Shown piece after piece: positions 1-64,000 of a stretch of 64,000 bases of DNA (its first letter is position 1; each line of letters opens with the position of its first letter). Both the position numbers and the translations under genes were made by a program. The notes beneath the pieces were generated by a model, which saw nothing but the letters and a program-made list of their open reading frames with translations, ran no database searches and was not told the origin of the DNA. The stretch is from Rhizophlyctis rosea. Taxonomy: Eukaryota; Chytridiomycota; Chytridiomycetes; Rhizophlyctidales; Rhizophlyctidaceae. The stretch lies in the NCBI GenBank assembly GCA_027596075.1, contig JADGJC010000156.1, positions 1-64,000 of the forward strand, in the 5' to 3' direction.

Positions 1-269
1 GACGTGCTTCAAGCTGCCTTTGGGCTTGGACACCAAGCTGACCATGGAATGGAGTAAATGGCAAACCGTTTTCGTCGGTGGGCACTGCAAAAGCATGGCG
101 ACCGAGTGCGGCGAGTAAGACGGAATGGAATGAATGGAGCAGGAGGTTCTTTTGACCTCGAGCAATGGAGTGGCCATCAAGTTCAAGATTTGTTCGGGCT
201 GACTGGAATCACTCGAAGCGATGCTTTGCCAGTCCTTTTGTCAAAGCCCGCATGCAAACATCCCCAAAC

Positions 270-670
270 TCAACCCTTCAAGATGCTTGATAACTCCATC
301 CCGGTCATGACAGGCATCGATTTACCCGTAAATATCAAATCAAACTGCATCTCACGCTTCCCATTGGTCTCCACCTTTCCCTCATTGAATGTCGGATCTG
401 TATGGCGTTGCCGGAAATTTGCCGAGTTCGGGGGAATTTGGAGGAGATAAGGACTTTGGATGCGAAAGGGAAGTGGATGCCCAACAGGATGTTGAGGCCG
501 CAGGAACCGTCTTCGGCGACCATGACGCGCTGGCCGAGGTGGGTGATCATGCGGGACATGAGAAGGTGGGTGACTTCGTCATCGTTGATAACGAGGACGT
601 ATAGGTGCGAAATCCTTGCAGTGGGGGGTGGTCGCTTTTGAGGCCATGGTATGTGAGAGCTTGTGAGCAT
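270..670 (-). CDS. Degenerate response-regulator receiver domain, partial
   Basis: Seen: the first stretch carries the beta1 signature VLVINDDE followed by a helix and VAEDG. A second stretch in another frame carries FDLIFTGKSMPVMTG, the beta3 region of receiver domains. An intron of roughly 90-120 bases must join them. Known: in hybrid histidine kinases and response regulators the Asp just before the MPVM motif accepts the phosphate. Odd: this position is Gly here (TGKSMPV instead of the usual MDxQMPV), and the first residue of the acidic pair is Asn. The frame stops soon after the beta3 motif unless another intron follows, and the C-terminal end was not resolved before the window edge. It may be the tail of a hybrid kinase, a stand-alone pseudo-receiver, or a pseudogene. 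Start taken at the Met at 670. Confidence 0.5.
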
Positions 671-759
671 GGTGCAACGGGTGGAAGTTTTGCTGTAGAA
701 TGGTCATATTGTGGGGGTTTCGGTGGTGATGACGGAGCGGAAGTGGCTAATGTGCCCAC

Positions 760-1197
760 GCTAGTTTTGTAGGAGACCTGCTGGAAAGATTAGACACATC
801 TACATACCCTTCGTTAGGGCTCTGTTGAGTCAAGAATGACAAATGCATCATCTCTTTCCTATGATATTGTCCTCATTTCGATGATTGGGGAGATTGCACC
901 TCGACAACCTTGAGGTGAAGGAGTTTGGCGGAAAATTCGCCTATTATCGAAAACCCGTTTCATGTGTATGTTGTACTGGGAGGCGGAAGACATCGCTGGT
1001 TACCAGGTGCATGCATTGACCGAAAGGATGAAAGATATGATCAAGAGGAACACGACCATGATTGCACCTCTTTGAACGTATCCTGAAAACTGAATGAAGC
1101 GCGGACAGGGAACGGCTTAAAGAAAGGGCGCTCTCAAGTCAACGATTGTAAGAATTCACCAATGCTCGACATTCCATCGATTATTATACACCACCCA
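760..1197. other. Intergenic, nothing recognised
   Basis: No conserved coding frame, RNA gene or repeat was recognised between the receiver-like gene and the next minus-strand gene. Confidence 0.4.
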
Positions 1198-2830
1198 TTA
1201 CAATACCTCTCCCCTCTCCTCCGTCGCAACAGTTGCATCCGATGACACCGAGTATACTGACCCGCGACCATCCCACCTCCTTTTACTCTCCATACTTCTT
1301 TCATCCAACCAAGCATCCCTCCCAATCGTATCTGGCGTCTTAGTCATATACCGCCGACCCAAATAAGGAGTAACAGACGCCGGCGACCCAACATGTGAAT
1401 AGATATCAGGATTGGACCCCAACGACGTCCGTCGATGCCCCTCAAATCTACCCGACTCTACCGTACTAGCCGTGCTCGGTCTCCGCGAGCTCCGTGACAC
1501 CCCAACATCAGACGCACCGGAAAGCGAGCTACTTGTATCCCAGCGCCCTAATGAGCCGCGACTACCACTGCGTGACATGCTGAACTCTTGCAGGTGCTTA
1601 TCAGCCCATTCGTCATCCCGTCTCATTTTCTCCAGTAAGCGAGCGAGCACCCCGTCAACGTCCCCAAACTCTTCCTCGATTTCGCGGGTGGCAGCTTTCC
1701 GGCGGGCGATGGCGCGGTCTTTCATGTCATCCATGGACTGCTGGCGCATTGCTTTGCGGCGATCGAACTCTTTGTGGAAGTCTTCAAGTTCCTGCCTCTT
1801 TTGTGCGGAGGTTTTATCCATTTCTTCCTGTTACAATTATTCTCAGCCAGAAATCCAAACGATTGTAGGATAGACAACATTGTGTCATCATGATACTGAC
1901 CTGCAGGCGAGCCTGGGATGAGATAGTAGATATTTGCGTACTGGCGAATGACGCAACAGACGGGGATCTTTCGGGTATATATTGCCGGCGAGTATCCAAT
2001 GGAGCCGCTCTATGCTCTCCATATTTTCGGAAGGGGATTTGGTACGCTTGGGTGTGATGGAAGCCGGCCGATGAAGGAGGACGATGCCGAATGTCGGTGA
2101 GGTGTGACATGGAGCTAGGCGGTCGGGACGAGGTGCTGCTCTCTTTATACCGTCTACGGGAGTAATCCTGTTGCATATCAACGTTTGTTAGTCACCATCA
2201 ATGACAGCAGATATAGTAATCGTGGCTTCCTACCTTTTGATTTCTTCCATAATCATCCACACTGCTTCCACTGGTAACACTCGAGGCGCTCCTTGCGTCC
2301 CAGGCATCATCCATATCCCTCATGCCCGTTTTGCCATGACTTTCCCGCACTGCCATTGCTTTTTGAACTGGAGTGCCTCCCGAGATTGAATGACCATCCT
2401 GCCAACGAAGAATGCCATTTAAACCATATACCGGTTCCGTCTCCGGAGTAACGGACCGAGAATAAGTGTGTGACGACGTGGTGTAGCGTGTATGAGGTTC
2501 AGCTGGCGGTGTTTCTGGATATGGCCAAGTGGATAGTGGCCCAGTCGGATATAGCGTAGGGTGTGATGATGGCGATCTCGGGCGAGCTGGTGTGCCGACT
2601 GGGCTGACCGAGTGAAGCATGTGCCTCCTAGTTGTGAAGCAAGATTGGTCAAAGGGATGGGTGAGACTGGCAGGAAGCGGTTGAAGTTGGTAGGGGATGA
2701 TCGATAGAATGACTGGGCTCCTGGCAATCCTGACGACCGTCCCGCAAGTGGGAAAATGGGCGAGTGATGGAAGTGAAGTATGTAAATAGGGAGGGAGTTC
2801 GGAAATTTGTAGATCCCTCGTGATGGGCAC
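1198..2830 (-). CDS. Coiled-coil protein of unknown function
   Basis: Not assigned to a known family. Three exons join in phase 0: 2830-2234, 2167-1901 and 1827-1198, with introns of 66 and 73 bases, giving 497 residues. The first 290 residues are Pro/Ser/Arg/His rich and look disordered. The last exon begins with a highly charged helical segment (ELEDFHKEFDRRKAMRQQ) that should form a coiled coil, then ends in a Ser/Arg-rich tail. The start is the first in-frame Met of the long exon; an upstream exon cannot be excluded. It lies about 310 bases downstream of the end of the elongin B gene on the same strand. The composition suggests a cytoskeletal or scaffold protein, which is inference only. 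Confidence 0.65.
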
Positions 2831-3137
2831 GCGTCTCTTGGTGCTGGCGCGAGTGTGCTGGAAACCCGTGGCTCAGTACTGCGCCACAGGAGGCACGGAC
2901 ATGACCGTGCCCCACTTCCGCTTCTCACCACTTCATCAACCCCGACTGCTTGCAGATTATTCAAAATTGGGAGGTCGCCCGGTTCTTGACAGTAGTAGTT
3001 CCAGGAGCAAATCAATTTTGTACAAATATATTACAAATTGGGAGGGCGCGCCAAGGCACAATATATGGACCAACATGGCGACGGGGTATCCAGCAATAGA
3101 ACGAGAGGATCGGAGCGTCATCTTCTGCCGTCTTACG

Positions 3138-3723
3138 CTACGCAGCTGGCGACTTCCCTTTTCCCTTGTTTGGCTCTTCAGTTGCAGCAGTTGCTTCCTC
3201 CGCGTCTTCATTCAATGGGTCGAATTCAGGTACCTCGACAGGTTCCCATTTTCCATCCGCGGGATTGGCTAAACAGATTGAGATGTAAATTCATATCAAA
3301 CAGTATCCGATACGAGGAAACCGATCAAAAGATGGGCAGAGGAGTCATCACAACTTACGTTCTCCCGGAATCCAAAAGCTCAAAAACACCTCCCCATCGT
3401 TCTCAAGCCCAAGCTGTTCCAAGATTCCAGTGTCTTCCAGCGGCGCCCAGGTTGGTGGCGTATTGGGCTTGGCAGCAGGTTGTTTGACTTGTAACCGCAT
3501 ATCTTTTGGGAGCTTTTCGCGGTTGAGTATGGTTGATAGCTTCTGTTTGAGTTGACCGACGGTATCTTGGGGTGTGGCTTCGACAAACCAGATGGTTTTG
3601 TTCCGTTTCACTCGCAGATAGATGGGTGACGACTAAAGACAAAACAATGGTGCAAGAGATAAACAAGTCGATCATGAATTGCGCTGCAGCCACGTTGATT
3701 CAAATCGAGTCTTTCCTTACCAT
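3138..3723 (-). CDS. ELOB: Elongin B, ubiquitin-like subunit
   Basis: Ubiquitin-fold protein that pairs with elongin C, known from the elongin transcription complex and from cullin-RING (BC-box) ubiquitin ligases. Exons: 3723-3721 (the start codon alone), 3632-3359 and 3268-3138, closing to 135 residues. The N-terminal strand VYLRVKRNKTTI-like region, here YLRVKRNKTIWFVEA, the helix with QLKQKLSTIL, and the later LEQLGLENDGEVFLSF match elongin B better than plain ubiquitin; there is no terminal di-Gly. The C-terminal tail is acidic then basic (EEATAATEEPNKGKGKS). Odd: the ATG is immediately followed by a GTAAGG donor, so the first coding exon is just three bases. It faces away from the tyrosine phosphatase gene with about 440 bases between starts. 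Confidence 0.8.
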
Positions 3724-4164
3724 TCCAACTGTAGAACGCGAAATCAAAAAGAAACTTGATAGATTTGACGTTCGGATATTTATCTGCACTAGCAGGACTA
3801 GGCCGAATAGGTCGTGCAACGGACAGGTTTTGCGTGAGAAAGTGCTGAGCGCAAGAGTTCCAATGGGAAGTGGTGAAGATCAGAAGATATATTTTTAGGA
3901 AGTTGGAGGGCCATGGCCATGGAAAGTGACAACAAACTGGAATCGCTGCACTGAACCAGGGCCTGTACGGTGGCTTGGATCATTTCAAGCCACAAATCCT
4001 AATTCCCGGAGGTCCGAGATATCGGACCCTGACGTCGTGCGCGCCAGATCCACCAGGCTAAATTTATCCGTGCGGTCGTGGGTCTCTTTCGCATCTTTCT
4101 CTTGACTTTGCAACACCAAAAATCACCGCGCTTGTGAGAGCTGGGGTTCAAACAAGCGATCGCA
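3724..4164. promoter_or_regulatory. Divergent promoter region, elongin B / tyrosine phosphatase
   Basis: A 441-base gap between two head-to-head genes. No clear TATA box was picked out; no other gene seen. Confidence 0.4.
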
Positions 4165-5357
4165 ATGGCGGTAAGCGATCATAACGCGGACGATGTCGGT
4201 GCCGAAACACTTAGCAACACAGACAGCTCTGTGTATGGCTTTCTTGGCATTCCCAACTTCCGGGATGCCATTGAGAATAAAATAGCGGAAAAGAAAAGGT
4301 TCCGGCCGGGAATGCTGTTCCGTTGCGCAAGCTTGGGTAAGCACTGTGCTGACCGCGAGCATGTGACCTTGGCCTAACACCGGCGCCGGGAACATAGAGG
4401 AAGCCACAGAAACCGATGTAAAACACATAGTTGAAGAGCTTGATATTCAGACCATAGTGGATTTGAGATCCAGAGGGGAATCGAGAGCTATGCATGCCGC
4501 TCAGGACGCACTGGAAGGCGTCCCCAAGGTGGCAGATCACTATGAACTTATGCCCGATCCGCCAATCCCAGTACGTATATCGCGATGGAAAGCTGATCAA
4601 TCAGCTTCGGCTCATCCAAAATGTGAAAGGCAGCTCTCCTAGTGGAGAGGAAACGTAAACGCTTCACGATCGACTACATCTCCCGCTTGCGCCGATTCAT
4701 TTGGAAAGGATTAAACATACTCACAAAAATGTGAGGGTCGCGGCAAGATGTACTTCTTTCCTTGCCATCAATACTGATCAAACGTCACAAATCCCTAGAT
4801 CTTTCCTCATACTCTCACTCTTTTGCTTGAACAATCGGGCACGACGACTAGTAATTCAAAACTCCCCCCTGTCACGCGACGGCCTCTTTGGACTCAACAA
4901 AGCGATATTGGACCATTGTGGGAGGGACATCAAGCTCGTCATGGACATTCTGTCAAGAGAAGAGAACTACCCGGTATTGATCCATTGTACGGCTGGCAAG
5001 GACAGAACAGGACTCACAATCGCCCTGGTACAATCATTGTTGGGCATCCCTCGAGATCAAATTGTACAAGATTATGTAAAGAGCGAAGAATGCTTGCAGA
5101 GCCACATGGGGCGCATGGTGGTTGAGATGGGGAAGCATGGGATGTCGGAGGAGTTTTCACATTCTCCGCCGCACGTGCGTACTGGATACGTCTGTAGTCT
5201 GCGAGGAGGTACAACGGCTTACATCATTTTGTAGGTCATGGAACGAACGCTTGATTATATCGAAGCACGGTACGGTACAGTAGTGAATTATCTGGAGTCC
5301 GTAGGAGTAGGGTTGGATCACCAGGAGAAGATCAGGCGTCTTTTGCAGCGGCCATGA
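4165..5357 (+). CDS. Protein tyrosine phosphatase, Tyr_phosphatase3-like
   Basis: Predicted cytosolic protein or lipid phosphatase with the cysteine-based CX5R active site. Exons: 4165-4336, 4398-4570, 4630-4730, 4799-5174, 5235-5357, closing to 314 residues. Key motifs: an N-terminal NFRD motif (GIPNFRD) and RCASLG, then TIVDLRSRGE, and the P-loop HCTAGKDRTG in exon 4, which holds the catalytic Cys and Arg. After the P-loop comes the helical tail typical of this family, with a final ERTLDYIEARYG helix. The third exon acceptor was chosen as AAAG before GCAGCTC because it alone keeps the frame. The family is found in bacteria and fungi (IphP/Siw14-like); the substrate is unknown. Neighbours are unrelated housekeeping genes. 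Confidence 0.85.
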
Positions 5358-5856
5358 TGATATATTCAAAGGTAGCACCTTTGGTAAGGAGTCTATGTGG
5401 CAGTGTACTGCTAAACATGTAAGGAAGTCTACGTAGTCTGTACAATAGTCAACTCAGAAGTGCATTTCTTGGATTTCGGATTCAGGATGTCATACAGTCA
5501 GTGCGCCAGGCTACATCTTGCCAGATACTGATTAGGCTCATCAAACATTGGGGCTTTTCTCTCGCCCTGGTCACCATTGATGTCTGATCAAAGATCGGAG
5601 TGAGTACCCTTCACCATGCGCGCAATCTCCACTCTGGATGCATTGGGCCGCACGTAATTTTGCAAATTCACATGAAGTTTGAGCAAGGAGCATACAACGA
5701 TATTGCAACCAGACATACTTTCTGACTATTTCGTGACCTTCAACGTTCACCGAGCTGCTTGTCATTACCATTTTGGAAGTACGGTTATGCCGTGCTTGCG
5801 AAGCGGATAGCATCACCGCATTGCGGAGCTCTCAGTGCCACAGAGGAATGGTCTCC
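5358..5856. other. Convergent 3' intergenic, nothing recognised
   Basis: 499 bases between the tail-to-tail ends of the phosphatase and dihydropteridine reductase genes. No convincing ORF, RNA or repeat. Confidence 0.4.
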
Positions 5857-6986
5857 TCACAAAGCAACGAAATCGGTTGCTCCTTTCTCAGTCTCCACAG
5901 AGTACAGCGCGCCGTTGGTGGCCGAGTCGGCGTTTGATGCCCACCCGAGTAGTTTCCTGTGCGGCAAAGGACGTTGAGAAAAATACAGAATCGGTAGATG
6001 AACGCATAGGACATACTGCGCAATGTGTTCGAGCGGCGTCCACGAGGAGAAGTCCGCTTTCGGCATCCCCGCCCGATTCGCCGGGGTATCCAATGTGACT
6101 CTGAACATATGGGTCAACACTTCTGAATTTCGGATGCGCACGACCCCGCACTTACGGAAGAAGTCTGCGTTGGATGGTTAGAGGATACCCCGTCTGGTTC
6201 CAACCATACAGTTACATACCCGATGACCTTGGCGCCAGCAGGCAAGCCGCTTCCCTCAGCTGCAGCAGACTTGATGAGTTGATGAACAGTGGCTTTTGCC
6301 AATCCATATCCTATCTGTTAAATAGATTGGAGGGGGTAAACAACATACAATATTGCATAGAGGTGCCGAACCCATACCATCCCGGGAGTTGGGCCAGTCG
6401 CGGCAAGCGCTCCCACCAAGGTCAACAGTCCCCCTCTGGAACCATAGTATCATTTCAGCACACCGTATTCGCATGCCGGGCTCACAACTCCTGCAAGCAA
6501 CTTACTCGCGCAAGTGCAACGCGGCAAGACGAGCTGCGATGACCGATGAATCGACGGTTTGAGCTTGCATCAAAGCCACAGTCTTGAAGATGTCTTCCGG
6601 GATACTGAATTATCGCGAATGTCTTGGGAACAACAAGAACTTCTCTCGAACGCGTACCATTGTCTCGAAGGTTCCCACCAGCCCAGCCTCCAGCAACATT
6701 CAAGATGGCGTCAAGTCTTTGTCCCGATAGTGCGTCGCCGACCTTGCCAAGCACATCCAAGCCAGCCTTCTCGAGTGGTAGGTTCGGGGTAAGCAGAACG
6801 TTGTTGGTTGCCTCTTCATTTGCCCGGAAGTCGATTGAAGTGACGGTCTGCAGATGATGCGTGAGCCAATACAGGAAGGGTGCCGCTCCGGTAGTGACTT
6901 ACCCATTTCGCATTTCGGAAGTATGTAACGATGGCACGACCAAGAGCCCCCGATCCTCCGTAGACGAGCACGTGGGAGGTAGACAT
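5857..6986 (-). CDS. QDPR: Dihydropteridine reductase
   Basis: Short-chain dehydrogenase fold enzyme that regenerates tetrahydrobiopterin from quinonoid dihydrobiopterin using NAD(P)H. Eight exons: 6986-6903, 6847-6658, 6593-6506, 6435-6378, 6314-6220, 6164-6156, 6100-6017, 5956-5857, closing to 235 residues (human enzyme 244). Seen: nucleotide-binding motif [11 protein letters not shown], the family block [10 protein letters not shown], catalytic YGLAK (Tyr-x-x-x-Lys) in exon 5, and the family-specific [20 protein letters not shown]. Odd: exon 6 is only nine bases (it contributes Leu-Leu plus parts of the flanking codons). Without it the segment lacks the LLP that precedes VTLDTP. The presence of a pterin-recycling enzyme suggests tetrahydrobiopterin metabolism in this fungus. 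Confidence 0.9.
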
Positions 6987-7281
6987 TGTTTCGCGTATAA
7001 AGGGTGACTTTGAGTATTTTCGAAAAGTTGGGAACGATGGGGTGAAAGGGTTTTTGGTGGGAAAGTTGAACCTGAAGTAAACATTGACACACCATCTGAC
7101 CAAATTAGTACTGAGAGGTAGGAGTACTGACACAACGTGATTCACGCAGCGTGTTTACACTCACTTCATCGAAAACAGCCCAACCTTTTCCCGTCAGGGC
7201 CCCACACTTGCCCTTTGCACGATCCGTTCTTCTCTTACTGTCTGGCAGACATCCCACAACTCCCGTCGCCTTGCACCGGAA

Positions 7282-7947
7282 ATGGCCCCACCGGTCAAAG
7301 TCTGCGGCATATGCGAGGTCGAACAAGCTAAATATAAGTGCCCGACTTGTCAAACACCTTAGTACGTTTTCTCGCACTTCCTACCAAAATTCCCACGTGA
7401 AGGCCTAGCTAACACCCTGCTCGGTCACAGCTGTTCTGTGAACTGTTTCAAGAAGCATAAAGGCGAGGCATTATGTGTGCATTTCATTCTGCGTTGGTGC
7501 TCATCGGCTTGTTTCAAACACCAGAGGTGCCTTGTGATAAACCGACGGATGTTGGGTCGTCAGTTACTGTCAAATCTGAACGTATGCGCCGTTGATTTAT
7601 TTTATTGTTTTTTGCTCTTCAAAAAGCCGAAAGATTACTGTACTAGCACGTACCACCGAAGAAGACGAATCTACGCTGTTACCTGACGAGAAACTGGCCA
7701 AATTAGGTGCATATATGTATATAGGTTCATTATCTTCAGTCCACCTCACACCTTCATTCTTGTAGGACAATCCAAGGACATCCGCGACATGGTGTCGAAT
7801 ACGGACTTGCAAAAGCTCTTGAGGGAGCTCGATTCACATCCTGATCCAGAAAAACTGCTGGACAACGCGATGGAAGACAATCCACTTTTCAAAGAATTTG
7901 CTGAGAAAGCCTTAGAAGAGGTTTTGGGACCTAGAGATATGGAGTGA
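7282..7947 (+). CDS. ZNHIT3: HIT-type zinc finger protein ZNHIT3
   Basis: Homologue of yeast Hit1/human ZNHIT3, an assembly factor for box C/D snoRNPs. Exon 1 (7282-7361) and exon 2 (from 7431) encode the zinc finger: CGICEVEQAKYKCPTCQTPY then CSVNCFKKHKGEALC, giving the paired Cys ligands and the terminal His/Cys. After two further short exons the C-terminal region reads DIRDMVSNTDLQKLLRELDS and PLFKEFAEKALEEVLG, the conserved ZNHIT3 C-terminal helices that bind the Rsa1/NUFIP partner. The finger and both ends are clear. The junction around 7575-7640 could not be fixed unambiguously in frame, so the exact length is open. Head-to-head with dihydropteridine reductase. Confidence 0.8.
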
Positions 7948-8184
7948 AAGGCAAAGGGCGAGCAACTTCCGTTGAGGAGTCGCAATGTACAAAATAGGCT
8001 TGATGGGCAAAGTATATATCACTGTATATAAGCTACACAAAGACAGCGCCAATGGGCGTGATAGAAACTATGAAGCGACAATCGTCACATACATTCCTCT
8101 CGAGATGGGTTTGTGGAATATTGTAAAGAAATGGGCCAATGGATTAAAAGTACATATGTAAATGTGGCTACAGTATCATGCTAT

Positions 8185-9993
8185 CTATTTTTCGGGGAAG
8201 TATTTGTAGGGGTTCATTATGCCCTTGGGATCAAAGACATCCTTCACCCGCTTCATGACAGCGATCATCTCGCTACTTTTAGAATAACCTAGATATGGGG
8301 CCTTCATCAATCCCAACCCGTGCTCCGCTGAAATGCTACCCGAGTTCTCCGCAACCAACTCGTACACGAATGGTTCGATGGCTTTGTCCAATTCATCGGT
8401 GTAGCCCGTGGAGGTGATGTTAAGATGCAGATTGCCGTCGCCCATATGACCGAACCCAATGATATTCGTCACAGGCCCAGACTCATCCTCCTTGAACAAA
8501 CCAGCACTCCCCAGCTTCTCTCGCATGGCCTCGACAATGCTGTACAGTTGCGGCACAGGCACTGACAGGTCATACTTGTAGTTCCCACCCTCCTTCGCGC
8601 ACGATTCTGCAATGCCCTCCCTCATGTTCCAGAACGCCGTGGCCTGGTTGGAGTCCTGCGCCAAAACCCCATCCGCCACAATCTCGTCCCCAATTACAGA
8701 CTCCAGAAAAGAGGCTAGCTTCTCGTCATCGTGATCTTTGTTGGATCCCGAGGTCTCGATCAAAACATAGAAAGGAGTTTGGGTATCAAAGGGTTCACGG
8801 GCGCCTTGGACGTGCCGCTTGACGAGTTTGAAAGATTGCCGATCGAAGAATTCGAATGCGGACAGGATCTCGGACAACTCTCCTTTGGCTCGCTTGAACG
8901 TCTCTTGAACAGACTCAAAGCTCTCCACCCCGAGCAACGCTGGTCAAAGTGTAAGTCCATGAACATTGGTAACGAGTTGAGCATATAACATACCAACGTT
9001 CACAGCTTTGCTGCGTCGAGGCGTGAGAATGGAAACAGACGTGATGATTCCCAAGGTTCCCTCCGACCCAATGAACAGTTGCTTCAAGTCGTATCCAGTA
9101 TTATCCTTTCTTAGGGGTTTACCGAGCTCCATAATCGACCCGTCTGGCAGTACGACCTCCAACGACAGAACGGTTCCGTGCAGCGATCCATATCGCAGAA
9201 GCCGCAACCCTCCCGCGTTTGTGGCAACATTTCCGCCGATTTGACAAGATCCCTTCGCGCCAAGGTCTGATGGGCAATATATCAGGCTCCTTCCGAGATA
9301 AATATTCGCATATTGAAAGGCTCCTACCGAGTGGCATCATGTAACCCTTCTCTGCGAGCCAGGTATCCAGAACTTCGAGCACACAACCAGCGTCGCATGT
9401 AAGGATTCCGGAGACTTCATCAAAGTGACGGATCTGGTTCATCAACTGGGTGCTCAAGATGATTTCGTCATGGACGGGTATGCTTCCGCCAACCAGACCG
9501 GTGTTGCCTCCTTGCGGTACGACGGCTAAACTCTTCTCATTGCAGTATCGCAGAATTTTGCTGACTTCCTCGGTGGTTTTGGGTCTCAAAACAAGTGAGG
9601 AGCGTCCTTTATATTTACGCATCCAATCCTGCAAAGCAAGGTGTGAATGGGGTGGCAGAATTGTCTTGAACAGTTGGAGTTTACCTCGTTGAACGAGTCA
9701 AGCTCGTCCGGCGAGTCACTGGTTATCACGCCGGCAGAAGAGCTGAGGATCGACTTGAAGTACGCGACGTCTTCCGCATCCAATTGTTTGAAGCGTTCGT
9801 CGCGCTTGAGATTTGGATACCGGTCGGTGGTATAGGGAACAGATTTCTTGTTTTTTGGAGGGATTTCAGCAGTCGCAGTTGCCATGCGGCGAATTGCCAT
9901 TGCCTGCACGGGTCGGAGAACTCTTCCCAAAGACTGGGGCGCCAGCCCAAATGGCTGTCTGCGACAACATCTGGCAACTATGCCCGCACGCAT
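8185..9993 (-). CDS. D2HGDH: D-2-hydroxyglutarate dehydrogenase, mitochondrial
   Basis: FAD-dependent enzyme oxidising D-2-hydroxyglutarate to 2-oxoglutarate (FAD_binding_4 plus FAD-oxidase C domains). Exons: 9993-9685, 9628-9328, 9266-8994, 8939-8185, closing to 545 residues. The first 40 or so residues are Arg/Ser/Ala rich without acids, fitting a mitochondrial presequence. FAD-domain motifs seen: [13 protein letters not shown], the Gly-rich NVATNAGG, and [10 protein letters not shown]. The C-terminal domain carries [28 protein letters not shown] and [13 protein letters not shown], all diagnostic of the D-2-hydroxyglutarate/D-lactate dehydrogenase branch. D-lactate dehydrogenase (DLD2/3 type) is the alternative. 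It starts 248 bases from the NDUFA9 start on the opposite strand; both act in mitochondria, but co-regulation is only a guess. Confidence 0.9.
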
Positions 9994-10240
9994 GGTGAGT
10001 AAGTTAAGGTGAGTGCCACAGCAGTTGAAGATCGCTGGGTAAACAACAGGTGGGGTGAAATTTGTCCTTGAGTGATATTTTTGGGACAATTGCATGCTTG
10101 CAATCGGATCCAGTCATAAAGAGAGCCGGCAAGTCACGTGTGGTGTGACAGGAAACGGCTTCCAAGTTCCCGCCAACGAGAAACACAACACAAACAAGAT
10201 AGACATCTTGCCAATTGTCACTTTGCTCATCGTTCGCAAG
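9994..10240. promoter_or_regulatory. Divergent promoter, D2HGDH / NDUFA9
   Basis: 247 bases between two head-to-head genes for mitochondrial proteins. No TATA box obvious. Confidence 0.45.
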
Positions 10241-12049
10241 ATGTTGCGTTTGACGATCACACGAAGTGTGGGTGTCGTCCACACTGTACAAAAGGCACGA
10301 ACTCGTTTACTTCCATCGCTTCATAACTTTGGACACTGACCACTTTCCGTTTCAGCGTGGAGTCAGCGATGTTGTCACACGGCCGAAAACTGGAGAGACA
10401 TTTGTAAGGTTAGGTCCCGGTGGGCGGTCCTCAGTCTCAGGTGCGCACATTTGACAGCAATTCCAAATACTATTATGAGAACTCTAACAATGCGCTTGTC
10501 AGGTCATACTGCAACTGTTTTTGGCGCAACAGGCTTTGCCGCACGCTATGTGGTGAACAATCTCGGTAGAGTTTCGAGCTATTTTCAGGGAATATGAAAG
10601 GAGATCTCATCAGAGCGGAATGTGCAGGCAAACAGGGAACGAATGTTGTAGTACCTTACCGTGGTCTGGAAGATGAGAAACGTCATCTTAAGCTCATGGG
10701 CGATCTGGGTCAAATTGTGCCAACGGTGCGTGTCGGGCACGTCGATACGTAACAGAGTATGGTCAACTGACATTTGTCCTCTTCAGCGATTCCACCTCAA
10801 TGATGAGGAGCAAATCGCAGAGTGTGTTCGGCACTCGGACGTAGTATACAACTTGATGGGTCGCGATCATGCCACAAAGTTGGTCCTTTCATCTGATGTG
10901 CTCGAAATCTGGGCATTTACTCAACGCTATATCGTACATCGTAGGAATTTCTCGTTGAAGGACGTTCATGTGGATGGAGCACGCAAACTTGCACGTATCA
11001 GCCGGGAAAATGGGGTTTCGAAGTTCATTCACGTTTCATGCCTCAATGCCGATGTAAACTCAGAATCGGAGTATTATCGAACGAAGGTACGACTTCATAT
11101 TGACTGAAGTTCACCATCGTCCATTGGCTCATTGTTCATATCTTCAAGGCATTGGGCGAGGAAGCGGTTCGAGAAGAGTTCCCCGACGCTATCATCGTGA
11201 GACCAGCAACGATGTACGGCGGCGAGGATAGATTCTGGAACCGTCTTGGAGGTAGGCAGTTATTTGCTAAATTGCCATGATCCCTCAAGATGATTTGTAA
11301 CCGCCGTATGTAGGATTCATCAAGCTGAACTTCATACCCATTTTCAACAATGGTGCTACTCTGTCGCGGCCAGTCTATGTATGTTGTTGCAGTACCTATT
11401 CAAGCATATGCCTCCAGCCTAACCATAATCGAATCAATAGGTGGGCGATGTGGCGGCTGCACTCGGTCGATTGATGCACGACGAGGAGGCCTTGGGAAAG
11501 ACATTTGAGCTCGTCGGGTATGATTTTTTGGTAGCAAACACTTGTCGGCTAGTGCTAACATTCCCGAAGTCCGAAGGAATACTATTCGCGGTCACTGATC
11601 GATTTCTTCTTGGACGTAACGGGTCACACCCCGAGCATCGTTAACTTCCCGAAGCCTATTGCAAAGTACGTATTCATGTGACTTCCCAGCTTTGAACGGG
11701 TCCCTAACAGAGTGTTTACTGATTCAGACCACTATTCAAAATCTTCAATGCGCCCCAAATTCAACCTCTCATCCCTGTAGAGTATATCGACAGGGTGGGT
11801 TTCTACTTTTGATGTCAGTAGTTCCGTAAAGCCTTTCTGATAGCGTGAATTACGCAGGCATATGTTGATGACCAAGTAACACCGGGAACCCTTGGTTTTG
11901 ATTATTTCAACATCAAGCCCCACAGCGTTGAGGAGACCATCATTCGCTTCGCCCCACTTTACCGTGGCGCGGAACAGCAGCGCAACCCATACGAAACTGT
12001 ACTCAAGAAGTACACCACTGATCACGTGCGGCGCCCAGCGGCAGTGTAG
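10241..12049 (+). CDS. NDUFA9: Complex I 39/40 kDa subunit NDUFA9
   Basis: Accessory subunit of mitochondrial NADH:ubiquinone oxidoreductase, an NAD(P)-binding protein of the atypical short-chain dehydrogenase class at the Q-module junction. About twelve exons; the first is 10241-10285 (presequence [11 protein letters not shown]), the second 10356-10440, the last about 11860-12049. Seen: [17 protein letters not shown], the dinucleotide-binding Gly motif; the [13 protein letters not shown] region; [40 protein letters not shown]; and a C-terminal [23 protein letters not shown] block. These match fungal 40 kDa complex I subunits throughout. Presence of a complex I subunit implies the species has a conventional respiratory complex I. 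The 3' end is 103 bases from the converging TMEM208 gene. Confidence 0.9.
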
Positions 12050-12152
12050 GCCTCCACATACCCTCTACAACCATGGATCTGATGCTAAATATTACACGTT
12101 GATTTCATGAAAGGAGTGTCGTATAATCTGATGACATTGGGGTGAATTCACA

Positions 12153-12767
12153 TTATCCTCGTACATATTTTACTTTTTGTTTCTTTTGGGCCCCTGCGGG
12201 TCCCGTGGTCTCTTCCTGTTGCTGTCCTCCACCCGAAAATAACATTGGTCCAATGAAACTCCAGGCCTTCCAGGCGGCGTAGGCCGGAATTATGGCATAT
12301 GTCCACCAAAACCCTGAAAGTGCCCGTTGAGAACAGTGTTTCAATACCTTGGGCGGACAGTAGAGTCCCTTACCTCTCCATAGACACGTTGTCACCAACA
12401 CAAACCAGCCGATGTAGATGATATCCGATATGTAAGCAATCAACCCCGCGTTGCTTAAATCCATCCCAGCACTTTGTAGGCTTCCCGTCGCGTCAAAAGT
12501 GGGTTTCGCATATGAGTGCAGCTTTGTATACAGGAAGATAGCGATGGCATTCACTATGGTGAAGCCAAATATGTCCCATACTGTGAGTGATCTATATCGA
12601 AGCGCGATGCGGATGAGGAAGTGAATTGCAGCCGCTATGGCCTGATATTGGCGCAGGTCTGATAGTGTTTTGACGTTCGAATCGAACTGTTTCTTTGCGG
12701 AGCTTTTGGCCTGCAGATGGTGTTAGTTTACCGTTTTGTTCGATGTGCGTGTGATAGTAATTACCAT
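12153..12767 (-). CDS. TMEM208: TMEM208/SND2-type ER membrane protein
   Basis: Member of the family of human TMEM208 and yeast Snd2, an ER protein of the SRP-independent targeting route. Exons: 12767-12765 (the start codon alone), 12710-12374, 12313-12153, closing to 166 residues (human about 173). Seen: the N-terminal AKSSAKKQFDSNVKTL-like segment, then IHFLIRIALRYRSL, hydrophobic segments around VWDIFGFTIVNAIAIFLYTKL, DIIYIGWFVLVTTCLW and FWWTYAIIPAYAAWKAW, and a Lys-rich tail (KKQKVKYVRG). As in elongin B, the ATG is directly followed by the donor GTAATT, so exon 1 codes only Met. It is head-to-head with V-ATPase E, 246 bases apart. Confidence 0.88.
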
Positions 12768-13013
12768 ATTTTTGTTGGGAAGGAATTGACGTGGAAAATA
12801 TTCAAAAATAACTGAAAGTGAAAGGGGTGGGAGGAAGACGCAAATGCCTTGAATGGGGTCATTGTGACTCAACGGAATGATCCAATCTGCGTTCCTGCCA
12901 GGGGACCTTCTTCCCGTCATCCCAATTTCATCTTCACGAGAAATCCTTATCAACCCGCATACCGCGCAGTATATTGCAGCAACAACTCCTATTGATTGTC
13001 AAAAACTTCAAAG

Positions 13014-14135
13014 ATGGCGGGCAGACTCAACGACCAGGAGGTCGCCTCCGAGATGAACAAGATGGTGAGCTCTCGGCAAGCAGACGCGTTGGGAAGGGAA
13101 CACGTCTCTACACTGCACTTGGGCAAATTACTGAACATCTGTCCACTCTCAGGTTGCTTTCATTAAGCAAGAAGCTTTGGAAAAAGCGCGGGAAATCAAA
13201 GTCAAGGTATATCGCGCCAAGCTGGCTGCCCGCTGCGAAAAGTTTTCACAGAGTTTGTCAGTCCTGACGCGTTGTTACACTTCAGGCAGACGAAGAGTTC
13301 AACATTGAGAAAGCAAAAATTGTTCGGCAGGAGACTGTCGCTATCGAAGCCTTTTATGAGAAGAAGAAGAAGCAGGCCGAAATTCAGAGGAAGATGTATG
13401 ACAATGATATCGAAACATGGACGTGGTGATGAGACTCTGGCGCTGATATCGCACCAACTTCCTCCAGCGCCATCTCGAACCACATCAACAAAAACCGTCT
13501 CCGAGTATTGCAAGCCCGACAACAAATTCTGGCGGATCTCACTGCCGAATCAGCCACGCGCTTAGTGCAAATCAATCAGGACAAAGACAAATATCACGCG
13601 TTGTTGAAGGATTTGATTTTGCAGGTGGGGTTGAAACCAACCCTTTGTTGAGGCATTGATAGGAACGCTGATTTGGGATCATCGCATTGCTTCATGTAGA
13701 TCTACTATCAGTTGATGGAGAAGGAAGTTCTGCTTCAATGCCGACAAGTTGATGCGGATGCGGTTCGGGCAGCTGCCAATGCGGCCAAGGAGGAGTACCT
13801 TAAGAACGTTGGGGGATCTTTGGAATTCAAATTGCAAGAGGACGCGTGGCTATCAGAGAAGGGGTGAGTCAGAAATAGATGAAGCCACGATCTTCGACTG
13901 TGATGACTGAAGGGTCAAATCAGCGCCGGTGGTGTCGTGGGTTCATCTGTGGATGGACGCATTCGGGTGAACAACTCCTTGGAGAAGCGTCTGGAGCTGG
14001 TCAGCGAGCAGGTATGAACTTTCAAATGCTGCATATCGTGCCTTACTGCTGCATGTTAACATTTTTGTTCAGATGCTTCCGGACATCAGAATCCTCCTCT
14101 TTGGCGCCTCCCCCAATCGCCGATTCTACAACTAA
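13014..14135 (+). CDS. VMA4: V-type ATPase subunit E
   Basis: Peripheral-stalk subunit E of the vacuolar proton pump. Seven exons: 13014-13064, 13153-13206, 13286-13395, 13468-13624, 13700-13863, 13924-14011, 14073-14135, closing to 228 residues, the usual size. Seen: N-terminal helix VAFIKQEALEKAREI, the signature DEEFNIEKAKIVRQE, then KKKKQAEIQRK, and ISNHINKNRLRVLQARQQ. The C-terminal globular part ends with the AGGV motif, RVNNSLEKRLELVSEQ and the terminal LFGASPNRRFYN. All conserved blocks are present, so this should be functional. Its 3' end is only 71 bases from the converging FAM161-like gene. Confidence 0.95.
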
Positions 14136-14206
14136 GGTGTATACATTTCACCGCAAACTTGTGATCATAAGCGTTGAGCAGAATAGTTTTCAAAAATTTA
14201 TTGTGT

Positions 14207-16713
14207 TCATGTTCTTAGGGGAGGTGGATCTTCATAATCCTGAATCTTTAGTCCACCCTCCGTGACGATTTCCTTGAAATCTGGAATGTTTTCAAAACAT
14301 GGAAGTCAGCAAGTGTGTCACGGCAAAAACTCTTGCGAATGAGTCGCACCTGATTTTGCCTTGATCTTCGCGTTGAACACTTCCGTTTGCTCAAATAAAC
14401 ATAATTTACCATCAATGCGGTCGTTGATTTCTTCCAGTTGCCTCCGATATACTTCGTCACGTTGTTGTTGAGCTGCAACGTCCGGTCATTAGAAAGCTGC
14501 TTCCGCACAGCCAAACGAAAACCCCAATCCACCTTCGACGAAACGAACACGTCGCTCTCGATCCTCTTTATGCTTATCCCGTATCTCCATATGAAGCCGA
14601 CTCCGGACCTTCTTGGCTATCCGCTGGGAACAAAATAAACTGTCATTGTACTATGTGGGGCCGCTTTTATGTACTGCCCCATGACCAACCTTCCTTTCTT
14701 CCTGCTTCTCCTTCGTTTCCGCCTTTTGTACCCGTTCAATCAACTCCTCAGCCTGGCGCTCAATCTCTCGTTGTTGCTTCTTCAAAAGGAATGAGTGTGT
14801 GGGACGTGGTCGGGGAACCTACATCAGGGGCGTCAAAGACTTGGAGCTTTATCCTTTTCCATGGATTAACCATCATACCTACCGGGTGCGCATTGTACGA
14901 GACCGCCCGCACTTTGAATTTGGGCATTGGTGAGGATGGACTGCCTGCTCGGTCCCACGATTTTGAACGGTTGCGTAGTTTTGAGAGTTTGGACCCTTCT
15001 TTATGGTGCTTTTCGACGCTTGGGAATGGTTCAGGTCTGAATGGTGTCATTGAAAGGATTGGCATTCAAAGACCACAATGGTTTAGTGCTCCGAGCTTAC
15101 ATTGTAACTTCACGCATCTCCTTCCGCATTGCCAGCGATCGCTTGAATTGTGAGTACTGCTCCCGGTAGTCTGGAATTGCGTGGTTGATTTCCGGGTGAA
15201 ATCGATGTTCTGCTGTCAGGCCAGCTTTTGACTCGTTTTCTGCCTCAGGTTAGTGAGACAGAAGCTGTAGATTGCAGGTTGAACTTCAGAACTTACTTAT
15301 GAGCTTCTCCCTCCTTTTCCGGCCTTCATCCCCTGCTGTAGTGACCAGGCGGGACTCCATTGCAAGAGAGGAAGCAAGACGGCGCTTCATCCTTTCTTCA
15401 GCGTTCTTTGCATTTTCGACTTCTTGTAGTGCGGTGTCGATGGTGGCATAGAGTCTTGACTGATGCCAGGTTGTCAGCAAGTCAGCAATGAGTTGTGTGA
15501 TGTGCTTAGACGATCAAACATACCCGACATCGACATGACTCCCTGATCCGACTTTCATCATCAACTAAGAATTTGAAGGGGTGTATTTGGGATGTCAGCT
15601 CCGCTGCCCGTTGCGCCCGTACTTCGGCACTTTTGGTACCCATTTGATGCATGATGCGGGCATAGCTGATATTATCACGCTAAGATGAGAGTGTACACGT
15701 GGATGGGTCCTTCATAGCATTCATTACCCACCGTGGAATGATGGACGATGCCGGTACAGAGTTGGCTTTGAACTTCTTGTGTATGGCTTCCCGGACAGCA
15801 GCTTCTTCTTTTGCTAGATCTTCCTCCAGCCGCTTTCGGGCAGATGTTTTCTCCATGGTCTGCAATTTTGGCGCTCCACGAATGATGAGGCGTGTTGATT
15901 TCTTAGGTGATTGTTCTGAGAAAGTTGAGCAAGTTGTCAATCGTTGACATTACTTAGAAACTCACCTGCGCTATGGCCTGCAGAGCTATCCTCCATCCAT
16001 CCCAATCGTCGTTGGTCTGGGATGAAGTTGATGTCGCCTTCATTCCGACCTTCTTCAGGCAATCCTCGCACGTCATCTCTCAACCACAGCCTCTCAAGGT
16101 CGCCGAAGAACCTTTCCTTCACCTCAGGATCCTCCAGAAGGAACTGATGAGCTTCTACATCCCTCAGCACTCCCCACTTCTCATCTGCCGTTTCCTGACT
16201 CCATGCCCATCTATCTTCCTGAATATGACTGTCGCGATGATCAAAAGGAATCCAACCCCCATCCGTTCTTTGCTCAGTTCGCTCCCACCAATGCCCCTTG
16301 GCCGCATCCCATCCAAAGTATTTTCCCCTTACAGTCTTCGCTTTCTGTACTATTTGGGTGTCCAGTTTTGCTTTTAGATATGCTTCTTGAGCTTGTTGCA
16401 GGCGTTGTTGCTGAGCTAGTCGGAAGTCTTCGAGGTAATTGGCGTGTAGTTGGTGGAGGGCGAGTGCTTCGAGGTCTGTCAGGGTGGCTAGGGCGTGTGA
16501 GCAGCTTGTGGAGATTGTGGTTGATGTTTCGTTTGGAAGTTCCTGTGCATCATCTCCGGCACTGTCCACGTCTGGTTGGGGAGCACTGTCATCTACATGG
16601 GAAGCTACCTCAGAAGGATTTTGGGATGACTGCTGATGTGAAGGTTGCGTACGGGGAACTGCCACTCGATTTGTATTGGAGGCAAAAGTGCGGTGGGCAG
16701 ACGGTTGCGGCAT
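14207..16713 (-). CDS. FAM161 (UPF0564)-like ciliary protein
   Basis: Large multi-exon gene on the minus strand starting at the Met at 16713. Exon 1 runs to 15966, exon 2 starts at 15915, and the last exon ends EIVTEGGLKIQDYEDPPP. The N-terminal 250 residues contain a glutamine-rich helix (LAQQQRLQQAQEAYL). Further on come blocks reminiscent of FAM161 proteins: KFKANSVPASSIIPRW, then ELTSQIHPFKFLVDDE, HRFHPEINHAIPDYREQY with FKRSLAMRKEMRE, and KFKVRAVSYNAHP, followed by a long charged coiled coil. Known: FAM161 proteins bind microtubules at centrioles and ciliary bases. Inference: a basal body or flagellar protein, fitting a zoosporic fungus. The match is motif-level, and several internal exon borders were not fixed. 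Confidence 0.55.
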
Positions 16714-17151
16714 GATGATGATCCAAAGCGATTAGGAATGACTATTACCAACTGCTGCTCTGTGCTCTGTCTTAATGCTAATGACGGATGGATTTTCACA
16801 GCAAGAACAGTTTGGACGCTGATAACGGGCAAGATCACAAGACTTTTATCCAAAATACCAGCGTATCAAAATCACAGCATGATTGATCATCTGATATATG
16901 CTTGCACTCACATTGCTATGACAGGTTCGAGGAATTGATGACGGTTGGATAGTTGGACAGGACCCTGCCAGCCACCAGCGTGTGCCCCGCCACCAATGAT
17001 GAGAACATGACACGTTGCACTATAAAATTCCATAAATATCACCAAACACACTCATCTTACCACCCATTACCACTCAAACATCGTTCCGGACACCACCTGA
17101 TTCCCTCTGAAAAACTATTCTTACAACAACAGTGCTGTCCAATCGTCCGCC
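16714..17151. promoter_or_regulatory. Divergent promoter, FAM161-like / SARAF
   Basis: 438 bases between head-to-head genes. A CCAAT occurs near 16993 and a TATAAAA at 17021, about 130 bases before the SARAF start codon, oriented for SARAF. Confidence 0.45.
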
Positions 17152-18672
17152 ATGCGAAAGCTTGCTGCTTACGTCGCGGTACTGGTAGCCGTATGTCTCG
17201 CACTCCTGACGTCATCGGTGGAAGCACAGCATTCCCGACCGCCAAAGATGCTATTGAAGGACGTTCAAGTATGTTGAGCTCAACTGCCAGGTCGACTGAG
17301 TATCGTATTCTGAGCCATCTTTTACACAGGTTTTGACGTTGAGGAAAGGGTATTACACCACTGGTAAACGGTCACGCCCTCTTCCTCAAATAAACTGTGT
17401 GGGTGGAGACGCCTGTCGAGGTAGGGTGGTATTCTCACCTTTTTCCTGAAAAATTGTACCAGACGGTTGCTCATTAAGCATCATTGCTGATAAATTGGGA
17501 TTCACAGATGTTGTTCCTGAAGTCATACAATGCAAGAATGAGGGTTTCGACGGGAGCGATTATTCATGGAGGTGTGAAGCTGAGTTGGAGGATTTGTACC
17601 GCCTGGGCACTACAACCGTGACTTGTGAAGGATACGACGTAAGAAATTCAAGTCGCCAGAAAGACCGAGAATCACATCATTGACGCTTTCGATTTTGCAG
17701 TATCCCGATGACCCATACGTGTTGAAGGGGTCCTGCGCAGTAGAATACACTCTACATCGCACGCAGAAGTATGCCGAGAAGCAGCAACGCCAGCGACAGG
17801 GTTACAATACTCGTTCGCGTAATGGCTACAGGCAACCAACACAGCCGTCGAACATCTTTACCCGTATTTTGGGTCAACGATACGGCTCCTGGGTTCCAAA
17901 TATTTGGCCATTCAGTACCATCAATTCATGGTTGTCGTGGCTGCCATGGCCGCTTTCTTCATTCACGTCTTCTTCTTATGATGATACTGCTTGTGAGTGG
18001 ACTGCGTGAGTTTCCAGATCATGCATGCTGCTTGAAATGTTGCTAGCATTGCATGCTCATCGTTGTTGCAACACAGCATCGCGGAGGTCTTCTTCAGGGA
18101 CGGGATTCTCGGTGGCGGGCATCATTTGGTTCATTGTTTTTATCCTTTTCTTTTCTAGGTAATTGCGCACTTGATTTATGCAGTGTGATGAAACCTCATG
18201 GTGTTGCAGCTTTTTCCGTAGGACCAATCCAACGGCAGCGCCTCGGGAACGGAGAGGATTTTTTGGAAGGTGGTGGCCTTGGGGAGGTGGTGGAGGACCG
18301 GGATTCGGGCCTGGACATGGTGGTACGTAGCCCGAAGCATTTTCAGCAGGAATCACAATCGTAACTAGATCCCATTGTCCAGGCCCTCCACCATACTCTC
18401 TCTACGATGAACCTCCACCGTATCCCTCGTCGGATAGGGACTCGTCGAGCTTCTGGACTGGGCTCGGGTTGGGAGGAATTGCTGCCAGCATGTTGGGTGG
18501 CAATCGGCGACGGGATCAAGAACCGCGGAGACGTCAGCCGCGTCCTCCTGGCGGCATCTACCCTTCTGCGCCACCATTTCCCGACACAACTGCAGGCCCA
18601 TCTTCCTCATCCTCTTCAGAACCAAGTGAGACGCGTATGACAACCGGCTATGGTGGGACTCGTAGGAGATAA
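17152..18672 (+). CDS. SARAF: SARAF (TMEM66) family ER calcium-entry regulator
   Basis: In animals SARAF is an ER membrane protein that damps store-operated calcium entry through STIM. Seven exons: 17152-17268, 17330-17420, 17508-17638, 17701-17992, 18077-18158, 18210-18322, 18383-18672, closing to 371 residues. Seen: signal peptide (AYVAVLVAVCLALLTSSVEA), the lumenal signature MLLKDVQVLTLRKGYYTTGK, QINCVGGDAC, VIQCKNEGFDG, WRCEAELED, TVTCEGYDYPDDPYVLKGSC with the conserved cysteines. A single transmembrane helix follows (GFSVAGIIWFIVFILFF), then a cytosolic Gly/Pro/Arg-rich tail. The exon 4 donor at 17993 was chosen because only it brings the transmembrane helix into frame. The lumenal insert rich in Gln/Arg and Trp is longer than in animals. 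Confidence 0.85.
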
Positions 18673-18739
18673 TGTACAATATGTCTATATATATTTCTTG
18701 GACTGTCGATATTTACAAATAAAGTGATCAAAATTCAAC

Positions 18740-19704
18740 TTACAAGACGCCCCATAAATCTTCGAACGCGGTGGTCTGCACAAACATAGTCAGTGACGCG
18801 GTCATCATAACACCGTTCGGTCTTTACATACCAGTTTACCACACGTTACAGATGCAGAGAGTGGGTATTCGGATACCGATATTTTGTCGTCCACCAAATC
18901 GTCCACCCAGTTATCTGGACCGTGAGCCATTGCTCCGATGAAGAAAACTATCGGTTGATCTGAGGGGAGGGTCGGGAGATAGGCGGGCAGACGGACGGCT
19001 GGGACATCGGATGACATGGCTGGGGGTGACAATGAGTCTCGTGAGCGGATGACACACAAAAAACTATACGGTCGAACTTACTGATTTTCCGACAATTTGC
19101 TGGGAGGTGGTCGGTGATAGGGTTTTTGATGACTTTGAGGAGCTTTTCTGGACCATTGACCGCCCGGATGCTCAGCTTGTGTAGGAGTTGAACTGTTGGT
19201 TCCTGTGTCAGTCCCCGTCACTGCTCAGAACGCAGAGTTGTGTGATACCTACCCATCAAACCACAGAATCGCTTGAATGTTCTCGGAATGCGTACGTGTG
19301 GGTTCACTTCGATGAGCACATTTTTCGTTGTGTGGATGTAAACTTGCAGGAGCCCCGCTTTGTTGAGAGGACTGTCCAAAAGGGTCAACAGGCACTGAGG
19401 AAACGTCGTGTCAGTCGTCCGTTATGAAAACCCAACGGCAAAAACGCAACAAGCCGTGGCGTTCAGAAGGTACCTGGTGAGTGATATCTGGCCGACTTTC
19501 ACTGATATCTCTTCCGTTTTTCTTCAGCAAGTGGTGGTGGTCGTCACAGTTCAGCAGAGCGTAATGGCCTTCTTTGCCCTTGCCCAACTTGACTGTTTCG
19601 AGAGAGGCTTGTTCAAGAACGACAATAAGACGACGGGCTGCGTCTCTCTCTTGTGGTGTTTTGGGCAGCTTTGGCGCTTTCTGTGGTTGCAGTAGGGACT
19701 GCAT
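18740..19704 (-). CDS. EMG1: Ribosome biogenesis protein EMG1/NEP1
   Basis: SPOUT-fold methyltransferase that N1-methylates a pseudouridine of 18S rRNA and is needed for 40S assembly. Exons: 19704-19474, 19394-19253, 19192-19082, 19019-18832, 18775-18740, closing to 235 residues. Near-complete match to the family: [81 protein letters not shown], and the cofactor-binding [12 protein letters not shown] and [11 protein letters not shown] ending in FEDLWGVL. Start taken at the Met before SLLQPQ; in-frame codons continue upstream but are not conserved. Its end lies 67 bases from the SARAF stop. Confidence 0.95.
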
Positions 19705-20003
19705 GGCTGTTTTGAAATTTGAGGAATTGAACACGAGAAGAGGGTAAGGAAGGAACGCAAATGTAGCCAAAAATAATTCAAGACCAGGGCTGTGGCTTTC
19801 ATGTGGCTGAATTGTTTGGAACCTGGGGGAGGCCCCAGGAACGAGTCCCGGGCCCCGGTCGGTCGCGTGCCACCCACATTGCCTCATCGTCTTTCTCCCC
19901 AACACGAACGATGGTTGCCCACGATTTCTCCATCCCTTTCCCACCTTCTGGTCCGACTTCTTAACACGCCGCAGCAGTCCATTCGTAACTTTCTGTAGTG
20001 TCC

Positions 20004-23000
20004 ATGCACCCTGTTGCCAACGTCAAGAAGGTGATAGAGGTTCATGTGCAGTGGAGCGAGTTTTACAGCATAGATTTATATCAACGCGGGTAGGGTGTAG
20101 CGGTCGGGCTTTGCAGTGCGCCCATTCTGATCCCACCCTCAACCAGGCTATACCAGCTGAAATGTCGGCTATATACAGGCGTTACACGAGACGGCGGCCC
20201 ACCTCGACGTGTGGACGGGATCCCACGTCTCGTGGAACGTACCGAGAAGCTTCATAGCTCACCCGATACCGAAGAAACTTTCCTTGCAACGGAGTCCGAT
20301 AGCAACTATGAACACTTCCCACCTCGTGTAGACCATCGGAGTCAGTGTCCAAAAGAGCATAAGGCTTGTAATTGGACTTGCCGACCGGCGGTACAACCAC
20401 TGACCGAAGCGGCGACCGTATATGCATCCGCTGACCCTAACGTCTACACGACGCGGACATTCCTGATTTCACGCGAGGCGGAACGTGTACCTCTTCAAGA
20501 TTTGGGGGTTGTGTTTCGGCTGGAAGTGGATGTTATGGCGGACGAAGTGCGCGACTATTGTAGTAATGTTGGAATACATCTCTTATCCAAGCATCAGTTG
20601 TGGGACGGCTTTCTGGAAGTTGAGCTATGGTTTACTGATGACGAAAGGTACACGTGCTTCACAGACGACTATGGGTGCCGTTTCTAATCCGACTTCCTTG
20701 GGGCTAGTGCTCAGGACCATTCAGCATTGAAGCTACAACAGCAGCGGAAATACCGCTTGCGACATCTATTACATCCTGACATCCCATCCTCCTACCCTCG
20801 CATTCAGCAATACATCGGAGTAAACTTCGATGGCATCTTCTTTTCATCATGCGGTCTTGTCATTTCCGCAGGCTCCTTGGGCTATACTTTTGATCTTTCT
20901 CAAAAGCCTGTTCCACGGCCTCCCTCACAATTGGGTGGGGATAGCGGCATTGGCTGCGGTTCGGTGAACTGGCTGTACGCATTCACTGGACTTTGCGTAG
21001 ATAGTGGATCCGAGATGGAGACTGCTTCTACAGCAACACGACCGTACCTCGTGGATTTGATCAACAATGCAGCGGGAGAAGCCAAGCCTTTGGATTTCGA
21101 TGATCCTGCAGAACGTGAACCGACAAAGATGCAAAAGCTTCTTCTGGAGCTGATGCATCATAGCATAGTGGCAGTTTTATCCTTACATCAATTGCTTGCA
21201 TCCGCTGTATCCGCTGAGGGCGAAGTTGGAAGTCCGGATGGTTTGATCACTGGCGACGCATTGCTGAAGGTTGTGCGGGATGCAACTGGAATAGGGGACA
21301 AAGATATGGATATGGCTGGTATAATCAAAAAGAGAGGATTGGAAGATAGTGCTGGAATACAGACCGATTGTTTTGCAATTCTGGATGAATGGCATCGAGT
21401 ATGTTATTATATTGTCTTAGTGTCTTACTTCACATGCTCATGCCCGTTCACCAGGTGGGCCGTTCGGACCAGCAGACATTCAACACCCTTGTTGCTGTGA
21501 TTGCTGGCTATGCACAAATGGTACGCTGAAGGTGGTGTTTTATCATCATGCACATCTACCTTGTACGCGGAACCTTACAAATTTCGGCAGCTCCAATCAA
21601 TATGGCAGCGGTTTCTAGATAAGAAAGCGTTCTTATCACCATTGCTGATACAAAAGCAAATGGCAATTTGGGCCCGTCTCACATATTCCAACTACTGCCG
21701 ACACATTGTGCCTCATGAAGATGGACGATATCTGGACGACCAGCACGCTCTAATTCGAAGGTGAAAGCATCATCATCAAACGGGTTGATGATAGACGTCA
21801 TCTCACAGAATACATGTCAATAGGACGCAAGACAGATTAGCAGATAGCCTCTTCCAATCCACATTCATTGAAGAAGAAGACCGACCAATCATCCCCATCA
21901 TATTAGAACACAGCCGAAAATCCATCGAACCCTCCTCTCCCCTGCCATCCGAAACTCCCACCACACCCATCCGCATCGTCCGTTCCCTCAACCGCCCCAA
22001 TGACTCACCACCCCATCACTCCGTAATAAACTTCTCTATTCCCCAAGCCGAATCCAGCTCCCGCTCCCTCCTCCGTCACAAATCAATAGCGGACGAGGAC
22101 GCGAGTGTGTTGGGAATCGCGGCGCCGAAGAGCATTGCGTCCTTGGATAGGGCGTCGATCGTTTCGATGTCGGCGGATAACGTTTATATGCATGAGATTG
22201 AGCTTGCGTTGTCTTCTTCGTTGCATGTGCATGGGCCGCAGAGTGGGGCGGTGTCGCCGGGGCTGGGCAGTGGGGAGGGGAGGGGGTGTCATCTTTGGGT
22301 GTTTGTTCATGGACTGTTAGGTGAGACCCGGGGATACTTGACGACAGGTTTCATGGGATCTGGGGCTGATGCAATCTGAACTTTGACAGGATCAGCATTC
22401 GACTTCCGACAGTACAAAAACCGTATCATCCACGCTTTATACGATTTCGGGGTGTATCGACCCAACCTAATGTTCCTTATCAGTCAAGTAAACGAAGAAG
22501 ATACCTTTGGGGATATTGACAAGTTGGCTGAAGGACTTGTGAACGAGATCACAAACTTCATTGATACGAATGCCGTTATAGTGGATAAACTGAGGTATGG
22601 GCGTTGCAGTGACTGTAGGTGCGCTGTGTCAAATCGGGCTCGAAAGTTGAAACCATTCATTGCATGCTGCAGCTTTGTATGTCACTCATTAGGTGGATTG
22701 ATTGCACGGTGTGCAATTGAGAAACCAGGGTTGAGACCTTATCGAGATCGATTTGACACATTCACGACATTGGCAACACCGCATCTATCAGTGTACTATC
22801 TTCCCAACGTCTTTTTCCATATGTGTATGTATTAGTTAACGCATGGGATCACTTTCAAATCCTTGTGCGCATTGCTGATTGACTTGAATTACAGTCGTTG
22901 GCGTCTACCAGACCGTTTCTCATTCTAAATGCCTTGAGCAACTTACTTTGAAGGACGGGAAGGAGCTGCCTGATTCCCTACTGTATCGGTTGGCGACCAA

Positions 23001-23373
23001 TCAACGGAGTTCTATGAAAAGCTTTCGAGTTGTTCGATTGCTTGCATCGCAGCAAGATAACTATGGTAGGTTGTGGCAACCTTTTCATGGATGAGCAGAT
23101 GATAACCCCTTTACCTCAGCACCATACCACAGCGCCCTATCGCAAGAAGAACCAAAGGCCGTACCAACAACACCCCATGGTAAAGCCTACACCGATATGG
23201 TGGCGGGATTTTTGGATTCATGTGGGGAGAAATGTGAGAGGTTTTCTGTTTGGTTTCCGGGACTGGAGAAGTCGACGGATCTATTGGGAAGGAAGGCGCA
23301 TGTTGCTATGCTGGAGGACAAGATGTTCCTGGAGCTGGCGCTTGTGCTTAATCGATTGCATTTGTCGACTTGA
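20004..23373 (+). CDS. FAM135-like putative serine esterase (DUF676)
   Basis: Multi-exon gene with the FAM135 layout: N-terminal domain, long middle, and C-terminal DUF676 alpha/beta hydrolase. Exon 1 (20004-20089) encodes [15 protein letters not shown], the family hallmark, continuing at 20147 with [11 protein letters not shown]. The hydrolase part has [44 protein letters not shown], the nucleophile elbow [42 protein letters not shown] and a C-terminal [16 protein letters not shown]. Odd: the elbow reads C-H-S-L-G where this family normally has G-H-S-x-G. Splicing around 20650-20740 and 21400-22380 was not fully resolved. Predicted lipase or esterase; the substrate is unknown. Confidence 0.8.
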
Positions 23374-23901
23374 TTGGAAGGAGCACTTTGCTTTGTGTCT
23401 CATGCATGCATGTCCATGGTGCATTGACGAAGACGTTCGAAGCGTGAGCAGCTTGAGGAGGGAACTCCTTTGTGGCTTACGCAATGTTTATTTATCCCCC
23501 CGCCACGTGGCAGATGTCATTAATATGCTGAGTGGTGTCACCCAAAATGTCGCCCCCGCCACCGAAGAGGCTCCATGGAGGCTTGACCTTCAATTTTGCC
23601 CAAATTGGATGCGAAGGCATTCGGACCTGGCAAATTCAAAAATGCTTTTTTGCTGAGGCCTGGGCCCTGTCTTCTTCCCTCTCTTCCCCTTTATTTCTGT
23701 CAAGTAGGAACTTCACATCAGTCACTTCCACCTTTGTGATATTGTAGTGACACTGCGAAACACCTTCCGTTGTGCTGTGCCCTCTCTTTAACGAGTAGGG
23801 TAGGCTCATAGGAAGCTGTGCATTGGCGCAGAACTGTCCGCTTGAGGACTTTGGAGTTGGCTACGTCATCTCAATTCCTCGAATACACGTCAAAAGCAAA
23901 T
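23374..23901. other. Intergenic, cyclin upstream region
   Basis: 528 bases with no convincing gene; presumably holds the cyclin promoter. Confidence 0.4.
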
Positions 23902-24861
23902 ATGCCTACCTACCAACACACCGTCCTTCCTCTTGGCGCCAATGTGCGCACCAAGTGCAACGGGTCGCTCACGGTCAACAAGCGTCTTGCGCAGGTTGGT
24001 GTCACTGGACCTTGTCTGCAGGTCACTGTTGTTTTTCGGGTGGCGGTGCTACATGGCAATGGACATTAACTAACGGCCTATATGCTCCCCAGGATGTCAC
24101 CGACCGCCTAGCGACCGCTCCTGCTTTGGCTTCAGCTTGCTCCGTCCTGGTTTACCATTTATGGGAGACCATGGCATCATCCTCCTCAAGCAGCACCACC
24201 GAAGTCACCATGGAACACGTCTTCCTAATGACCCAATGGCGCTCCCGACGAAAGACCTTCCGCCTCTTCTGCACTCGCCTGCTATCTCAAACACGCGTTG
24301 CCCCCGCTGTGGCCTTGGTTGCGCTCTCGTACATCGAAAGGTTGCGGAGCCGCAATCCTGGCGTGGAAGGTGGTGAAGGATTTGAGTTTCGGTTAGTAGG
24401 TTGTTCAGGCTTGCAGCTCTGAACTGCCTACTAATAAAGCATTGAAACTTGGCGTGACAGGCTGTTTGCAGTTGCCGTGATGCTGGCCCAGAAAGTCTTC
24501 GAGGATGCCTGCATGAACTTGGACAAGTGCATCTGGAGCGAGGCTAGCGGCATCAAGGTGGAAGAGCTGAAGATCATGGAGCGTGAGGTAGGATTTGGCG
24601 CTCCCCTAATCCTGTTTGGTGCATGAAACGCAGCAACTGACATTGCCGAAACCTCAGTTCCTCGTGGGACTCGATTTCGACCTGCTCGTTTCACCAAAAC
24701 AGCTAGGAGCTTTGCGGCTGGGGGTTGAACGTATTATTGCAAGATACATGGTGCATCTTGGGGAGGAAGAACTGGTGGTTGCTCATGCGGCGTTAGCGGG
24801 ACTGCAAAAAGACATTTTCGCGTGCACGACGACGGGGGACGCCCGCGGCACGTGCAACTGA
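23902..24861 (+). CDS. PCL/PHO80-type cyclin
   Basis: Fungal cyclin of the kind that activates Pho85-class kinases. Exons: 23902-23994, 24093-24391, 24461-24587, 24658-24861, closing to 240 residues. Seen: DVTDRLATAPALASACSVLV, then the cyclin-box core APAVALVALSYIERLRSRNP, FEFRLFAVAVMLAQKVFEDA, and EELKIMEREFLVGLDFDLLV, the conserved helices 1-5 of the cyclin box. The final segment (GVERIIARYMVHLGEEEL) is less conserved. Known relatives regulate phosphate response, morphogenesis or the cell cycle; which of these applies cannot be read from sequence. Confidence 0.85.
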
Positions 24862-25207
24862 CAAGAGGCGTTGTAAGACGAGATGAAGTATATAAGGGGG
24901 AAATACCTGTACATACATACATACCTACCGGTGGACTGATGTATATATCATTGCATGGACTATTCATCATTACAATACATTTTGGCATACCATTCATGAT
25001 CAGTGATTTGCGCGCGTTTGCGCAGTGGATGACGATTGTAATATATTTGCTCACATATAGCCGCATATTCAGCTCAGACTCCTAACGTGACGAATTTAAT
25101 GAATGATGTGATGAACAAATCGTGTGATCTGAACTAGTCTGCTCGCCCGTTCGGAGCAAGGTTGGTCCCCGGCTCTGCTTCTCATCATCTTCTCTGGGGA
25201 AATGATC
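24862..25207. other. Convergent intergenic, cyclin / SDE2
   Basis: 346 bases between converging genes. Contains a short CATA-rich run (acatacatacatac) near 24910 but no gene. Confidence 0.4.
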
Positions 25208-26218
25208 CTACTCCTCATCCTTGTCGCTGCTCTCACTATCTGCCTTATCCTCATCATCAGCTTCCTCTACTACTACCTCTGCACCGTCCTCCTCGCCATC
25301 CTTCTCCTCTTCTTCATCATCCTCTTCCTCCTCCTCATCCTCATCTTCCTCATCCTCATCACCTTCGTCGTCATCCGGTATTTCATCCCTGTAGGAGAAG
25401 ATGGTCAGACGACAGACGTAAACAAGTTCCAAAAGGAAAGTGCATACCATTCGGACAAAGATACAGCTGGTTTGGAGGACCCAGAACTTGACGACGCAGC
25501 GGCAACAGCGACCACGGCTACCTTCTTCTTTGCTTGAAGAGCTGTGGTGATATGTTAGTTGCCATGTAATAGCATCGTACGTATATTCATAAATAATCAA
25601 CCTCTCTCAACTGTTGCAGCTACATCATCCAACGCCTTCTCATGGCTTTCAACAAAGTCTGGATCGTGATAGCGTATCTTCTGCTTCTCCGGTTCCTTCA
25701 GACCTTCCTCAATGCGTTTGCTGATCTCTTCCTGTCTTTTCCGCTTACGCTCTGGCTCTTTTGCTAGATACTCTGCCATCCTACGTAATATGTAAGGCCT
25801 CGGTTAGTAAAACCGTTACGTCCGGAAGAAAATGACAATATTATCCATACTTTTTGGCATCATTAACGGTTTTTAACCGACGACCCGACAAGTCTCTACA
25901 AGCTTCAAAGTTCGTAGTCTTGTGTGCCGCCATTTTACCGCCCTGTGCTCGCAGCATACTTCCGAAACCGCCTTTCCCTCCCGGCAGCCGGAGGAGGAGG
26001 TTGTATATTGGTGGGTGGGAGTCATTATTGGCTGTGCTGAAGAGGGGGGCGTCGTCGTATGTTGTGAGACCGCCGAGTGTGGTGATGCGTTGGGCGTTAG
26101 GTGAGAGGGGGAGGTGGTCGCATATTGTGTGTTTGAGGGTGTCGATGGTGGAGGTTGGTGGTAGAGTAAGGACGAGGGCAGGAAGACCGTTGAATAGGTT
26201 GACGATGACTTGTGACAT
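25208..26218 (-). CDS. SDE2: SDE2 family splicing/genome-stability factor
   Basis: SDE2 proteins have an N-terminal ubiquitin-like fold that is cut after GG in the GGKGG motif; the released C-terminal part enters the spliceosome and supports genome stability. Exons: 26218-25851, 25780-25602, 25541-25448, 25388-25208, closing to 273 residues. Seen: ubiquitin-like start [17 protein letters not shown], the processing site [19 protein letters not shown], then [20 protein letters not shown], and a second conserved block [20 protein letters not shown] / [16 protein letters not shown]. The C-terminus is an unbroken Asp/Glu-rich tail of about 55 residues and no SAP domain was seen. The plus strand opposite this tail gives a misleading Leu/Ile-rich ORF. 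Confidence 0.9.
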
Positions 26219-26749
26219 TTTGTTATGCGCAGGAGACTGGAAACCCGAGTGGAAGGAGCTGGGGTGACGTGGAGATATGAAGAAGAGTACAATGGTATGC
26301 TGGTATGGAAAGGGAGTTGACAAATGGAAGGCAGGTGGGAGAAAAGGATTCCGAACTTTGGAAGCGCAGTTCTGGTGTAACGTGTTGTGGAACAGCTATT
26401 TTTGGATACGGACCGCTAAGTTTGACCCACCGGAATCATCCAGCGATTGGAGGAAGGCGTTCCTTCAGGTTCCTTCCCAGTCTGCTTCCCAATTTCCTGC
26501 AACTGATCTGTGTGGTGCTCCCTCAACTCGTTTAGCATCTCTGTGAGTACGTCCTTCACATATGGTGAGACTGCATCACCAGGAACGTCAACCTAACCCT
26601 GTTGTATTCCCCGGTTCAACTTTGTTGCATCTCACAGACCCGACGTGTTTGCCAAAGACTTCTGCGGCCACCGTCATAAAAGATATATCCAAGCCTGCCG
26701 TCTTGCACTCATCCCCAACCGCCCTTTATACTTCGCAAACGTCAGCAAG
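26219..26749. promoter_or_regulatory. Divergent promoter region, SDE2 / phosducin-like
   Basis: 531 bases between head-to-head genes; no separate gene recognised. Confidence 0.35.
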
Positions 26750-27658
26750 ATGATGTCAGAACAAGACCGCGCAATTTTACGTGCCATAGAACGTGAGACT
26801 GACCCAGAACGCGACCGACCTCGCCATGACGACTCCGGCGACGACTCGGACGCGTCGGAGTCAGAACACCAACACCGCTCCACTTCCTCTTCCACCGACC
26901 TAACCATAAACCGCATTGTAAGCGACAACGAAACTCGCCAAAATCTTGGTGTTGGTGGCGCATTTACAGGACCAAAAGGTGTTCTCGCCGACTATCGATT
27001 TCATCAGCACCAGGAACGGGCGCGGGAGGAAGGGAAACGGGCGGACTTGCTCACAAGACTGAATCAACAAGCTCTGGGAAGTGGGTGGTTAGCACGGCAG
27101 TTGGCGGCGGAGGAGGCGGCCAAGCGGGGGGAGGGCGGGGAAGAGGACGAAGATGCGTTGTTAGATCAGTTAGAAAATGAAGATGACGAGTATTTGGCGG
27201 AATACCGGGCGAAGCGGGTTGCACAAATGCAATCGTTTGCTGCTAAACCACGATTCGGCTCTGTGGAGGAACTTACGGTTGACACGTATGTGTCTACGAT
27301 AGACGACACACCATCATCGACAACTGTCATTGTGCATCTCTATGAACCTCACATTGAAGCCTGCCGTCTTGTGAACTCCTTTCTTGATACCCTAGCTCAG
27401 AAGTACGCAACAGTAAAGTTTGCTAGAATAGTGTCGAAGGAGGCAGATAGTGGATTCGACGAGATAGCATTACCGGCCCTCTTGGGATACAAGGGTGGGG
27501 ATGTGTTTACGTCAATCATGAGAGTGACGCTGGAGGTGGAGGGATGGGAGAGGACGGGGTTGTGTAATCTAGCAGAGTTTGAGAGTGTGTTGGTGGAGCA
27601 TGGGTTGTTGGATCAGGCGGAACGGATAGCGGGTACCCTTGCAACTTTCAGTCTCTGA
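26750..27658 (+). CDS. Phosducin-like protein (PhLP1 type)
   Basis: Intronless 302-residue protein. Phosducin-like proteins work with the CCT chaperonin to fold G-beta subunits and assemble G-beta-gamma. Seen: acidic N-terminal region, then the family motif TGPKGVLADYRFH, which follows the conserved helix-1 position, a charged helix (EDALLDQLENEDDEYLAEYR), and a thioredoxin-fold domain (TVIVHLYEPHIEACRLVNSF, VKFARIVSKEAD, ALPALLGYKGGDVF). The Met at 26750 was chosen; the frame is open upstream to 26645 without conservation. Relevant in a genome that also encodes a G-protein-coupled receptor (59.7 kb), although class C receptor coupling here is untested. Confidence 0.87.
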   Translation: MMSEQDRAILRAIERETDPERDRPRHDDSGDDSDASESEHQHRSTSSSTDLTINRIVSDNETRQNLGVGGAFTGPKGVLADYRFHQHQERAREEGKRADLLTRLNQQALGSGWLARQLAAEEAAKRGEGGEEDEDALLDQLENEDDEYLAEYRAKRVAQMQSFAAKPRFGSVEELTVDTYVSTIDDTPSSTTVIVHLYEPHIEACRLVNSFLDTLAQKYATVKFARIVSKEADSGFDEIALPALLGYKGGDVFTSIMRVTLEVEGWERTGLCNLAEFESVLVEHGLLDQAERIAGTLATFSL

Positions 27659-28454
27659 TACCAGCACTCAGATGTCCGATCTCGAAGCAAACAGATGCAT
27701 AATGACTTGATGTACTTAGGAAGGGGATGCTGCTTTGTGAAATGAACACCGCATGTCTTTCTAGAGTTGAATGATGAAGCGCTGCATTATGGCCACTGCC
27801 AGCAACTACCGTCCACATTAGCTCTTCCAAATGTGGGGAAAGCACGGGGTCAAGGAACTACCATTCAATTCGATATCGCCAATAACTGCCCAATCAGACA
27901 TTCTTTTACCAATTCCAAGAACGATGAATTCCCGTTGGAGTTGATCTTGTGATGAACCGTAATGAGTGCGGTCAATGCTCACCACATGAATGGAGGTTGA
28001 ATTGAACGGCTGATGAATAAGGTTTGGTGTCATAACAAGCTGCTGGCATTGTCTCTATTCCTTCCCAATGCAATGTGGGCAACCATCCCTCGACGCCACA
28101 ACGTGGCAGTGCATGTGTCTAGCTCCACCGATGGACCTCCGACCCGGCGTACCAACACATCGGTCCCAAACACAAGCTTCAAATCTTGGCGGCGGCACTG
28201 TCCCGTATCATTTGGCAATGCAATTGCATTGCAGACGCAAAAAGCGGCAAAACATGCAGCAAAGTTTGTTGAGGGGACAGACGCATGTGAATGAATAATC
28301 CGAGTTGATGGCGCTGACTGTCTTTTGGAGAATGCATACCTTGACCACTCCCATCAATTTTCCCACGACAGCGTCAATATTTTTTCTCCATCTCATCTGG
28401 TCAACTTGAACCCCGTACTGAGTCAATACCACCTTTGTTTACTCGAAGAACGAT
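27659..28454. other. Intergenic, nothing recognised
   Basis: 796 bases upstream of the DOMON gene; short ORFs lack family resemblance and no repeat was seen. Confidence 0.4.
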
Positions 28455-29998
28455 ATGCTGATAAACAGAACGCGAAGCCTGCTCGCGTGGTGCCTTGTGC
28501 TGGCCTTATCCTGCATCTCTCGAGGTAAGAGGCCACGTCGAGTGACGTTGAGATAACCCATCTGACATTAGCTTCGCTACCAAGTTGGTGCACAGACTGG
28601 CTTCTGCGATGGTCAAATCTTCTGCTTGTACGGAGCAAATGATGGGAAGGGGAATATCTTGTTCACCGTTCACTCTTCCGCCTCTGGGTACGTTCACTAT
28701 TGATGAAGGGTCCGCGTGTGACGCTTAATTGATGGGAAATGTACACAGTTGGGCAGGCATCGGAATAGGAACTCGAATGGCAGGCGCAGACATCTACGTC
28801 GGATGGCGGAATAGCACGAATGGCTACACAATCTCCCACCGGACTGGCACAGGCAACGTCTTACCACAAGTGGCATCTCAACAGAATGGGGTGGCTGTCT
28901 CTCAGCTCCTTGCTCCTGCCCCTTCATGGGCAAAACTTTCCTTCTCATTCGCCCGACCCATCTCACCAAGTCAAGGGGCGGCCGTTACTTCCTCATCCAG
29001 TTTCATCTACGCGTACAACAACAATGGTGGACCAACCAATCGCGACAGCCCTTCGTCATCGTTCCCGCAGCATACAAGTCACGGCGACATCGTTGGTACG
29101 GATTTCACTCGTGCGCTTGGCACTGGAGGAAGTAATACCACGACAAACAGTGGGGGAAGCTCGTCCGCTCAATCAGGGCAGCCCCGCGTGTCATTGGGTG
29201 ATCTCAGCTACACCGTGATCTTGAAGGCTCACGGGGCGCTGATGTTTCTTGCGTGGGGTGTTTCGCCCTTCATTGGGTAGGTTTGTGAACGAAAAAGGTC
29301 CATTTGTGCCTGCATCTCACGCTTTTTCCCACAGCATTTACATTGCCCGTTACCTCAAAGGTAAATTGGGGCACTGGTGGTACCGCCTGCATGTCCTGTT
29401 CATGTTGGGCATAACGACCGTCTTCACTACGATCTCATTCATCTTGATCACCCTTTACGTTACACCGCCGCATTTCGAAAGGTCCGGAGGGCATCGGGTA
29501 AGCCTCGGCAAACGCCTTTTTGACGTGCAAGGCGCACTTAGGAAATGATGCTTACATTCCATTGAACAGCCCATCGGTCTATTAATCCTCATCGGCATGT
29601 ACATCCAAGTCGCCCTCGGCTACTTCATAAACTACATGTTCGACATCAATCGCACGAGCATCCCATGGTGGGATAAGCTCCACTGGTGGCTGGGACGGGG
29701 TCTCTTCCTCCTGGCGGTGATCAACATCTACTTGGGGCTGGATCTTTACAGCAATTACGGCGACATCAACCTGCACGTCTTCGCGGGTCTTTACTGGACT
29801 TGGATCGTGATTGGTATCATTGTCCTCTTTGCTGGTCATTTCATCCATGGTGCAAAACGTGAGTGTTTGATTTCGTTGATATGTTCATATTGTTGTAACA
29901 CTGTTTCGCTTGAGGTTAATGGAAATGTTCTGTTCTTCTCCGCATCAGACCATGGGGGCAACTATTCAGCCCCAGTTGGTTCCGTCGACACTATTTGA
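28455..29998 (+). CDS. Secreted-side DOMON plus cytochrome b561 membrane protein
   Basis: Predicted transmembrane oxidoreductase with an extracellular heme- or sugar-binding DOMON domain and a b561 electron-transfer domain. Exons: 28455-28524, 28585-28687, 28749-29276, 29335-29497, 29570-29858, 29949-29998, closing to 400 residues. Seen: signal peptide (SLLAWCLVLALSCIS), DOMON core FCLYGANDGKGNILFTVHSS and WAGIGIGTRMAGADIYVGW, a Ser/Thr/Gly-rich linker, then b561 helices with candidate heme-ligand histidines in ILKAHGALMFLAWG, YRLHVLFMLG, WDKLHWWLGRG and NLHVFAGLYWTW. The acceptor at 28585 (after CCAAG) was chosen since it alone restores the DOMON frame. Likely role: ascorbate/quinone or ferric reduction at the cell surface; not provable here. 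Confidence 0.88.
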
Positions 29999-30461
29999 AA
30001 GGAATGCCCGGTGATAGCTTGAAAAGCACAAGAAAGCATTGCGGGAATCGGGGGTCAATAGTGCGTGTATAAACTTGTATGCAGTAATTGCTAGATGATG
30101 TAAATGTGGTATATATATGAATAGCGCGCTCCAGATTCTGAGATGTACATTTTGAGGACGGTTGAAGTGGCCGATCCAGTACGTTGCTTGGTCCGTGAGA
30201 TGTCACCAGAGGCAACGCCATTTGATGCATTGCCCTAACTAGTTCTCTGCAGCTGATGAGTTTATAATGTTGATCTTAGCAGCATCAATTACATCATGGA
30301 TCACCGTCCCGCTTCACTGAGCATGCGATCTTGGCCGGACAGGGCGACCAGACCTCAAAGACCTTGCCAATCATGACGCTGCTGACCCATTTTTTTTTCT
30401 GGTTGACGATCCTCAGCCACTTTGCAAAAGCGGCGATCTTTGCAACACAGCTCCCAAACTC

Positions 30462-30469
30462 TATATAAA
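30462..30469 (+). promoter_or_regulatory. Candidate TATA box
   Basis: TATATAAA followed about 30-120 bases on by a strongly pyrimidine-rich leader (cttttttcaccttctacc) and then a good splice donor at 30591. This looks like a promoter with a 5' untranslated exon, but no recognisable protein follows. Confidence 0.5.
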
Positions 30470-30590
30470 CCTCCCTCACCCCTCTAGCACGTACATTGTT
30501 CTTCGTCGGCTCTCTTTCTTTTTTCACCTTCTACCTTCCTCTCTTCGATCCATCCAGCCAACCCTCTCATTCCATCTTTAAGACATTAAG

Positions 30591-30732
30591 GTACGTTTAT
30601 GACCCATCTCCTTTCCAGAGACATGCACTGGCCTTGGTCCTCCCTCCGTGCGTAGGTTGCTGATGCTAGGTACAAATTGGGGTATGGTGAAACGTACTCT
30701 AACATATGCAAAAGTTTTGTTCCCCTCCTCAG
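30591..30732 (+). repeat. Intron-like segment, copy A
   Basis: 142 bases, begins GTACGTTTATGACCCATCTC, has a branch-like tactctaacata, and ends in CCTCAG. Closely related to the segment at 31363-31502, including both ends. Confidence 0.6.
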
Positions 30733-30897
30733 TTCACACGGAAAACGATGCGATCTTCTCTCGAAGTGGCGGCGGCGCAAGCGGCAACGATGGACGGCCC
30801 CTTATCGAGGGGGAGAGGACATAACCAGCTAAGTGTCGTCCGGATTTGCACTTTGTGCTTCAACGAACGAATCGGATCTTGGGTAGCCAGCAGCGGG

Positions 30898-31006
30898 GTC
30901 CCTGTTAGGGCACGGGGGCGGTTGCAATGATGGCTGCCCACGCTGGCTATTTGGGTGGAGGCGTCCCTGTTAGGGAGTCAGGGTGATTGCAATGATGGTC
31001 ATCCAG
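30898..31006 (+). repeat. Two-copy tandem repeat with small hairpin
   Basis: Two related units of about 45 bases begin gtccctgttaggg at 30898 and 30963, and each continues to ttgcaatgatgg about 17-19 bases later. ccctGTTaggg can fold as a 4-5 bp stem with a three-base loop. Confidence 0.55.
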
Positions 31007-31362
31007 CCCTTAACCGTGGGTCCGGGGAGTTCGCCCTTTTGTAGCCAAATGATAGGACAGTGATGGCCTTTTTTTGTCAAATAGCAACGGCGGCGACGGC
31101 GAACGACCTCCCACCCGAGGGAGGGGGCCCACGGCGTACGAGTGCTCGAGATGGGTCCATCGCGGGCTTGCACGAAGAAACAGGTAGCGCACCATTCGGC
31201 AAACTTATTATATGTCAATTGCAGAGGGCCCAATCCCGCCATAGCCGGTCCCAAGCCCGGTTGAGAAAGGCAGAGGGGGTCCTCGACATAGTGAAGTCTC
31301 TCAACAAAAATATCGAATTTAGCTACATATACATTTCTTTTCTTGTATTACAAGATAGTAAG

Positions 31363-31502
31363 GTACGTGTATGACCCATCTCCTTTCCGGGACGTGCATT
31401 TGTGCCTGTCCTCCTTCGGGTTGGTTGCCGCTGCTGGGTACGGTTGGGAGTTGATGATGCGTACTCTAACATACAAAAAAGTTCTTTCCTTTCACATTGC
31501 AG
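31363..31502 (+). repeat. Intron-like segment, copy B
   Basis: 140 bases, begins GTACGTGTATGACCCATCTC, has tactctaacata, ends in TTGCAG. Paralogous to 30591-30732; conservation covers donor, branch region and acceptor, with length almost unchanged. Confidence 0.6.
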
Positions 31503-31861
31503 GCCCTATCCAAGACTTAGATAGTCCAGTATGATTGTGCTTTTATTCCTATTCAAGGACTGTGTGAATATAATTCACTACCTAGTTGATATTAAGTATC
31601 CGAGAATAAGTGCTTGTTAACAAGAGAAGTTACAAAGTCGAACTCAGGGTCCAGTGAATTTGAAAGTCACGTTGCGCAGCAGTCATCGACCAGGGTGGTC
31701 ACTGGTCACCACCTCAACTTCGTGTGCTGCACAAACTCTTCCCCAGCTTTTCCCGTTTCCCTCGTGCCATATTTTAGAAAGTAATCAACAGAGCAGCACG
31801 TCCCAGCTGAAACAGATTGTGAGCCCCTATCTAGTCGTCTTCTTCCCGTTGAGCCTTCTAA

Positions 31862-33028
31862 ATGACCAACCTTGGCATACCACCCCTCCCCATCGTCGAT
31901 ATCACACCACTAGCCGATCCCTCGCAACCCGAAACAGCCCGTCGCTCCGTCGTCGAGCAACTCAGCGCGGCCTGCGTCTACCATGGTGCCTTCTACGTGA
32001 AGTCCGCAGACATTGGCGGTCTCACTCGAGAATTCCGCTCCCAAGTACTAGACTCAGCACGCGCCCTCTTCGCGGTAGACGACGCAGTAAAAGAAGAATT
32101 TAAAGTTGTGCGGGAAAAAGGAAGGGAGGGCCTAACAAGAGGCTACATCGCAATGGGCACCGAATCTGGATCCGACGCTTTAGAAGTCAAGGAAGCCTTC
32201 AGCTACGGTTGCCCAACAATAACCCAACCCACTAACGCCCTAAGCGGACCCAATATCTGGCCAAACCCCACCAACCTCTCACCCCCCACAAAACAAACCC
32301 TCGAAACATTCTTCACATCCATGGTCAAAGTCGCCGAAACCCTCACATCAGGCCTCTCCCTCGCCCTCGGCTACCCCGCCTCCCACCTCCACGACAACTA
32401 CTGCAAAAACGGCGAAACCATAAGCCTCATGCGTCTCTTCCGTTACTTCCCCGCAACAAAAACAGAAACGCTAAGCCCTGACGACCGTAACCGCGCAACA
32501 GGGTCCAGTCCACACACCGATTGGGGTTTCCTAACACTCATATTACAGCAAGACGGTGTAACCGGTTTACAAATCGCAACACCCAACCCTGAAGACCCGT
32601 CGAAAACGGAATGGGTGGACGTCCCCCCCATACCCGGAACACTTCTCGTAAATGCCGGTGATTACCTGTCCTTACTGACCAATGGACGCGTCGTCTCCCC
32701 GCTCCATAGAGTCATAGTACCACAAAAAGAACGTTTGAGCGCCGTTTTCTTTTACTACCCGGATTACGACGCTCGCATTCCCATACTTAGTGGGGAAGGG
32801 GAGGAGGGGGATACCGGCAGTATAGCTCGATTGAGTCTTTTCAAAAATCAAAGTGAAGAATTGGAGGAGATTGAGGCGATCAAATATGGTGGGGCAACAG
32901 CAGCGCCTGCAGCGGCTAGCGAGGTTCCTCCAAAGCTTAAATTAGATCCAAAGGATGTTTCGAATATGGCGTTCGGCGAGTATATAGCTGCTAAGTGGGC
33001 ACAAGTTGCAAGGGGCGGATACTCATAG
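31862..33028 (+). CDS. 2-oxoglutarate/Fe(II)-dependent oxygenase (isopenicillin N synthase-like)
   Basis: Intronless 388-residue enzyme with the DIOX_N plus 2OG-FeII_Oxy layout. Seen: N-terminal PPLPIVDITPLADPS and HGAFYVKS, GYIAMGTESG, then the jelly-roll core with the iron-binding HTD (His about residue 218, in SPHTDWGFLTLIL), the second His in SPLHRVI, and the 2-oxoglutarate Arg in ERLSAVFFYYPDYD. All catalytic residues are present. The family oxidises small molecules (flavonoids, gibberellins, thymine, beta-lactam precursors); the substrate here is unknown. Its 3' end is 88 bases from the converging CstF-64 gene. The lack of introns contrasts with most neighbours, but codon use does not look foreign. 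Confidence 0.9.
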   Translation: MTNLGIPPLPIVDITPLADPSQPETARRSVVEQLSAACVYHGAFYVKSADIGGLTREFRSQVLDSARALFAVDDAVKEEFKVVREKGREGLTRGYIAMGTESGSDALEVKEAFSYGCPTITQPTNALSGPNIWPNPTNLSPPTKQTLETFFTSMVKVAETLTSGLSLALGYPASHLHDNYCKNGETISLMRLFRYFPATKTETLSPDDRNRATGSSPHTDWGFLTLILQQDGVTGLQIATPNPEDPSKTEWVDVPPIPGTLLVNAGDYLSLLTNGRVVSPLHRVIVPQKERLSAVFFYYPDYDARIPILSGEGEEGDTGSIARLSLFKNQSEELEEIEAIKYGGATAAPAAASEVPPKLKLDPKDVSNMAFGEYIAAKWAQVARGGYS

Positions 33029-33116
33029 TACAGACATGCATTGCCTTGAAGCATTTGTAGCATTCAAGTGTGTGTGAATTTGTATATACAGTTGTACACA
33101 AGCAGAACGCCAACCA

Positions 33117-34734
33117 TTACGATTGCCCCAGCACTTGCGCTCGCAGTGCGAGGATCTTTTCCCGCTGATCTGGCGGCATGGCGCTGATTTGTTCGGGTGT
33201 CATGTTGAGAACTTGCAAAAGTAAAGCCTGGAATTGATTTGAGCAGAGTGCCGAGTTAGTCTTATGCACATGAGAATGCACACGCAGTAACATTACCTTT
33301 TGCTGCTCTTGGAGGATGTCGTCTGTACAGGGAATGCAATGAGAAATTGCTTCATGGTGTGTGATACCAGTACTCAGCGAATCACTTACTCAAAGATTGT
33401 CCTTGTTGCATCTGCGGATTCACCGGGGGAGCAGCCTGCATAGTCGGCGCTGGGACAGGTGGCCGAACGAACTGTTGCGCAGACATTTGTCCTACGGCAG
33501 GGACCGGCGCCATCATTGGCTGAACAGGCATGAGCGCCGGATTCACTGGTGGGACCTGCGGTGACATGCCCACCGGCATCCGTGGAGGGTTTGCCTGCAA
33601 ACCAGGTTGCTGAGCAGCACTTACGCCTTGACTTTGCAAGATGCGCTGAAACATTTCACTCGTAAGCTCATGCTTGCTCTGGGTAGAGATACGCGATATA
33701 CCTGCATAGCGGCGGGCTCAACTAGATTCATCACCAACAACGCTTGGAACACCGCATACGTCAGTTGTGGATTATCGGTCAGCAATGTTCGGACAGTGTC
33801 CGGGTTTGTCTGAATCGTCAGCTAAACGCGTGTATGAGTGAGACCTTGAACCTCCGGAAGGTCCTTCTTCAAACCCCACCTTCAGTGATGATATCAATTC
33901 CATCATTTGCTGTTTTGAATATGTGGACAAAGTTTTCCCAATGACCTCAACCGATGATTGTTGCTGCTGAACCTGCGGCTGCACTGCCGTCTGTTGGGGT
34001 AACGACTGCTGGAAGGGTTGCTGGAAGGGTTGCTGTACAGGCTGTTGATGTGATTGTTGTGGTGCTTGCTGTTGAATTGGCGGGACAGGTTGTGATGTCT
34101 GAGAGGGCGCCGTAGCAGGAGGGTAGTCACGCAACCGCTACGAAGATCATTCATTCAGTCATGCAGTACCGCAAATTACAAAGCGAGGTTGGTTACCGGT
34201 GCCTCAGGTCTTCGTCTTTCTGTTGGCAATTCATCCTTGTCGCTCTCCGCAAAGTCGATGCGTAGTTGCCTCCCTCCCACGTCGTACCCGTTCAAGTTTC
34301 GCACCGCACTAGCAGCGGTGTCGGCGTCTGCCTTGACAGTCAGGACCAGAAACCTAGTATGGTTGACAGAGGCCACTAATTCACCTTGAAATGTACAGAA
34401 TCCATAGCCTTTTGGCTTGCCAGAGTCGCGGTCGAAAAGAAGACGAAATGACACTACTGGGCCGACCTCGTTGAAGATCTCGATCAGCTGCGGTTCAGTC
34501 AAGTCATCTGCACGTCCACAAGAGTTGAGTGAGGCTTCCCAAGGCAGATAGCGCAAGCTCCGAGGCACAAACTGCTTACAAGGTATGTTTCCCACTGCGA
34601 CAACAAAATATGGTCAGCCATTGATTTCGTGTAAACAAACGGCAAGAATGCTCACCGAAGACAACTCGGCTTCCTGTCGGATTTGCGTCGTATGACCGGA
34701 AGTTGGCAGCGCCAGCGCGACTCGGATCTTGCAT
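33117..34734 (-). CDS. CSTF2: Cleavage stimulation factor subunit CstF-64/Rna15
   Basis: RNA-binding subunit for mRNA 3'-end cleavage and polyadenylation. Starts at the Met at 34734. The RRM is split over several exons: SRVVFVGNIPY then [28 protein letters not shown] and [20 protein letters not shown], with RNP2 (VFVGNI) and RNP1 (KGYGFCTF) intact. Then comes a hinge-like helix ([37 protein letters not shown]), a Gln/Pro/Met-rich linker and the C-terminal three-helix domain ([30 protein letters not shown]) that binds Pcf11/Rna14. Exon 2 (34594-34580) is only 15 bases and encodes the GNIP of RNP2. Head-to-head with the ANCHR-like gene. Confidence 0.92.
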
Positions 34735-35005
34735 CTTGATACGCAAGCAGGAAATGGGTCGTAGATCGGTTTTAGTGAGCGCAGAGGAAAGAGAGCGAAG
34801 CCAAAGCTGAGGTGAAGTCCTTTGCGTTGGCGACGCAGCATTGTGTGGCGCGCCTCAGAAAGCGCCACCACCGCCCCGCCAATTCCAAGGGTCACCGCCT
34901 CCATCATTGGCGCTTCCCTTCACCTCCTTCTCCCATCTGACAACCTCCATTGTTAAGTACCAGTAACCCACCAGCCATTCAATACTTGACCGTTCTCTCA
35001 ATAGT

Positions 35006-36054
35006 ATGAGCGACCCTGACGCCGAGCTTCGCGCGCGTTTTGAGCGCCTGAAAGCAGGAAATGCCAAATTGGAACACTTACCATCGTGAGTGCCCGACGC
35101 TGACCGTGATGTGCGTGGCGCTCGTTGAAACCGATGTCTTCCAGAGACGAAGAGCTAGTTGCTCGCCTACAAAACCTCACCGGCGGAACACCAGGCTCTA
35201 AAGCAGCTTTACCAACCACCCCAACCCGGACATACTCTGGTGCCCCGCTCGAAGACCCTGCCTCCCTCGACGCAGAAATAGCCGACCTATTACAGGACGA
35301 ATCCCTCCTAAACGACGTAGACGTTGACGTAGCCTACGAGGACGAACGAATATCCGTTCCGTCCACACCAGTTGGGGGAAAGCCCGGGCTTGATGAACTA
35401 CGGAAGGCCGCCGCATCCAGTATCGCCTTAGATAAACCCAAGTTCGTAGATTACACAGAACTAGTTCTCACGTCACCGTCAAAGCCCGACGAACCTTTCA
35501 CATGGTCCCAACAAACCGGCCGGAATGCTGACGACCATGAGGTTGCTTCACTCATTCAGCAGATACACGACGAAGTGTCGTTAGAAGCCAAGCACGGTCC
35601 GGCGTTAGCGCCCGAGAAGCATTTGGAAGAACGCGTCAAATCATTAAAGGAGTTCATTCCTCCATCGACAAATCCGGAGAAGGGAGGGAGCGGGGACCAG
35701 GGAACTAGTGGGAAGGAGGGGGGAGGTCATAGTAGGCAGGCTGGTACTGCTGCACATCATGGCTTGGGAGCGCCACCACCGGTTCCGTCTGTGGAAGACC
35801 TCCGGAGTGGAAAGACGGAAGAGTCAGATTGGTGGTGTTGTAAGTGTGCAGAGAGTTTGCTGAAATGGCGGGTATTGCCCATGCTGACATTTGTTGCAGG
35901 TATCTGCAATGACGACGGGACGGTACAATGCCCGGAATGTGACGACGATGTTTACTGTGATAACTGTTTCAGAGAGGGGCATCGGGATGACCCTGAACTG
36001 CGGAAACATGTAGCAAAGAAACTATCAAGGCGGGCGCGTGCAAATGATGATTAA
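35006..36054 (+). CDS. ANCHR/ZFYVE19-like protein without FYVE domain
   Basis: Human ANCHR (ZFYVE19) delays abscission in the NoCut checkpoint through MIM1 motifs that bind CHMP4/VPS4. Exons: 35006-35085, 35145-35839, 35900-36054, closing to 309 residues. Seen: an N-terminal DPDAELRARFERLKAG helix, RDEELVARLQNLTGG, acidic MIM-like segments (LDAEIADLLQDESLLND, VASLIQQIHDEVSLEA), and the C-terminal B-box-type zinc finger WWCCICNDDGTVQCPECDDD-like unit, here CICNDDGTVQCPECDDDVYC then FREGHRDDPELRKH. The paired Cys/His ligands are complete. The N-terminal FYVE finger of the animal protein is absent. Predicted ESCRT-linked regulator. Confidence 0.78.
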
Positions 36055-36210
36055 TGATGTTTTTCCTTGTAAATAGCAAAAGGAGTAGTTCTGATCAAAT
36101 CTAGTCCGTCATGATCACAATGCAGGCTCAAAATCCGTTTCAACAAGAGCGATTAGTTCTTTCGACACGAGGCAACACAATCTATATACATACAACAGGT
36201 CGTAAGTCCC

Positions 36211-37901
36211 TCAGACGGTCTCCATATACCGTTTCAATTCCCAATCCGTCACAGCTGTTTCCCACTGCTTCCACTCATGTTTCCTAGTCGCTCCGTAATG
36301 ATCCACGAACGCATCACCCAACACATTCCGGGCAAAGCTATCTTTTGCCATCATCTTCTCCGTTGCCTCTCGCAAGTCCCTCGCCAACCGCTCCCCTCCC
36401 TGGGAAACCACATTCCCCTCCGCCGGCGGCAGACGTGGTTCCATCCTGTGTTTGACGCCATAAATGCCCGATGCTAATATTGCGGAAATCGCAAGATAGG
36501 GATTGACGTCTGCTCCTGGTACCCGCACTTCGATTCGGGTTGCTTTCGGAGAGCATGTTGGTGGTGCAATGACACGAATGGCTGCGGTACGATTCTCGAA
36601 TCCATATGAGACAGTGATGGGCGCCCAGTAGTTTTCCACCAAGCGTTTGTAACTGCACATAAGAATCTCGATGAATTGCTAATGTTCCTCATTCCAAGCC
36701 CTAAACAAACCTACCTATTGATGGTCGGGGCCAGCATCGGCATGATAGCTGGCAATCCTTCCAGCACTCCCGCAATGAAGTGCCGCATGGTGTCGCTGGT
36801 GGCCTCCATTCCACTTCCTCCAGACTTCGATACGAACGCATTGTCACCAGTTTTGGAATCAGATAAGCTGAAATGAATGTGTCCGGAACAGCCTGGTAGA
36901 TCTGGCCAGGGTTTGGCCATGAAGGTCGATATGATGCCATGTTTTAGGGCCAACTGCTTCACAGACGTTTTGAACAGGTGAGCCCGATCTGCCAGTTTCA
37001 ATGCATCTGAGTATTCAATTGCTGCCTCAAATACACCCGGACCTGCATAGGAGGTCAGCATCAATCCTGGACGTCGCGGGGGGCGGATCAAACTCGACCT
37101 GTTTCGGTGTGTAACGCTTCAAGAGGAACATCAAACTTCTGAAGTTCATCGAAGATACTTTCGAAAAAGTCTTGATTGAGAGTCGGTCTCAACAAAGAAT
37201 ATCCAAACATTCCGCGGGTCAATGGAGTGAGCGCAACCCCTTTCTTTTCGGCCAGCGAATCGGGTGTTTCTGTCCTTTCCTTGTTAACATTCACCATGGA
37301 ATACCCTATGGACAAAAGCACACCTCTATAATTATACCACTCAAACTCCATCCCACACATTGCCGTAAATCCTTCTTCCTTGCACTCATCAACGACGCGT
37401 TTGAGCAAGCTTCGCGGACACAGTTCGAAGGGCTTATTTGTGATGGGGTTGTAGAAATCCAGAAGGAAAAATGGTGCATTCTTCTCCCATGGAATGCGAC
37501 GGAAGGTCGATAGATCAATATGTGCCGCGATGTCAGAAAACCCTGCATCAAAAAAGTTGCATCAGTTCTCCGTGGCAGGTTGGCGGCCTTGCTCCAAGGG
37601 AGCCATACCCTGGTCGGTCTTCTCGTGGACATCGTACACGCGATCGAGCATGTCCCAACCAAATACCACATTGCAAAAACCTGAAGTCAGACGTGTTATT
37701 TCACAGGAAACATACAGGTTTGAAAGAGTAAAACGAGTACTTGCCAAAGCCGCCGTCCACGCTTTTAACAAACTTGCTTTTGGCCATAAATTTGCCCCTG
37801 GCGATCCCGTCAATGTCGGCACCTGACACTTTCACTTTGAAGTCATCTTTGAGGAGTTCCGCGAGGTCGTCTGCAGTCAGGGGTTTATCTTCTTTGGACA
37901 T
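36211..37901 (-). CDS. Glutamine synthetase, prokaryotic-like (GSI/lengsin-like) type
   Basis: ATP-dependent ligase family (glutamate plus ammonia to glutamine), of the large form with a lengsin/FluG-like catalytic domain rather than the short eukaryotic GSII. Starts at the Met at 37901. Seen: CNVVFGWDMLD, FRRIPWEKNAPFFLLDFY, the metal-binding AMCGMEFEWYNY, the GPGVFEAAIEYSDAL block, PGCSGHIHFSLSD with catalytic His, SYKRLVENYWAPITVSYGFE, ENRTAAIRVI and RIEVRVPGADVNPYLA. About six exons. Odd: the first intron appears to use a GC donor (GCAAGT at 37744), since only that splice joins GGF to GFCNVV in frame. Whether it makes glutamine or a related gamma-glutamyl compound is uncertain. Confidence 0.88.
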
Positions 37902-38124
37902 GTTTGCGGAGATTGCACAGAAAGATTCTTGCGAAAATTACGGATAGTATTATATATAGTTGTTGAATTGGATGTGGGTGAGGATGGGAAGGCGCGCAGC
38001 ACGCCAAGCGACAGTTTGTGTGGGTGCAGCTCGTGCAGGTCAGAAACATGACGTCGTTTTGGTGGTGGTGCTGAGTGTGGCAAGGCAGACAGTGACTGCA
38101 CTCGCCCTATCAGCAAATCTTCTG

Positions 38125-38229
38125 CAGATGTTCGCTTTGACGTGGGTACTCAAGTATGTAAGAGTGTAAGGGATGTCGCCGCCGTGTGCAAAGAAAATGT
38201 GTGCTACGGTGAAGAAAAGTAAATCTGCT
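38125..38229 (+). repeat. Duplicated non-coding segment, copy 1
   Basis: About 105 bases, starting cagatgttcgctttgacg and containing atgtcgccgccgtgtgcaa; diverged copy at 38394-38492. Confidence 0.6.
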
Positions 38230-38393
38230 CAACCTTTAATCAGGCCCGATGTCTTGTATGAGGAAGATCCAACAAAATTACAGCGCATGCTGGAAGTGGT
38301 CCCCAGCAAACAGCCGAGGGGCATCGATGAGTATCTGCCAGGCATACATCAGCATCCCTCCACAACAAATCTTCCGTCAATGCAGCTCCCTTT

Positions 38394-38492
38394 CAGATGT
38401 TTGCTTTGATGTAGGTACTTAGGTATGTAAAAAATGTCGCCGCCGTGTGCAAGGAAAATGCGTGCTACGGTTATAAAAAGTAAATCTTTGCT
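38394..38492 (+). repeat. Duplicated non-coding segment, copy 2
   Basis: Starts cagatgtttgctttgatg and contains atgtcgccgccgtgtgcaa followed by gaaaatgcgtgctacgg. Same order as copy 1 with small indels. Confidence 0.6.
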
Positions 38493-39738
38493 AATGTCAT
38501 TGTGGAAGCGACAGAAGTTGTTGTGGGGCAAATGTGGAGTGAGGTCGTGAATGAAATGATAACAATAGCTTCCCAGTGTGCGACGTCATCTTTGAATTGC
38601 ACTCTGGCATCGATTCCGGTTTGCGTGCTCAGAAGGACGGATAGGTAGTAACTCTTCCACGAGCATCCATGCTTGACCGCATCGTTCTACGACCGCATTG
38701 TTAGGCAAATAATGATAATGACTATAACGTGAGCAACGGATTGGTATGATATACGGCCATTTCATGTGAACCATTATTCATGGCCTCATACCGTTTGTAA
38801 AGGGTATTTTCATAGTCATCCAGCATTTGGAGGAACTGTAAATGAGTAGGTTTGATAGCGTGATAGGCTAGGCCGACCATTGTAAGCCCAAAAGCCTAGT
38901 GGAGGAGGGAGTGAGTTGCCAAAATGGTGCATATACATATCATTCTCAGCGTTTGGTCCATCAAACATCGGCACCAGCCGCTTGACCGAACAGCATATCA
39001 TCACTGTTGCAATGGGCGAAGGCGGATGGAATCGTAATACCCGCCCGTTTGTTGCAAACTGCTGTTACTTGGGACATTGCAGTCACTGACAATTCTCATA
39101 TCTGCTGGCCATGGATCGCATCGTTCTGGTGATTAGCGTGTCAGAAGCAAACATCGGAGACCGCTCGATGTGAAAATTTAGACTTCGATTTCGACCACGA
39201 GTTCGAGGCGGATTGGGATGTCACTGTGCCTCCACTAATGGCCTGAAGTGCTGCGCCCTCTCCGGAGCCATATCTAATGTGGCTTTTTAACGGTCCAGCA
39301 CCAACCGTCTTCCCGAGCTCCAACTTTGCCGTAACACCTCCGCCCAAAGCTACATTTGATGAGTTGGCGAGATCCCACAAAAGGCAAAGTGCCACAAACG
39401 CGCCTTGCACGTTTTGGGCTACTTTTGTCGGTGGATTCCCAGTCCAGCCGTGTGGAACAGTGGTCAGCCTGAGACAGGAGAAGAGTGTGCATGCACCAGA
39501 ATGACTGGGAAAGTTTGCGGAGCTTTTTGAACGGGCGTCCCAGTCGTGGAAAGTGAAGGATACTACTGCCTATCAATGGGCCATTTTTACCCGAACCGAA
39601 AGGTGGCGAACACGGTTTTTGAAGACCTTCAAAAGCGACGACTTCATGCATTGCCCCTTGTGCTGTTAGATTACCCGCAGAAATCAACTAGGGTGTCCGC
39701 CAGGTAGATTATAGACATAGATATAGACTCTCTTCATA

Positions 39739-41262
39739 ATGCTCTTTAAGTCCGTTCTCGTCGGTGGTTTGCTTGCCGCCTCTGCGGTTTCCGCCTCCTG
39801 CAGCAAGGGTAGCAAGGGTAGCAAGGGAACTAGCTACTCCAAGCCCTCTAGCGGCACTAAGTGGACTAATGCTTGGTAAGATGGGGACAACAAATCGGGA
39901 AAAGTCATGTTGATGTATCCTGACTTTTTATTTCCCACAGCCCTACCCACAAGGGCAGCTATGTTGGTCCCAACGCCAGCAAGTGCTTCCCCATTATCAT
40001 GGATGCTGACGCTGAAACCGATGACGTTCTTGCCGCCATCTACCTTTTGAAGACTCCCCACGCTGATGTTCGGTACGTGGATGGCTACGAAGAAGAGATC
40101 TATCCCTTCGAAACAAAACAGAACCTGATATTGACTTATATCATTGCAGTGGCTTCAACGTTCCCGGTACCGGTTGGGCTCACGGTAGCGCTGCTGCCAA
40201 CCTTGCTGACTTCGCTGACAAAATCCGTCCTGGATCCAACATCCCTGTCAGGTACGAAACAAAATTCATAATGGCCATGACCAAACCCCCTCACCTTCTT
40301 TTACAGCATTGGTGCTGGTTACAACCTCTACGAGCAAGACCTTGCTGCGCAGCTCGCTGCCTCCAATGCTTCTGACCCCAACCCGGGTTGCAGATACCAA
40401 AAGAGTGTTCCCGAGGGATTCACTGGCCGCTCCGACTCCGACCTTTTGTTCGGTTTGCAATACATGGTTCCCCGCACTACCCGCAAGTGGCGCGATTTGA
40501 GGAACTACCAGGCCATTGAGGAGGATGTGAAGGCCTGGATTGAGAAGGCTCACTCTCAGACTGGCAAGAAGGTCACTTACTTCATCACTGGGTAAGAGAT
40601 CTCGAGAAATGCATGACATCGCAAGCTGCTCAATACTTACATCATCCATCGACAGTCCGGCAACCAACCTTGCCCAAACTCTCCGCAAATACCCCGACCT
40701 CTCTAAGAAGATTGACCGTGTTGTGTGGATGGGTGGTGCCCTTGATGTTCCCGGCAACTTGTACATGGTCCCGGGCAACACCGTCGGCGAGTACAACATC
40801 TACATTGACTGTATCGCCGCCAAGGAGCTCTTCGCCAACTCTGGTCTCTCCATTACCCTCGTTCCCCTCGACTTCACCAACAACCTCGTCCTCAACGCTC
40901 CCTTCTTGGCCGGCCTCAAGAAACTTGCCCCCAAGTCTTGGGAAGCCAACTTCGTTTTCGAGCTCCTTGACGTCAACCGTGCTACCTGGTACGGCGGTGA
41001 CGAAGCCTTCTACGCTCAATATACCATCTGGGATCCTCTTGCTGCCGGTGTCATGTTCAACCAGGCCGGTAAGGTTACCTTCGAAACCACCAAGATCCAG
41101 GCTACGTGCGGTGGTGCTCTCGCTGGTGATGCCAAGATCTCTAGGAACACCAAGGCGTCCTACAAGGGTGCTACCGTCAAGGTCGCCAAGACCCTCGAGA
41201 CTGCTGCCGGTGGCAGTGTCAACTACCCTATCATCAAGAACTTCTTTGCTTCCTTGCTGTAG
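39739..41262 (+). CDS. Secreted nucleoside hydrolase (IUNH family)
   Basis: Predicted secreted ribohydrolase that releases the base from nucleosides, useful for purine/pyrimidine scavenging. Exons: 39739-39875, 39941-40072, 40150-40251, 40307-40591, 40656-41262, closing to 420 residues. Seen: signal peptide (LFKSVLVGGLLAASAVSA), a short SKG-SKG-SKG repeat, then the calcium-binding family motif in PIIMDADAETDDVLAAIYLL (canonical DxDxxxDD), TYFITGPATNLAQ and RVVWMGGALDVPGN. A later conserved region has NIYIDCIAAKELF and ITLVPLDFTN, and YTIWDPLAAGVMF holds the C-terminal active-site Asp region. Some fungal relatives are annotated as inosine/uridine hydrolases; specificity cannot be read here. 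Confidence 0.88.
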
Positions 41263-41883
41263 ATAATCCAACGCAGGGCAGGACTCCGTAGGGTAGGATA
41301 ATCTCATAATACAAGGGCCGCAGGTGTGGGGCTGATTGGTTTTCCCTCATGACGAAATGGCTCCCGTCACGCAAACGTAGCAAAATTAGAGAGTCGTAAT
41401 TCTATGAATAACAAAAGCAAGTTGTAAAGCATTACCGATATCAATACTATGTTGGCTGTTAACGACGGCTTTTGTTTGCTGCGATATGCTTGGATAGGAT
41501 TGGAGTTTGACAGGTCGGTATGACAAGCCACCGGGCCAACTTTATGTTGTGCGTATAAGTGGCTTGGTTGGTGCAACATTGCATTGGAACGTCATCCCCC
41601 AACTTGAATTGCATGGGTCGACTCGCTCGTCCGCTTCTGCCTGCTCATCGGCCAAACTCATCGCAGAAAGAGCACATAGAGAAGGAACATTGGCGACGTT
41701 GCAGGGATACGTTCACACAGCATTTACATCCTAGGTGTGGCCAAGATCCTTTGTCTTTTCCATTCGTGTTGGGACCGTCATAAACCGTTCATATTACGAC
41801 ACTCCAAATAGAGCAAAACGCACCAGACTCCCTGGGAATTTATCCCCACTAGCAATTAGACCAAAGCTTTTCGCTTCAACAGA
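41263..41883. other. Intergenic, AP-3 beta upstream region
   Basis: 621 bases with no recognised gene or repeat. Confidence 0.4.
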
Positions 41884-44800
41884 ATGGACCGCTACCTCTC
41901 GCGAGCCGCCAACTTGGCTCAAGAAGCCGGGAAGTTCTCGAAGCGGCTCACACAAGAAATTGTGGAGAAATCGCGGGAGGTTGGCTTACCGGGACATCTT
42001 TATGATACATCGGAGGATAAAGTTTCAGAAATACGAACAAACTTGGACTCAAAGGTAGTTCCTGAAATGGATGTTCTGCGTGCTGCAACGTTTCATAAGG
42101 AACTGATAGTCAATATGCAACCGTAGTTTGATAAAGAGAAGATTGATGGGCTTAAGCGGCTGATTGCTGTAAGTTCAAAGAAAACCGTGTTGTAGAAACC
42201 CACTTCATCAATTGTTGTCATCAGATGATATCCAATGGAAAGGATGTGTCTGAATTCTTTCCTGGTATGCAGCATATTATCATCATGCAATCGGTTACGT
42301 TTCTGAAAACCTTGCCTCCTCAGACGTGGTGAAGAACGTGGCGTCCGGATCTTTTGAAGTTCGGAAACTAGTGTACATATATCTACTGCGCTATGCAGAA
42401 CAGGAGCCAGACCTTGCACTATTGTCGGTGAACACCTTCCAGAAGGGTAAGTATATCCTTGACGCGTCCAGCACTTCGATAGGACTGCACTCATTACATT
42501 GGTGTTGCAGATTTGTCAGATAAGAATCCACTGATTCGTGCCATGGCTCTGAGAGTAATGTCAAGCATTCGAGGTAATGCGACTTGTCATTTTCTTGTGT
42601 AGCAGCCACATAACAAAGTTTTCCCTTAGTACCCGTCATCGCGTCGATCAGTAAGTGGTATCGGTTTCGCTTGATGACAATAACTGTTGATCTCAAATTA
42701 TATTTAGTCATGCTGGCGCTGAAGAAGGGGATGACCGACCTGTCACCATACGTGCGAAAGGCTGCCGCGAACGCAATTCCGAAATGTTACAGGTACGGAT
42801 TGTGAAGCACTTGTTGAAGCACATAAAGTCAGAATATATAACCTTCGCCGGATGCAGTTTAGATCCTACCCTGCAGGAGCAGCTTATTGAACTGATCGAG
42901 GGGATGCTAAAGGATAATTCAACATTGGTCCTCGGCAGTGTCATAGCGAGCATGTGCGAAATCTGTCCAGGACGGCTGGACCTCATCCATAAGCATTACC
43001 GAAAGCTGTGTAGACTCTTGATCGACGCTGATGAGTGGGGCCAGATTGAGATTTTGAAACTGCTCTTGCGATATGCGCGAGGCCAATTTCTCGATCCTAC
43101 GACGGGGCGGAAGGTAGTATTATTTGCGTCTCCCGCGGCGTATGTAGTGCCTAAGAACCTCCATTTTAGAAAGATGTTCTGAAGGAGATGGCACCAGTCA
43201 CACCGGCTTCAGGCGCGTTTTATTCAGATGACGAGGATGAAAGAGCCCGCAGTCGGCAATCGACACAAAGCAAACGAGAGCCGGTTGAGCAACCACCAGC
43301 ATTAGATCCTGATCATGAACTGCTTCTGCGCTGTTCCCGGCCCTTACTCTTCAGCCAAAATCCCGCAGTACGTGCAACTCGACCTTTGAATCATGAACGT
43401 CTCTAATCCCAAACCCAGGTGGTCATCAGCGTAGTGAAAATCTATTTCTACTTGGCCCCAATAGAAGACTGCCAGCAGCCAGCGAAAGCCCTGTTGCGCG
43501 TCCTACGCTCATCGCGAGAGGAGAGTTATGTGGCTTTGTTGACGATTGTGACCATGGCACAGCAGTACCCGGAGCTGTTCCGGCCTTATATTCGACATTT
43601 TTACGTGTTTGCTGGGGAGCCTGCTTGTATTCGGGACGTGGAATTGGAGATTTTGGGGTTGTTGGCTACGCAAGGGAATGTTTCTGCTATTATGCGGGAG
43701 TTCAAGGTATAAAAGCTTTCTTGACGAAAGGAGTGCCGGGGACTGCATGTTGATGATTGTGGCTAGGATTACGTTCGAAGCGTAGATAAAGGTCTGGTAC
43801 TCAAAAGCATACAGGTGCGCGTTATTAGTCGTTGAGATCCATCGGTATGAAGTCATAACCTGTGGTTTATCAGGTGCTGGGGCGGTTGAGTTGCAGGATC
43901 CCCGAAGTCGCTGAGGAAGCGCTTCGCGTTCTCATGGCTATGGTATCCAGTAAAGATGGTAATGGCCGAGAAAACGTGTCTCACTCCATTATCGATATGA
44001 ATTTTCTTATTCCTATGCTATAGAGGAAATCGTCGCCGAAGCCGTAGTCGTCACACGTAACTTGATCCAATTGCGACCAGACCATAACACCCGGACGATC
44101 GTCCAACTCTTCAAAGCAATGGACACCATAACAATCGGCATGGCGCGAGCTTCTATTCTTTGGCTAATCGGACAATACTGTGAAAGAGTGCCCAAAATCG
44201 CGCCCGACGCCCTACGGATAGCCGCCAAACAATTCACATCCGAAACCGCAATCGTCAAGCTTCAAGCCCTCAATCTCGGCGCTAAACTCGTGTGTGTGGA
44301 CCCGAACGATGTGAATCTGCTATTGTTCGGATATGTGTTGAATTTGGCGCGGTTTGATTTGGATTATGATATCCGGGATAGGGGGAGGTGCTTGAAGGCG
44401 TTGGTGTATGATTCAATTGTGAAGATGAAGAGTGATCAGGATGGGGAGAATGTGCCGGTTACGCCTTTGCTTGCGGCGCAGTTGAAGAATATTTTGCTTG
44501 GGAGTAAGGCGCTTCCGATTCCTGAGAATCCGTATGCAGGTGAGTTTTTTGACTGCTGATGGTGATCTCGAAGAGCATTTTGGGAACCAATACGCCCCAA
44601 AATCAGGACGAGACCGTTTCACCATCGGCACCCTATCACATACTCTGAACCAACCGATTATCGGATACGAAGATCTCCCATCCTGGCCAACGGAAAAGCC
44701 TGACCCATCCGTGCGCCATGTTGAGGAGATTGAGGAACGATGGAACAGGGATCGAGTGGTGACGAGCGCGGTGAAGGAATTGAAGTTCCAGCCGAAGGCT

Positions 44801-45254
44801 AAGAAGAAGCGTGTGATTGATTTGAATCAGTTTTATGAATCTTCGGAGGACAGTGCTGGGGCTGGTCGGGAGGAGGAGGAGGAAGAGGAGGAGGAGGAGT
44901 TTGAAGAGGATGATGAGGAGGATGAGACGGAGGAGGATGAGAGTGAGGAGGAGGAGGAAGATGATGGTAAGGATGCTTGCTCCGTAGGTGATACTGGACT
45001 TTTTGCTAACTTACTTGTTCATAGATGATGAAGAGGAGAGTGAGGAAGAGGAGACACCCGCTGCTGGTGCGGCAACGAGTGCATCCAGTGGAGGAGCATT
45101 CCCGGCACGAGATGCATCGTTGGTATCATTAGTAGAAAAGGGTAGGCCGAAGTCTAGTCGTCGCTCTTCATCAACCAAGAGATCTGCAACTCAAGTGCGG
45201 ATTCAATTGCAGGTCCACAAAACAACAATCGGCCTCAAGCAAAATGACGAGTGA
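41884..45254 (+). CDS. AP3B: AP-3 complex subunit beta
   Basis: Large subunit of the AP-3 adaptor, which sorts cargo from Golgi/endosomes to the vacuole/lysosome. Many short exons (roughly fourteen) over 3.4 kb. Seen: N-terminal [17 protein letters not shown] and [19 protein letters not shown], then adapt-in trunk motifs [47 protein letters not shown] text (here [20 protein letters not shown]), [33 protein letters not shown], and [20 protein letters not shown] helices near 43.9 kb. Near 44.8-45.0 kb comes the Glu/Asp/Ser-rich acidic hinge (runs of GAGGAG codons) that marks AP-3 beta, interrupted by an intron. No clear C-terminal ear domain was seen; the protein ends soon after the acidic hinge. 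Not every exon border was fixed. Confidence 0.85.
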
Positions 45255-45457
45255 TACACATCGCTGAAGCAGGAACTACAATACACTTGTTTAGGCGGCT
45301 AATCACATATGTAACAGAAACAGAACGCGGTCGTGTGGTCAATCATATTTCGACTAAGGGTTCATGCAAAGAGATTTGCAGCTATTCATAAGATGGTATT
45401 TTTGGGCATGATGATGGGAGGTATTTGAGTTCGTAGATTAAGTCATTCAGGGGAAAC

Positions 45458-46272
45458 TCAGTGGTGTGGTGATGGGGCGCGTTTGAAGAGGAGGGCACCG
45501 ACGAGTCCAATGGCGGCCACCGCTGTGCCGACGATGGCCATTCCCACGAGTCCTTCTGTTTGTGGATTATATGAGATTGGGTGATTCTGAGACATGAAGC
45601 AGTTTAGGAACATACCAGACTTGACTTTGTCGTCGATCAGTTTACGCAGAGAAAGAGCTTGGGGGTTTTGAGTCTCGAGTTGCAAGAGGGTATCGTTGTA
45701 TTTCCGGGCGTTCTATCAGAATGGTTAGATATCAGTTGAGGATAGCTATCTCGGCCCCCTGCTGCGCCAACTACCAACCCTGTAGTTTCCTAGCTTGTAT
45801 TCTCCAAGGGCGAGATAGTACAGGCATTCGCGTCTCCGATTCGGAAGATCACGGTAAATATCTATTTGTTTACAAATCAAGTCAGTAGTGCTATTTTTGC
45901 GAAAGTCAGTTTCACACGTGTGAGGAAGCATACCGTGCAAGAGCTGTATCCCCAGTTCCTGGTCAGTTTTCACACGAGATCGGACTATTCAATAGTGGCT
46001 TGCTTTGAGTGTGTATGTTCTTGGTTGCTTCTCTACTGCAAAGTTGCAATATGACGCCGGTATATTTACCTAATGCCCAGGCATAGTTGAACTTTGTTTG
46101 AGGCCGGGGCTTGTCAATTTCCTTCATATACTGTTCTCGCAGGATCTAGCGGCATAAAGAGTTTGAGTTTGATATACAGCTCAAGTTTCAAATGTGGGGG
46201 AGTTTCACATACGTCGATTTCTTGAGGCGAAAGCGGAGCATCGACCTCTGCGGCGTACGGCAAGTTGTCCAT
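45458..46272 (-). CDS. FIS1: Mitochondrial fission protein FIS1
   Basis: Tail-anchored outer-membrane protein of mitochondria and peroxisomes, adaptor for the dynamin fission machinery. Starts at the Met at 46272; exons 46272-46213, 46145-46070, 45984-45934, from 45861, then two more. Seen: the N-terminal arm ([18 protein letters not shown]), TPR-like helices with [60 protein letters not shown] and [14 protein letters not shown]-terminal transmembrane anchor follows ([20 protein letters not shown]) with the basic/short tail KRAPSPHH. This is the complete expected architecture. Confidence 0.92.
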
Positions 46273-46640
46273 TGCGTTCTTGGGGTGTTGTATGGGATGG
46301 ATATACGAATGTGGTGGTTATGAGTCGGTGTTAAATATGGCGAGGTAAGCGTAACCTGGTGTGAGGACTTTTGGTTGAAGATGAGGATTTTCTGGGAAGG
46401 TGATGGAGGTTGACGAAAAGATCGTGGGGAAGGGTGGAGCTGGGGTTGGTGGATGGGGTACACGTCATTAAGCATCGGTTCTGTGATCAAAAAGGCTCCA
46501 CTCACGTGACTTCTATCGCCTGCCTAGGGCTGATGAAATGTCTGATTGTTGGGGAGACTTGTTCTCACACTGTGGACACCCGTCGCGTCGGTTTGCTGAT
46601 CTTCCTTCCCTAATCTCGCATCTTCACGCAGCGAGCTCAG

Positions 46641-48138
46641 TTGCAACATACAGGAACAAAAGCGAGCTCATTTGGAATATACAGGAAGAAAAGTCAACAA
46701 GATTGTCTCGATGCCGGTCACGCAACTTGTACAACCTGGCTCTGTAGCCGCCCAATCTGCATAACCGACTTCCCAGCACACGTCCTACTCAACATACTCG
46801 AGCACGTCCAGCCGCCTGTTGGTCTCGTGAGAACGCCGCCAGGTGCCCTTCCGGCTTGGAAACCGGTTGATGTGAAGATTCTGGGTCTACCGTACGAGCT
46901 ACACTTGGCACAAGGTCCTTATCATCCCTCGTAACTGGCTTGAATTTGCCGCTGCCGCTGACCACTACTGCAACATGGTAGTATGCAAGACGTTCCGAAC
47001 TATGGCATTCCAACTACGGGGCGGTCACTGTCTCGACGTCATGAACTATCGTTGCACACTTCCTCCTGTTATACACTGCAACGAAAGCCGGTGTGATTGC
47101 TCCGGCAAGTCACACGCTTGTGACATATTCCTACAGGATCCACTTCGAGTCCAATTTGCCCGCGTTCTTGATCTTGACCACTCGTTCTGTCACGACCGAA
47201 AGTTGACAGTCACGCGTGTACTGGATACGCTTGACTTGACACGCCTTCAGCACTTCTCGTTCAAAAACTCTGCCAGCGACTTCCAGCCCTGGATAGATGA
47301 GATTGCCGGAGCATTTGTCCAAGCGGCGTGCGATGGACGTCCTCTCCGATTACAGTCCCTCCAACTCACTGAACGATACCAAGCAAGCGACATCTTTCAC
47401 CAGTTCCTTTGTCTGCTTCAACATGCACCGCTCGAAGATTTGCTGCTGGAGTTCAGGCATTCCTGTGACAACCTGAACGATAACGATATGCGCATACCAT
47501 CCGACATGGTTTTCCCTTCCTTGCGCTCTCTGAAAATCACATCCACCATCGAATTCGTCAATCTCGCAGCGTCACTTCCGTGCTTGGAATCCATGCAACT
47601 GCGCCACGTCCATCCGTCCCACATCCACCCTGATCATTTGCATGTATCGCTCGCCACATTGACGCAGCCTTCCCTGAAAGCCTTTGGATGGGAAGGCCGG
47701 CTGTGGCACTTATATGTCCCTTCCCTCCCCGCGAGGACCTGTGCAACTCTGACCTCGCTCACCCTAAGTTGCGACAAAGCAGACCGCCCGGGCGTCACTG
47801 CAATGTCGCCATTACCCATCCAAATGTTATCAAAATTCCGGACCGTCACCTCTCTGGCCATCAACAACGACACTGAGCCCCTGCATTGCAAGGACCTCCT
47901 TCAACTTCTCTCCTGCGTTCCAGGCAGATTGAAGCACCTGAACTTGAATGTGACGGGTTGGGACTTGTTCAAAACTATTGAGGGGTTGGACACACAGCCG
48001 GCGCTGGAGAGTTTGACGCTGCGGGTTTGGATTCGTCGTGAAATTCGTCCCGATAGAGTCGCGCGCTTGAAACTTGATGCGGGGATTTTGAGGTTGAGGT
48101 TGAGAATGGAGGGTTTGGAATGTTATGCTTATGAATAG
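46641..48138 (+). CDS. F-box / leucine-rich-repeat-like protein
   Basis: Predicted substrate adaptor of SCF ubiquitin ligases. Near 46760 the frame reads ITDFPAHVLLNILEHVQP, a good F-box start (LP..VL..IL). After at least one intron a long exon from about 46940 continues with NWLEFAAAADHYCNMVVCKTF and repeated Leu-rich strands (LEDLLLEF, LRSLKITSTIEF, LASLPCLESMQLRHVH, LTSLTLSC, RLKHLNLNVTGWD, LESLTLRVW), ending at 48138. The start codon and the F-box exon border are uncertain. Such adaptors are often species-specific and rapidly duplicated; a decayed relative lies directly downstream. Confidence 0.68.
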
Positions 48139-48191
48139 TTGGGGATCCCTTCATTATTGCACATCTCTCTGTAGATGAAGCGGTATTGGGA

Positions 48192-48420
48192 AGGAAACTG
48201 CAGACTAGGGAGAATGTAAAATTATTGAAGCACATGAACGTGAATATGGCACGTTGGAACTTGATGGAAATCATTGCGAGGTTGACCGGTGCTAGAGAGC
48301 GCAGTTCTAGGTGCTTTGTGGGCACGCTGCTCCCTTCATCGCGCTTGATAGAGAAGCGACGTTGATAAAGCAGCGATTGAAGATATCGGAACTGAAATGT
48401 CATGCATATAATAATTAGTT
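48192..48420 (+). pseudogene. Decayed copy of the F-box/LRR 3' end
   Basis: Directly after the F-box gene the sequence reads LLKHMNVNMARWNLMEIIAR, matching RLKHLNLNVTGWDLFKTIEG of the intact gene. It ends with a diverged version of its final codons (gaactgaaatgtcatgcatataat versus gtttggaatgttatgcttatgaa). In between it is shortened and broken by a stop at about 48363. This looks like a tandem duplication remnant. Confidence 0.6.
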
Positions 48421-48568
48421 GCAGGCTTTTTCAGTTTTCCCCTTGAAGATACTTGGCGTATACTTCGAAATACTTTTTTGGATGAAGTATTATAAACTTC
48501 TCAAACTACACCCATTTTCTTGATGGTCCGATGGATGGGAGATTTGAATCGCGGACATGCAAGCTCTT

Positions 48569-49186
48569 TCACCTTCTAACATCACGTAAGTACGACATGC
48601 CGGTAACATGTGCTGGCCTACACACGCTGTTTACGAGAAACCACAAACTGCGAACCATGCCAACACTGCTCATTCCGCACCGGCACCCGCTGTGAATTGC
48701 GCCATCAACTGTCCTCTTGCTACCCGCCTCCCTCCCATCCTCAAAATGCTCCTTATAAGGCACCACCTTCCCCCTTGCACGAGGCGTAAACTTGTTACAT
48801 AGCGTAACCAATCTCATCACCTCTTCCAAAGCATGTGGTATGGCTCGCCCGCCTGCAACTCATCCGTCTTCTGAATCTCATCCCATTCGCGAAAGATTTT
48901 AGGAAAGCATATGACTTTGATAACGTTGAGTGAGCGCATGTGAATGGTAAGGTGCTGTAAGGTGTTTAGGTGCTGAGTTGCAAAGCTCCCTATTAGCGAT
49001 AATGCTTTCTAGCCTGTCTAATCCAGCCGAATGTTTGATGCTGGTTGTAGTAGCCTGACCAGTGTAAATGAGCTTCAGCAATGCGTAAAATGCTTCGTAC
49101 TTTACATCCGTCAGGATGACCTCTTTTGTGGTTCGTTCCTGCACCGTTAATCTCAACATTACTTGATTGCCTGTCACTCTCCTCAC
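48569..49186 (-). pseudogene. Broken BTB/POZ-domain gene
   Basis: Read on the minus strand, one frame gives KEVILTDVKYEAFYALLKLI then YTGQ, the diagnostic end of a BTB domain. A second frame gives LQHLTIHMRSLNVIKV and FREWDEIQKTDELQ, and a third gives PHALEEVMRLVTLCNKFTPR, a BTB-tail-like order. The last junction looks like a 5-base insertion (ccata next to ccaca) rather than an intron, so at least one frameshift breaks the gene. Known BTB proteins act as CUL3 adaptors. A possible upstream part lies at 49439-49705 (SSIWHISCQMDNTNEKLRVQ), separated by the minisatellite. Confidence is fair for BTB origin, lower for the full extent. Confidence 0.55.
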
Positions 49187-49328
49187 TGATTGTCTGTCAA
49201 CCTTGTAAATGCCTGATTGCCGGTCAATCTCGTCACTGATTGCCCGTCAATCTCATCCCTGATTGCCCGTCAATCCCGTTACTGATTGTCCGTCAATCTC
49301 GTCACTGGTTGTCCATCAATCTCAACGA
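49164..49328 (+). repeat. 23-bp minisatellite, about seven units
   Basis: Units begin at 49164, 49187, 49214, 49237, 49260, 49283 and 49306, with consensus tgattgcccgtcaatctcgt plus cac. All units are 23 bases except the second (27). It overlaps the 5' side of the BTB remnant, and since 23 is not a multiple of three it cannot keep a frame open. Confidence 0.8.
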
Positions 49329-51855
49329 CCGGTGTCCTGTTGTCGCCAACAGGGGCATATGTCGCAGGTTTGATGATGAAGAACTCATACGTATCTCCTG
49401 TTGGAGAATGGTAGAATGGGAAAGTTAGAGGTGAAGACTCAAGTGGAGATTATACGTGTGGTCTGTTGTACCCGAAGCTTTTCGTTGGTGTTGTCCATTT
49501 GACATGAGATATGCCAAATGGAACTGAATGCTTCCAATTCTCGACTGTTCTGTCTCCAATTTTGCTCCCTGCTGACGCTAATCAAAGTCCAGTAAAAGAC
49601 GAAAAGGTGAGCAGCAGGGTCGGTGTCCAGGTACTCTACGGTCGGTTGGTGATCTTTGAAGCTGTATCCTTCATCATGGGTGAGGGTTGAATTATTGTAA
49701 TGCAATGTAAATCTGTTGAAGTTGTCGAAAGCTTGTCAACCCTGTCCCGCTTCCCATGCAAATCGTCATCAGCGACATAGGCTTACGTGCTCAACAGTCT
49801 AAATGTGACGCTGTTCCGTTGAACACTAGGTGTGCTCAATTGTGCCGCTCGGATGATTCTGCGCGGTGGCGCAAAAGTTCTACGTTGAAAAGAACCAGAC
49901 CAATGGATATGATAACGACGCAACGATGAAATTGGTAGATTGAAACATCGGTGAACACGCCATCCTCGTTGGGGTGCCAGACTTGCCAGCGACTGTGAGT
50001 CTCGTGATGTCGCATGACGAATGACGCTGGCGTCGCGAAAGGTGAATCATTAATATTAGATTGACATGGCCGAACACCACGGGTACATGTTCCAGCACTT
50101 TGTACATGCCCACTATGCCCTTGGTGTCAAGTTGTCCAGCAAAAACCAATCTGTCCGTTGCCACGAACCATAGCCTGTGCCAGGTGGCACAGTAATGCCT
50201 GTTTTCAATGAGTGTCCGATTACCCTACTGCAGTAATAGTATAAAACCCCAATAAGGCAACTTCCGCGTCACCGAATTTTGGATTGGCATGCTGCGCCAC
50301 AACCCCCCACCTTACAAAAGGACACACCCCCCTGTTTCTAAACCATACGACCTCTCCAGTCTGACGAAACCATAACATTTCAAGCTTACCACAACGTATT
50401 CAACGACTGCGCGAAGATTAGTATAGCAGCGAAGGGCGGCGGGTTATGTACAGCCTTGCTAGTACCTTCAAGTCATTGGTACATGTCTGCACTTCAAGTT
50501 GGTTGTTTCACACAATGCTGATAAGGTCTTTCAGGACGTAAACACACTGCTTGCGTATCCGCCGAAAGCCCAATCTGCCATGTAGTGCAATGTTCGTTTG
50601 GTCATCTTTTCGTAGCATGGGTAAGGGCCATTCTCTTCAAAGCGCTTTGAATGCGCATTTGCTGACTAGTAGTTCATACAGAGGCAATGTCGCACCCACA
50701 TCCTCGTTGTCGTCCAGAATTCTCCCCAATTCGCAATCTGTCCTTGCTCATTCACATTCTCGCACACATCACAGATCAACTTTCACTCGCAACCACAACA
50801 CTGGACTGGCACCGAATTTCGCTGCATTGGCAGCAATGAAAGGAGGAGCGACGACATTCCTTTGCTCGCTTCCATTACTTATGGGTCTTGAACCTCAATG
50901 GAAGATGACTCTCTGGTCTAAACGTCCGCTAGGCCGGTCCCCGGATTCTGTGTGTGTACGGCGGCGAAGGGCTCGGTGCCCTATTCACGAACCCCCCTTC
51001 AAACGTGCTCTTCAGCACAAACTCATGGTCCTTCGGGCAGTGAAACTGGGTTCAATTCCCACACTTGTCGAGGTTCACATTCTGGCGATACTCCATACTG
51101 ATTGTTGTCGTCGTTGCGTGGACGCTTCGTGACTCCGGTGCTTGCACTGTTGTAGGTGCTTAGTGAGCCCCCGATTGGCACTTCAGTCCCTGAGCTTCGT
51201 AATGTTCCCTTTGCTGAGGGATCCAAACACTTTTTGCTTTGGCCAATGGTACACAGGGCCTATGAAGTATTTAGAACTTCCGAACTTCACACCATGTGAG
51301 AACAAACTGGTGTAAGGTAAGCTCCTCCTGAACCAAGTTTACGAACGGCGACGGTCACTCTCCTGGGATGGCAAATCATCGCCAAAGTCCCGACTATTCT
51401 CCACCTTCACATTACCCCCACCCAATCCAAAAACCAAAATCTCACCTCCTCCCATCAACAAAACTCGGTATTTACACAACACATGATACAAAAGCAAACC
51501 ATTACACATCGTGGACGAAAGCACAAAATAGGGAGCAAAAAAAAAACAGAATACTACACTACACAAAACTACGTGGCAAAAACAAAGGCGCACTATTTTT
51601 TTTCTCATGGTCTAGGAAAAGGCAGGGGTATATACTGTTGACAAAAGACTACGGTTCAAACTAGAAAGTAATCAGGTCCAACAAGGACTGCGTCATCGAA
51701 ACGAAGGAGGGGATACATAGACAAGGTGGTATGCACAAAAAGAAGCCCAAAAAACCGGGAAAGCAGCGGATGATACAGATGTAGACGCCGAAATCTAAGC
51801 CGGCGGGTGAGGGTATGGGTTGGGTACGTATACGGGACTTGGAGGAGATTTAGTG
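49329..51855. other. Gene-poor stretch, possible pseudogene debris
   Basis: 2.5 kb without an assignable gene. A minus ORF at 49439-49705 may be part of the BTB remnant. A long plus ORF at 50551-51132 has basic, low-conservation content and no recognised motif. An A-rich run lies near 51530-51550. Confidence 0.4.
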
Positions 51856-51918
51856 GACGGGGTCGGAGTGAGTTATGCTATTTTCAAAACATGAAAAATA
51901 GTGAGTCTCATGCAACTT

Positions 51919-53696
51919 TCAGAGAAAGCCACTTTGCCAAAAAAAGCTACCTCTACTGGGAGTATCGCCACCATTCGGTCTAGACCGTTTGGTTGGTGCC
52001 GTGCGCACTCTGCGGATGATGATGGGGCTATCGGCCGTTTGCCGCGACGGCATATTGGCGCTGTATACTCTGACGATCTTTTCCGCTCGAGGTGGTGCTG
52101 GACGTTCTTTGACTGACGATGATCTTCGCACTTGTGGTTCCTCAATGACCATCGCCACGTTGGGGGTGCTAGCATCCTCCTCACCCACACGATGAACCGA
52201 CGACATATGCACCACAGTCTCCGCCTCCTCCACCTCCCTCCTTCCAAAAAGCTCCCTCGGAATATACGTGACATCCAACAAATGATACGGCCTAACCTCC
52301 TTACTCGTGACCACGAACTGACTCCAATTATCAATCAAAATCTCCATTACAAATGAACACCGCTCGTATTCTTCCAGTGGTTGTTTTTGCGATTTGGAAC
52401 GGAGGATGTTGGGCGAGAAGACGCGGGCTAGGTTGTGGGAGTTCATTTGGTTTTGGTGGGAGTTTGTGACGATGCTGGCGAAGAGGTCTAGGAGGGTTTC
52501 GAGGAGGACTAGGTGTGGGGAGGGGAGGAGGAGGAGGAGGAGGCGGAGGGCGCGGATTCGGAGACCAGATTCGGCGGGGACGTCTGGAGTGGGTCTGTTA
52601 GTTATCTCATGAATTACGACGCGACGAAGCAATGTAATGGTCTCACCTAAGCATTTCAGCAAGTGCGGGTACAGCTCGAATGTCAGAAGTGGTTCCGGCA
52701 TTCTTCGTAAGTATTTTTTGAGGAAGTCTGCCACGTCGTAAACTGAGTAGCCTTCAAACGAGCTGTGGAGTACTCGTCAGCGAGCTGAACACAGACGAGA
52801 TATGCATTCAACTAAGCCTTACCATCCCGAGCCATAAGTCGGTGGCGTGTCAAACTCAACCGCCAAATGACCCATTCGTTTCTCTGATCCACTAACCCGG
52901 AATAATCCACTCGCTTCCAGACCTAATGACGGAACTCAATCAGCCGACGTTTATCCACATTACCATGTGGACACATCACCCACCATGTTGCTTCAAATAC
53001 CGAATGCACTCATAAACAACAACAGGTATCCGCCTCGAATTCAACATATTATCCGTCGGATCCGCCGGAACGGATGCATATTGAAGTGATTTGACCAGCG
53101 ATGTCTTCATGACCGTTGCACCACCATCCTCTTTGTCCTTCTTCCATGCTGCCCACCATTTCCGTTTCTGCCCATACACAGCGGTTTGAATGGATTTTGG
53201 GAGATCCTGTGGAGCGGGTTTAATTCGGCAATGTTTGAATATGCCGTTGACTCTGCTGAGGGCTGCAGTGTGTAGGGCGTGGAGGTCGTCTTGGGAGAGT
53301 TCGCCGTATGTTTTGTGGACGAGGGGGTCTGTGAGGGGTGTATTAGCATTTGATCGAATGTATGCTCAACATTGTTTTGAACTGTTGTCAGCCGTCAATA
53401 CCTTTGGAGTCTGTCCTCCTCGGGATCGTAACAGGCGTCGCGCTCTGGAACGTGCGTTGCTCGCCGTTGGTTGGGGCGGGGCTCACAGCAGATTCACTTC
53501 TACTCTTCCTTCGACGAAGCACTTCGCTCATGCTCCGTTGCAGGCTGCTATTTTTGTTGAGACCTTGATGCTGGACTCCGCTGCCTTCGCCTCCTTTCAG
53601 AGGTTCATTGCGGTGGTTCTTAGAGTGCTTACTGCCGAGGTTTCTAGGGAGTGTGCGGCTCGCTCCTACGTTCGTTGAGGGCAACTCTAGCGACAT
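51919..53696 (-). CDS. RhoGAP-domain protein
   Basis: GTPase-activating protein for Rho-family GTPases, predicted to control actin and polarity. Starts near the Met at 53696 with a Ser/Arg-rich N-terminus (exon to 53402). The next exon, from 53332, has ELSQDDLHALHTAALSRVNG and KRKWWAAWKKDKED, then VVVYECIRYLKQHG. RhoGAP motifs: LEASGLFRVSGSEKRM with the catalytic arginine finger (GLFRVSG), YSVYDVADFLKKYLRRMPEP LLTF, and NSHQNQMNSHNLARVFSPNI (the conserved N/M..NLA..F.P). A long Ser/Arg-rich tail follows. The 3' end could alternatively use a donor at about 51950 and stop slightly downstream. Confidence 0.87.
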
Positions 53697-54870
53697 TATG
53701 GTTCGGGTTTGTAAGGCAGAGATCGCTTTGTTTGTAACAGATAACTTGTCTGGTGGATGTGTGCCCACTCAGGGAATTTTAGAAATGAACGTGGTTGAAC
53801 TTTGCGTTACGAGATATTCGAATTAGACTATCGGCATGCAGGTACTTTCGCGGTGGACGTAAGTTTAAAAGGGGTTGACAGTTGGTGGAGTTATGAACTT
53901 TTGACACAGCTCGTGCAAGGAAGGGGTAAAGGTTGTCTGAATGTTCTTCATGTCCGTTACCCTGACCTGGACCCTGTGCCTACCAACAGCCTCGGGTGGA
54001 ATGAGGTGTATGCATACGGAGTAGTAGGTAGTCTATTACCATGCGCGTCCGAGTGACCGCCAGTCGGGCGTGTGGGGCAAAACCACCGGGGGCGGTGCTC
54101 TGGGGCCAATGTGCGGAGACATCCGGGCAAATTGAGCCACTGGGCAGGTGGAAGGTGGAACCCATGGAGGGTGGTCGGAATAACCGGCTAATAACTAATT
54201 CGCTGCCTGCAAACACGTCAACCTGGCAAGGGCCGCCCACTCTGTACTTTTTTGTCAAAATGTTCGAAAACGAAACAACGCACACAATCATAAATACAAG
54301 TGAGATATGATGCACATGGTGTGCAGCCAGAAGAGCTCAGAACTCATAAAGGTGAAGTCTCAAGTTCGAGTAAATGGGTATATAGGTGCGTCTTTGGTAC
54401 GGCACTCCTTGTATATGGCGCGCTCTTCACATGAATCGATTTAGCTATTTAGTGAGAATGTCACAAAACATCGTCAAGAAAGTGACTAAGTTAACAGTAT
54501 GAAGGAGGAACGAGCTGGCAGTGGGATGTCAAGCGTGCCGTTGAGTCTTGCTTCCTACACACAGGATTGCGTCATGGATACCAAGAGACCCTCCTCAGAC
54601 ATAATTATGTTGGTCTTCCTAAAAGTCATTTCTGAGAAATGAGAATGATACCAAAAAAATTGTCAAGAGCAAGTCCTCTGATTTGCTCTGCAAACCCCAG
54701 TGGACCCTGGCGAAAGGACCCCAAATTGGCCCAGCCAACCATTTTCTGTGTGGTGTCAAGTGCCAGCCACACGCCACGCTACATCCACCCAACCCCACCC
54801 AGTGAGAACGCCAAGAACCAAGTTCCTTCCCCCATCTTGGTCAGATTGCCATCTTGATATACGAAGAAGG
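53697..54870. other. Divergent intergenic, RhoGAP / PMT4
   Basis: 1.17 kb without a recognised gene, RNA or repeat; should contain both promoters. Confidence 0.4.
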
Positions 54871-57841
54871 ATGGCAGACACCAAGGAGAAAGAGAAGGAC
54901 GCTAACTTGCGTCAGCGCAAGGGGGAGAAGAAGCAGGAGACGGAGAAGGTCAAAGCTGTGACCGAAGTCCCTGCTCCTGTGGCCATTGTTCCTCTGGAAG
55001 AATCTGTAAGTCGGGCGCGTATTCCTAGGCCTTTGCAAGCTCATCACCGTAGTTGGCGCGAGTTCACCTTGAAGGTATCATAGGCCAAGACAAAGCCAAA
55101 GGTCACTCCTGCTCAGGCGGCTCAACTCGCGCAACTCAAATTGAAACAAAGAGAATGGGCCTACAACATTTCTCTTGTCGTTGTAACGATACTTTCCTTC
55201 CTCACGCGAGTTTACCGGATCAATGAACCTGCTCAAGTGGTGTACGTGGGATTAACAGCTCAATCATCCACCTTCTCTGTTAACTCATGTCCGATGCTTT
55301 GCAGGTTCGACGAGGTTCACTTTGGAAAGTTCGCGTCATACTACCTGCGCCGTACATACTACTTCGATGTACACCCTCCACTGGGGAAACTCCTGTTGGC
55401 GGCAACGGGTTGGCTTGTTGGGTATGATGGACACTTCCTGTTCGATAAAATAGGAGACGATTACATTGAAAACAACGTCCCTTACGTTGCTTTGCGGATG
55501 ACTCCTGCAACGGCTGGTGCATTGATTATTCCAGTCGTGTTCTTGACATTGAAGGAGATGGGAATGAGTGTGGCTGGAGCAACCTTCGCGGCATTGCTTC
55601 TTGTGTTTGGTGTGTATCAATGAAGCGGGTTGCGGTTGGTGACGATGAAGAAGTTGACCGACTGTTCACTTTAGATAACGCCTTGATTGCTCAATCGCGT
55701 TTGATCCTGCTGGATAGTATGCTTACTTTCTTCGCCATTCTGTCCGTTTACACCTGGGTGAAGTTCTACAAGCAGCGCCATGTGTAAGTTTTGCAACCAG
55801 CGTCCATACATCGCTCGTGTATCTCACTCATATCTTGATAACAGGCCATTTACCTTCAAATGGTGGTTCTGGTTGTCGATGACTGGTGTGTCCTTGGCAC
55901 TCACCACGGGGTAAGCTTCAAATATTTTGTTGGCCGTCTTCCGAAGTATGAAAACTGTAAAACTGATCTGACCCAATCTACAGTGTCAAGATGGTTGGTC
56001 TTTTCACGGTTGCATGCGTTGGTATTGCGGTTCTTTTCGACTTGTGGGAACTATTGGACATCCGCCGTGGGCTCACAATGGTATGCCTCACGGAAATCAT
56101 GTTCAACGAAGAATGAGATATGCTAATCATATACTTGAATGCAGCGTCAAGTTGGAAGACATTTTGCCGCGCGAGCATTGTGCTTGATTTTCTTGCCAAT
56201 TGGCATCTATCTGTCATTCTTCTACATCCATTTCGCCATCCTCTCGTACAGTGGTCCGGGAGACGCTTTCCACACTCCTGCATTCCAAGCGGAATTGAAG
56301 GGAAGTTCCATGAATATCGGCACTCCAGGTATGCCCCACAGATCTTCATCTTATATCTTTCTTTCCGATTATCAAGCAGTTGCTGATTCGCCCCGTGAAC
56401 CCTAGCAATCCCATACCATGCCAACATCACATTCAAGAACCGGGATCTGAAAGTATATCTACATTCTCATGGCGAACACTACCCGCTACGATATGACGAT
56501 GGTCGTATCAGTAGTGAAGGACAACAAGTAACCGGTTACCCTCATCGTGACGCCAACAACTTCTGGGAGCTTCTTCCGGCCGAGCCAGAATTCGCCGGCG
56601 AGTCAGCCGAATACGAACTGGACGAAGAAGAGCAACTCAAAGGAATCCGATACCTCAAACATGGCGATCAAGTGCGTCTTCGTCACCCTAGAACTGACTC
56701 GTACCTCATCACGCACGATGTTGCGTCCCCCTTGACCCCGACCCATATGGAGATGACTACCGTTAAGCTCGATGTCGCTAACAAGCGGTACAATGAGACA
56801 CTTTGGAAGGTTTTGTTGACGGAGGAAGATGATGACGCGGAGGGCGTCAAAGTGCGGGCGCGTCGGGGGCATTTGAAGCTTGTCAATGCGCAGCATAATG
56901 TGGCAGTGCACACTCATAAGGGAGTGTTGCCTGCGTGGGGTTTTGCGCAGAATGAGATCAACGGGAACAAGAATACCAAGGAACCGAAGAACATTTGGTT
57001 CGTGGATGAGGTTCAGCATCCTAGGATCGTAAATGGTGGGTGGAATCGTGTTCCAGATGTCGAATGTCGAATGTCGGGATTGTAGTTGACTGATGGATCC
57101 TTCTGAATCTATACAGGTACCGAGGTCGGTGAGGAGGATGAATCCAAAAAGAAGAAACAGCCCGAGAAGAAGCTCTCCTTCCTCCAAAAGTTCTTCGAAC
57201 TCCAATCCGTCATGATCAGCGCCAACGCCGGACTAGTCAAACCCCACCCATACTCCTCCACCCCCATCACCTGGCCCTTCGTCCTCCGCGGCATCTCCTT
57301 CTGGGAAACCAAAGAAGGCCTCCGCCAAATCTACCTCCTCGGCAACCCTATCATCTGGTGGCCCGCAATCGTCGGCACCTTCATGTACGTCGCCATGTGG
57401 GTCCTCGACCGGATCTTCCTCCGTCGCGGCGTGGACGACTTCCGTCCTCCCGTTCGAAGATGGTGGGACCGCAGCATTGGGTTCGTCTTCCTTGCCTGGG
57501 CGTTACATTGGCTTCCGTTCTTCCTCTTCGAACGCAAACTCTTCTTACACCATTACCTGCCGAGTTTCATTTTCTCTGTCATGACTGCCGCATTGGTGTT
57601 TGAGTTCATTGGACGGGTAGCGCTCCATGATGCGGCGAAGGTTGCCCTTCAGACTCCGATTACGGTTTGGATGAAGAGTCAGGGTGGGCCGGTGTATAAT
57701 GCGGTGCTTGTGGCGTTTTTGGCGTGTGCGGTGGGGAGTTTTTGGTATTTTTCGCCGTTGACGTATGGGACGGGCTTCCCGGATGTGGAGGCTATTAGGG
57801 CGCATAAGTGGTTGACGAGTTGGGATTTGCAGCATGCGTAA
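54871..57841 (+). CDS. PMT4: Protein O-mannosyltransferase, PMT4/POMT1 type
   Basis: ER enzyme that transfers mannose from dolichyl-phosphate mannose to Ser/Thr of secretory proteins. Exon 1 54871-55005, exon 2 from 55084, about nine exons. Seen: charged cytosolic N-terminus, first membrane helix (ISLVVVTILSFLTRVYRI), the catalytic lumenal loop FDEVHFGKFASYYLRRTYYF with the Asp-Glu pair, then DVHPPLGKLL. Further in come NALIAQSRLILLDSMLTFFA, the MIR repeats (YLHSHGEHYPLRYDDG, IRYLKHGDQVRLRHPRTDSY, RRGHLKLVNAQHNVAVHTHK), and C-terminal helices with LHHYLPSFIF and GPVYNAVLVAFLACAVGSFW. The Asp-Glu pair and MIR motifs are intact, so activity is expected. Confidence 0.93.
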
Positions 57842-58233
57842 GAGGGAGGGGGGTGGGAGGGGGCGGGGGGTGCTTCGATGATGGAGTTATTTGTAGGAGT
57901 ATTTACTTGTAGCTTGTTTGCAAATGCTATCTTTTTCGTCGAGTGTTCAGCAATCACTATGGTCATTATGTGTGGTGGTTTGGAGCCACTTCGGATGATC
58001 TCATGTCGAAGACTCAGTTTGTCCAAAAATCCGTGGTGGAGCATCGGAGCCAGTTCCGTTGTCCATCACTCAGTGACCAAGTAGCTGGCTACCACCGTTC
58101 AGATCGGCACGCACAATCATGTATCATTTGTGTTCTGCTGCATTCATGACGATCAAACCCTCAACGCGGCATCCCCTCCAAAGTTTACGAGTTGAGACTC
58201 TTTGCAATGTATTTTTCTTTACTCGCCAAAGGA
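57842..58233. other. Convergent intergenic, nothing recognised
   Basis: 392 bases after PMT4; no gene or repeat identified. Confidence 0.4.
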
Positions 58234-58823
58234 TCATCCAACCAAATCGGCCGTCCCATCCCCTTCCTCAACATACAAGCTCCGACCCCCCGTCGCGTCT
58301 TCGCTCTTCCCACTATCTTGTGATGCACCACTTGGTTTTACGGGTGTGTGATGATATTGCTGGACTTGAGCGTCGTCGGTTTGGGCTAGGTCATGGCGGG
58401 CTACGATGTTGTCGGGGTCTGATGCTGCTTGTATTGAAGGGGTATCAGATTTTTCGGTTTTTTTGGATGGACTGTTTGAGTGATTGATGGTTTGAGGTTT
58501 GTCTAGGAGGTTTTGACGGTACCTGGTGTTGTATCTTTTGATTCTAGAATGGGGAGTTGGCTATTGGGTGGGTTTGGGATGTTGAATAGTTCGTGTTGTG
58601 GGGTTTGCCAGTTCCTTTATGAGCATGGGGGACGTGAGGTTAGCAATCACATTTGTTATGTGAGGATTTTTGGGTCTTGGGGCTGCGTTGGCTTCTGGCT
58701 TTGGGGACTTATGTCTGGGCAAGGAGTTGCGGAACACAGTTCGTCTGCTTACCAGTTATCTTCCTTGCCTTGCGTCTCGATGCCGGTGAAGGCGTTTGGG
58801 ATGTCTGCAGGTTGGGAGCTCAT
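58234..58823 (-). CDS. Small, disordered hypothetical protein
   Basis: Not recognised. Exon 1 (58823-58753) encodes MSSQPADIPNAFTGIETQGK and ends at a good GTAAGC donor. A middle exon near 58630 reads WQTPQHELFNIPNPPNSQLP; the last part reads SIQAASDPDNIVARHDLAQT and ends SLYVEEGDGTADLVG at the stop 58236-58234. Codon use and composition look coding, without hydrophobic segments or known motifs. The junction between the second and third parts near 58480-58520 could not be made to fit a standard intron cleanly, so the model is provisional. It is divergent from the receptor gene. Confidence 0.4.
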
Positions 58824-59658
58824 TATATCTTGTTAATATGTTGGTAGAGGAGGCGTTTGAACTTGGTAAAGGTAGTTTTGTGAATGCAATTTCGAGGAGG
58901 AAGGTGATTATGAGAGCGTGGGAACCGGTTTTGTGGGGTGAAGTTATGACGTCTACACCCCACCGATCAGCCACCGACGAAGTCACCGCGTCATCAGGGT
59001 GGTGTAAATGTGTCGCCAGGGTCCAGGCCAGGTCTCGACCACCTCAGTATCGAAAAAAGGACTTCAGAAGGACATGACAGAAGGGTCTATAACAAGCATG
59101 TTAACTCTATCGTTCGGCGCTACTGGTTTTCTCATGTGGCAGGGAACGGCGCAACAACTCCAAGCGCAATTGTAGACGATGGTATGGGCAAGTCCTCTGA
59201 CCGATGGATAAAAGCAGGTTGTGATCGACTATGAGACCCTTGCCAAATTGATGAGTGACCAATCGCGCGACCTGTTCCGTAGATGGGCCATCCACAGCAT
59301 CCAGCGTTTCATGGAAAGCAATTCTTTCATTTATTCTCAGGCACATCAAAACCGCAACGGAATTCATACTCTGTCAACATGAAAGCTTGAATAGCAGGGA
59401 GCTGCGAGAGCCCAATCCAACTCAACCACGCGATCGACCCCACCTGCCATTCGCCTGTGATTTTCAGACCCCTTGCAATCTAAAAATTCAAATGATGCTT
59501 TAACATCCAACCACAAGCTGCCTCCGCCGCTGCATGCACAATTCACCTCCATCCGAGATCGCACCATTCCCACAAGATCTTTTTTAACCATTTTGTCTTA
59601 CCCGTCTAATGGGCCATTCATATCCACACCATTCCTGGACATCGTTTATACTGTTCCT
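58824..59658. other. Divergent intergenic, receptor upstream region
   Basis: 835 bases upstream of the receptor gene. A short plus-strand open stretch near 59220-59380 (ETLAKLMSDQSRDLFRRWAI) may be coding but has no recognised relative and no clean splice to the ATG at 59097. Confidence 0.35.
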
Positions 59659-62600
59659 ATGCATTTTCTGCAGTCAAATTCCATATGGCTCGGGCCAATC
59701 GCCATTTCAGTACTTTGCGCTGCGCTTGGGTATGCTTGTGAGATAACTGGGTTCTCTTGCACAGTGTGTAATGTCTCTTCCCTATAATTCACTCATTCCA
59801 CTTCGCAGGAGGTGACGGCAGAGTCCACCCTCGCGATGTACGTATGGGAGCGACGCTGTTACAGCCCTCAATTTTGCAGGTCGCCCCTCCCTAACCTCCA
59901 CAAATCAAATGTAGTGGGACGGCAACAGCCCATGGGGAACAAACACCCTTCCACAACGTTCAGCTGTAGATGCCGCAATTGCCCACGGATTCAACACTCT
60001 CAGAGTGCCTATCGAATGGGTGCGTGTTAAGTGGTGACTTAGCACTTGGAATGCTTTGGAAGCATGCTGTTAAATCCCTACGCAGGAATGGATCCAACCA
60101 ACATTTTCGCAACCCCTCGACGAAAACGTCGCGGGTCCTCTCGACAGCCTCGTCAACTACATCACGTCAAATTCATCCCACTACGCAATCATAACCCTGG
60201 AATCCAAATATCAGTTCATGGTATACACTGCGCCCAACATGGTCTCGTCAAATCGATCCGCAGCCCTCTGCGACCTCTGGACACGGCTTGCAGGTCGATA
60301 CAAAAATCACCCCAATGTGATTTTTGAGATTGCAAATAAGCCATACATGAACTTCACGGCGGCGACGTGGAATAACCTGGCGAATAATGTCATTGATGCC
60401 ATTAGGTACAATGCGAGTGCGACTAGTCAGTTGATCATTGTACCGAGTGTTGGGGAGAGTATGGTGGATTGGTTCTTCCATCAGCATTTGAATAGGGGGT
60501 TGCCTCCAGCTGAGGGTGAGTGCCAAACGATCAAATTCTTTCATACATTGACACTCAATAGGATTCAACCCACTATCCTCCTCTCAGTAATGCAAAACAT
60601 CAACGACCCATACAACAACTTCGCCTATGGTTTCGAAGTACACCAAGACATGTGGAACAGCGGATGGGAAGAATGTACTGTCCCTACAACCATCTTACGT
60701 CGACTCACGGTACCTATGTCATGGTTGAAGCTACATCAGAGGAAAGCGTTTTTGTTCTGGTGGACGAATAAGGCGAGCTGGCAGTGTGTTGCGATCATGA
60801 GGAGGGTTTTGACATTTTTGGCGCTCAATACGGATGTGTGGATTGGGAATTCGTATGGTGCGCCTGCTTGGTGGATTAATACTGGGGGTATGTGTGTTGT
60901 TGCGCCGTTTGGTTGGGTCAAAATACCATTGCGATTAAGCTTTTTTGGGTGTCGGGAGGATGCGTGAGAGCTAAGGATACAGGTCTCCAAGTGTTTCATA
61001 TGGATGTAAAGCTGATCCTTACCGTTCTCCATACTTTTCCCAGCTGGCCCCACACCAAATCTCCAAGTTATCGACCAATTTGTAAACGGCACATTCTCAA
61101 ACGACCTCGCAAACCTCCGAAACGACCCAAAAGCCGTAGACAAGGAGGGATACCCTTTGGACATCGATCCAGGTTCCATCACCCCTGATGTGTGGAATGT
61201 GAATCAGCAGATGGAATTCCTTATAGAGCACAGTATTTCCAATTCGTCCGTCTTGAACAACCCGATTGTTGTGTGGGATTATACGGGCAACCAGTATGAA
61301 CCCAGCTGTGATGTGTTGCTGCATGCTATGATGGATTATGTTGCGTGGAGTAATGGGTCGGTGGCGATGGCTTATTATAGTATTAGGTATGGAGGTGGGG
61401 ATGGAGATCAGTTGTTGGATGGGTCTTGGGCGTATGCGCCGAAACCTGGTTAGTCATTGCGTATCGAAAGGGAGGCGGTGGTCAAACCGTTTTCATTAAC
61501 GAATTGATCCATCATGATTGTCAAATCTAGATATCGTCATCGACACCTTTGACAAAATCAGTTATCGCTACTCAGTGAATGACACAGTCGCACTCTCGGG
61601 TTTCCTTACTGAATACAGTCAACAGACTGGAAGTGCATTCCCAGATAGGTTCATCCGACAGGTATGCATTTCCTCTTTCTCTCTCACAAAATTTCCCACA
61701 CCTCACCACCACCATCAACCAGACCATGTACCAATACAAATTCAACGACGAATGGCACGCGGCTCCTTACAGTAATTCTCTCCTTTACATGATGTTCAAC
61801 GTTACAACCTTTCGGGCACTAGACCTTCCCTTCCCCCCACCATTCAACCTCACCAAATCCCAATGGACATGGCCCCGCTTCGTCGACACGGTCCAAAAAA
61901 TCAGCTCCTACATCTCTGTCCCCTTCTGGATGTCCTGCGGTTCCGGTAAAGACGACTTCCACATGGCCAACATCGCGCGTACATATGGTGGCAGCCTAAT
62001 CAACACCGACGGCAAGTGTGCTCTCAACTCCCCTGCATTCATTCAAGCATTCAAGGAAGTTATCGTCCCGCTGTTTATGCCGCCGAATAACGCTACGCCC
62101 CTGCCGTGGAAATCGAACACTATTGCGGAAATTCAGGCTATGCCTATTGTGGATGATCCGTTAAGGTTTCCTGATTCGGCATTTGCGTATGACGATAGTT
62201 ATAATGGGAATCCTGCGAATACGATTGGGGCGCCGGACGTGTATAATGGGATTTGGTTCACTACGTCGAGTATTATTAAGAAGGAGAGTATTTGGAATAC
62301 GGATGGTACGAAGGATTTGGCGGTTGGGTTGTATCCTGGTGAGAACATTTACTTTTTTGGTGGTCTGAAGTTCTAAACCGTTCTGACGTATGTCCATCAT
62401 TTCCTGTCCTGCCAAAACAGGCGATTATACATGGCTAGGGGGAGCGGGGATGTTCATCAATCGGAATTCGTCAGTTCCCCATGATTCATGGGAGTTCATG
62501 ACATTCCTTTACGACAACAGAAACAACGACTATATGCTCATGCTGTCGTACTTCAGTTCCAACCCGTCGGTGTTGAATGATGTTGCTGTTGACCCGACAT

Positions 62601-64000
62601 TGACGACTCAGTATCCTAATTTTTGGAGTATTGTGAATTTGCAGGTATGTCGGGGTTGGTGCTTGAAGTTTTGATCCTGCAACGATTGGCGATTGACTTT
62701 TTCTTTGCTTGTACTTTTGTGTAGACTGTCTGGGCTGTGCCACGTTAGTGTCTTTTGGAAACTTTGCAATACAACATTTCGTTCTCTCCCGCTGACAGTC
62801 CTAATCATCAACCAGAGCGATACCCGTTAAGCAATTTGCCAGTTGAATCCCGCGTTTTGAAAAAGTACCCGGTAAAGTTCGTCACCCAATCACCCGTTCC
62901 GACTCGCAACTTATCTCGGTCGTCCGCCACCCAACACTCATTTAGATCCGCATGCTCCTCGCCGAAACTCTCGTCAAAAACATCACCATCGAGGAAGAGG
63001 TTGATCGAGTATGCATTGCCTTGGACTACAGCATTCTGCATACTTGCGGAGTTGAGGACTTGGAACTCATTTCGCAAGGGTGCGGTAGGACCAGACAGGA
63101 GGTGTGGGAATTCGTGTATCGACGGTGGGATGAGAAGGGACAGTATTTGTGTCGTATTGATTATACTATTAATCCGCCAGGTGGGAATCTTTGAGGTTTA
63201 CGGGATTTAGGAATTGTGGGATGGGTTCCGATTTTCGACTAACTCAAAATCTTTGCGCTTGGCGACAACGCAGATCCCGTGGTCTTGCCATGCCCATACA
63301 TTCCGCATGGTAACAGTGCGGGTGTTGCGATTTACTTCTTTGCCGTATGCGCGATCGTCTTTCTTTGTGGATGCCTCTTTCTTCTCTTCCGATGGCGGAA
63401 ACGACCTGCGATTGCGTCTGCGTCTTATGAGCTTAGGTATGTATTGTACACACAGGCATGGTTGTATTCCATTCTTGCGCTCACATTTTACTGGATTAGT
63501 TCATTCATGGTTGCTGGTGCGATTGTTTCGAACTTCTTCCCGCTTTTGTCGGTTGGAGCACCTACAACGGGCAAATGTATCGGCAGAGTCTTTATGGTGG
63601 TTTTGGGATTCTCAATGTTGATTGGTGGATTGATTGTTCGATTGACTCAGTAAGCAGTGTCTTTCCCATCCGTGGAGCTGTCTCGAGTCGATGAGGCGTT
63701 GCGGCATTGAATATATGAACCTCACTTACCCTTCCTCCGTCTCTTCTTTAGGATATTCACTATGTTGCACTATGGTAGGATGTATCGAAAAGGAACTGAT
63801 TTGGCTGCCCTATCATGGCTGGTGGTCATTGTGCTGATCAATTTGGGACTGCTGGCTTGGTGGTAAGCTCCCCTGCATATCGGAGATACCGTTATCCAAG
63901 CGTTTTTTCCAACCTTTCACTGCGCAAATCAGGGCCTTATTCAGGAATCCCGGTTTGGAAGTGATGGATTTCACATTGCCTAACTATCCGTATGACCACT
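59659..64000 (+). CDS. Class C GPCR with dead GH5 and solute-binding ectodomains, partial
   Basis: Runs off the right edge. Exon order (by eye): signal peptide exon from 59659 (WLGPIAISVLCAALGYA); GH5 cellulase-like part 59812 to about 60970 (WDGNSPWGTNTLPQRS, AAIAHGFNTLRVPIEW, HPNVIFEIANKPYMNFTAAT, FAYGFEVHQDMW, LALNTDVWIGNSYG); solute-binding part from about 61050 to 63180 (NPIVVWDYTGNQYEP, WPRFVDTVQKISSYI, IARTYGGSLINTDGKCALN, YTWLGGAGMFINRNSSVP), with a Cys-containing linker after it; then class C seven-helix domain from 63280 (SAGVAIYFFAVCAIVFLCGC, RWRKRPAIASASYEL, RVFMVVLGFSMLIGGLIVRL, TQIFTMLHYGRMYRKG, WLVVIVLINLGLLAWW). In the GH5 part the acid/base Glu of NEP is Lys (NKP) and the nucleophile position is Trp. 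Introns keep frame between domains, supporting one protein. Predicted plasma-membrane nutrient receptor. Confidence 0.75.

Follow-up and report, generated by a model that had tools for sequence, protein, structure and literature searches.

A predicted single-gene class C receptor of Rhizophlyctis rosea carrying a pseudo-cellulase domain on a solute-binding domain

Surface sensing of insoluble cellulose by zoosporic and filamentous fungi is an old question, for which the soil chytrid Rhizophlyctis rosea may now offer a concrete candidate receptor. The locus described here, which lies at the end of a window of 64,000 nucleotides (positions 1 to 64,000 of contig JADGJC010000156.1), raises the question of whether a cellulase-like domain, a bacterial-type solute-binding domain and the helices of a class C receptor belong to one gene and, if so, what such a receptor could do.

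Gene model and public annotation

The receptor gene, as predicted from the genomic sequence, runs on the plus strand from an ATG at 59659 to position 64687 of the same contig (C64, 91,692 bases), that is, 687 bases past the window end, and its last part was taken from that contig. The final model consists of 17 exons, which together form a single open frame of 1,250 aa, and all of its 16 introns, of 45 to 156 bases each, are of the GT-AG type. The predicted protein presents, in this order, a signal-like N-terminus, a GH5 (cellulase-like) domain, a solute-binding-protein (SBP) domain and a class C seven-helix domain. The initial annotation had proposed one plus-strand exon chain from 59659, with frame-keeping introns and a signal peptide at the start, and the start, the chain and all three parts were recovered in our model, the signal peptide as a hydrophobic, signal-like stretch (aa 1-27) by hydropathy. 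This stretch is encoded together with the start codon by exon 1 (59659-59763, plus strand). With exon 2 at 59809-59841 (plus strand), the preferred model had a splice score of 15.15 and a codon score of 4.36, compared with 14.76 and 0.84 for an alternative with exon 1 at 59659-59737 and exon 2 at 59812-59837; the two options are nearly equal and the choice of the 5' splicing is uncertain, the PF00150 match being identical under either (85.2 bits). An earlier hand model of 1,260 aa was dropped, with a change of the 5' end and the removal of an easily missed 63-base in-frame intron within the seven-helix domain (63437-63499, plus strand), the excision of which raised the PF00003 score from 63.1 to 77.9 bits and which is also absent from the public protein HDV00_002490. 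A Viterbi gene finder agreed with the hand model on 13 of 16 exons; because its training was based partly on the introns and codons of the hand model itself, this agreement represents a consistency check only.

A diverged strain, HK097, was found to have a single predicted protein, HK097_009272 (P0001), of the same domain order and 54% identical to the receptor, the prediction lacking helices 1-2 and the beginning of GH5. Pfam assigned GH5 and 7tm_3 to this protein, with SBP_bac_1 (PF01547) below the threshold (22.6 bits vs a cut-off of 26). Homologous-protein searches, which covered near relatives (7,990, 7,991 and 5,169 candidates scored) and do not imply absence elsewhere, returned three R. 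rosea proteins (P0001, P0003 and P0004) and one GH5-bearing JGI protein (P0002).

In the public HDV00 annotation, the receptor gene is cut in two inside the SBP domain. HDV00_002489 (P0004; Rhizophlyctis rosea), which begins at an internal Met within GH5, is identical to the receptor model over aa 169-709, and HDV00_002490 (P0003; Rhizophlyctis rosea) is so over aa 747-991 and 1001-1250. Two adjacent genes, the former for part of GH5 and part of the SBP domain and the latter for the remaining SBP domain and the seven helices, would be in agreement with the prediction of the two as separate proteins. However, the split falls within the SBP domain, the end of HDV00_002489 is a read-through of an intron at 62339-62420 (plus strand), HDV00_002490 starts at an internal Met within the SBP domain and by eye has no signal-like start, and the HK097 protein and the paralog models (our own gene predictions) are continuous across the split point, all of which makes the two-gene arrangement very unlikely. 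That the gene is decaying or that the assembly is at fault, for which only the poor public gene models could speak, appears even more improbable, given the frame intact through 17 exons and the diverged counterpart in the other strain, which is located on a contig of 110,727 bases. HDV00_002489 gave no Pfam match at E <= 0.1, and the receptor architecture is therefore invisible in that record; an NCBIfam search of HK097_009272, HDV00_002490 and HDV00_002489 gave no match. Automatic annotation can hide such fusion genes through splitting.

The cellulase-like domain

The GH5 domain (aa 49-313, exons 3-5, 59921-60853, plus strand) matched PF00150 with an E value of 1.8e-22 and 80.6 bits (cut-off 23.5), and its nearest solved relatives are cellulases (best PDB entry 5hnn, E 4.9e-30). 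It was aligned with 13 bacterial relatives and four GH5 loci of the same genome (C520, C60, C79 and C314), the latter picked for their easily read open frames. Where the catalytic acid/base glutamate would be expected, both receptors have lysine (Lys166, 60338-60340, plus strand; NEP changed to NKP), compared with glutamate in all 16 relatives with a residue there, the C314 piece having a gap, hence 16 and not 17. Likewise, the catalytic nucleophile, glutamate in 17 of 17 relatives, is replaced by tryptophan in both receptors (Trp282, 60758-60760, plus strand; GEF/GEW changed to FWW). Furthermore, the DxHN segment is rewritten in both (TLESK and VITSK), and Arg76 is retained in the window receptor, the HK097 model being devoid of that part. 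With neither catalytic glutamate kept and with an altered DxHN segment, both receptors are predicted to be pseudoenzymes, with the domain being a conserved pseudo-cellulase, predicted to be inactive in both strains.

The identity between the receptor and HK097_009272, determined for one pair of strains in the numbering of the first hand model and with the gaps of HK097_009272 excluded, by which 59 GH5 and 70 seven-helix residues had no partner, was 57.8% for GH5 (126/218 aligned), 60.3% for the SBP domain (238/395), 52.2% for the seven-helix domain (107/205), 50% for the membrane-proximal part (43/86) and 37.5% for the linker (27/72). The linker between GH5 and the SBP domain (aa 314-397, 60854-61261, plus strand, with an intron at 60888-61043 inside) was the least conserved of the extracellular parts. 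Thin evidence from this one strain pair suggests that the apparently dead GH5 domain may be under constraint for a non-catalytic function. In the GH5 tree, which carries a long-branch warning, the two receptors formed one clade (100/100) with a stem of 1.95 changes per column and tips of 0.24 and 0.64, and the domain may have changed fast at first and more slowly afterwards.

There are 26 PF00150 matches in the genome and, by coordinate comparison, only that of the window sits in a 7tm_3 gene. A profile of the receptor GH5 gave no match among the 26 loci compared (L034-L059; best 0.9 bits), of which L053 was chosen for an SBP match and all others for 7tm_3. The segment around aa 398-440 was considered as a possible second GH5 copy and ruled out, as it aligns with the start of the SBP domain of the paralogs. 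The genome also has 151 CBM1 matches at E <= 0.1.

The solute-binding and seven-helix domains

The SBP domain (aa 398-798, exons 6-11, 61262-62841, plus strand) is supported by indirect evidence. PF01547 and PF13416 gave no match in the window protein (E up to 10). When solved structures were searched at E up to 10, the only chain that the segment found by itself belonged to a sugar ABC transporter (E 0.15), and a profile of the window and HK097 segments found six matches, of which the best (E 0.44) was a substrate-binding protein and the other five were unrelated. Because the segment gives no significant SBP match by itself or with HK097, the SBP claim rests on the paralogs. A profile of three of these (L034-L036, located on C69, C79 and C618), which by our own gene predictions have the SBP and seven-helix domains without GH5, was built with the window excluded and matched the window segment with 152 bits (E 2.7e-45), the match spanning profile positions 7-390; in a control with 2,000 shuffles, the highest score was 8.2 bits. 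PF01547 matched three of the five members of the SBP family alignment (best E 1.5e-14). A profile of these five found 52 distinct PDB sequences at E <= 1, led by 5ysb (Lin1841, E 1.2e-9), and nearly all are named solute-, sugar- or substrate-binding proteins of ABC transporters, the exceptions being those with the bare names Lin1841, Lmo2125 and CbpB and 4g68, called just "ABC transporter". For the HK097 protein, AlphaFold2 with an alignment of four rows gave a pLDDT of 32.5, too low for the model to be of use. The SBP label can be regarded as well supported by kinship, not by fold.

In an exon-by-exon reading of the genome, PF13416 gave no match and PF01547 gave five at E <= 0.1, of which two adjoin 7tm_3 matches on C69 and C79. 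The three-paralog SBP profile matched 16 of the 26 loci at E < 0.01, the three profile-building loci included. Other ectodomains were also observed among the class C loci, namely a PstS-like PBP_like_2 domain (L041) and repeat-rich ones (L039 and L059).

A membrane-proximal cysteine-containing region (aa 799-899, 62842-63311, plus strand) is followed by the class C seven-helix domain (aa 900-1149), which extends on the plus strand from 63312 to the window end at 64000 and on to about C64:64381, and matched PF00003 with an E value of 1.3e-21 and 77.9 bits (cut-off 33.5). Seven hydrophobic segments were delineated by hydropathy at aa 906-1151 after merging overlapping windows. The best solved relative, found with a profile of five, was GABA-B2 (E 2.8e-25). 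The ANF-type Venus flytrap is usual in animal class C receptors; PF01094, which represents it, was found neither in the receptor protein nor, exon by exon at E <= 0.1, in the genome. In an unrooted seven-helix tree of 19 receptors, for which 17 of 20 loci were taken (L049, at a contig end, and L053, without the seven helices, were left out by hand and L045 by the length filter), the two GH5 receptors formed one clade (100/100), which lay outside a ten-row group of receptors with longer ectodomains (100/100) and for which the tree gave no clear nearest sister. The genome has 65 exon-level 7tm_3 matches and at least six G-alpha loci.

Taken together, the GH5-like and GABA-B-like class C parts named in the initial annotation are borne out by their Pfam matches. 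Its solute-binding part holds through the paralog profile and not through PF01547 or PF13416, and its carbohydrate-binding enzyme fold is right as to the family, but the term falls short, since the domain has lost both catalytic glutamates in two strains, a feature missed earlier.

Possible function and comparison with known systems

We consider it probable that this single gene encodes a GABA-B-like class C GPCR with a dead GH5 domain mounted on a type II, Venus-flytrap-like SBP domain, and that it serves as a carbohydrate sensor that binds without cutting. The gene structure, the domain order, the loss of the two glutamates in two diverged strains and the conservation of the apparently dead domain are read from sequence. 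The initial annotation had proposed a sensor for plant or detrital saccharides, and sensing of saccharides is indeed the most plausible guess at the role of the receptor, the ligand and signalling being inferred. The cleft of the dead GH5 domain would keep a plant glycan of the cellulose type or a similar one, or else an oligosaccharide freed from such a glycan, close to the membrane, and the lobes of the SBP domain would shut on a sugar. This closure could reach the seven helices by way of the cysteine region and be passed on to a G protein, and the signal would tell a cellulose-degrading fungus of the presence of its substrate. The CBM1, G-alpha and 7tm_3 matches of the genome are in keeping with this reading. 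Because a catalytically dead cellulase fold is joined to a sugar-binding domain and a receptor in one gene, it seems that an enzyme of digestion was recruited as part of a sensor.

Other roles of the GH5 domain and of the receptor need to be weighed against this. Hydrolysis of glycans through another mechanism, for which the strong family match and the Arg76 kept in the window receptor could speak, is highly unlikely, since neither strain keeps either glutamate of the retaining mechanism and the DxHN segment has changed in both. It is less easy to set aside, though still rather unlikely, that the dead GH5 domain serves for spacing, dimerisation or adhesion and reports no ligand, leaving the SBP domain alone to sense. 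Catalysis is unnecessary for adhesion, and the closest paralogs have the SBP and seven-helix domains without GH5, so the SBP domain can act alone; however, GH5 is conserved like the SBP domain between the strains and the linker is not, which fits a specific role, with binding and structure not being distinguished. As for the receptor as a whole, the third-loop FNE-type motif, which has a general role in receptors of this kind, was defined here from L034, L035 and L036, where it is present, and is absent from both GH5 receptors, which places normal G protein coupling in doubt. By analogy with GABA-B1, which requires GABA-B2, the GH5 receptor might be a ligand-binding partner, uncoupled from the G protein and needing a second class C receptor, for which the genome offers many possible partners. 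This is unlikely, being drawn from one motif, the pattern of which was matched by 12 of the 26 paralog-locus models and failed by the other 14, several of them through ending early.

Returning to the carbohydrate sensor, we tentatively suggest a more specific form, in which this would be the first GPCR with an enzyme of plant cell wall degradation made into a dead glycan reader. The polymer, cellulose or a related glucan, could be read by the pseudo-cellulase and a breakdown product by the SBP domain, which would provide a two-input check on the presence of the substrate and on its ongoing digestion; such a receptor might signal only together with a second class C partner. The candidate receptor can be expressed and probed with defined glycans.

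With regard to known systems, the receptor is like GABA-B in that GABA-B2 is the best solved relative of its seven-helix domain, and differs in having GH5 and a type II SBP domain in place of the type I (ANF) flytrap and in the loss of the FNE-type motif of its fungal paralogs. The receptor GH5 belongs to the same sequence family as GH5 endoglucanases, among them those of Xanthomonas and of the C520, C60, C79 and C314 loci, but has both catalytic glutamates replaced and is fused to a receptor. Klotho also has an inactive glycosidase fold as a receptor part, but this is a GH1 fold in an animal co-receptor for a protein hormone. If the proposed role is true, GPCRs would join a short list of sensors built from dead glycoside hydrolases.

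Closer in architecture are the glutamate-family (class C) receptors with SBP_bac_1 reported for Allomyces in 2012 (PMC3251606) and the class C receptors of gut fungi reported in 2016, with type II SBP, putative sugar-binding domains and without the ANF domain (PMC5168858), which, as far as the available text of these reports goes, share the class C helices and a bacterial-type solute-binding ectodomain with the R. rosea receptor. Because of these reports, "previously undescribed system", as the initial annotation had it, was too strong. The same text names SBP, pectin-lyase-fold, EGF, ANF and other domains and no GH5 (PMC5168858, PMC3251606), and the R. rosea receptor adds a putatively dead cellulase. 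No report of a GH5 domain on a GPCR was found in the literature searched, which lay mostly outside subscription journals and bioRxiv, and within that literature, only the GH5 module appears to be new among the SBP-bearing class C receptors of early fungi. From outside the fungi, RsgI6 of Clostridium thermocellum is described, in the available text, as an anti-sigma factor with a GH10 module of very low activity that binds polysaccharide as an outside sensor (PMC4711584). It differs in being a bacterial membrane-spanning anti-sigma factor with GH10 and no GPCR (PMC4711584), and no anti-sigma domain was found in the receptor, where Pfam finds GH5 and 7tm_3 only. RsgI6 may nevertheless be taken as a precedent for such a sensor, the resemblance being in the way of working only.

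The GH5 receptor gene and its neighbours

The gene encoding the receptor with GH5, solute-binding protein (SBP) and class C seven-helix domains is preceded on the plus strand by a protein O-mannosyltransferase gene (window 56399-57841), which was assigned from its Pfam domains, with the Pfam scan detecting MIR (PF02815, E 2.3e-15) and PMT_4TMC (PF16192, E 6.8e-60). The downstream neighbour, located from C64:65348 onward on the same contig (L009 3348 onward), encodes a multi-span membrane protein that we presume to be TMEM184/LAZ1-like. Within the seven-helix domain of the receptor, a 63-base intron (window 63437-63499) contains no in-frame stops, so that an ORF-based reading silently adds 21 residues.

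An SBP protein without seven helices

The SBP_bac_1 protein predicted at L053 (C175:7500-13500) lacks the seven helices and, by eye, has a signal-like start and a single C-terminal hydrophobic stretch. It is possibly a membrane-tethered solute-binding protein in a fungus.

Ectodomains of other class C receptors in the genome

A second group of predicted class C receptors (loci L037, L038, L040, L042-L045, L048, L050-L052, L054, L057 and L058) was observed by eye to carry an additional N-terminal domain of about 200 aa preceding the SBP-like region. This domain, which gave no match above the Pfam cut-off in the three proteins scanned (L037, L038 and L048), may represent another carbohydrate-binding module. 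On contig C135, the adjoining loci L039 and L059 each encode a class C receptor whose ectodomain is long and rich in repeats and, judged by eye, resembles a beta-helix; the Pfam scan of L039 detected 7tm_3 only. Furthermore, the class C receptors at L041, L046 and L047 bear a PstS-like domain, identified by Pfam scan in L041 (PF12849, E 1.9e-21) and by eye in L046 and L047, and also have an EGF-like stretch ahead of the helices.
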